Shown: one piece after another, positions 1 through 64,000 of the stretch
Numbering within the stretch: the first letter of the stretch is position 1
Layout: each line of letters starts with the position of its first letter
Origin: Xiphias gladius
Lineage: Eukaryota; Chordata; Actinopteri; Istiophoriformes; Xiphiidae
Assembly (NCBI RefSeq): GCF_016859285.1
Contig: NC_053411.1
Coordinates: 1,489,501 to 1,553,500, forward strand
Length of the DNA: 64,000 nt
Reading direction: 5' to 3'
Program-made: the position numbers and the translations under genes
Notes under the pieces: model-generated
Databases searched by the model: none
Seen by the model: only the letters and a program-made list of their open reading frames with translations
Told to the model about the DNA's origin: nothing

Positions 1-1085
1 AATAATACTCAGCACTAAATTATTGGGTTGATGCAACAAGGGTTTAGGCATGGGAACTGATAAGATTTATTGATACCAATCCCATTACCTTTTTTTGTTG
101 TAATGGGGAATTCTCCTCATCCCCAGCCCCCCCTCTCATGTGGTGTGACCCAAGTGTCGATTCTTGGTCCAGTGCTATTTATGCTATACATGCTCCCTCT
201 GGGTCAGATAATCTGTAGGCATAATGTTAATTTCTACTGTTATATGGATGACACCCAGCTTTATGTTCTGCTGGATGGTAGTGATAAAATTTCCCAAGCT
301 ATAGCTTGTCTCTCTGACATCAAATGCTGGATGTCACAAAACTTCCTCTAGCTCAGTGAGTCCAAATCTGACGTCCTGTTATTCGGTCCCCAAAACCTGA
401 GCTGTGTCTTTAAAAATAATCTTGGTAACCTGTCCGCCAATATCAAACACTCTACCTGTGCAATTTGTGTGTGATTTTTGACTCTGCGCTTTGTTTCAAC
501 ATCCAAATCATGAAGATGATGCAATCATGCTTCCCCCAACAAAATTTAAGAGACGAGATTATATCACTCACACTACACTAGCTACAATAACTACACTAAT
601 TACTTTTAAAGCCTTCCATGTGGTTTGCAACTATTTAGGTCAGAAATTATCTTTTACCATATGAGCCTAGCTGCTGCCTGTGTTCCTCAGGTAGTACCCT
701 TCTTACTGTTCCCACAGCCCGCCTTGTTACTAAAGGAAATTTTCTATTAGAGGCCCACTGCTATCGAACTCCCTACCTGAGGAAATTAGGTTAGCAAACA
801 TAGTACCCTCTTTTATATCAAAACTTACTTTTACAGAAAGGTTTTCTACCGCAAGTTTGTTGCTCGTCTATTTTTACCTGTTTTTACTATACACAATATA
901 TTATTAGTTCCTGTGTTCTGTTTTTATTTATGTCTCTTATTTTTAACTTGCTCCATGCTTATATTTATGTTACTGTTTTTGATCATGACTGTATATTTTA
1001 TCTTGTTACGTAAAGCACTTTGAAACTGTTTTCAAAAGTGCTATACAAATAAAGTTATTATTATGATTATTATGATTATTATTAT
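1..1085 (+). mobile_element. 3' part of a decayed L2-type LINE
   Basis: A reverse-transcriptase fragment reads open from about 70 to 350. It shows the conserved order of a fish L2-type RT: a CGVTQVSILGPVLFMLYMLPLG block (palm, normally GVPQGSVLGPLLF), then FYCYMDDTQLYV, then LSDIKCWMSQNFL. The catalytic box reads YMDD where this LINE group usually has YADD. A stop at 349-351 breaks the frame, and the RT tail continues in pieces (SKSDVLLFGP near 360-390). The end near 1010-1085 has the typical L2 tail, a GTAAAGCACTTTGA-like block followed by AATAAAGTTATTATTAT repeats. The 5' part lies outside the window. It is a dead copy. Confidence 0.8.
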
Positions 1086-1900
1086 TAACACCCTGTTGTG
1101 TTACGCATGCACACTGCCTTTTATATACAGCAGGGATAATATATGTTGTTGCTGATAGGGTAACACCTCCGACACACCCACCAAATGATTGAAAACGTAA
1201 CTCAAAGCCCGTTGCACACTGTTTCAAACAGTTTTCAGGAGACATATTGTTCAACCCCGAAACCATAGCAAAAAGGTGCACACCGTTTTCAGATTGAACA
1301 TTCCCCTGCTTTGACACGAGCAGATGGCACGGCCCTTCGCGTAATTTTCAGGGGCCTAAGCAAATTGCGTAGTGAGCGTACTGGGCCGCCTGGCTCTGAC
1401 TGTCAGAAAAACATGCTGGCATTGATAAAGGTTGGAGGCAAAAAATTCCGATGGTTTAAACAATTTGGAACCGGTTCTCGACTGCCATTCCTACAAGGGC
1501 TGATGATTATTTTCATCATCAATTAATCTTATGATTATTTTCTCAATTAACTGTTAGGTCTATAAATGTCGGATAATTGAAAAAAGCCCATCCTAATTTC
1601 CTAAAGCCCAAGGTGACATCTCTGAAAAGCTTTTGTCTGACTAACAGTCAGTCAGTCATTCAATATCAGATGTTGGTGTTATTCTGACACAAACAAAGAG
1701 CAAGGTTTTTTCAATTCAAGCTCCAATGATGTATCAGCATTCGATGATGATTAACAAATCAACTGCTTAAGAGGCAGTAATTATGGGCTCTCAATTTTAA
1801 TGAAATGCTATCATTGTGAGGACACTTTTGAGGGCATGGCCCCCCAAGTAAGGTTTCCCATCTGATTTACCAATCCATTAAAAGGAGCACTCCACCAATG
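1086..1900. other. No gene seen
   Basis: Short open frames at 1006-1317 (minus) and 1311-1526 (plus) have no recognisable protein character. Nothing else is identified. Confidence 0.5.
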
Positions 1901-1904
1901 TTAC

Positions 1905-2245
1905 GCAACAGCTTACTCATGATGAGGAGTACAACTCGGCCTCTGTAAAAGGTCGTATAATGTCCTCTGTGGCTCTGGAGGACTTTTGTCAAGTCTGAAG
2001 AAATTACCTGAAGATGTCATAGTGAGGTCTTCAGGGTTATCTAGCTTGGGATTGAAGACTTTTTTTTTTTTATATAGAAAGACAGCAAGAATGTGTAAAG
2101 ATATGAGCATTTACCAGGCAGGGAGGGTCTAATGAAAACATAATTGAGTTGTATTGTGGGTAATGTAATATCCATTGTTGTGTGACTAAATCTCAGGATA
2201 TTTCTGTCTCTGCTGCAACAATTTTGACCAATCTTTTTTTCAGTC
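1905..2245. repeat. Dispersed repeat, second copy near 18.8-19.16 kb
   Basis: Parts of this stretch recur in the same order near 18,800-19,160. Examples are a block around 'CAAGTCTGAAGAAATTACC' with a following GATGTCAT, and a block around 2094-2180 with 'TTTACCAGGCAGGGAGGGTC' and 'TAATGTAATATCCATT'. The copies are diverged by eye. The class is not known to me; no open frame is visible. Confidence 0.5.
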
Positions 2246-3824
2246 TCACTCTTGCAAGTTGCATTTTTTATGCCTACCTTTCAGAAGTCAGAAGTCTGGC
2301 TCTCAAGAGACTGATGTCGGAGCTTCTCATCAAAAGCTAGTTTTGAAGGATTATTTTAGTTTATAGTGTGCTCACACTGTGCATTTTCCAAAATAAAGCT
2401 GTGTTTAATCAAATAAAATAAAATAAGGTAGAGAGGAGATAGGGTCCCAACAATAAAATATAGCCCTCGGGCCCTCTAAACAGGTTAATCCGGCCATGCT
2501 GAACGGGAACTGTTCCTTTAAGTAAAAGAGTTTTGAGTTCCACACTACCTACCTATTGATTCAAATTTCTTGCCAAAAGCCTCTTTTAGCTGCACTAAAC
2601 ATTTCGTATCTAACAGCAGTCAAGCTTCTAAATTTAGATTCTTCAGTAGACATAGATTCAAAGTCAGCCTATGTGGTATGCCTGCTAAATGCACAACTGC
2701 CTTAGAGGATAAAAGCATCTAAAAATAACTGTCAAAAAGCCAGAGGAGATGGTACATGTGCGAGCTCACAGTGCTGGCAGCAGGTCACCAAACTGTCACA
2801 GATTTGACTGTCATTTCTGGCTGAAGTAGACACAAACATCATGCAAGACCGTGCTTACTTTGCATAAAGATAACAAAGTGAGCTACTCTAGACTGCTGAT
2901 GTAATATAAATCTCTGCAGCAACATGATCTCACTGAGTAAAGAGCAATGAGGGTTATAGTTACTGATTTAATAACCAGAGCTCATTTACCTTTGGGGACT
3001 AAGCTTCACCAGCTGATCTCCACAGTGAGTTGTTTTTGCTCTCTCTGATTTATATGTCTAGTGCTAGTTGAGGATGCAAGATATTTAAAATCCTTTGACA
3101 CTTGTTCTGATACCAGCAAAACTTTTGTCAATACCTGTTAATGGCTTCTTCGTTCAACAAAAGATGTAAGACAAAAGGAAATAAGGAACTTTCTGCACAA
3201 AACAAAACTGCAAATCTGTCCACACATTCGATGCCAGCTTTAAATACCTGAGAGTTTTTAATACTCTATGCAACAGACACATTTTGGTCAGTACCAAAAA
3301 CATATCGATGTTTAATTTCCAGCTCTAAGAGACAGAAAGAAATTGCCCGTTCACCTCCAGACTCTAGAAAAACAGCATCTCATGCTCTTCACAAAAGACG
3401 CAGTATTACAACATTCAGGGAAAAACACTGAAATAGCTGCCATCTGCTGATGCAACTTCCTGCTGATCTCTGCACAAGTTGCACTGTGTCCCAAATCCAT
3501 GCTATACTAATTTCAAAACAGTGTTTGTTTTTCACACCAAATCCAGAAAACATTGAAGAATAACTCCAGTTTGTTACAACTTGGTTCTTATCTTTGTAGT
3601 TTTGAACATCATTTCTATCAGTTATACCACTGTATCAGAATTAACTTCATTGGCCAAATATGTTAACACAGCAGTTCTCAGTATTTCTCATTATACATAC
3701 ACATAATGCTGAAGTTTTTTACAGCACCAAACAGAGAAAAATAAACTACATAGGTATAAGCAAAATTAAACATATAGCTATTATATAAAGGGAAGAGAGG
3801 AAACAAAACACTACACACAGGTCA

Positions 3825-3904
3825 GATTATATTATGTTATATTATATTATATTATATTATGTTATGTTATGTTATATTATGTTATATTATATTATATTAT
3901 ATTT
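3825..3904. repeat. TATTA/TTATG-type microsatellite
   Basis: Imperfect tandem units of five bases (TATTA with TATGT variants), about 80 bases, running into a short TA-rich stretch. Confidence 0.9.
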
Positions 3905-3928
3905 ATACACATATATATACATATATAT

Positions 3929-3968
3929 AGAGAGAGAAAGAGAGAGCGAGAGAGAGAGAGAGAGAGAT
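3929..3968. repeat. (GA)n microsatellite
   Basis: About 40 bases of AG dinucleotides with a few interruptions. Confidence 0.9.
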
Positions 3969-6900
3969 AAAAATATGTATAAATATCTAATTTGTTTAGT
4001 TTCTTTATCGGCTGTGAGCTCCATTTCTGTTTTGCATAACAAGTGTGTCCATCAACACCACACCTTGAATCAAAACATTTTAGTCTGCATGCTGGCATTT
4101 TACAGAATGCTTCATTTTGTCATTTAATGTGAGTGTGAATGCTCTACTCACTCAAAATCATACAATGTAAGAATTAAATCAGTATGTGCATAAATATTAG
4201 TGTGAAACTGGGACACAGCTTCGGTGTCTGGTATCTACATTTCTTTTCTAGGAAAAATCTCTCTGGTTCACAGGAAGTGATGCATTTTAGTTTCCTGTTT
4301 GTTTGCAAAAAATACAGGGAACTAGGCAGTTAAATAAAAGAATTGTGTATTTATATTTGCTTGTGTATATATGAAGAAAAGAGTGTGACCCTCAAAAACC
4401 AAACCTGATTAACAGAACATTTGCAGACAAAGGCATCTTAGTCTATTCTTTAACTTTTATCTTACAGATACTATTAAGAAAAACTCATGGGCAAACAATT
4501 GTTTACATCTTTCTTCCACTCTTGTTGCTGTACTCTTCAGCTGTAAATTAAGCTGCAGTATACATTTATGTACATTAAATGCACAACAGAGAACATTTGT
4601 ATAAATGTTAACCTCAATGTTGCCTGTTATTCCATCATGCTCTTAGTATATTTCTAGAGAGCTGATGATGCTATCACAATTGCTCTGTCACCACAATTGG
4701 TTAATAAAAGTTATATTGTAAATTTCTTCAAATGCGGAAAGTGTCTGGCTGAGTATCCACTACGACTTGAGATGTACAAACATACTATCAGTATCAGCTA
4801 TTAGCTTTACAAAGCATAAACATGTCAAAAATTATTTTAATTGCAGTTATTTAGCTGGTGGTAGTGATTAATATATAGAAGAATATCACCTTATCGCTTT
4901 AACAGCAACAGAGCAGAAATGGTTTTAGGGCTAGTTGATCAGTATTATCGTATATAGACTTTCAGTCAAATATAAGGAGATATATGATCATGTTCTTTTA
5001 TCATCTTACATAATTCTGTTGTCCAAATTAATGATTCAAAGCAGACTGTAATTTTTAAAAAAGGAGTTATTAGTTTACATGTGTAAAGAGTTTTGTCTGA
5101 TGAAATATATAACAGTGAAAGGCAGTCCACTAGGTTAAACAACAATTTGAAAATTTTACATATAATTTTGCATACATTTACCATATTGTGATACTGCATA
5201 TATTGCTACTGAAAAAATATACTCATGACAACATTGCCTCAAAACACCATTGCCTCAAGATTCACGTCTTAAAAGCTTGAATTTTTTCCCATTCATTTGT
5301 ATAAAGACTGCTTCAAAACTGAACATCATACTTGGTCCATATGGATGGACAGAAATGTTGGACATTGGTGTCAGTGTATTGGTAACCATGATATGGTGCT
5401 AGACAGTCATCAGACAGGGAGACACAAGCAGACGCAGATTTATAACAAGGCTGCAAAGTAACAGCACACCTAGATCATACATTTTCAAAGTAATTAAATC
5501 ACCTTCAATGAAATATTAGGAGAGGAGAACTACTATTAAAAACGGAGACCTTCACTGAGATGAGTAGCACCCTCTACACTGTATTTTACAATTCAGTTCC
5601 CTCCAGCACTGAGCCACAGCAGCCTTGTCCACAGATGCTGGCGAGTGTCCCCATTTGATGTTTACTGTTCCCCAGTGCCTTTCTTCCCCACCATTTTACA
5701 AGACAAGCAAATACAACATCAGCACATAAAGTGGGACAGGCCTACAGATGTGCAACAAAAGCAACATTGTGCAACAGTGTTATAGCTCCTGTTAAACAGT
5801 CAGCATTGTGGGGCAGAGCAGGTGGAGCTTTGCTAACAAAATGTCAGCTTAAAAACTAATTTCTCAGTTAAATGTAGGAGTCAACTGCTTGTGCATAAAC
5901 ATGGACAGTTTGCTATACTTGTTTTGCATATGAACTAGACAGCATAATTTTCCCTAACCTTCCTCTCAGCTCTGCTGGTGGTCTATCAATGTAGCTACTC
6001 AAAACATAAAGGCAGGACCTCATGCATCTATTAGCAATGCAAAACTTAATTTACAAACATGGTAATTTTAACAAAAGCGAATGTTTCATTAAGTCAACAA
6101 AGGCTGTTGCTAATTCTAATAGTCACAAGAGAGCGAGATAAATGAAGAAACACAGAGACAAAAAGTTAGTCACGCCTCAAGTTCGCCTTTCCTCCTCGAG
6201 CCAACATAAAGACAGTAGGCTGTTTAGGCTAAACCATCACGCGCTAAAACCGAAACTAGCTAGCAGCAGAATTTTTATCTACAGCAACTGTTTACCAACA
6301 CTTCAGGATATGCAGCAGGTTCTACACCTACACAGTAACACAAGTGCCGTTGTCATATTGCAACGACAAATGACGTGCCGTCCATCACTATGTGAAAAAT
6401 AAAACTTTTACAGGGCGTTGCTTAAATATAGAGCCGAAAAACCAGTCAGACATGCTAAATTATCAAGAGCAATTCTTTAATTCGTAATTCGGTGTAGTTC
6501 AAGCCCAAGATCAAAAACCCCTAAACGTCTGATCAACATTTTGTAGGAGCCCGCCTGTTATTCCCACAGTCCTCTTCCACCAAAATATACTGTGGAATGC
6601 GGCAGCAAACACTGTGAAACAACTGTAAAAATTTATTTATTACATTAAAAGCTCCTTTACGACTCTATGAAAGATGTACAGAAGAAAGAACGTGAACATT
6701 TTACAGTTTTGTAAAATCCTATATGTAATGTTGTATGACGGATGTACGTTTGCCGAACAGCAAAAACAATTATTGCCAACTCGTTAACGTAGTTTGGCAA
6801 AGTTTTCCCCGCATAAAGATGTTAGCGGCATATCCGAACACAGACAGTTTGGTTTCCATAATGCTCGTGTTGCCATTAAAAATCACTATCCATACACATG

Positions 6901-7675
6901 AAAGGCGTTTTCCGTCTGTTTACTCACCCAAACTGTTTGTAGAGGAATTCATAATGCGAAGTTTAAGTTGTAGGAAGTTTCTCTAGACGTAAAGACTGGA
7001 CTGAAGCGTGTTTTCCATGCTGAGAGAGGAGTGTCAGAAGTCATACACTGGGGATACATGTCAAATTGCCAGTTCTAACAACATTAATACCGGAAACAGT
7101 ACAGTACAGTTTAGCTGTAAATAAAGCATTGTTGTATATTAAACAATAAAAAGGATTCAAACCAAACTCGTAAATCACGTGAAATTCAAAAGAGAGTGGG
7201 AAATTGCCATAATAACGAGGATAAACTGTAACAAAATAACGAAATAAAAAAAAAAACAGACACGCCAGTTGAGTCCTCCGGGGTGTCCTCCGGAAGTCAA
7301 GTACCTCAATATGCCCACCTTGACGCTATTCGGGGGAAGGCATCATGCAGATTTCTAATGAATGTAAAAAGTTGCATCTGTTAACTCTCTCCAGCAGTTA
7401 TTTTGTCCGGTCACCGTGAGTCAGTGAAGCGTATCTAGATGTTGTGTGCCACAAGAATGCAGTATGAAACTTTTTCAGCAACAACGTTTTCAGGCTACAC
7501 TTAAGCGCCTGTCAAAGAAAAACGATGACATTTTCTTGTTCGGAAGCCATTTGTCACCACCACGCGGCAGGGTTGTGTAGTGCACGCGCTCAAAAGAAAA
7601 ATTGGGTCTATCTCAGTACCAACACATCTGGTGCGCGTTCACGAGAAAAATACCTACACACAACCCACACTTGAT

Positions 7676-7990
7676 AACAACAACAACAACAATAATAATA
7701 ATAAAAATAAAAATTAATAAGAATAATACATTTTATTAATAAAGCTTACAGAGTTAGGCATACAGAGTTACAAAGTGCTTTTCATAGAAAATCCAGATAA
7801 AACAGTTCAGAACAATAAAATAAGGCCACTAAAAGCACAGAGAACAAATAAAAACACATCAATAAACAAATAATAAAACTAAGATAAAAGGTGTGAAATA
7901 AGCAATTAGAAAAGATAAAACATGCTGGAAACAAACGTTGATATTAGTAAAAAAATTTTAAGAAATGTTTTTTTTTAAGCCCTGAGTAAA
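7676..7990 (-). repeat. Probable LINE or SINE 3' end, minus orientation
   Basis: AAC/AAT/ATA trinucleotides at 7677-7705 are followed by a stretch with 'TACATTTTATTAATAAAGC' and 'ACAAAGTGCTTTTCATA'. This resembles the reverse complement of LINE/SINE tails whose 3' ends carry AAAGCGCTTT- and AATAAA-like blocks. No protein-coding part is recognisable. The class is inferred from the tail only. Confidence 0.4.
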
Positions 7991-7999
7991 AGGAGGCTA

Positions 8000-10270
8000 G
8001 AACCAGGCTAAAGTGGTCTTTTCTTTTTGAACTTGGCATTTTTGAGTCGAGCAGCTGCTTATTCTTACTAACATCAGGCGTGCGATTGTGTTTTGGCTCA
8101 ACCCTGAATACTGTGAACTGCAATAGTCACAACGCTAGAGAGTAAATGCATGTATGACCCCCTCAAGGGCAGTACGGATGGCTCTCACGTAATCTTAATA
8201 ATCTGTTTTTCTCGGTGGGACCGATATGAATACTATCACTTATCTCACACTGTCAAGATAAATATTAAATATCACATCCTTTTATCAAAGAATTTGAAAA
8301 CCCTTAAAGGGTTTATCAGAGAGAAACCGTTCAAAATAATATAATCCTATGTCTTTCCTTATGTACAGTGGCCCTATCCACGTGATACCTGGATTGAATG
8401 TCGAATTTTGTTGCATTACTCAGTTCCTGAATATGCATTTTCAACTAATTGTAACTGTAATACTTTCGTTGATCTTATTTGATTCAACAAATTATCTGAG
8501 TTCCATTGTGCAAATACAAGGACATGCCTTGTATTTGCAGGAGTGACGGGATGTCTTTATTGAGCAACTGTCCCCATAGACCTCCATGATAAAAAAGACT
8601 GATGACAGGACTCCTCCACCTGCAAACAAGGTCGGTCATTACTCTTTCTATTATGGAATTTTTAAGTCATGGAAGTTTTAAGTTTTTAAAACTTTCTCGG
8701 AGCCTCGAAAATTGAGTTTTATCTTCGTGATGTCATCCCAGTGTAAAGTCTATGGTCACGGCGGGGCCAGCGGGAGAGACACTGATGCGCATGTGCGGTC
8801 GGCCGCACGCAATTTATTTTGGCTCTTGCGCCTACATTTTTAACAAATAACACAGACGCACGAGAGGAAATGGCAGGGCGGCAATAAAAAACCCAACAAA
8901 TAAAACCAAAATACCAGGAATGCATAAACTACAGGAGCACATATTTTGACATTTCACAATGAGAAAAATTAGATGATCATTTTTTTAGAAAAGCAGGCTG
9001 TGGAAGATATCATGAATCAACGTCACGTTTCTTATACTCAAAGGCTTCGGATAAGTTTTTAAATTCATTTAAATGAGAAACCAAGGTACATTAACCATCC
9101 CTTCAACAATAAATATGGTTTTTACCTAAAAGTAAAATAAAATTAACTGAAATTTGCATTGTTTGATTCAGTGTTAATTGGATAATATGAAGTATAATTT
9201 ACAGTGAAATTAGGGATGGCTTCAAGATTCAAAGAGATCCAACTGTGTATACAAAGCCAAAATGTTTTGATAGGAGTGCAAGAAAACAGGAGGGGATCCA
9301 AAGTTTCCAACGTCAGTCAAACAAAAGTTGATAGGAGTGCTTTCAATGTTAAATCTCGTCTGTAGAAAGTGATTTACTGGATATATACCTGTAACTATTT
9401 TGAAGTGTGTTTCCATTACTTTTGGTGCTAATGGAAAGGTTTGATAACAAACACTTGTCTTGTCTCTCATATCAGCACCAAAGTTAGCAAGAGAGTAACA
9501 GAAATAGGAATCACCATATATATGTGTATTTATAGATGAGTCAATAATTTTGTTACTGCAATTTTGTCATTTATGTCCATTCCACTTATTGTAAGGACAG
9601 GTAACTATGGATTTAAATGTAATGATGAGAGCTGCAGTGAATTACAAATAAGGGATAATAAGGCAACTGGGAAGCTTTGAAAATATATCAGGACTCCCTG
9701 TTTGTGGATCCAATATCATATACCTTAAATTCATACAAGGACATAGGCTCCATATCAGAATTGAGAAGGTCGCTAACATACCCCTTTTTGGTCTCCCCTT
9801 TTTGTAGACATGACAATCCTAAATATAGATTTTCTGTCGATGATTGATAGATTTATATTGATTTAGGACCAAAACCGAATACTTAAAGCATTTTGAAAAG
9901 AGAACGGTGCTCAAGGGTATCAAAAAAAAAAAATCTAAAATATGAGGCTGTTATAAACTACTAAATGTTTTAAGTCTAAGAAATCCAATGGATTTGTTAC
10001 CGGTCGATTGGATCTCACACATATTCTTTATTTAGCTTCCACTCGTCACATTTTTGTTTAAATGCATTTATTAAAAAAAAAAAAAGTAGTGGGCATTTGC
10101 GCCTCTTTTGTATCCAAAGCACGAGGTAACCTAGTGCCAATTCATATCTTTTACAAAAAAAAATTTTAATTAATTTTACACGAATGTAGTTCAAGAAATC
10201 AACAAATTTTACAGAATATTTAGCGGAACAATGATTTGCGCTAATGTTTCTTTGGTTTGGGGGAAGCGAA
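8000..10270. other. No gene seen
   Basis: No exon, RNA gene or clear transposon is recognised upstream of ecsit. Short open frames here (for example 8719-8925 and 9222-9470, minus) have no protein family character. Confidence 0.4.
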
Positions 10271-10279
10271 TGTGTGCAG

Positions 10280-10375
10280 AACCAGGATGTTCTGACGGCT
10301 TTCCAACATGGAGCCGTCCACAGAGAGCGATCTGTGAAGGAGACTAATTTCTTCCTACATTCGTCGTCACAAGTG
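10280..10375 (+). promoter_or_regulatory. Candidate 5' leader exon of ecsit
   Basis: The stretch just before 10375 ends in a good donor (AAGTG|GTAGGT at 10375/10376). The first coding exon begins after a pyrimidine-rich tract and an AG at 10848-10849. That fits a non-coding first exon here. It would contain a short upstream frame, ATG near 10303, closing after about eight codons at a TGA. The transcription start is not visible, and no TATA box was recognised. Inference only. Confidence 0.35.
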
Positions 10376-10864
10376 GTAGGTACGGAGTGAGTGATATACA
10401 GCTATATGTGTTAGTACATTACATGCTGTATATAAGTCATGTATTGCAGAATGTCAGTTCTTAATAACAATTTGCCTGACACTTTGTCTTAATAACCCCC
10501 CCTTATATGACATATGCGAAACATTATACAAAAATGTGTCTGTTTAATGTTTCTATACCTCTTGGCAAATATTTCTAGACGATAGAGGTTGGCGAACGTT
10601 GAAGAACGTTTATGAACAAATCAGAGCCTACCCTCAGGTGTGTTTGCACAAATTCATTAATTTAAACTCCATGCATTTAAATAAAGATTTAGTTGTTCTT
10701 CAGTCATCATTACAGCCATCCTCCACGACATGATCAAACGTGCTGGGTGCCATATAGAATTGCTAGGTTTAAGAATGTCATTGAGTATGTCTGAATACTG
10801 CTCATGTTTTGTTCATTTTCCCTGTGCTGTTCTGTTCCCTGACGGTCAGTGGGATGGTTCGACC

Positions 10865-11147
10865 ATGAAGTGTGCCCGCTGCCTTCTCCAGCTGAAGTGT
10901 CTCAGACTGGTGGACCAGTCAGCCAGATCTGCTGCCCAGTATGACACTCTTTGCCAGTTAGCCTCCTCCAGTCAGCCCAGCGTGCTACATAACACCCAGC
11001 AACAGGTAAACTTAAGCCTCCGCACATAGCAAGTCAAGACACATTCAACTAACCAGCACCTAAAATGAATCCAAGCCTCTTTCTTTATATCAAGAAATTT
11101 CCATGTGCAGAGCCAAACCAACAATGCATGCATCCTACTAACAAGTG

Positions 11148-11213
<66 letters not shown>

Positions 11214-14200
11214 CGAAAACCTGACATCCCTCTGTGCTACAAAATACGAAGCTATCAGACCATCCAACAAGGAGTTCAGACAAGAGTATAAATCCTGCCA
11301 AGTCACTGACCAGAACTCACAGTAACAGTAAATCTCATTACAGAAATGCCCAAGATTAGTTTGAAGTCATGTAGAAACAGTGTTTTCATTCTATAATTTT
11401 TCCTCTGAAGAGCACTGACAAGTTTATTTTTACACTGTAAAATGTCTCCTTCAGAACAAATCTTGGTCACAATTATTTAAAAGGCAAATTTAAGGGATCC
11501 TTATCAAAAATGTGTTTTTATTATATGAATTAATGTGAAAACAATTATTAAAAAAATACAATCCAGGCAATTTTTTATAGCCACACAAAAGGTTGCAAAA
11601 TGATGACAACTCCAAAATAAACGCAGAATATCTTCAATATCTAAAATTAACATTTCTAATCCTCTAAATCCCATTTAGTATTTGAGAGAGGAGCTTGTAT
11701 GAGATTTTTAATTGAAAATTTGTTGTTTTGGTATCTGTGATACAACCAAAAATTATAGAGACCACTAATATTACGTTTTTGAGGCCAAAACCAATATTAG
11801 GATTTGAGGGTTTAGAAAATCTGATAACCATGTATCAATTGCTGTTTATTTTTACATAAATAAACATTTTCAATGAGAATCCCTCATTCATTTTTTATTA
11901 AATAGCTGTTTGTTTCTGTTGGACAAACTACTGTATGTAATGGAGACAGTTTCTGATCTACCTCTAAAATATATTTGGCATTTCTGTATTGAAATTTCTT
12001 GTTGCTTCTTGGCCTACATATACACTGATATATATCTGTCTTTCTTCTTTGCTTGAAGATACTCTCAGAATTTGTTCTAGCACCCTGAAATGTTCTCCCA
12101 GTTCACTGTTGACGTTTGTAGCACTGTAGTTAATAGTTACATGGGGCACAATAACAAAATCCAGAAGCCAGAATATACTGTATGTTGTTTCTGATATCCC
12201 TGTTTCATATTCATATAATCGGAAACAAATTCACTTGTAGGTGTTGAGGCATTTCCACACCAGCCCAGTATGTGCCAAGAGTCAGCCTGTACCTGAAGAG
12301 TTTGTTAATGAGAACAAGAAGAAGAGGGATAAGTCTTTGATCACCCATGATGACCTGTTCGAGCAGGTGGCCAAAGAGGCCAAAACCAAAGCCACCTTTA
12401 ACAAGGTGGTGGATGTCTTCACCAAGAGAGACATAAGACGGCGGGGTCATGTGGAGTTTATCTACGCTGCTCTGAAGAAGATGCCGGAGTTCGGCGTGGA
12501 GAAAGACCTTGCTGTCTACAACAAGCTTTTAGATGTTTTTCCCAAAGAAGTGTTTGTGCCCAGAAACTTTATCCAGCGAATGTTCAACCACTATCCCCGA
12601 CAGCAGGAGTGTGGAGTGCAGTTACTGGAGCAAATGGAAAATTATGGTGAGTATCTGTTACAAGATTCAATCTGCTAGTGGAATTCTTGGAATGCTGTCA
12701 AATTTAGAGAGGGTTATTCCAGACAGGGAAAGGAAGGGATCTGGAAAATTTCACTCAAGATGTCAAGGAATTATTTATACATTTTACAGGAATATAGCTG
12801 TGTTTGTTTATCTTTATTTTAAATGATCCTGTTTCAGGTATTATGCCCAACATGGAGACCAAAGTCCTGCTGGTCCAGATTTTTGGAGAGAAGAGCCACC
12901 CCATGAGGAAGTACCAGCGCATCATGTACTGGTTCCCCAAGTTCAAGCACATAAACCCCTTCCCCATCCCCCAACAGCTGCCGGAAGACCAAGTGGACCT
13001 GGCTCGCTTCAGCCTGACTCGTATCGCCAATGACCTGGATGCAAAAGTTACCATCTACCAGGTACAGCTGTAGGCTTTGTATAGGACATAGATGTTTGTG
13101 CATTAAGTACGGAGCCGGAGTCACGATGTGGTTAACCTAGCAGAATAAAGACTGGAAAGAGCGGGAAACAGCTAGCCTTGTTCTGTTCAGCATCCAAAAA
13201 GTCACCTACAGTGGCAAGAAAAGTGAGTGTCTTAAAATATGGTCAGTTCTTCATCTAAGTTACAATTATGAACAAACAATCTATTTTAACTAATAACACA
13301 GAAATCATTGTGTTGTTCCTGTCCAAAACAGAATACATCATTCAAACATCAACTAAAGGTAACTTGAGTCAGGAGTTTACAGACCTGGAGTCCAGTCATT
13401 GAAACCAGACTGGAGGTGTGGGTTAGAGCTACTCTGATTTATAGAAAACACTCAAACATTCTGAGTTTGCTATTCACAGGAAGCATCTGCTGAAGTGAAC
13501 CATGCCTCATAAACAACAGATCTCAGAAGACTTACCATCAAGAAACTGCAGATTTGCATAAAGCTGGAAAGGGTTACAGAGAAATCTCAAAGAGTTCAGA
13601 TATTCATCAGTCCACAGTCAGACAAACTGTCTATAAATGGAGATGATTTAGTTCTTTGGCTATTCTCCCTAGAAGTGTTTGTCAGCTAATATGACTCCAA
13701 AGGCACAAAGTGAATGTTCAATGAGGTAAAAAAGATGCCCAGAGTAACATCCAAAGGCTTAAAGGAATCATTGGAACTGGTTCACATGTCTCTTCATGAG
13801 TCTACCATACACAAATCACAGTGCATGGAGCAAAGTGTCCATGGCAGGAAGCTGCTGCTCTCCCAAAGAAACATCACTATATGCCTGAAGTTTGCCAAAG
13901 AGCAGCTTGACACCACAACACTGCTGGGAAAATGTTTTGTGGACTGATCAAACTAAGGCCGAATGATTTGTGAAGAACATGCAGCTCTACGTATGGTGTA
14001 AAAAGGGCGATGCATGCCAACATGAAGCATCTTGATTTTTGGCTTTGCTGCCTCTGGGCCTGGACACCCTGCCATCATCAAGAGGAAAACGAATTCCCCA
14101 GTTTATCAAGGTATCTTACAGGATAATGTCAGGGGCGCTGTCCGCCAGCTGAAGCTCAGTAGAAGTTCTGACTTCAAACAAAGAAAATCCACCTTTTGGA

Positions 14201-17200
14201 GTGGCCCAGTCAGATCCCAGACCTTAACCTGACAGAGATGCTATGGAAAGGGCTCAGAGAGCAGTTCACACCAGAAACCCTAAGAATTTGGCTGAGCTGA
14301 AACAGCTCTGTAGAAGAAATGATCCAAAATACCTCCTGAACATTGTGCAGGTCTGATCTGCAGCTACTGGAAGAGCTTGTTTTTGAGGTTGTTGCTGCCA
14401 AATGAGGTTACCAGTTATTAAATCTAAGGGTTCACTTACTTTTTCCACCAGCACTGTGAATATTTAATGGATGTGTTCAATAAAGACCTGAAAGATTAAA
14501 GTAGTTTGTGTTTTAATAGCTTAAGCACGTTATGTTTATCTATACTTGTGACATAGATGAAGCTCAGTTCACATTTTCTGACCAATTATGCAGAACACCA
14601 GGTTTGAATCTGGTTTGTTTTTTTCGTTTTTTTTTTAACCTGTGGAATCGAACCAGAAAATTCTGGTTTCACTTCAGCTCTCTACAGCTCAAACACAGAA
14701 AAGAGCTTAACCTTCGGGGAAAATACCAACTGCTCTACTTTGTTGTGCCTTTTATTTTATTATTTTTAACTTAATTGTCATCAATTTAACAAATCAAACA
14801 ATCTGTCCTTGCCAAAAATAATGTCTGTTCATTTGCTCTTCCAACTAGCTGCCCTGTACAGATGTTACAGAGAGGGGAGAAGAGCTAACACTTCCACATA
14901 TAGTAGGTATGGAAACAACTTGTCTCAAGTTTGATTATAATGGTTTCTAAGATTTCCAATGCTCATTGAATTTTGAGAGTTGTTTCTGAAACAGGTTAAG
15001 TGAGGGGTTTATAATATATTGACAAGAAAATTTTGTTTATTGCTGTAGTCTTATAGAAATATATAACAGATGTTGTTTTCTTTGACAAATAATAGCAGTA
15101 GATGATTTTTAGCCCAAATGGAAAGGAAACTAGAGAACCAACAGTAACAAACCAGGAAATTTTATCCATCTTAGTCATGAAAAGTAATGTTTAAAGTATT
15201 ATATTAGTACAATCATGGGATCATATCATAAATACCTGGACTTTGGCTTACTGTCTTTGTTTCCTGTCCTTCCTGTGCTGACACCAGGTATCCAGAGCCC
15301 CAGCCAGATGGAGCTGCTGGCCAAGCATAACCCGAGCAGGCCCGTGTTTGTGGAGGGCCCCTTCCCTCTGTGGCTGAGAAAAACATGTGTGTACTACTAC
15401 ATCCTCCGAGCTGACCCCACACCACTTGATGAAAAGGTGGGAAAACCCTGTTTTAACCCATTTGTTGTGTTGTTGTGTAAAATCAGTGTTAAATAGTCAT
15501 TCATTTTAAATAGATTAAATCAATATATCTATCATTTTTGAAGGAACAGTGAAACACTTGGGGTAAAAATAACATTAAAATACCGCTTCTGTCTGACCCC
15601 CGCAGTCTGGATGTGAAAGTGCTGTGTGGAGCAACTAATTATACCCAACAGGAGTTACCTGCTTTCTGTTTATAAATTAAATCATCAAACCCCATGTTTT
15701 CTTACATTTTAATCAGAAGAAATGCATCAATTAATAAAAACTGAATCCATGTGATACTGTAAAAGTGGATGTTTTGGTTTTTTAGATTTTAACCTTTATT
15801 TTAATGGCATTTGATGACTATAATTTCAACATAGAACAGAAACACTTAAAATGTAAAATCCTTTACTTACATTACAGTGTTGTACACAGGTTAACAGTTT
15901 AGGTGCCACTGCAGTTATGGCAGCTAGTCTACTTCTATCTACTACTTGAATTGGTCTATAAATTAAAGTCCAACCCTTTTTTGGATGTACCAAGATATAA
16001 TGTGTGAAGGAGACAACAGTTATATTCAGTAGTGTTGCTGTGATATATTTTCTGGTCACCAGTGGCAGCACTGAGCACTGCTGAGCACCTTTGCACTCTA
16101 TGAGTGAGAAAGAAACCTTGCACCTTCTTTTACTTTGCATGGTTTATATTGACTTTAATGGGAGGGGCCTTTCTCGCTTGAAGTAAAGCATTTCTTTGTA
16201 ACTTTACATCTGCATGATGTCTTTTTTTTCCCCTCTTTATAAGTCACGAAGAAGATTGCCCTGACAAATTTTTGAGCTGCTCAGTGATTGATATGTCCAA
16301 GTTATGGAAGTTAACAGTCCAGGACATCCTGGATCACGGCTGCTCACAATAGTATCTTTCCAGACATCAACATGATACAGAATGGTGTTTTTTACTCATG
16401 GAAACCATCTTTGGCTCAGTCTAAACAGTATAGACAGCAGCATATTGTTTGACCAGCTTACTGAATTAATGTTTACTAGCTTCAGCTGACTGAATTTGCC
16501 AGCTACAGTTGTCTTTAGGGCTGGAGAATTTGACGGGAATGATAAAAAAACAGCCAGTGGATAGGCACATTGTGAGTCATCTAGGAATTGTGCCCTTTTC
16601 TCTCAAAAAAGATGGCTGGATCTTTGCAAAGCTCAAGGAAAAGCAAAGGAAGCTTCAAATTTTCATTCTTTCCCATGTCTGATTATGTTCTTCTAATTTT
16701 ATCCAGTGAATGTTTCATAGTTACACTGAAATCTCTCTGCATCACCACTGCAGATGTCACTAATGGAGCTGTATCTATGTGTCTCGCCAAAGGTAGAGGA
16801 GCTCTATGATCCAGAGAGATGTCTGGACTATCCTTTGCAGCTAGACCTGGATTTGGATCTTGACCTCGGAGATGACGAGAGCTTTGATGTAGAAGATTGT
16901 AAGATATTTACAGCCATCCTTGTAGTACTCTTGTTTAACAGAAACCATCATTTTCAGTGTGTAATGCAGCTGTTGTGTGTCTCGTGTATCCAGTGGACGA
17001 GGGCCCAGTCTTTGCCATGTGTATGACCAGTCAGGGAGACCAGGCCACCCTTAACCAATGGATCTCTGGCCTCCAGCAGAACAACTCCATCCTGGGTCAG
17101 GTCCCCACCCTGTTTCGTCTGGACTCTGGGCCCCGGGAGCTGAAGGGGGCAGCTGACACAGAGTCAGGCCACTCCCACAGGCCTGAACCAGAGACTCAGA

Positions 17201-17280
17201 AAGAGGAGTCGCAGCCTGAGGAAGAATCTGAGGTTATTTTGGAAGAGGAGCTAAGGAGGAGCCAAGGGATGAAACAGTGA
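10865..17280 (+). CDS. ecsit: ECSIT, complex I assembly factor and Toll pathway adaptor
   Basis: Seven coding exons: 10865-11005, 12241-12646, 12838-13061, 14849-14906, 15288-15436, 16793-16898 and 16994-17280. All join in frame at GT/AG junctions to give 456 residues (human about 431). The start ATG at 10865 opens [11 protein letters not shown], a basic, serine-rich leader consistent with mitochondrial import. Recognisable conserved blocks are [41 protein letters not shown] (exon 3), [19 protein letters not shown] (exon 6) and [10 protein letters not shown] (exon 8 side). The 58-base exon at 14849 encodes the PHIVG linker before IQSP. ECSIT acts in mitochondria with NDUFAF1 and ACAD9 in complex I assembly, and in the cytosol bridges TRAF6 and MEKK1 in Toll and BMP signalling (established for the family). 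The acidic run LDLDLDLDL around residues 340-350 is a local feature. A Tc1-type element sits in the intron 13.06-14.85 kb. Identity is near certain; the exact splice at 16898/16994 is the least certain junction. Confidence 0.96.
11151..11210. repeat. (TG)30 microsatellite
   Basis: Thirty uninterrupted TG units in the first coding intron of ecsit. The open frames through it are artefacts. Confidence 0.95.
11395..11560. repeat. Dispersed repeat, copy of 18.16 kb element
   Basis: An 'AGAGCACTGACAAGTTTA' block, then TTTTTACACTGTAAAATGTCTC and, further on, CTTGGTCAC and AAGGGATCCTT, recur in the same order near 18,161-18,590. This is an unclassified non-coding element inside an ecsit intron. Confidence 0.55.
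13207..14607 (+). mobile_element. Decayed Tc1-type DNA transposon with long inverted ends
   Basis: The left end, TACAGTGGCAAGAAAAG, begins next to a TA dinucleotide. The sequence following it (CTTCATCTAAGTTACAATTAT region) is the reverse complement of the right end near 14,500-14,600 (ATAGATGAAGCTCAGTTCAC region), so the inverted ends are about 200 bases, as in IR/DR-type fish Tc1 elements. A broken transposase lies between: the segment 13714-13947 ends in [16 protein letters not shown], and the later frame 14032-14232 holds [14 protein letters not shown] and [10 protein letters not shown]. These correspond to the catalytic-core region and its downstream segment. Stops and frameshifts make it inactive. 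It lies within an ecsit intron. A related copy lies at 62.44-63.54 kb. Confidence 0.8.
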
Positions 17281-17447
17281 ACAGTAGTCAGACATTGTGG
17301 TTAAGCCTGACAAAAAAAATCATGACATACTGTCGAGAGCTGTTTTAGAGGTATTTGTCCAGGCTGTTAAGGGGCCAGACTAGTGTGAGGTACTGGTTCA
17401 TTTAACTAGGCAACACACCAACTCAGCAGAACCTGAGGAAATCTATT

Positions 17448-17453
17448 AATAAA
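17448..17453 (+). promoter_or_regulatory. Candidate polyadenylation signal of ecsit
   Basis: AATAAA about 170 bases after the ecsit stop codon. A second A/T-rich AAATAA follows about 25 bases later. No other good hexamer lies closer to the stop. Confidence 0.6.
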
Positions 17454-17561
17454 GTTGGTAAGATTCAGGAATCAAATAAATTATATTAAAACAAAACTGT
17501 ACTTTCCCATGTTACTCTCTGTCAAGGGTTCTATATAGCTCTACATTTTAAATGATCTAGG

Positions 17562-17690
17562 GCAGTGGTTCCCAACTTGGGGGCCATGACCCCCACAAGG
17601 GGTCGCAAGATCATTCTTAGGGGTTGTAACATGATTAACAGGTTAACAAATGAGGAAAAACTTATTTCAACCCTGCAGTAGACATGGCAG
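17562..17690. repeat. Non-autonomous hAT-like element fragment
   Basis: It begins with CAGTGGTTCCCAACTTGGGG followed by a GGGTCGCAAGATCA block. This matches the start of a widespread non-autonomous hAT group in vertebrates, which opens CAGTGGTTCTCAAC. A weaker relative (TTATCAATCTGGGGGCCC) is near 22,446. Boundaries on the right are not determined. Confidence 0.5.
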
Positions 17691-18160
17691 GGGAGAAAGC
17701 AAGTAGAAATTGCTTTAGTTCCTTATTTATCCATTCAAACATTCAACCTAAGAGCTATTAGGTGACACTAGTTGATTTTCCCTTCAGCTATTAATGGCAA
17801 ATCATGATGAATTGAGTTAAAAATGCTGCATGGATATTGCAGGACTCAGCGAAATAACTTGGTTTTAACACTTGCTTCAAATAAAAATAAAAAGTTGTTT
17901 TTTATATTTATTTGGAAAAAAAAAACCCAATCACTAGCACAATTACAAGCTTTGTAATGACTGGACTGACATATTTTACTGTTTAGAACCCAGCCTATTC
18001 ATTGGCATGAATGGCCAAATTACCAGCCAATTTTAGCTTACCGAACATATATCTGCATCAGTGTGTATGTCAGCCAATGAAAAACAAATTTCTGTAGAGA
18101 AATGAGATATGCTCGAGCTAATTCAAAACAAATTTCTCCATTGCATAGTTAGTCCACCAC

Positions 18161-19160
18161 AGAGCACTGAAAAGTTTAATTTTTACACTGAGAAATGTCT
18201 CACAGAGTAGATACCTTGGTCACTGTTCTCAAATAACCAAATTTAAAGGAATAGATTACATTTTATGAAATATAGTTACCGCTCTAGCATCTCAGCCATG
18301 AGACATCAGCCTAGCTGAGCTTAACTTAGGATGGTGTAAGAAGTGGAAGCTGGGGAAAACAGCTACACTGGCTCTGTCTAAAGGTATAAAAGAATCTACC
18401 TACCACCACCTCTGAAGTTCACTAATTAACTTGTTATCTCTTTAGTTTCATCTGTACAAAAAACAGAATTATGAAAACAGCAATTTGTGGTTCTAGGTTC
18501 TTTTGTGGTTCTAACTCTCTGCAGCAATGCGACTAAGTGTATTTCCTAAACTCTCACTATTCCTTTAAGGGATCCTTGTTGAAATATTTGTTTTTATTAC
18601 TGTATGTGTGTTATTAGAGTTTTCTTAACACCCAAAAAGTAATACCAGTATTGGCCTCAAAATTCTCAAGCTCTACAACTGTTCACATGTAGCTTAAAAT
18701 CTCAGAAATGAAACAAATATAAGATAGAGCCATCAAAACCTTCAACTTACAAGGTTCTACTAGACGTCTTTGCCAAAACTAAGTTGGTTCACTTTTTGAG
18801 TCTGTAACTTCTCCACAGCTGCTATCCTGAGAGTATATAGAGCCTTATAATTCTGCTTTGAGCACCTGTTGCTAGAATTTAGTTGTTGTAAAAATCTAAA
18901 CGTGAGAAGAAGCTTTGCCAAGTCTGGGAAAATAACCCTGATGATGTGATTGATATGTCACAGTTGTGTCATCAGGGTTTGTCTCAAGCTGGGCTCGGAG
19001 ACTACAAATGTAAGAAACTTTGTTAAGAACTGGAAGTTTTGAGTTTGAATAATGTGGGTGTTTACCAGGCTGACAGGGTCTAATAAAATGGGGCTGTTGG
19101 TTGTATTAAAGGAAATGTAGTATCCATTTTATTAAATTAAAAATCTGTCTCTTCTGTGTT
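18161..19160. repeat. Composite of dispersed non-coding repeats
   Basis: The left part (18161-18260 and 18560-18600) is related to 11,395-11,560. The right part (about 18,800-19,160) is related to 1,905-2,245. The two families are adjacent here but separate elsewhere. No open frame of note. Confidence 0.45.
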
Positions 19161-19169
19161 CCACAGATT

Positions 19170-20745
19170 TCTGAAAGTGCAATACTAATTCACATGAATG
19201 ATCCGTTTAGGTAGACAGTTTAAGGTTTTATGGTGTTTAAGGTATGAATCAATCATACGTGCAATGAATAAGTTTTATTTTTCATGGTGTGAAAAAATGT
19301 CCACTGTGATTAATCTAGTGCAGAGTAAGATGTAAATAAGCTTTAAATAATTTTGCTAACTGCATCTTGGAAAAAAAAACAAGGTCCTAAAAGAAAAAGC
19401 AAAATGGTACAAATAATTTAATAAACAGATTAATAAATAAAATAAAGTAAAACCTGGAAAACAAACTAGGGTCCGGTAGCAATCCAGCACAGAATTAGAG
19501 TAGAGAGCAACTTTCACAGGAACATGTCATCTGAGATACAAATAAGATAATAAATGCTTAAAAAAAGATGTCAAAGAACATGCCCAAAGGTAGAAAAGGT
19601 TTATTACTTAAAAGGCATTTAAACATTCCCTTTGAACTGGTAAACAAGTCAGAATTACATTCTCAGAAGGTAAATTAGCTTGGTCACTTCCAGCTATTTA
19701 CAGTGTTGTGGCTGTTCAGGCAGTTTCTCTAAGCGTAACCTCACCAGCTTTGTGCTCAAACAGAAAATTATTTCAGCATTTTACTCTCAATTACAATCAT
19801 ACAAAAAAGAAGGGAATGCATTCCAAAGCTCTTCTCTGATATACAACTGTTTATCCATTTACTACTCATGCAGGAAAGCTTTTGGATCCTCAATACTCAC
19901 AAATGAGATATTTCTCTAATATGGAACTACCTATGGATATGAATAATGCATCATCAATAATCAGTAATATAAGAGAAGATTCAATAAATAATAAATAAAG
20001 TTGAAAAAATTGTGAAACAGACAATCAAAGAAAAATTTGGCATCACATAACCACTTAAGTATTTTGTGTATTTACAGTACAGAAGACTCTACATCACATG
20101 GCAAAGCTGATATGAACTGCAGGAGATTTTTACAGAGTTGAGAAAGATACTGTAAAAAAGTTGTCTCAATACAAAAAGTTGTCAAAAAGGAATAAATGTT
20201 AAGTTCAGGGTGTGAACAGCATGGTGCAGTACCACATACAAAGACATGTGGAACAGTTCCAGATTCCCATGTAACAATATATTAACTAACAGGGGTCTAC
20301 AACAGTCTCAGACCTGAATGCAAGCCTGCCAGTAGTGCAGGAAAAATTTATACAAAACTCATAGCAACTATCAGCTCCTACAAATTTACCACAGTCTAAA
20401 GTATTTAATTGTTGTGCTGTATGTGTTTCAACACATTTTTTTCTTATCGCTGGCTAATGCTGGGGGTTTAAATCTAAATTTACTGAATAATTTATTGTAA
20501 ATATATATAGCTACTGTAATTAGCTCTGAGGCGATTCTGACAACACCTATTGAAACATTCTTCAAAACCTGGTATAGCATTTCAATTTCTTTTTACCCAT
20601 TTTTTTTTTTATTGGTTGAATTGTTCAACAATGTGTGATGTACATTAATTCTCCATTTGAAAGCTTAAGTGCTATGTCCCATAGTTTGCATATCACTGAA
20701 GGGGTAGGGTGTTTGGGTCTCTCTGGCTTTATACTGTTTATAAGT
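19170..20745. other. No gene seen
   Basis: AT-rich sequence. The plus frame at 19680-19919 has no family character. Nothing recognised. Confidence 0.4.
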
Positions 20746-20749
20746 CTGA

Positions 20750-21060
20750 CTTTAAAGCGACACTATGTAACTTTTTGAAGAAAAAATGACATTGTCTTCC
20801 TTTTACAAATAAAATGTCAAATTCAGAAGCATAAAACAAACCTTGCTTAATTCAATACACTCATGGGTTTTACTGCTACAGCCGTACTTGATCTGGTATG
20901 ACCGGTAGCTTAGGTGACTAATGTTTGCTAATGCTAGCAAACTTTAGATAGATGCTGCTGTGTAGCAGACATTACTCACTCAGTTTGCTGACTTTATGAT
21001 CCTTCTCTGCTTCTGCTACACTACAGCTTAGCAAGCCCCATTTTTGTCCTCAGCACTCCA
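20750..21060 (-). repeat. Inverted-orientation copy of a shared repeat
   Basis: It begins TTTAAAGCGACACTATGTAAC, a form common at the ends of non-autonomous fish DNA transposons. The interior (TTTGCTAATGCTAGCAAAC, GCTGCTGTGTAGCAGACATT and CAGTTTGCTGAC blocks) is, with divergence, the reverse complement of 23,690-23,920 and of 46,790-47,075. Confidence 0.55.
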
Positions 21061-21069
21061 TACATAACT

Positions 21070-23680
21070 CTGTGAATCAATCACATTATCTTTGCAAATC
21101 TTAATTTTCACCTGTTATACAGTAGTGGGTTGTATTTTTCAAGGATATTTTTATGATCCCACAGATGTTTACCAAGTTCCTGGAATGATTAAATGATTGG
21201 CCTGGACGTTAAATCTACTATTTTGTTGCTATACTGGCCACTACCCCATCCTGCCCTAGCTAGCACAGTGGTGTAGTGAAGTTGAACAGAGTAGCACAGT
21301 TTGTGTAATGGTTTAAAGGGTTTTGCTTCAGGCAAACGTGTTATTCAAGGCAGACAGACATCTGTGGCATCACAAAAATATCAGAAAAATTGCAATTTGA
21401 AAACAAAATTGAAAATATCTTTGAAGAAACAACCCACTGCTAATAACAGGTTTTAAAAAATGATTTAATTGATTTTTCCCCTAGAGTTTGCAGAGACAAC
21501 ACTACCAAATAGCAAAGTTGTGCAAAGAGTGCTAAGGTCACAAATACGGCTAGGATTTTGCATGTTGCTAAAAAAAATTTCAATGCTCTTATCACAAAGT
21601 AAAATGAGAAATAAACAAAGTGTACCTCACCAAGACTTTGATGTCTCCTGCGTGTGGTTCCATTCTACTTGCTATCAGTCATGTCACCAAATGATGTCTT
21701 AAAAGCAATCAGCAAAGAAGGAAAATTGCCACCTCTGGTCACAGTGGCCACTGTCTGTGGGAAAGGAATCTATCAGACTGGACTTCAAGTCTATGGGAAA
21801 CACTGGATATTTATAGTTGCTGAGGTTTAAAATGGTCGAATTTAATGGAATAACTGAAGATTTTAGGAAGTATCGCAAGGATCAAAGTTTAAAATCAAAT
21901 CAAATCAATGTAATGTTATCTGTGTCCATTTCAGAGATAAGTCCACGATGAATTTAGCCTAGCTTAGCACAGAGACTGTGAGACAGAGACTTTCCAGAAT
22001 GTTGAACTTCTCCTTTAAATATTTTAAATATTGTCACAAAATCTCAATTGTGGCAGCTTCAGTATAAAAAAATGTCCATATTGACTTTTGACTATTGACT
22101 TTCCTGGTAGGAAATAAGGTTAAGATGCTTTTTGGGGTGAGGACAGCATTCTCTTTCAAGGTGACTTTCTATGTCGGTAGACAAATTGATTTAAAAAGTA
22201 CAATAAATAAAAAAGACATAGTGTGGGTTTTTTCTCCTGGTCCATGGTCTTCAGTTGACTCCTGCAGTCACGTTCTCTGCTGATCAGTTCTTGTGTGCTT
22301 CTGCAAAATAAGTCAGGCAGGTTTGGCAAATTAATAAAAATAGCAAAAGGTCTTGCATGGAGAAAAAATTGTTATGATGCTCCTATACAGCCTAAGCAGA
22401 GCCTAAGCAGATGTTTTTTCCTGAAGTCAGTGCTAGAGAATGGGTTATCAATCTGGGGGCCCTTAGATTATTAACAGGATTAAAAAAAATCTTATTTTTC
22501 CACACTTGCTCATAAAATACTGGATAGTGATAACGGATCTCTTCAGGCCTCTCTTCAAATTAAGCAGACTAAGAAGGAACTGTCATCCTTTCATCGAAAC
22601 AAGTGATAGGACATTGCCATATGGACATTACTTCAATTTAAAGCCCTTATTCATAGGATTTAAACATTTCTGACTTTGGCAACTCCAAGTGATAATTTCA
22701 AAAAAGACACCGTAGCTGTCACAAAAAATGTATGCCTTTGAAAAAAGTTAAAAGATGCTATGATTACATAAAACTTATATACAAAGGGGCTGGAAGAGAT
22801 CACAGTCCAAAAAGGTTGGAAACCATTCCACAAAAAGAAAGGCCATGAAGCCTTTCAAATCAAATGGAATCATCCTCTTGGGAGCTTGAACGAGTTGAGC
22901 AAATTTCAGAAAGTAAAATGTCTAGAGTGCAAATGGCCCCGAAGGTGGTAGTAGAGGAAAGCTAAAGGAGTATCCAAAATGAAATGGGTTTAGTCTCTGG
23001 GGAGCATGAATGTGCACGGTAAATGTAATGGTAAATTTTCCATTTTGTACAAATGGAAAACTTCACCTGATGGTGGCGCTAAAGGAAAGGTCAGAGGGTC
23101 ACCAAAACATCAGGAATCATCTTTGGGAACCAAAATAGCATGACTATTCAGCTTCTATAATATATAACTTCAACGGCACTCTGGCCACAGGTGTCGATTC
23201 CAGTGTAATGGCATACTGAATTTTCTTAATTTCCCAATATTTTTAGTCAGTTGCTATTAAGCTGCACTATTCATATTTTTAAACTGACAATGGATCAAAT
23301 GACTATGTATAATGTGACAGTTTTGGTTGTTAGTTATGAATCCACAATTGCTACTATACTAATACAACAGTTTCCCTTAGCTCTACTGAGCATTGTAGGG
23401 TCTTTTAGCTCATTGTTTTGATTTTATTGACAGCTTAATTTCAGTGTTGATTCATTCCGACTGTGCTGAACCTATTGTATACTACCTGCTCAGTAGCAAA
23501 CAGCAGACAGACACAGTCAGAGAGCAGCTGGTGAACATAGTGGAACATTTAGCGGCTAAACAGCCACATTTTTTTCTCAGTTGTTGGTGGCGACCAAACC
23601 AGAGCTAAAATGAGAGCAAATTGTGGATTTGTCTTTGGCTCAACAAGTCTCCAGATGAGATGAAGTGTGTCTAATTCTTA
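21070..23680. other. No gene seen between two inverted repeat copies
   Basis: The stretch holds short repeat-like pieces (for example near 22,440) but no transposase or other coding region I can recognise. It may be the interior of a non-autonomous element whose ends are at 20.75 and 23.9 kb. Confidence 0.35.
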
Positions 23681-23689
23681 TTCTAATTT

Positions 23690-23920
23690 TATGAAAAAGT
23701 AAGTGTTTATCTGTGACATGCTAAAATGTAGAGTAGCTGTAGCACAAGTGAAGAAAAGTCATTGTCAGCAAACTGACTCACTGATGGCCGTTACACAGCA
23801 GTATCTATTGAAGTCTGCTCACATTAACTAATATTAGCCACCATAAGCTACTGGTCATAGTAAACCAAGTAAGCCTGTAGTAATAAAACAACTGCATGGG
23901 GGCGCTGCTGAGCAAGCTAT
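23690..23920 (+). repeat. Second copy of the 20.75-kb repeat, opposite orientation
   Basis: Contains GTAGCACAAGTGAAGAAAAG, CAGCAAACTGACTCACTG, ACACAGCAGTATCTATTGAA and TTAGCCACCATAAGC. The same blocks run in the same order at 46,790-47,075 and in reverse at 20,750-21,060. Confidence 0.55.
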
Positions 23921-25592
23921 TCAGTAGGTAGTGTATTGAGTAGGAAGTATAGCATGTGTTTGAATGCCAATTTAAAGGCATTCTACTCAAAGTTTAGCCA
24001 GTGGCACATTGTTATTAGTATAAGGTATTATATTAACATCCATGCTGTGTCATGGTGCACAAGGCCATTAAAAAACGTCAGACTGCCACATCTGCACCAA
24101 GGACCAGTTCACCTGCTGCATCCTCAGCTTCGATTGAGAAAGGAGACCATGATGCTGTAGTCCCCGCCGGTGTTTCTGACATGGTCATAGTACCTTTAAA
24201 CGTGAGCTGTTTTCCTCCTTGAGCGTGGATTTTGTAACTATGATGACAACAAAGGTCAGAGCGATCCAAGAGAGCAAAACGGCAACAATCAGAACAGATG
24301 TACATGTGATTACAACAGGGTTTGAGGACTTTAAAGGCAACTGTGAATACGGAATTAACTACATTACAAAATGCAATGGGAGGAACAACATCAAGATTTT
24401 GGGGGTACCGGAGGTCCCCAGTAGTTGCGCCCCAACCTCTGTTGCAGAACTGTTGCAGAAAGCATTCAACTAAGATAATGCCCCGTTGACAGACAGGTCC
24501 CACAGATCACCACAACCAGTGCCAAAGCCAGGACAACACCCCAGGACCATTGTGCCCCGGAAAAGCAGAGATTAAGGTGAATGACATGTCTATCTCAGTC
24601 TACCCTGATTACATCGCATGGGTGGCCAAGGCTCAGGCAGCCTTCAATGGCGTCAGACAGCAGCTCAGAGGATTAGAAGGACTCCAGCTTGGCATCTCCC
24701 ATCCAGCCTGACTTTGCACCACCTGTAACGGCAGGGAGAAGATCTTCCTGGACTCATAAAAAACTCAGGCCTACATCACACAGACCGTAACTCCTCGTGT
24801 GGCTTGAATGGACGGACAGACACCATCCTAATCTCTTATTTTGGCCCATACACAAAAAATAAAATGCATATAATCTGATAATGACATCATAAAACGACAT
24901 TTTGCTTCACTTTCTTAAACTTGTAAATATGACTATGCGCTATGATGCCAAAGATAGAAAAAACAGTTATATGAGAATCCACTATGATCTCTCCCCTTTC
25001 AACATTTCTGTAGATTTTGTGCTCTTTTTTTTATGCTATATTCTGATATGAATATTTTTACCTTAGTTTTGCGCCTTTTCTTTTTTTTTCTGCTTGATAT
25101 TGATATCACTGCTATTGCCCTTATTATGACTTTTTTTTAATTTTACTGTTTCTATTTGCCACTATAAGATTCGAACTATACTGACTATTGTTACCTTTTG
25201 TGCCTTAAAAGTTCTATAAGACATGTTCTGGAGGTTGTGTGAACGGTTTCCCAGACAATGAGCACGTCACGTGTACCTTTACTTCCTTAGCTTAGTGGAG
25301 GTTAGTGCAATCTTCCATTTCGGGGGAGGTCTGCACAGGGATTTAAGACCCCTGTCTTTTTTTTCTATCTCTGATTCATTTTGTTTTGTCCTTTGTTTTT
25401 GAGACAAGCTGGATTGGAAACATATTTTGATCCAAATACGAAGACAGGTCCAGAGGCACAGCGCTATTGATCAAAAAGGGAATTCCTTTTGTTCCAACTT
25501 CAGTCATTTCCAATGAGAATGGCAACGATATGTGAACCAAACTTTTTGGTTCACACATTGTTTTAGCTAATGTCTATGGACAATCCACAGGT

Positions 25593-25785
25593 ATGGGGGA
25601 GTATTTTATGCCTTTAATTGACAGTGAAAGTATACAGGAAGTGTGGGGAGAGAGTAGGGGAGTGACATGCAGAAAACGGTTCGGCTGGCCAGGAGTCAAA
25701 CCACGGACTTGCTGCTTAGGGCTTTTACGCCCATGTCGTACACGCCCTAACCAATCATCTATCAGATCACCCCCACAATTCAATT
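25593..25785. mobile_element. Short element nested in the L1 endonuclease region
   Basis: The L1 endonuclease frame is interrupted by about 190 bases that do not fit it. The insert has a GGGAGAGAGTAGGGGAGTGAC purine block, a GACATGCAGAAAACGGTTCG block and a CCAGGAGTCAAACCACGGAC block. The last resembles a tRNA-like B box, so it may be a SINE or a short MITE that is frequent in spiny-rayed fishes. Exact borders and target duplication were not resolved. Confidence 0.5.
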
Positions 25786-28700
25786 TTCAATTTTTCCTGC
25801 TTGACAACGGATCTCTCACATTTTTCACAAACTGCCAGTTAACAACATTGTTATCTCTGATCATAGCCCAGTCTAGATATGCATTCCCCCAAAAGTTTAG
25901 CGCCATAGCACACTTGGCGACTAGACCCTTTGTTGCTGTCCAGTAATAAATTTATCAAATTTATAAATTAACAAATTGACATTTACCTAGACATTAACTC
26001 GACCCTGGTTATGTCATACACTATAATCTAGGAATCCCTCAAAGCCTACGTTAGAGGACAGATTATCTCTTGCTCAGCTTTCGGGAGGAGGAAGCACACA
26101 AAAAGTCTTTCAGAACTGTCTGTACAGATGATAGATACTGACAAGAGACCTCCAATGACCATAAATCTGAATTATATAAGGAACAGCTACTGTTGCAAAC
26201 TGAATTTGACAACTTGTCAATTAGATATACTGAACAGCTTTTATAAAAATCAAGACAAACATTTATGAAAATGGCAACAAAACAGGCAGACTGCTATTTT
26301 GCCAATTTAAACAAGCGGCAGATAACAGCTATTTCAGAGATCTGTGTGGCACCTGGTGTTACTTCCTTGCATCCCAAAACTATTAACGACAGTTTCAAAA
26401 AATTTGATAATTATCTTTCTACAACAGAGACCAGTGTAGACATCTCTGAGGTTAATGCTTTCCTTGACAAAATATACATTCCAGTGACTGACCTAGAAAC
26501 TCAAACTTGCCTTGATGCTACTATATCTTGTCAGGAAATTACACAAGCTATTAATTCTATGCGAAGTGGCAAAGCAGCAGGACCAGATGGGTTTCCCATA
26601 GAATTTTACAAATCATTCTCTTGAAAACTATCTCCTATCCTGTATACTGTATACCAAGAATCACTACTGAAACAGAAACTACCTGAAACGATGACATAGG
26701 CAGTCTTTTCGGTTTTATCAAAAAAAGGCAGATACCTTACACTGTGGGTGCCTATATAAGCCTATAAGCATTCTGTGTTCTGACTACAAAATTCTCACCA
26801 AGATCCTCTTGCAACACACTGAAATAGTGATTCCTAACATCATTGTACCTGACCAAAGTGGTTTTATACCAGACAGGCAATCTTTCTACAACATGCGTAG
26901 ACTGTTTAATGTGCTCTACTCCTCTCATTCTGCCCAGCAAGCAAATGTTGTACTCTCCATAGATGAATGAAAGTATCTTCCCACTGTTCTGGAAAGATTT
27001 GGATTTGGCCCGTCATTCATTTTGTGGATCAGACTACTTTATGCAACCCCAAAGGCGTCAGCACAAGCCAATTTCATATGTTTACACTATTTTCTCCTTC
27101 ATCGTGATGTTAGACAAAGCTGCTGCCTATGTCCATAAATTATTCAATATTGCTATTGAACCATTGGCTATAGTCCTTTAAGCAGATGAAAAGATAGCTG
27201 ACATGGTGAATAGCTGGTATAGTGAGAGGGGGCTCTACCCATAAAGTTTCTCTTTGTGCGGATGTCCTCTTTCTCTACATGTCTAATACAGTAGAATCCT
27301 TACCTCGGCTTTTAGACAAGTTCCACCATCTCAGAAAATTCTATAAAATTAAACTTTTCCAAAAGTCTGGTTTTTCCTATTAACCAAATAGCAATAGATC
27401 GTACCTACAATAACTTTCCATTTAAGATGGAAAATCAATCATTTACTTGTCTGGGAATTACTGTTACACGATCTTATGACGATTTACAGTATATGGCCAT
27501 AACTTTATAAATTTATTAGACCATACAAAACTGGATCTTTTGAAATGGGCATTTCCCTTTGCAGGCAGGGTTAAAGCAATTAATGTGATAATGCTGCCTT
27601 GTTTCCTATATATGTTTCAAAATATCCCATTCTTTTTACCTAAATTTATGTTTCGAGACCTTGACAGTCACATCTCTGCATTTGTTTGAAATAGATCCGA
27701 GCCATGATCAAAAAGAACCCTCTTAGAGAAACCTAGAACAATGGGAAGACAGGGATTGCCTAATTTTATGTTTTATTACTGGTCAGCCGATGTAGCTAAA
27801 GTAATTCATTGGATTGCAGCATTTGAAAATAAAAGTTGCTTCACCTGAGCCCTCATGGAGCCCATTTCTAATCCCATAGCCTCTGCGATATCCATACTGA
27901 GTTCTCCACTACCCAGAGGAGCTATCAAACAGGTGAATAATCCTGTGATAAAAAGCGCTCTCTGAATTTGGCGTCCGTTCAGAAAACACTTTAATTTCAA
28001 TAGTACATGTGGCCATAATCCCTATAACCATCTCTTAACTCCCTCCCAGACTGAGGCAGCATTTCCAATGTTGCATAACAACAGCTTGATTTTTTTTAGC
28101 GATATATTCATAGATGGCACTTTTGCCTCTTTTGAAATTCTCTCACAGGACCTTAATATACCTCTAGGCCTGCAGCTTCACCAAAAAATACTATGGAAGG
28201 GATACAAGGGAAATTTTTCTAAAATTATATTAAATTATCCAAGCTATTAGTTTGCCTTCCCTGGATAAAACTAAATCAAAAACTAAACCGTTGTCTCAGA
28301 CATTGCCTTATTCAATTTAAAGTCTTACGTCATTTACATTTCAAGAGAGAGAAACAAATGCTATCCCAGTGTTGATCCTATATGTATTAGGTGCCACATG
28401 AACCCGAATGTTTTGGAAATGCCCATCTTTGACTACGTTTTTGGGGTATTATCTTTGAAGCCTTCTCATGTATTTATCGTAAGACATTTGAACCCAGCCC
28501 AGTTACTGCTGTTTTTGGAATTCCCAGAGTGGTTGTAGGCATCACTACAGCACAAGCAAACCTTATGGCATTTGCCTCACTACATGCCCAGAGACTTCTT
28601 CTCTGCAACTGGAAGTCTGACAAGCCCCCAACAATCACAAAGTGGATCAAAGAAGTGCTATCCTTAATTCCATTAGAAAAAGTCAGATATAAGAGATGCA

Positions 28701-28865
28701 AGTCCCATCAGAAATTTAAATACACTTGGTTCCGCTTTAAAGATTTCACTTTTACTCTTATCTTTCTCATACATATTATAATAGATCTGCTCTATCTCAA
28801 TTAACTATCAATTTTATTCAAAGCATCTGGGCTAGTTATGGGGGATGCCATAATAACTCAGGGCA

Positions 28866-28876
28866 ATGAATATGTT

Positions 28877-28940
<64 letters not shown>

Positions 28941-28949
28941 CATATTCAT
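28866..28949. repeat. 84-base palindrome made of CT, TA and GA runs
   Basis: Left arm ATGAATATGTTTC followed by (CT)n, a central (TA)n, then (GA)n followed by GAAACATATTCAT. The outer non-repeat arms are exact reverse complements, so the whole block can form one hairpin. It lies in the 3' part of the L1-type element. Confidence 0.9.
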
Positions 28950-29013
28950 ACATCTATGAGACATATATATAACTGGATATCTCTGTACACTTATTTCAGT
29001 GTAGACAGACATA

Positions 29014-29030
29014 GATATATATATATATAT

Positions 29031-29082
<52 letters not shown>

Positions 29083-29104
29083 TGTCTGTCTGTCTGTCTG
29101 TCTG
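29014..29104. repeat. TA, TG and TCTG microsatellite cluster
   Basis: A TA run, then about sixteen TG units, then six TCTG units, in direct succession. Inside the 3' part of the L1-type element. Confidence 0.9.
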
Positions 29105-29646
29105 CATATATGTATATATACCTTTGCAAAAGGTATCTGACTATGGAGTGGTTACAAAGCCCCTTTTTTCTCACACGTTTAATTCATAATTATTAATGAA
29201 TTATTCTTATTTATGTATCTTTTCTTATTTATTCTCATTTATTTAGTTGGTATTACTATTGTTATGTCTGGAGATGGTGAGGGGGGGGTGCATAAATGTT
29301 TGTGTGTATATTTTCTGAAAAACCTATAAATAAATTTAAAAAAAACAAACAAAAAAAACCCTGCATGTATTCAGCTGAACAACATACACATCTTTCATGA
29401 AATTTTTAAAAATTTTACATGAGGATTATTGTGTTATTTCTTTTTTCAAAAGTTACACAGTTTCACTGTAAAACGTAAAAAGATGTAATGGTTAATGTAA
29501 CCAGTAGTTGTTGGGATATTTTCCTCTGAACCAACACTATTGCAGCAAAACTGTTGGTCTTGGGCCTTTTCAATTCTTGTACAACCATATATATAAACAA
29601 TACGTTAACAGCTAGCTTGCCCTCTATACACATCTCTTCTCTAAGG

Positions 29647-32600
29647 TCAAACTGTACCTGTCAGGGACCCGCTGTGCTGCTGGAGTTGGCTGGTGAAGAA
29701 GCGTTCTCGCCGGGACACCTGCTCGTCCCAGGCCTCCAGTATTCGCTGTCTCTCCCCAGGTTCCAGGGTCAGGGTGTCTGGATGGGCCTCATCGATGTGC
29801 GCCCTCACCCCCTCCAGGCTGTGAGAATATTGCAGCTCCCCACACACCATGCACACCAACAACTGGTTGAGTGGGTCGTAGTCCATGAGGTAACTGTTCC
29901 TCCACACGACATCTGAGACAGAACCTTCCTCACCATTGTTATTCTCATAGTCACCGAACAGTAGCTCTGACTCATCTGTAGAGACAATAACGGGAGAGTA
30001 AGTTTTGTGCTAGTTTTGCCATTTTAATGTGCATTCTTTTTGGTTCAAAGTGACAGAGTTAATACTCCACCTTCTACTGGCGCTGTGTAATTTGAGTATG
30101 GAAACGATTCCAGGTCGTTGTCCACTGAAGTGCTGTGAAAGGAGAACAGTTTCATTAATCCTTATTCTACACAGAGCCTGTAGCAGCAACGCCAAAGGGG
30201 AGCAAAACACATCTCCCACCTCATAAGATGTTCTGACTCATCAGAGGAGCTCACCCACTGACCAGAATCCTACGGGGATTCGAGAGACAGAAAAAAAATT
30301 AGGGTTTGAGAAAAAATTCAAGATCCTAATAAACAAACTTAAAGTAAGTTCATACTGTACCAAATGATTCCTTTTTTTTCTTTTTTACTGTATGACAATA
30401 AAGTAAATGTAACCTCACCTCATTCATCTTAGGAATTTAGTGAATAACTTTGTGAGGACAAATAGAGAGACATCATGCTGAAACCAAAACGTGCATGATT
30501 TGCGAACATACATTTAACGCACAAACAGACTATCATACCATTGTCTTCAGTTTTCAGTAAGAATGTAATCTTTGCGTATTGAATTATGAATAATCTGTGC
30601 TCTTCATCATTTAGTATGACCATAATGATTAGACAGAGCCTGTACGCCACAAAACAGGTTTTTGGTATACCTGTAGAGCTCTGACCTGTTTCGGTAGGTC
30701 CTGTGCAGGTAGAATGGGCCTCCAGCTGTTGGAAGCTCTCCTTTGGGTGATTCCCTTGTCCTGAATGGCCTTCCTGGCTCTCTGCTCCTTCTTTTTTATT
30801 CTCCAATACTCCCGCTTCCTCCTTAGAAAGTCCTCTTCAGACTCCCCAGGGATGGGTTTTGGTGGAACCATGGTGCTTATAGGTGCTAGCTTAGTGAGAG
30901 GTTGTATCATATGTGTGGTGCTCTGAAGTTGAGAACAAGGGATTTTCATTGAACTGAGGGTTGAATTTGGTGTTTGACCAGGGGGTTCAATGGGTTGCAG
31001 GTTGATGCTGGACAGTGGGTTGTCTGGAGGCTTCAGAGTAGGGAGGGAGGGTGCTGAGTCTACATCTGTGCTTCTAGAGATCCACTTTCGTGAACCTAGC
31101 ATGGCTTGTTGCTGATTCTCAGGAGCTCCTAGGTAGTCAGACATGATCTGTGAAGGCCCTATGTTTATGTTGTTCTGCTCACTTCTGGGTGAGCAAGAGA
31201 CACTGGTGACGGGCAATTTGACCTGGAATGAGTCAGGTGACTGTTCAGCATTACATGTTGTAGGGCTAACAACCAGGACGGTAGGTATCCCGGTCACTGC
31301 AGTCAGAGAAGCAATCGATGGCTTGGGTTGGAGAGCTGGTTTTGCTTGAGGATTTGCCCCCTTAACAGTATTGATGATAACGAGATGGGGAGCCTGAAAG
31401 ACAACAATACAACATCAACAAAAAATGAAAATATCCAGAGATCTGTCAATAATCTTTCTGAAACATGCACATAGAGTATGTTTGCCCTTAGTTTTAAGTG
31501 GGCCCCTCTAGGTCAAACGCCCCTTTATTTTTGCTGTGAAAGTGTCGAATGCCAGAGAGAGGTTTGCAAGACTGCCCTAAGCCTCATGGTGTGGGCACCG
31601 ATATCTGTAGCCCCATGAAACAAACAGAGCAAAGGTTTTTCTTTTGATTGTCTTATGTTCTTAGCTTAGATAAACTGAATTCAGTATAATCAGGGTTAAT
31701 CATCCATCAAGAGTCAGAAGGTGGTAAAAGTTTCACTATTTTTCACTCTGGCCACAAAGTTTTGAGGCAATAATATCTAAATACCTCAGTACACAGAGTG
31801 TATGGAGTCCCTAAGAGGACATGAGCAAAAACTCTTTTTCCCCGTAAGTTTCTGGTGCACATCAGATAGTATCCCATGTGCACCAAATACTTTGAGTGTA
31901 CAGCAGACAGCTTCTGGTACACATCAGAAACTAAACTAAATTTTCTTTCCTCATATACATACTGAGTTAGCCAAACTTGATGTCCCTCTTCCAGCTACCC
32001 ACCGTCCCACACATTTCTGTGATTCAATTGTTTCTCTCATAGCTAAAACATGTTCCTGGGGTTTTCAGTTCATCATCTCACCTTCATGGGTAACCACAAC
32101 AATACAGGCTAGCAAAATTTGAATACCTTCTCATTTTAATAAAGGCTGGGTAGCATATTGTTAGCATTCAACAACAGTATATCATATGAGTTTTAGCCTG
32201 GGGCCCATAGTTAAAGCTTCTTGGGGGCTAATCATTTTTGCCACGATCAAATGGAACTTGTGATGTTGTATTTTAAACACGTATGCAATATGCTTAGTGT
32301 TGAAGTGGTTGTAAGGGTAGAGAACACTGTCAACACTATTGACTGACAAAATAAATGGACATTAAAAACTGTGAATTATTTTGTGTTGTCAGATTTTCTG
32401 TGTCACACTGGGAATATGAAAAGGCTGACAACAAAAGTAATAATGAAAAAAAAAATTCAAAAGTAACTTCCATTGAAAAAAGTTTTAAAAACATATACCA
32501 CAACTCATGAACAAAGATCTTTCTGTGAATTCTTTCAGCTTACAATGATGTGAATGCCACATCAGTGGGTCTTTTGAACGGACTCTCATAAACACAACCA

Positions 32601-35600
32601 CACTCTGACGCTTTCTTAATGGAAACGATCAGGTGCTCAAATTTTACAAAAAATATCCGTATCATGTTTCAACTTTTTAGAAAAAGTGATTAATCAAATT
32701 CCAATGCTAAAGGAACAAAAGCTAGCCAGCGAAGGGGGCGGAACTTATATATAGTTCTATATAGTCTTTGAGTGTTTCTTTTTCTAAACTTTGCCCCCTG
32801 AACCCTCACACTATCTGTCGAAAACCCAGTAAAATCAATGCAAAACAATGCTGTATCAAGCATTTTGAATATTAGCTATTTGTAACAGTATTGGCTATTT
32901 GTTACTCGGCAACACAATATATGAAAACATCTAAACTCTGCAGATTGTACAAAATAAACATTATTCCCATGTGTCACTTCACCTGGATGTTTGTTGGGGA
33001 AAGATGACTGCTGCATTCTCCCTGTCTCTCTTTCTGCCTGGCCTTTAACCTGGCCCTTTGCTGCCGCTTCATCAGCTTCCAATACTCCCTCTTCCGCTGC
33101 AGGCTGGTCAAGCCGCCCTGCTCAGTGCCCACACTGCGATACCTTTGTGCTGATGGTGAGTTGCTATTTTGGCATTGTTCTTGTGCCTGACACTGTTGTT
33201 CAACGTGCTGTTGCTGTGGGTGTAGTTGATCCAGGGGTAGATGATGAAGCTTTGGTGGCTCTGGGGAGTAGCAGTTTTGATAGTCCCCTTTTTTGTTTCG
33301 AAGCCTCTGGGTTCTGGGTGGTGAAGATGGACTGCCAGAGGCTTCTGTCAAGGGGTTTACTATGAAATTCAAAGTGGTTTGGGAGGAGTGATCACAGGTG
33401 GGATGCAAGACTACCTCATTGGAGGTAGGAAGAGGTGGAAGTGTCTCACTAATATGTGATGAGTCTTTGAGATGAGGGCTTGGTGAACCTGCTTGTACCA
33501 AGGCATCAGTGTCTGGCTGCCAGCTTTTTATCTGCAATGTCAGGTCAGCAGCCATAGGAGCCACCTCATCTTTTTCAAAAAAGAGCTGAGGTAAATTTGT
33601 CTTTGTCTCTTGCTCTGAAGCCTCTTCCATTGTCTCTATTTTAATATCACTCTGCTCACTTTTACACTCCCTCACTGTGCTAAGTGATTCTTCCAGGAGT
33701 TTCTTCATAGAGGCCACTGCTAGCAGAGTGGTAGCTTGGCTGTCTGCACTCAGAACTGGATCGGACTCTGGCTGGGGCACTGGAGGTGATCGTGGGGAGG
33801 TTGGGGGTTTGATATCTGGACAGATGGCTTGTTCTGGTTGAGAATTTAGGTCAACTGCTGGCATAGACTCAGTCTCTTGTTTTATCTCATTTGCATTTGG
33901 TGTAACAGGCACGCTGTTGTTTGGAAGAGGTTGTGCATTTTCTGTATGGTTAGTAAGACTACTGCTCAGTGCTACAGTGGTTACAGCTACTTGCTTCTGG
34001 GCCTTCCTCCTCTGTAAGGCTGCATTGGCCCTTGCTTGTAAGACACCTTGCTTCAGTTGCGCTGCACGAGCTGCTCGCTGCTCACGTTTCTTTATCCTCC
34101 AGTACTCCCTCTTCTTTGCCATTCTCTCCTCCTCTGTCAGCTCTGGATCCAGAGAGAGTGCTGATAGTGATGGCGTGCTACTTGAAACGGCCATTTTCAT
34201 GACACAGCCACCAAGTTTTGACCCTGCTGTTGATCCTTCAGAAATGGCATTTTGAGGGGTTGGAGGATGAGTGAGTGTGAGCTGACCTACAGTTTGGATT
34301 GGTAATGGGTGTGAATTAGGAACAGTTGTGCTTTCAAGTTGAGTCCTTGATCTGACCGACATTAGTCTTGGAGGCTTGTTGACTGACTGTCCAGAAAGAG
34401 GAAAAGAGCCTTTCACCTGAGCTGGGCGGAGTGCAATGGGAGTCTGATTTATCCTAACAGGTGCAATTCCTCCCCGTTTCGTATTAGGCTGATGTTGACG
34501 TTGTGTAATGCGGGTATTATTGGAACTTACATGAGGTTCTTCTTCACTTTTATGTGCTGCTGTGATGTGACCTGTCGGACCCTGCGGAATGTTAATGGTC
34601 ACTGTCCCATCCTCTTTGATGAACCCCCCAATGGTCTCAGAGGCATGGGTAAGAGTGTTTCCTGCTGATTGTGTCAGTGCTCTGGCCTTCCTCATCTCCT
34701 CTAGGATTTTCTGGTAGCGTTTCACTCTTCGCATCAGAGAGTCCTTCTCCTTCAACCGAGCCTTCACCTCCATCGACAGTTTAGCTCGCTGTTCGCGCTT
34801 TTTAATCCGCCAGTACTCTCGCCGTTTGGCTATTATCTGCTCAGGGGTGTCCTTAGGGTCAATTCTGGGGATGTTTCTGGTACTAAAGACTGAAGAAAGC
34901 AGCGGGGACTTACATCTTATGTTTCTTTGATTCATGAAATTCTTCTGGGCATCAATGAACCTTTGTCTAGGTGTTTTACATCGTGCAATCCCTCGGTTAA
35001 CATTAGAAAGATGTACATAACTTAGAAACTTCCTCTGTGATTCCCCTATTTTTTTCACAGAAATAACATCTGATGCAATTGCTGTCAGTGTTGTCCTATT
35101 CTCATGTGGATTTTGTACTTTTTTCTGACTTACTTGCAGGTTAACTGTCACTAAACTTGCTGCCCCACTTTGCAGTTTATTAGTTTCCCTTTTGGCAGAC
35201 GTAAATGAAGTTTTGACCCGTGTAGGACATGGCCTCTGGCCCACTCTTTTCAAAAACGACTGAGATGGAAGATGTTGAAGAACCCTGCCACCCACGAGTC
35301 CTGTTTTTTGTGCTATTTGCCTCTGTACCATCATCTCTGCACCCTGCGTCCTCTCTCTGGCTTTATTTATCCGAGCTGCTAGCTTTGCTCTCTGTTCTCG
35401 CTTTTTTATCCGCCAGTGCTCTCTGCGCTTGGCTGCTCTCTCCTCCTCGGACTCTATTGAAGGTTGTGAGTTGCCAACACCTTTAGCCCTCTGTGTGGTG
35501 ACCAAGGCACTCTTTGTTCCACTTTGAGGTGTTGTGTTTGATGTTTTGCCCTCTGTTTTAATAGAAAGGGGGCCACATGGAGAAGACACAAGAATCATAC

Positions 35601-36303
35601 CTGTGGTCACATTGGTGGGTAAGAGTTTGGGCTGAATGCGTATTGCAACTTGTGTCTTATGTTGCATTTTAGAGACTGATGTGCCCTGCATAGACACACA
35701 TGGCTGAGGTGTTGTTTTGGCGGAGCTGCCATTGGTAATTCTTGTCATTCGGACGGGAGGCACTGAGGAACCGGTGTTCAGCTGGGCTCCACTAGGTTTG
35801 GGTGAGGTAACAGCTCTGTTCACAGCACCCCTTGCTGTTCGGCATTTAACTGTGGCTGTTCTGCCCCCAGCAGCTTTGGCTGAGATGGAACATGATGCTG
35901 GCAACTGAGGCAAGACCTTGTTGAGTTTAATTGTCTGGAACCACTTCTCCTTTTGGCTTTCAGTGGCTTCAAGTGAACTGTCCCCCGCTGTATTTCCACT
36001 CTGTGAGGCAGGAGAGACATTGGCCGTTTGATATGACTCATCATTACCCTGCATAGGAGAAGAAGGACTTGAAAATGAGCCAGATAAACTGGAATTCACC
36101 ACTGCAGGGGCGTTTCGATGTAGGAGCTTTTCCCCTTGACTGTCTTGTGATAGCTTTCCTCTCCGCTCTGACAGTCGGGCTCTCTGCTCTCGTTTCTTGG
36201 TTCTCCAGTATTCTCTCTTTTGGGCGAGGGTGGCATCATCATACTCTGAGGCAGGGCGGTAGCGGTGGGACGCTGAACCACCTTTACCTTTTGCAGTTGG
36301 CAT
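29647..36303 (-). CDS. SPIN-DOC-finger protein with six YWRIKK-type motifs, SPINDOC position
   Basis: Five coding exons on the minus strand: 36303-32983, 31393-30671, 30269-30220, 30132-30071 and 29975-29647. They join in frame (4485 bases, 1494 residues). The start ATG at 36303 follows an in-frame TGA eight codons upstream. The first exon alone is 1107 codons. A motif of consensus KREYWRIKKREQRA occurs at residues 29-42, 293-306, 494-507, 731-744, 1071-1084 and 1300-1313. Each copy is usually preceded by an acidic and aliphatic lead-in such as EEERMAK. The sequence between copies is serine-, proline- and glutamine-rich and looks disordered. The C-terminus carries one zinc finger: CMVC at 1427-1430, then histidines at 1445 and 1450, followed by ILEAW. 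The spacing equals that of human SPINDOC, which binds the histone reader SPIN1, and of ZFTA. The divergent position next to zfta agrees with SPINDOC. A nuclear, chromatin-related role is inferred from the finger and the basic motifs. The function of the motif is unknown to me. Confidence 0.85.
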
Positions 36304-36513
36304 GCTATTGCCAGCTTGGACAGCTCATCAGTTCTCATCCAACAATACCGGTTGGTTCTTCCCTTGTCACACTGATTCAGTTCATCCCGTCAGTCCACAC
36401 TCCTCACTGCCATTAACTTACATTGTGTCCTCCTATATGATGCCACAGTGGGTATTTTTGCTCTGCTGAGCAGCTGCCAAATCTCTCAGACATCACATCT
36501 GTATGCAGGTGTC
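36304..36513 (-). other. Probable 5' UTR part of the motif-repeat gene's first coding exon
   Basis: A strong minus-strand acceptor (TTTTCTGTTCTTCAG ending at 36514) precedes this stretch. It leads without a break into the ATG at 36303 and contains an in-frame stop. One or more non-coding exons further upstream, toward 39-40 kb, are therefore expected. Confidence 0.5.
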
Positions 36514-36643
36514 CTGAAGAACAGAAAACAATTCTTAGTTGCATCGTGCTTTGTAATAAACCTCATTTCATTTTTTAAATCAAAAATGACTACATTTTTT
36601 GAGGTCAAAATGGAGCAATGACTATTTACTAACAAGATATTAT

Positions 36644-36975
36644 ACACTCAGTTGCCACTTTATTAGGTACTCCAATACAACACCTCAGCCATAAATTCTA
36701 TCTATCAGGTTTTTCTTGACACTGTCAAAGTAATATTAATTCAACTAGACAAATCTGGCCACTTTATTAGGTACACCTTTACAATGTAATGCAATCCAAT
36801 AAAACAGCCCTGACATAAATTCTACATGTAGAAAGATAATAATATTCAGTTATGTTGATACTGTGAGGAAGGAGATAATTCAACTGTATGTTTATTCTTG
36901 AGGTTGTAGTTAACCGTGTTTTACTGGACTGCATTACATTGAGCGGTCTCTCTAATGTTTTTCCCTCCCCCATTC
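36644..36975. repeat. Short transposon-like repeat, CACTTTATTAGGTAC family
   Basis: Opens TACACTCAGTTGCCACTTTA with TTAGGTAC, restarts at 36,757 (GGCCACTTTATTAGGTACACC), and contains AATGCAATCCAATAAAACAG and CTGCATTACATTGAG. The same blocks occur in the foldback pair at 42.88-43.29 kb. Widely dispersed in fish genomes (remembered, not searched). No coding capacity. Confidence 0.65.
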
Positions 36976-36979
36976 ACCA

Positions 36980-39550
36980 ACCACTGTTAGCATAGAATGT
37001 TTCTACTTAAACACTTTAAGTTAATTAATACCGAGTTTGATTACATTACTAAAGCAACCTCAGTATATTGAACTACCATGAAGGGATCATTTTTTTCACT
37101 ACCATTTTTTAATTGAACAGACTTAAACACATCACTTTTTTATTCTGGACCACACCCCCTTATCAGCACCTAGCACTGTGCCAGCTTCTAATTGGCTGAG
37201 ACGCAACCTGTCTAGGCATGATCAAGGCTTGTTTGATGTCAAGTGCCATTGGACCAATATGGACCAGTCTGACTACTGACTGTGAGGAGGTTAGGAGACT
37301 ACAACATTTTCCTTTTTTTTTTTTTTTTCATATTTCTTTTTTTTTTCATATTATGAAATTCAGTAAGTTCAGGCTTGATCGACAAATTGTTTCAAAATTA
37401 CTTAAGCTTAAGTTTGAATTTTAATGTGACTAAATAGCATTCTAGAATTAATATTCTTTATTTCATTTTCAAACGGTGCTTTTTGAAACTTATTTTGAAT
37501 CTTTTAAGAATAAGGAGGAATTTTGCTTTCTGTCCACGCTTCATCATTATATAATTTGGATCATTCTTATAGAGTAGGTGGTGTACTCTGTATTCTCTGC
37601 CTTGCAAATTACTGCACCAGCAGAAATCATCTGCCCTTTGCTCGCAGGGGCTTCTAGTCATTTTTGGGGAAGGCGTTTCTAGTCATTTTTGGGGAAGGCG
37701 TTTCTAACTTCTTCTAGAATAGCTCTGAGTAACTTTATTTGATCTTGTTCTATTTTAACTTGCATTTTATGCTTTTGACTTCAGAGACTCCAGTCATACT
37801 GTGGAAACAAATCATTGGCTTGCTAGTAAAATGAGAGTAGTACTTACAAATGTTTACTGACAATGGCAAAGGCGTCCCTGTTCTGCTCTTAGGAGGATGT
37901 GGACCAAAACCTGGTTTCTTCTCACCTGAACCCATCAAATGCAAGGAACAGCTTGGAAGGTAGTGTTGTGGGGGGTAAAGTGGAGAATCCACCTCAGACA
38001 ATATGCCTTCCATCTGGACTAATTTATGGACTGCAAGTACTGGCAAGTACATCAGAAACTATAAAATCAGCTTCCAAGTGTAGAGCTAGCTTGCTCTGAC
38101 ATAATAAAAGTATTTTTTTATATATATTGTATATCTCACCAACAATGTGGGATTTATTGGTGTTATGTCATTTTCAATAAAATTTTTAATAAATGTACTG
38201 CATTCTGTGTCTACCGGTGAACAAGAACCATTTTAAGTTTTCTCAGCTTAATTTTTTAATAAAATGAATGATTTAAAGAAGCTGATTTTTCTGCTGACTT
38301 TAAGTACAAACAACTGGGCTTTTAGTATACTGAACTTATATTGTTACTTACCAGTCTATTAGCATTTAAATCGATTCCACTCAAACAAATTAATTTCTCC
38401 ATAACCGATTACTGCCTTAAATTTTAAGTAAGTAAAGTCAACTTTTCCAGGTTAACAGTGTAACCTCAATAGTAAACATATAGTCGAAATAACACCTCTG
38501 GGAAAGTTTTAACACAAATCTTGTACTGAATTGCAGTAGAACAGTTATTGCTCCTCTTTAACTTCAGATATCATAATATTACTAGAGACACATCATCAAC
38601 CCATGAAGGGGATTGTGATGCTTAATTATTTGCTGTAGTGATTTTCAAATTGATTTATTACATTTTTCCCTTACAAAAAAAGCACACGTGAAATTTACAT
38701 GATAAAAGCACAAGTTATTCTAAAATATAAAACATGTAAAATGAAAGACATCGTATGCAAAAACATCAATTCAGCATGGAATATAATATGTGAATAGTAT
38801 TTCCGATGTAATAAAATCAAATTTAAGAATCATCTGTTGACATCTTTATGATGTGAACATTTCACATGATAAATTCACATCATAAAGCCACAAATCTCAA
38901 AAATTTCAACACATATTACATATGAAAACATCAGTTTATGATATATGGTAGTTTTATATCCCATGTGAATCACATTGCAAATCAGTAATTAATTCCTATT
39001 TCAGCACATGTGGTTTATCACGTGAAATATTTCATATGCAATAAATTCACATATAGGTATATAAGATCTGGGACATTTCACACAGTCTTCTGTAACTTTT
39101 TCCTTAATGAAATTCCCTACTTATCATATTCAGACTCACTATAGCAAGTGTTCCCATTTCCATGGACGCTTGCTTAAAATGGATTAAGTCAAGACAATGC
39201 ACAGGGACTAGAACGCCCTTTGCTCTACCCCAACTCTTGTACACAGTCTGCGATTTCCACGTGACAAAGACTACATCTTATAGTTGTTCAGACCTTTCAC
39301 TGTAGCATTCAAAAATTTACATATGAAAGATTTGCATTGCACAGCATCTGTGGTGGCACAGACACGTCGTGTATGCGAAATGTGTAAGCTACAGGAACCA
39401 GGAAGCAAGAGGAGTGTCACTGTCCCTTTAAACCTGTCCCTTTCTATCACAAATTATATCTGTCGAGAGCCATTTTTATTCTTTATTCTGGGTCTATTTG
39501 CCCATAAACTCAGCGAATCGACTTAGCTGAAGCACAGTTAAGAGTAGATA
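36980..39550. other. Intergenic or first intron of the minus gene; no exon recognised
   Basis: AT-rich. It holds a two-copy 25-base tandem (37652-37701) and T-runs near 37,313-37,345. No coding exon is recognised. Part or all may be a 5' intron of the minus-strand gene. Confidence 0.4.
37652..37701. repeat. Two tandem copies of a 25-base unit
   Basis: The unit containing AGTCATTTTTGGGGAAGGCG occurs twice with period 25, without a mismatch by eye. Confidence 0.85.
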
Positions 39551-39928
39551 CAGAAACTCGGTGAAAATATTACCACATTAGAGCGTAAACGGTGCATAAA
39601 GCGCTGTCTCTCGCAGCGGCACAATGGACAAGATCTTCCTCCTCTTGTCCACACGGACTGGCGCCTGTCTGAGTCTGCTGCCTGTCTAAAAGACGCGAGA
39701 AAACCCGCATATTACTGTCACAAAGCGGGACGCTTGGAAACATGTGGAAGAAAAACATGCATACCCGTTACCTTCCAGTTACACCTAACTTTCCGGGACA
39801 GTTTAGTGAAGGTTTTTGGACAGATATTTTGCCAGGACACTGCAGCTACTTTCCGCCAGCCTGCCGTGCTCTGAGGCTGCCTTGACAACGCTAAAAAGTA
39901 CCAGGATGTGGGACCGGGATGCTTGCTC

Positions 39929-39966
<38 letters not shown>

Positions 39967-41859
39967 CACTGTGGCGTGGACACAGAAACCATAAAGTACA
40001 ACGCCCCCTCCTTTTCTTTTCAGACCATGACCCATTACTACGGGCCCATTAAAAACGATTTCCCCCAAAAATTCCAACAATGAGCTGACATGTCCACGAG
40101 TCACACACTCAGTGTGACTGACTGGTGCTAATTAGGCCGAACCTCATGTCTCATTTCACTGTTTAGTAAAGCCGGAATTTGGGAGAAGAGAGAAATTCAA
40201 TAACCAACCAAAAGAAAATTCAGTGACAATGCACAGAGATTACATAAAGCTTGCAATAACATAGCCCTCTGCAGCTTGGAGCAGATGGACAAAGGTCCAT
40301 TGATTTATTGGCTTTTTCTACAGATGACCTCAACTGATGTGGGGTTTTGTGCAGAAGCTTCAGTGTTAGGGATACAGTTCAACTCACTGCTTCCGCAATA
40401 TGCTCTGTAATCAAATGTGCATCATCATGGGCGAGTTTGATGAGAGAATCGAAGCAGTAGGAGAGGGAGGCTTGTAGGAGCAGAAAATGGAAAATCGTTT
40501 TAAAATCCTTAACTCAAGGGAGATGGGACTTGAGAGGGAGTCCAACGCCCAACCGAATGAGAAATCATCATTTTCAATATAATTTGGAATACTACAAAGA
40601 ACATCAAAGAGAGAGAATTTATCATTCCAGCTGAAACATGTTTTTCAGTTAATCAACACTAGTAGTCTGCTGCCTGGGCAAAAGCAGACAAATGAATGTA
40701 ATTTTTCTTTATAAATGTTTATTTCTAGATGGGCATGTCTCTAAAAGGGGACAACACCCAACGCAATAAGAATCATTTCTTATATAATGAAATTACAATA
40801 AACAACATTAAATAGCAGAATGTATAATCAGACAATTAGTAAGTGAAGCAACTGATCAGTCTTTTTTTTAAGTATTTGGTCAAGCAAAACCGCCAAAATG
40901 TTCCACTGTTCCAGCTTCTCAAATGGGCACAACCCATTTACTGCTTCTCTTTGTCTTCTGTGATAGTAAACCGAATATTTTCATGGTTTTTGGCCAATGG
41001 TCAGACAAAACTAGTAATCTGAAGATGTCAACTTGGGCTCATGTCAACAGACAATCAATTGATTAATCAAGCTAGTAATGGGCAGATCGATCAATAATGA
41101 ATATAACTGTTAGTTGGATTCTTATGTGACACAGCTTATTGTCTGGTATAGACCCACACTGTAGTTATAAAGAAAAGTAAACAGGATTTTATGAGAATAC
41201 CATATGGGATCCCCAGCACAAAAAATAATGAGCTGGAGCTCACGGGGCCCTGGTTTGCAGCGGGCCCTCCTCGTGTGTTAACCGATGCTTTGCCGCACCG
41301 GACCGCCTCTATCGTCGCATGATTTTGTGAGAACAACAGCATTAGTATTAGCAGCTTATCTGCATTAGCGCCTGCTGCTCCGTTTGCCTCCCCCCCACGG
41401 GGTGGGTGTGCATTGTCGACGCTGCTACTGTCTCTTTAAATTTACCCAGGAGCCCCTTAAGGAGCCCCAGGGGCCCCTAGTCCGGCTCCCCACCCTGAAG
41501 ACAAGCAAGAGCCTTAAAATACATTACTGGAGGCCTTCGCTGTGGCGCTTCCACACAGAGCAGGACGGAGGCGCGGGCTCTGTTCGCCAGCGGAATACAT
41601 GATTGTGTGATTATATGAAAAGTTAACTTGGCTCCCGTGCGGGGCGCGTGGGGGGGGGGACATCGTAGAGCACGGGCTCCTCAGCGATGGGCTCGTTATA
41701 GAGCGCCTGCCAGATGCGTGTCGAACGGTGCCGAGCGGTGTGAGCGTGTTACTGTTGTAACATGCTGTTGTTGTGAGTGTGACATGTCCCGCTTCGGCGA
41801 TACGATACAGTGAAGGAAGGAGGAACAGTAGCCACTATTAAAACAACAGCCAGGCAGTG
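39550..41859. promoter_or_regulatory. GC-richer region between the two divergent SPIN-DOC-finger genes
   Basis: CpG-bearing stretches at 39.56-39.9 kb and especially 41.2-41.86 kb stand out from the AT-rich surroundings. The second leads straight into the zfta start at 41860 and includes a run of nine G near 41,650, so it is the likely zfta promoter and 5' UTR. The first could hold the unseen first exon of the minus-strand gene. No TATA box or defined start site was recognised. About 5.3 kb separates the two coding starts, so a shared core promoter is not implied. Confidence 0.45.
39932..39964. repeat. (TG)n microsatellite
   Basis: About sixteen TG units within the GC-richer region. Confidence 0.9.
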
Positions 41860-50652
<8,793 letters not shown>

Positions 50653-53335
50653 AAAGGGCTTCCGTCTGTTGCTCCTCACATGGCCCATGTTCAGAAACAG
50701 CCCTCCACTTTGTTTGTTAAAGGGAAATCCAGGTCAAACATGGTCTTACTGTCCTATACCTGCTTCTTACCTTCTTTGACTTTGTTCTTGCTAGAGTTCC
50801 AAAATCTCTACAATCAGGTGCTGAGTAAAATCTTAACAAGACCAGTTGTCATAATGGACACAAATATGAGAGTAAGACCCAGGTTGAGAAATACTGATAT
50901 TTCCCTTTAAATCTAAATCAGAGAGTACTGCTGTGGTTAAAGTGGCAAGTAGCACCTGCTGCAAAGGACATGACGACCTAAAAATGTCATGGCCTAAAAA
51001 AACAAAAGTCCAGCCACTCATTTGAAACAAAAGCCTTATTTGCACAAGACCAGTATTACATGAGGACTTCATGGGATTTAGGAAATTCTTACTCACATCT
51101 ATGCATGCGCATTTGCATGGATGCATAAAATCTGTGTTTTGCAGATATCAAATATATATCTACCAAATCCTAACAACTTTGACCAAGTATCTGTAGGTAC
51201 CATTAAAACATACTTTACATGAAATATTATTGACCCAGTAGCTAATGCAGCTTGATAATTTTTGACCGTAAAGAAGAAAACAGTAGGGGAATACCAAAAA
51301 GTCTTTTTTTTTTTTTTTTTTTTTAAAGGAAAAAAAGAATATATAGCCCGTCGTGAGATGGTCATTCAGACAGGGCTAATTTCATCAGACACGGACTGTG
51401 TTTGCCGAAATATGGTCAGTAATTTACATTAGAAATATTAGAAAAGTTACTTTACAGATTACATACTTGCAGTTACTATAAACCACATGGGGTCCCCAAT
51501 TAAAGGCCTTGTCAGACCATTATTAATTTCAGCAAATAAAAAAACAAAAACAAAATTGCAATCAATTTGTTGCATTTAGCGGATTTTCTTACGGAAGTGA
51601 AGTAACTGTGCTGAGCTTTTGCGTGAGGTCTAAATTTGGTGAACTTGTGACATGTAAATTTGCATCACTGACCAAAAACAAACTGTCTTGACAGTGTTGA
51701 CATTTGAGGGAATGGAGGGTTGGAGAGTCCTAAAAGAGGAAGCTAATGTATTAGCTATGTTGCACCTTCTGCTTTTATATAACCCTCTGCTGGAGAATCA
51801 AGTGCTCCACAAAAGAGGCACAAATATGTCTCTTGAATAAAAGGTGGTAACATTTTGTCTGCTAACCAACAGTTAGCTTGACGGGCTATAGAGGGCTAAT
51901 GATGTCATCTCGACGCTAGCAGCTTGTCCATTAGCTTCTGAAACTAACTACAATCTCTCCTTCATCAGTCCTTTAGAAAAAAATTTAACCTTTACCTGGG
52001 ATCGATGAGCATCTACAATACTTGTAAGTAGCTGGGTGCCTCCTGATTTTAGCAGAATTAATTGAAATCCAATAACTTAGAGCTCCACACACTTGTGCTT
52101 GCTAGCACTACTATATTCCTGGCTAGCCAGCATGTAAACTTTTAGCTCAGTGGGTACAGCAGTTTGCCAGCTTGCTTCGCAAATAGTAATTTTATGCTCT
52201 CAGCACCACATGTTACGCACGGATACATAAATTAATTTTGCTGAGTCAATTTCTGGTCTGACTTGGTACTAATATTGAAAATGGGACTTTAGACATTAAA
52301 TCTCCTTTATGCATTGTCCTATTCCTACAATACCTAATGAGTAACTGGACTTTCAGTTTTTGATGGCACACTGAAATATTTGTAGTCATATTTCCTTTCT
52401 ACCTATTATCTTTGAGGTCCGGGAAGGGGCTTGTTTCTGGTTGGGGCCAGAGTTTTACGCTCTCAGGAAGTTAGAAACAGAGTCTTCGGCGAGGCCGAGC
52501 TGAATTAGTTTTAAGATAATGTGTCTGAAGACAACACAGCACTTTGCCCTAAAAATGTACTAAACCCCAGCTTTCCTTCTGTACAGCTAATAGAATGAGA
52601 CTATGTTTGATGTTATTGCTGAAGACAATGAATGCCAGCGTGCAGTCAGTGAGTTCACTGAGCTCAATGAGATCTCTCTAGTGTATTTAATTCCTTGTTT
52701 ACAGTGGAGGAGAAGGACGTACTCCTCTCTCTCATCCATTATAATGAGATATGTTATCTCTCTTTCATTTTGCATTGTTGCTACACCGGCCTGTATCCTG
52801 TTCTTCATCCACAACTCATCTTAGCTAAAAGCTGCACAAAAAAAGAATATGTAAATACGTATATGAAAAATTAGAATTATTTTTCCTTTATACAAGCACT
52901 TTTATGCACCCTGGTTTCTACAAAACATGTTTGTAATTATGTCCAGTTTTTCTACTTCACTCAAGATTTCAACAATGTCATTCTTTAACAGCTGGATAAT
53001 ATCTCATTGGACTTTTTCATTCACTTTGAAAAGTTTACTCCAGCTTTGGTACTGCATCATTTTTCTTTCACTGTACAGAGTTTCTGCAGAAAAAAGGAGT
53101 TGAAGAAAAACTTACACCTGTCTGCAAATGAAAAGTCTGCCATGAAATGTCACTTCTTCACCTGGAAAATTTAACTCAGGGATTCTGTTTCCATCAACAA
53201 ACATTTCATAGTAATCTTTTAGGAACATATAAGCTGTTGACATTTGAAGATAATAGATACATGTGTCTGCTTTGGGTTGTATAGGTGATGCCACAAATAT
53301 TGTAATTATTAATAAACAAATAAATATTGTAAATA
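50653..53335. other. zfta 3' UTR and intergenic sequence
   Basis: The 3' UTR of zfta begins here. AATAAA-like hexamers occur near 51,534 and at 51,836-51,841, but I cannot choose between them. A poly-T run is at 51,305-51,324. Pieces around 51.7-52.1 kb look like dispersed repeat. No further gene seen. Confidence 0.4.
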
Positions 53336-53339
53336 TTGA

Positions 53340-53930
53340 GTATTAGGGCCAGAATAAAGTCAGAATGTTAGAATGAAGTTGTAATTTTGAGGAAAAAGTC
53401 ATAATATAAAAAAAGTAACTTTTTCGGAAAAAAGGTTATATATTGATTTTTTTTAAAAGTTCAAGTACAATTAGAATAAGTAATTTGGTAAAAAAGGCAT
53501 TAGGAGGAAAACCCATAATATTTAAAGAAAGAATTCATGATATTTTGAGAAAAAAGATGAAGATTGGAATGAAGTACTTATTTTGAGGAAAAAATCATTA
53601 TATTAGGAACAAAAAGTTAAGAATAAAGCCATAATATTTCAAAATAAAGTTGTAATGTTTACAAAATATTTATTGGGCTGTCAAGAAAACTAAGTGTTGC
53701 ATGTGTAAGTTAACCTACCCACTCTCCTTACATGACATTTTATACTCGAAGCCTAGAATATGACTTTTTCTTGAAATATTACATTTTTCTTGTAAAATTA
53801 TGACTTTATATAGAAAAACTTACTTTTGTCCCTTTAAATTCAAAATAATACAACTCTCAAATTAAGACTTTGTTCATGTAACTTTAACTTTACAACATTT
53901 TCTCAAAATATTTTGATTTTCTTCTCAAAA
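53340..53930. repeat. Degenerate minisatellite in two inverted blocks
   Basis: From 53,340 to about 53,660 irregular units of about 20-40 bases repeat the elements GAATAAAGTC, ATAATATT and TTTTGAGGAAAAAAG. From about 53,740 to 53,930 the reverse complement recurs (TATGACTTTTTCTTGAAATATTAC type). The two blocks face each other across about 80 bases of different sequence. Confidence 0.7.
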
Positions 53931-53934
53931 TCTT

Positions 53935-56900
53935 TTTTTTATTAACAGTGGCAATATTACTCTGTTGTAAATAAATCTGAATGACACATAAATTCCAAAT
54001 TGTTAAATTTTTGAAGAATGATCAGAATTTACTTTTTGATACAAAAGCAAACTCTCCCTGCAACACTCTGACAGCAGAGAAAGAGTCATATTTCCATTTC
54101 ATTGGTCCACTTTGGCACGGAATAGGTCCACACAAAACTCAATTTGACATAGCACTTAATTATTTAAAATGAAGTAAGATACAGCGAAATGAATGATAGA
54201 GCATTTGAAAATGAGATATAATGCATTTGCTAGTGTGTGTGTTTGTGTTTATACTGTCTGAATGATCAGCTTATTTTTCTTCACTTTCACTTTGTCTGCT
54301 CACCTTTCATCTGTACATGGCCAACATGTGAGATATGCATTCTCTCCTCCTATGATCTTTGAATAAAGACTCAACACTGTGAGGCTGTCTGCTTATTTAA
54401 AGGATATTACGACTGTAGTTCAAATGCACTGTTATTCAAAATAATGTCATCCAAGATGAACAAATCAAGCTTTTAACTATATTGTAAAAAAAAGCAAGTT
54501 TGCCAGATGAGAATTAATAGGATCATTTTAGCCGGATAAAATCTTATTAGTCTGCAATAGTTAAACCAACTATGTTTGAAGGAGATGGTCATGATCATTG
54601 TCTTAACTTTCTGCTCATTAGAAGGTAACTTCATCCATTCAAAAATCAAACCTATAGTCCTATTTGACAAAAAAGTGAAAGTGGACTAGAATTAACAGGA
54701 TCATCAATAGAATAGCCTGAAACTTGCAGCAAATCAGAACACTGCTTGAAAAAAAAAAAAAAGGCTACTAATGGCCATATGATTTATTTAAACTAAGATA
54801 GGATGGATCTTGACCAGCTAACAAGATACACTTAATTGTCATCTAGTTGATCGCTGACTTCACTGTGGAACCTGTATGGTCTTCATAGTTCTACTGAAAC
54901 AACCGGACCCTATTCTTTAAGTATAAGTGAATTAATCCAGGCTTACATGATCTCAGCCAGCTAAATTATCCTTCCATTCTCATCCAAATTGCCTGGTTCT
55001 TCAAAAATTACCTCATGTTTAGGGTTCATGATCCAGCTAGATGCCAATAAGATGCACTTGTGGAAATTTGGACTAAAGGATTTGTTGCTCTGACAACTCC
55101 AGATTTTCCAGAACCTTAAAATCCAGTCTTATGTCAAAGCACCAGAAATCAAATCAAGCTAACTGTTGTCCATGTATGAAGGCCCAGGACCAACATTACA
55201 TCACCCTGCTGTAAAGAATGTACTGTATATTCACAACAGTTACCATTGTGACATTCATTCAGTATTTACAACTATGTGGCTTTGATTCTATTATTTAATA
55301 CCACATAGGCTTTAAATGTGATGTCAAGTGTTCATGTGACTATTAACACTTAGTGGTTTTAGTATGCTGGCTTGGTCTAAATTTGGAAACTATAATCCTC
55401 TCTCCACCCAAACACCATAGGACAGCAGCCTCCAAAGTCAAATCTTTTTATTTTGGATATTTCATCACGGATGCATTTTATAATCCTCCGATCTCTCCCA
55501 CTGCAGGCATGCTGGGAAAATATATGCTGTTTTTCTCAAGGCCCTCAAGTGCCCTTTACCCAGAGACAAGCAAACAAACCCACCAAGCCATGGTCCTTTG
55601 ACGCGTTTTTATTAATTTCACTTTGACATCAGTACAGAGACCACATTCTTTTTTTTCAGTTTTCTTTTTTTCCCCTGCAACATCTTTCCCAAAGTTTCAA
55701 AAATTGGAACCAAAGTCATAGCTAATACAAAACAAAGCTGATGTTAGTGAACAACATCTACATACCAGTAAAGAGTCAAAAGCAAAACAAGACCCGCCAG
55801 AGACAAGTAAAGTCAAATACACTCCTGCCACACACTCCCATATCCGATGAAAACACAGAGGGACAAACAGGAAAAGGAGAAAAGCAACATGCTGTGAGGG
55901 AACAGGTTCAAATATGCTTCAAGTTTTATTCATATTATATATTACACTCTAAAGAAATAAGCAAACTATGACTTTGAGTAGCAGTGATCTATTTAGCCTT
56001 GGTAGCACACTAACATAGGTAACATGGCCTTTCCTGAACTGAAGTTTTGCTTAAAGGTGCAGTGCATAATTAGCCTTTATAGCACAACACTTCTGGGGTG
56101 AGGTCAGACTGACAGAATGGTTCAGCTTGAAGGTAGTTGCCTGAAGATTAAAGGGTTGATTCAACCAAAATACAAAACATACCTGCAGTGGTATTGAGCC
56201 TTGCAGATAGATCTGGTTCTAATTTATTCTACTTTTAAACTACATTTACATTTGTAACTTTTGTCTCATTCGCCTCAGTTTTCAGATTAAATTCAGTGTC
56301 TCAGAGATTTCTACCTCCACCATAACACAATGCAGGTTAATGGAACTGAGTTTGTGCTACCCACTTGTGAAAAGTTTTCCTTGGAGCTATTTGATACAGA
56401 AGAAAAATTTTCCCTAGAAAATAGTTCCTAAATAAACTGTTGACTGTGTTCTACAGTTTATCCAGAAAATCAAAGGAAATTGTTTTTGGAAATAGATTTT
56501 GCTGTTGATCTTTTAAAATATAATTTGTAGCAACACAAATGCAATCTATTCACCTCCACTGTATGCTATTAGAAGCAAATATCTCAAAACTTGGACAAAT
56601 AAAACAAAAGTTACAAATGTAACTACAGTTCTCTGAATTCTCGATGACCGCTAGAGAGTATGTTTTTTTTTAGCAATTTGATTAAACTGACCCTTTAAAT
56701 AAACTGAATTTATGTGAACCAAACATTTAATACAAATGTAGTAGTTATGTGAATCATTTAGATGAAAATGAGGACACAGCCTTTTAAAACTACAATATGC
56801 AACTTCTTCACATTCAAATAAATAGACAGGATGCATAACAACATTATCAGTCTCTGCATTCAGGCCCAACCCCCCCCCCCTCACACTCGCTATCTACTTC

Positions 56901-58700
56901 CTCTACGGCTACGGAGGCTGTAGAGATGCAGCTTACCTCAGCCTAAGGCTAGCTGACATCTCATCAACATGAGTACCAAGTGCCAAGATCAACCTGTACA
57001 GGTGAGGGTGGGGTTGGGTTGGGTTGGGGGGGCTAACAGCTAGCATCTCCAACAGAAATGTTGCATATTTTGGTTTTAACACCCAGAGTCTGAAAGAGAC
57101 ACCATGCGTGAAGAGTTAACCAAGACATCTGTGAGGTGATCAGTGAGTTGACACACAGTGGAGGGCATGCATGGGGAGGAATGTTCCACCAGAGAAAACA
57201 TTCAGGACACAGAAATATGTCTGAGGAGTAGTAGTCGTTTGAGTAGTTACTGCATTGAGAGGCAGTGAAAGGATCTTCCACTGTTGGCCATTCAGTATTC
57301 AGAGGACATTTTCTCTGTGCTAACTTCCTTTGGGGTACAAGGAAATGGAAAGCAACACTAACATACTTGTAATTTCACTTCCTTCTATATACTCATCCCT
57401 TAAAAACAACATGGAGATGTAGCAGTAGTGCTAATAATGACTGGTTTTTACTGAATTCAAAAACACCACTGAAACAATCACAAGTAATAATCATATTAAA
57501 CAATAGTCAGGGTCAAAAAAAAAAATTGATACAGCCTATATAAAGGGTGGGAATCTTTCCAGCTTATACTATGACATGCACTTCATGGCAGTCAGAGAAA
57601 AAGAACAAAGTGACAAAGAGAACTCTATAATAACCACTCACTGCTTCCATATTCCCCAGCTACACTCTTTATTCAAATTATCACCCCCCAATTTTGTTAT
57701 ACCAACCCCTAACCTCCTCTCAGGTCACTCCTGAGGTTTTGTACAGAGTCTAAAATGTGCCAAATGATTTTAAATGATTATAATTTTAATTACTTTCAAT
57801 TTTAATTTTCATATTTTTAAATGAAATGATTAATTGAATTATTAGTTAATGATACTATTTAAAATTTCAAAAGATTGTAAAAGAAAATGTAAAAGATTTT
57901 TAAAATTTTTCTTTAAAAGAATCTGAGTTAATGGCATCAGCTAAATGCAAACTTTATAAGTAAACAGCTTGTGTGTTGATTGATTATAATCAATATAAAA
58001 GTTAAATTCTTCACCTTGGGAGTAATTTGACAAAAAGCTTTTGCGAGAGCTGTCAACCCTGTCTCGTGGTCTTCAACGCTCTGGAAAAAAAGCAGTAAGT
58101 GGACCTTGTGTTTTTTTGTTTGATTTTTTGTCAAACTATAATGTAAGGTTAAAAAAGGCCTTAGCACACTCTAGACTCTATCGTTTTGAAACTCAACATG
58201 AGTTGAGTTGTTTTTTTTTTTTTTTTAAAAACACCAAAAGCAAGCTGGGAAGACACCTTGGGATTTAGGGGTGTGATAACACATCAGAGTGTATTTCTTA
58301 ACCTCGCCAACAATCAGGAATCTATTTCTCAAGAGGCCTCTGAAAGACCTTCAGTTTAAAATGATGAAGCTCAATGACACTAACATAACTCTTACAATGC
58401 TGCTGTCAAGCTAGTAGGGAGTCAAAGCAGCCATCCTAATTAATATCAATGATAGTAATAAGTAGTGATAACAATAATCAAAATTTACAAATGAATGAGA
58501 GATCTCAATACTCTGTGGCTTGAACAGGTGCGACAAAAAAGGAGTTAGGACCGCTGTAAATGAGGGAACTTTCCTTTGATATAAAAAGCGAGGCTAACGT
58601 GTTCCACACAGCAGAGTGTCTGTAGTCGTCTTCAGGTGTATATACATACAGAAAACTGTTCCAAAAATGCATCTGATCAAAAGAGGGTGAACTAGACCAA
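53935..58700. other. Intergenic space between convergent zfta and rtn3
   Basis: No exon is recognised. It contains a poly-C run near 56,870, a GGTTGG-type repeat near 57,010-57,030 and several A/T runs. Part may be a longer rtn3 3' UTR: a minus-strand AATAAA also occurs at 55,613-55,608. Confidence 0.4.
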
Positions 58701-58731
58701 ATTATCACAGCTGGCTCAGTGTTCCAATCCT

Positions 58732-58737
58732 TTTATT
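58732..58737 (-). promoter_or_regulatory. Candidate polyadenylation signal of rtn3
   Basis: Minus-strand AATAAA about 770 bases after the rtn3 stop codon. A longer alternative would end near 55.6 kb. Confidence 0.45.
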
Positions 58738-58965
58738 TCAACCTGCTCATGGGCTTATAAAATAAAAGTTCAGTGCATTGTAGAAATTTACATACAGAAG
58801 TGCCTGTACGGTGAATGGAAACAAACTCAATAACAGGCCAATCAATAACAGCAAACCCATTACCAGCTTCTAAAAATGAACTCATATGTATCCATACAAC
58901 AACTGTAGAGCAAAAGAGCAGGATAAGACTATCCACAATAAGTCCCAAACGATTGGTTTTATTCC

Positions 58966-58996
<31 letters not shown>

Positions 58997-59506
58997 CTGT
59001 TCTTCTTTAATGTTTCCAGCTTAAATGATCCATTTACGTTCAGGGAAATGTGTGGTTTGAAGTACAGACATTTGCTTTTTGGTGACATGAACAGTCATCA
59101 TCCACCCCCGCTCGCTGTACACGACGAAACCAGGTCATAGATTCAGTCTAGTTCACTCGACCCTGCCTCCATCCCCTGTGGCACGCACACAGACAGGCAG
59201 GGTCCGCTGCGGCGTTACATCACTTCCTCGCTAGCGATGCGCTTCCTGTCTGCACAGGCACAGTTCTTTTCTAATGCTTGCAAGTTAAGCTGCGCAGTAG
59301 TTTTACATTGAATATCGAGTAGCTCAGAGATTTTCTACCTAGCAAGGTTCAGTGTAGTAGGGTGGTGATGGTAGCTGGACTAGGGAGAGGCAGTTAGACT
59401 GAAGGCTGGGGTTGACTGGAGAGGGGTAGGGGAAGGTAACAGGGTTTAAGATGGTGATGGAGATGAGGGTGATGGTGATGTGGAGGTTTCTAATGGAGGG
59501 GGTTGA

Positions 59507-62247
59507 TCATTCAGTTTTGCTGCGCTTCATAGCTCCAGGAAGTTTCTCTTGCAACCTGGGGGAGAAAAACACAACAGGTGTGAAATACAATAATTTGTAG
59601 ACTGAATAAATGCATTAAAGTTGTAAGTGGTTGTAAGATGAGTGGAGCATCCCCTCACTGATGATTAGGTTCACTTACTTGGCGATTGTGGTGTTGACTT
59701 GAGTACGTGCCAGGTCGACGTATTGATCAATCTGGGTCTGGAATGAAAAAAAAAAAAAGAGAGAAAATGTACATTAAGTTACAAGAAATAAATTTAATCA
59801 CATAAAAAAAGAAGTCCTATTACCAGCTAGTGAAACCTATGAGCTACTTTTACAAACCTTATGGTCCATGTAAAAGCAAAGTGAAAGCTGAGTTAATGTG
59901 ATTGGAAGAATGTCAACCACGTTCTTAGTGGGTACCAGACAAGAGTGTCCCTTGTTGCTGATTCTGTTTTCAAAGAATCTGAGGCCTGGAGAGTTTGGTG
60001 ACCTCAGGATCTCATCTCTGCTTTTTGCTGATGATGTAGTTCTGCTGGCTTTATGAACCTGTGACCTCTAACATGCATTAAATTGCCCCTTTGGGTTGGA
60101 AATTAGTTGAAAGAGTTCTCGAAATATCTCTAGATCTTGCTCATGATTGAAGGTGAGACAGAGCATGAAATGAACAGGAAGACCGATGCATTGTTAGTAA
60201 TATGGGGACATTGTATATTGTCATGTAACTGAGCCTGAAGGTGAAGCTCTCGACAATCTGTGTGCAGAGACTCACCTGTGCTCATGAGTTCTGGGTAATG
60301 ACTGAATTAGAAAGAGATCATAGATACAGGTGGCCAAAATTAGTTCAGAGCAGGCATAATTTTTGTCTTTAGATCTGCCTGGATATCACGTCATACAGAC
60401 TATTTTGTTTTAAGCATTAAGGCCAGGGTGAGAAGCTCTTTCACACTGAGTTAATGTGGTTCAGGCATCCAATTGGGATACCTCCTAGAAGCTGTGCTGT
60501 GGAGGCATTATAGGCACGTCCAACAGGGAGGACACTCAGACACCAGAAAATGGAGGAATTTGATATCTCATCAGGCCTGCGAATGCCTTGGGATCCCCCA
60601 AGACGAGCTGGAGCTAGTGAGAAAGGTTTATGGGCTACCTTTCTTAGCTTCCTACTATGATGACCTGAACCCAGATTAGCAGCAGTAGATGGCAAGCTGG
60701 ACGGATGGAGGATAGTGAAACCTACTGAGCAGCTGTGTATCATATTAACTTTTACTAGGTAACACAATACAGGGGTTATTGTTATGCTGCCATATTCTTT
60801 GGTGTAATTGTACCTGCCTGAATGTACATAAAAACCCCAAATTTCAAACTTTAACCTCATTGTTGAGGTTAAGGTTTGAAACTCAGCATGGAACACAATT
60901 GAGTATTAAAACTTAAAAACAATGGCCATGACTGCATTAGTCTAAGCATTAACTCTGTGCCAAAACTCACTGACAAATCAGCTCATGAACAAAACACTGC
61001 AAATGAACAAAACAAAACTTCAGAAATTTGCATGATGTGCATCACTAATGCTTACGGCCATTTTGTTTGACCTGACAGTGCAATGAGCTCATGTTCTCAG
61101 CAGCTGGACACTAGACAGCAACAAGAGGGATGTAAAAAGCTGTCAGTGACTGATCAAGATTGGAGTCATCCAGTGAGATCCCTGCTGATGGGTATTTTGT
61201 CATTGCTACTCTTGGGTGGGGAAGGGAAGTGGGGCTGAGGGTTAGGGGATGGGGTGGTGGTGGGCTGTCTGAGACTCATTTGTCATTTGATATATTTTGT
61301 CATGACCTGGGACAAAGGGTCACACTCACCTTGTTCTTCTCGTAGACTGGAGGCAAAGCAAAGAGCAGGATGTCAGCTGGAGAATACAGAGACAAAGACA
61401 GGTTAGAATATTTGATTGAACATTTAAGGGTAAATCCAGTTTCACATAAGGCAAAAAAAAAAAACAAAACACCTGTTACAGTACTGTCTGAGGTATATTT
61501 TTAATATTTTGCCCACTCCCATATAAAAATAAAATATTATAATCACCTCACAATACAGTGAAGCTCAAAGCAACATTAACACTAACAACAGTCTCAGAAG
61601 TGACCAGAGTTAATCAACACTAGGGATGTATGCAATGAGTCAACTAAATGATTAAATGTTGCTACCCTCGCTAGATGGCACCCGAAATACTAGTTGCTCA
61701 AACTAATTATTAATATTTTATTAATGTACAAAGCCGTTTAACTGTTGCATCTAAGATGTTACGCAGCCGGCCATCACTAGCTGGGGCTGCAATGCAGGCA
61801 GACAGAAGCCCCCCCTCTCCCCACGCTGGTGCCCGGATTTTGTAAACAAGCAAAGTGGAAAGTGGGACAGATGACATCTTGTAAACCAGCTTATTTGGCA
61901 ATATTTTGATCTACAAAATGAAAAATAAGGTTGTATATGTAAGCTGTTACAGAAAAACATGGCATATAACCACTCGACTGGAGAAATGTACAACCACATT
62001 CAGCACAGACATGTGGACTTAACCTACAAGGAAAGGAGGTTGCTGGTGGTAGCTTTGCTAACGTTAGCCACACTAGGCGAACCAATATGACATGCAGTCA
62101 ATGTGTAAAAACAGAAACATGCACTTTTTCTGCAGCACGATGAATCTGGCATATTTCTTGGTTCCCACGGTGCTTACCCAGGATGAGAATGGTGATTCCA
62201 TTGAAGACAGCTCCTACGTAGGTCAAAAGCCACATGACCACAGCCAG
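59507..62247 (-). CDS. rtn3: RTN3, last four exons (C-terminal reticulon domain)
   Basis: Minus-strand exons 62247-62178, 61376-61330, 59737-59679 and 59555-59507 join in frame to the last 74 residues. They read LAVVMWLLTYVGAVFNGITILIL (end of the second membrane hairpin), ADILLFALPPVYEKNK, TQIDQYVDLARTQVNTTIAK and LQEKLPGAMKRSKTE before the stop. This is the end of the reticulon homology domain, which wedges into the ER membrane and shapes tubules. The TQID-Y-ARTQ form and the linkage to zfta point to RTN3 rather than RTN1, RTN2 or RTN4. The C-terminus differs from the usual KKKAE-like ending (here KRSKTE). The exons for the first hairpin and the loop, and all N-terminal exons, lie beyond 64,000, since none is found between 62,248 and the window edge. 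A LINE remnant (59.93-60.72 kb) and a Tc1 remnant (62.44-63.54 kb) lie in its introns. Confidence 0.92.
59930..60720 (+). mobile_element. LINE reverse-transcriptase 3' remnant
   Basis: Near 59,945-60,060 the frame reads CPLLLILF and then FGDLRISSLLFADDVVLLAL, the RT palm with its ADD box. Near 60,470-60,680 a second piece ends SHQACECLGIPQDELELV, the remnant of the common fish LINE tail that reads RLAWECLGIPPEEL. A GGACGGATGGAGG tail follows. It is broken by stops and rearranged, and lies within an rtn3 intron on the opposite strand. Confidence 0.7.
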
Positions 62248-62442
62248 CTGAGGAGAGAACAGCAAACAGAGAAGCACTCAGGGCAACTCAAAGAGGTGAA
62301 GCAATTCTAGGACAACATCCAACACTTCATACACACTGAGTTCATTAGTTTAACTGATACCTGAGAAATCATACTATAAATTCTCAGATCATGTGTTAAA
62401 TAATAGTGGCCTACAAAAATTAACAAATGTCAGAAAAAGTGG

Positions 62443-63323
62443 CAGTGGCAAGAAAAAGTAAGTCTTCACTGAGTTACAATTATGAACAATCTATTTTCAC
62501 TGATAATAGACATAAAGGTTTTGTTCTTGTCCATATTGAATACATCATTCAAACATTCACATTGTAGGTTGGAATAAATATGTGAACCCCTCGACCTCAC
62601 CAAAGCTAACTGGAGTCAGGAGTTAACAAACCTGTAGTCCAGTTAATGAAACCAGACTGGAGGTGTGGGTTAGAGCTACTTTAATTTATAGAAAACACTC
62701 ATTTTGAACACAAACATTTTGAGTTTGCTATTCACTGATTTGCATAAAGCTGGAAAGGATTACAGAGAAATCTCAAAGAGTTCAAATATTCATCAGTCCA
62801 AAGTCAGACAAACTGTCTATAAATGGAGACGATTTAGTTCTCTGGCTATTCTCCCTAGAAGTGTTTGTCAGCTAATATGACTCCAAAGGCACAAAGCGAA
62901 TGTTCAATGAGGTGAAAAAGACGCCCAGAGTAACAGCTAAAGGCTTAAAGGAATCATTGGAGCTGGTTAACATCTTTGCTCCATTCACCATGATTTGCAC
63001 ATGGTCGACTCATGAATAAAGTGTCCATGGCGGGACACCACAGAGGAAGCTGCTGCTCTCCAAAAAAAAAAAAACAAAAAAAAAAAACATCACTGTGTGC
63101 CTGAAGTTTGCCAAAGAGCAGGTTGACACTCCACAACACTGCTAGGAAAATGTTTTGCGGACTGATAAAACTATGGCCGAACCATTTGTGAAGAACAAGC
63201 AGCTCTACGTATGGTGTAAATAGGGCGATGCATGCCAACATGAAAACATCATCCCAACAGTGAAAAATGTGGAGGGAGCATCATGATGGGCCTGGACAGC
63301 TTGCCATCATCAAGGGGAAATTG

Positions 63324-63359
<36 letters not shown>

Positions 63360-63535
63360 TCAAGGTGTCTTACAGGATAATGTTAGGGTGGCTACCAACC
63401 AGCTGAAGCCTGGTGATGCAGCAGGACAATGTCCCTAAACATGGAAATAAATCTCCTACATAGTGACTTCAAAGAAAGAAAATCCACTTTCTAGAGTGGC
63501 CCAGTCAGAGCCCAGACCTTAACCCAATATAGATG
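62443..63535 (+). mobile_element. Second decayed Tc1-type transposon, 3'-truncated
   Basis: Starts CAGTGGCAAGAAAAAGTAAG and runs parallel to the copy at 13.21 kb. Shared blocks include GGAGGTGTGGGTTAGAGC, TCAAAGAGTTCAAATATTCA and AAAGTGTCCATGGCGGGAC. It keeps the stretch for [10 protein letters not shown] and for the catalytic core (near 63,090-63,220). It ends near 63,535 after CCAGACCTTAACCC, so the long right inverted end seen in the other copy is missing. It lies in the rtn3 intron running to the window edge. Confidence 0.75.
63325..63356. repeat. (TGAT)n microsatellite
   Basis: About eight TGAT units inserted within the second Tc1-type remnant, in the place where the other copy reads on without it. 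Confidence 0.9.
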
Positions 63536-63818
63536 CTTGGTAGTAATAGAGTTTGGTGACACCATGTAAGTTCCTGCAAAGCTCTGGCCACCTTTAACCT
63601 GAGCACAGTTTTCATCAGTCAGGATAACTAAACAACTGTGTAGGTATGAAGAGACTTTAATAGGTAGGTTGGAACTTTTTCCAAGTAAACTTGACAACCT
63701 CTAACCAGAGGTTTTTCAGAACCTGACTATCACACATGACACACAAATCCATTAACAGCCAAACATACAACAACCTCTAGGCAATTGTAAGAGTACATTA
63801 AACAACAACAGCATTAAT

Positions 63819-63862
63819 AATGAAAATAATGATGATGATGATGATGAAATTATTATTATTTT
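63819..63862. repeat. GAT/ATT trinucleotide repeat
   Basis: A short run of GAT units followed by ATT units near the right edge of the window. Confidence 0.8.
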
Positions 63863-64000
63863 AAAGGGTGGAGATTGTCATCTCTGGAATGTTGATTTTT
63901 GGGCTAAAAGGTTAAGAGGCAGATTACAGAATGAGAGTGACCCTAGTAGCCCTAAAAGGGGAGAAGTGGGAAATAAATGGTTCCCAAAGCAACAGAAAAA

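Follow-up and report, generated by a model that had tools for sequence, protein, structure and literature searches.

We identified six widely spaced copies of a short motif, K-R-E-Y/H-W-R-I-K-K-R-E-Q-R-A, in a single large predicted protein of the swordfish, Xiphias gladius. The motif is confirmed as real and as having no name in the libraries searched. The gene is very likely the orthologue of SPINDOC, which has been described as a chromatin co-regulator associated with SPIN1 and PARP1 (PMC8568969, PMC10400593). We tentatively favor the reading that this fish orthologue carries a six-helix extension that would grip an acidic surface, most likely a nucleosome or nucleic acid.

The window, meaning the whole 64,000-nucleotide stretch of contig NC_053411.1 that was analyzed, was searched in all six frames with a loose form of the motif pattern, and this recovered the six known copies and no others (Table 1). 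The R of the motif lies at residues 30, 294, 495, 732, 1072 and 1301 of the predicted protein; the original prediction (29, 293, 494, 731, 1071 and 1300) gives the same positions counted from 0. Five copies are in one exon (A) and the sixth in the next (B), as had been stated. Copy-to-copy spacings are 264, 201, 237, 340 and 229 residues, so that the wide separation claimed (200-340 residues) is matched by a measured 201-340. The core had also been called nearly invariant, which overstates the case: it varies, and only seven columns (R, E, W, K, Q, R and A) are invariant across the six copies. Copy 5 is REYWKLMKRQQRA; among the others, I is replaced by T in copy 1, Y by H in copy 2 and R by K in copy 6. 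Every core has a net charge of +6 to +7. Of the acidic lead-ins expected before each copy, those of copies 2, 4 and 6 are clear (net -3 to -4), those of copies 1 and 3 are weak (-1), and copy 5 has none (0).

Table 1 Features of the six-motif gene and of its ZFTA-like neighbor, with positions in the window.
Feature	Position	Strand	Evidence and remarks
Motif copy 1, KREYWRTKKREQRA	36178..36219	-	Pattern search, copy alignment
Motif copy 2, RREHWRIKKREQRA	35386..35427	-	Pattern search, copy alignment
Motif copy 3, RREYWRIKKREQRA	34783..34824	-	Pattern search, copy alignment, model (helix predicted through motif and tail)
Motif copy 4, KREYWRIKKREQRA	34072..34113	-	Pattern search, copy alignment
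Motif copy 5, KREYWKLMKRQQRA	33052..33093	-	Pattern search, copy alignment; most divergent copy
Motif copy 6, KREYWRIKKKEQRA	30776..30817	-	Pattern search, copy alignment
Coding exon A	32983..36303	-	Holds motif copies 1-5; 1,107 codons when counted from the first ATG in frame
Coding exon B	30686..31393	-	236 codons; motif copy 6
Predicted small exon C	30220..30269	-	AG/GT ends and phase agree
Predicted small exon D	30071..30132	-	AG/GT ends and phase agree
Exon E, Spin-doc zinc finger and following helix	29658..29975	-	PF18658 match, phase, structure model
Possible terminal exon F (VKLCNF, stop), tentative	29446..29465	-	Splice acceptor and phase only
Spin-doc zinc finger, PF18658 (zf-C2H2_12)	29722..29904	-	E 4.5e-26, 90.8 bits (cut-off 27.3)
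Neighboring ZFTA-like gene	44849..50553	+	Four separate frames, one Spin-doc zinc finger each

Exons were joined at AG/GT ends with agreeing phases (entering phases of exons B to F: 0, 0, 2, 1 and 1), and in-frame joining of A to F yields a predicted protein of 1,492 residues. Exon A, with 3,321 nt of coding sequence from the first in-frame ATG at 36303, belongs to a 1,116-codon open frame (32974-36324, minus strand) with further exons downstream, and ends at the donor AACATCCAG/GTGAAG in phase 0. Exon B begins at the acceptor TTTCAG/GCT, has phase 0 in and out, and has an alternative end at 30671 that is also in frame. The open frame can be connected to the zinc finger by splicing without loss of frame; the exact splicing of A to F is predicted. 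Support is good for exons A, B and E, from their length or content together with phase; C and D are plausible, and F as the terminal exon is a guess, these last three being short and picked by splice rules. Exons A and B make up an N-terminal extension of about 1,340 residues.

The identity of the gene was assessed from its zinc finger and its neighbors. Among the 29 places in the genome listed for PF18658, the finger of this gene is the third strongest, and the five strongest (84-102 bits) are this finger and the four of a ZFTA-like gene that lies divergently oriented to the six-motif gene. The four ZFTA-like frames (44849-45037, 47659-47850, 48653-48841 and 50368-50553, plus strand) probably form one gene, judging from their order and strand. 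This gene resembles ZFTA, which has four fingers, and ZFTA and SPINDOC are divergently oriented in human as well. The neighbor resembles the six-motif gene in carrying PF18658, its four fingers being 26-31% identical to the present one over aligned stretches, but it differs in having four fingers, in lying on the other strand as a separate gene, and in containing no motif copy in its frames in the window. Since the five strongest Spin-doc fingers belong to this gene and its ZFTA-like neighbor, the gene is most likely the SPINDOC counterpart. Consistent with this, C11orf95 (ZFTA) adjoins SPINDOC at human 11q13.1, in a block that Table 1 of PMC8319724 lists with zebrafish chromosome 7. The left neighbor here, an ECSIT gene at 12241-17280 (plus strand; ECSIT_N in two frames and ECSIT_C in a third), is absent from the human SPINDOC block listed in that paper, which counts against orthology.

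The remaining PF18658 places are weaker. The sixth listed reaches 42.9 bits and has a stop inside, and 19 of the 29 pass the cut-off, leaving 14 at 27-43 bits, of which five (L038-L042) were inspected by eye. L038 and L039, on other contigs, have fingers that are broken by stops and transposon-like in appearance; L040-L042, inspected on the opposite strand only, look alike there. Among these weaker places there may be a second, diverged gene of the SPINDOC type. A protein search of the genome with the finger returned the five fingers and one other place, L009, which was discarded (E 0.47, three stops), and PF18658 gave no match over the cut-off in 14 control genomes. The structure model of exon E comprises short strands and helices with a long final helix (mean pLDDT 76.9, zinc not modelled). 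Comparison of exon E with the PDB gave six matches (best E 0.32) and the zinc-finger profile four (best DNA polymerase kappa, E 0.0037), none of which was taken as a relative, and none of the 129 PDB matches of the zinc-finger model had E <=0.001.

The repetition of the motif goes well beyond chance. All 15 pairs of motif copies, compared as 36-residue segments, outscore each of 200 shuffles (z 8-15), and RE[YH]W, which occurs six times in the real protein, is found at least once in 35 of 20,000 whole-protein shuffles. In contrast, the 15 pairs of linkers (leaving out the 14-residue first linker, and with the zinc finger included in the last) reach z 2.2 at most (3 of 100 shuffles), then z 1.3 (13 of 100), with the rest at background. 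Mean pairwise identity is 80% (57-93%) over the 14-residue core and 19% over the 10 residues at -12 to -3, 16% over the 15 residues after the core and 9% over the next 30.

Constraint on the core was assessed by pairwise comparison of the copies within this one gene (15 pairs, 14 core codons). Core dN is 0.03-0.33 in all 15 pairs, whereas flank dN, which is rough because the flanks were compared ungapped, is 0.44-1.31 on the left (11 codons, computable in 13 of 15 pairs) and 0.85-2.21 on the right (15 codons). Core dS was not computable, and was taken as saturated, in 14 of the 15 pairs and is 1.46 in the other; left-flank dS, computable in 12 pairs and equally rough, is 0.64-2.79 in 11 and 27 in one. 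Where two copies share a core residue, the codons differ in 92 of 168 pairs. Saturated dS together with differing codons indicates that the copies are old rather than recent duplicates, and homogenizing gene conversion, which would not leave such differences, is disfavored. Thus, a conserved core amid dissimilar surroundings, as originally proposed, is upheld between copies, and the core is held at the protein level and constrained relative to its flanks; the direction of this effect is strong, and its size is rough with only 14 codons and six copies. The same values make it very improbable that the repeats are an artefact, whether left over neutrally from an internal duplication or created by joining two separate genes in error. 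Such an artefact could draw on the short, rule-selected exons C, D and F, but neither the low dN and saturated dS of the core nor the 1,116-codon open frame and the agreeing junction phases fit it.

Neither the motif exons nor any of the six copies match anything in Pfam above the cut-off, and the weak matches involve one copy each (DUF4110, E 0.0076; CCDC-167, E 0.026 and 15.2 bits against a cut-off of 27; Pet100, E 0.25). NCBIfam, a prokaryote library, gave two matches far below the cut-off (E 1.5 for exon A, and 0.17). The sole PDB match of the motif profile at E <=10 is the PALB2 coiled coil (E 0.059, not significant), the best for exon A is prolyl 3-hydroxylase 1 (E 0.055, weak) and exon B matched a designed protein (E 9). 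None of these proteins was considered a relative. The view that the motif corresponds to no named domain is therefore borne out in Pfam, NCBIfam and the PDB. Long and shorter variants of the motif string had no text match in the literature searched, and the available text of that literature yielded no description of a fish SPINDOC extension.

Further copies were sought in the 690.8 Mb genome. With copy 4 as query, all six copies were recovered (the weakest at E 0.35), followed at E 2.57 by L026, which reads REGWRCKERRRRRK beside a stop, shares four of the seven invariant residues and was rejected. Copy 3 recovered five of the six copies and nothing else, and copy 5 recovered itself, three other copies and L019 (E 6.65, one stop). 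L019 was not accepted as a copy, nor was L003, which scores E 0.098, contains one stop and, by eye, has many simple repeats. An exact degenerate pattern, which fits copies 1, 3 and 4 only, occurs at three places, all in this gene, and its reversed control at none. A doubled-motif query found no genome match despite the six real copies and is therefore insensitive. At the sensitivity used, there is no further credible copy in the genome; each copy search scores few candidates (5-8), so a diverged copy could be missed. Viral contigs gave 84 matches to the pattern and prokaryote contigs 25; none was confirmed, and they are uninformative on other fish.

The motif had been proposed to act as a short helix used six times. 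Repetition of a unit with a constrained core agrees with this, and one copy, copy 3, was modelled with AlphaFold from six alignment rows, giving a single predicted helix from residue 18 to 68 (mean pLDDT 89.2, with block means of 93-96 from residue 21 on). Charged peptides are readily modelled as helices. No significant clustering of the conserved residues on a single helix face was seen: the conservation moment of the core is reached by 548 of 5,000 shuffles and that of longer stretches by about half or more. This leaves a simple one-sided binding helix unsupported. The linkers had been described as disordered and unconserved, and they are indeed mutually dissimilar; disorder, judged from composition and dissimilarity only, is probable, as the five linkers between copies consist to 37-51% of P, S, T, Q and N, and dissimilar sequences of such composition are probably flexible.

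Copy 3 runs into a heptad-like hydrophobic tail (34690-34896, minus strand; L14, V18, L28, V32, Y35, L39 and M42, with R and K at 21 and 25), so that a coiled coil is possible there. This tail bears on whether each copy is instead a docking motif that turns helical on one specific partner, such as an adaptor or a coiled-coil protein, making the extension a six-site scaffold rather than a chromatin tether. The tail and the weak PALB2 match are in keeping with docking, and the retention of W, Q and A in all six copies makes the aromatic-basic core more specific than charge alone would require. However, the tail is at best partly common to copy 2 and is absent from copies 1, 4, 5 and 6, the PALB2 match is not significant, and the strong positive charge is no less compatible with an acidic surface. 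Docking on a specific partner is a serious possibility, somewhat less probable than a nucleosome or nucleic acid and a close second to it.

The charge of the cores could also reflect repeated nuclear localization signals with no further role. This appears improbable: although each core carries +6 to +7, the predicted protein contains no 7-residue stretch with at least five K or R, and we infer that invariant W, Q and A would not be needed for such a signal. Among other short motifs, the three SUMO sites in the protein are equaled in 268 of 2,000 shuffles, and HP1, EH1, LxxLL, AT-hook, 14-3-3 and SP/TP motifs, in their consensus forms, do not occur beyond chance. The PAR-binding motif (consensus form) is found 0 times against 0.08 expected in shuffles. 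PxxP is enriched, with 17 occurrences against 9.3 in shuffles, a number reached in 6 of 1,000.

Another short basic helical unit used several times is the STPR motif, which in FMBP-1 forms four tandem 23-residue repeats that are described as flexible alone and helix-rich on DNA, and which is also carried by human ZNF821 (PMC4821344). The present motif might be a relative of this DNA-binding helix, being basic, predicted to be helical and about 23 residues long with its lead-in, and the flexible-to-helical behavior reported for STPR (PMC4821344) would suit it. In contrast to the tandem FMBP-1 units, the copies here are single and 201-340 residues apart. No tandem 23-residue arrangement was found, so by arrangement the motif is not an STPR member and at most works alike, and an STPR-like origin is unlikely.

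With its six basic aromatic helices on a flexible chain, the extension is read primarily as a multivalent binder of an acidic surface. In the favored nucleosome or nucleic-acid reading, each copy would turn helical on meeting the acidic surface of its partner, through contacts that would include the invariant R, W, K, Q and R, and six weak grips on a flexible chain would add up to a strong, spread-out chromatin tether serving the C-terminal Spin-doc zinc-finger module. The helix is predicted, and both the partner and multivalent action are inferred. SPINDOC is reported to bind the DNA-binding domain of PARP1 (PMC8568969), and SPIN1 to read histone marks (PMC8442334, PMC10400593), and this context makes a nucleosome or nucleic acid the first choice of surface. 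In mouse, Spindoc is reported to be required for the development of haploid spermatids (PMC8442334). A broader proposal is more doubtful: the motif would be a helical binder of nucleosomes or nucleic acid that has not been described before, its six constrained copies confined to one gene of this vertebrate genome, and it would make fish SPINDOC a multivalent chromatin scaffold. If true, fish SPINDOC would be quite unlike the small mammalian protein. Work on SPINDOC in mammals treats it as a small protein that partners SPIN1 and PARP1; if the fish form does have a six-fold conserved helix, a large ancestral or fish part with a binding activity of its own may be unstudied. The helix is short and well defined, which suits it to a search for partners, and its apparent restriction to one gene means that it could easily be traced across vertebrates.

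Human SPINDOC (C11orf84) has 381 residues and is not known to carry the long N-terminal extension. The fish protein resembles it in having a Spin-doc zinc finger, the strongest listed in the genome outside the ZFTA-like neighbor, and in lying beside a ZFTA-like gene, but its N-terminal part is longer by about 1,340 residues and carries the six motifs, and its predicted end comes soon after the zinc finger. A stretch following the finger is present and is predicted by the model to be helical; it may correspond to the PARP1-binding stretch of SPINDOC, residues 115-165 (PMC8568969). The peptide that docks on Tudor 3 of SPIN1 is reported as SPINDOC residues 251-293 (PMC8568969) and pairs with it as a barrel-completing strand, with no helix (PMC10400593). 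Loose patterns for this peptide, the biochemical mark of SPINDOC, gave no match in the fish protein, whose 3' end is predicted, so that it may differ from SPINDOC here too; if the peptide is truly absent, the route through SPIN1 used in mammals would be closed to the fish protein. A match to the docking pattern further downstream, at 21859 (minus strand), lies between stops and was set aside.

Several other features were observed in the window. A retrotransposon fragment at 26695-26967 (plus strand) matches reverse transcriptase with E 2.5e-5, below the Pfam cut-off. Near both ends of the window, similar translated stretches at 13880-14115 and 62954-63280 (minus strand) are probably, by eye, one dispersed repeat. 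Long TA, CA and GA simple repeats, also noted by eye, occupy 28880-29100, just downstream of the six-motif gene.
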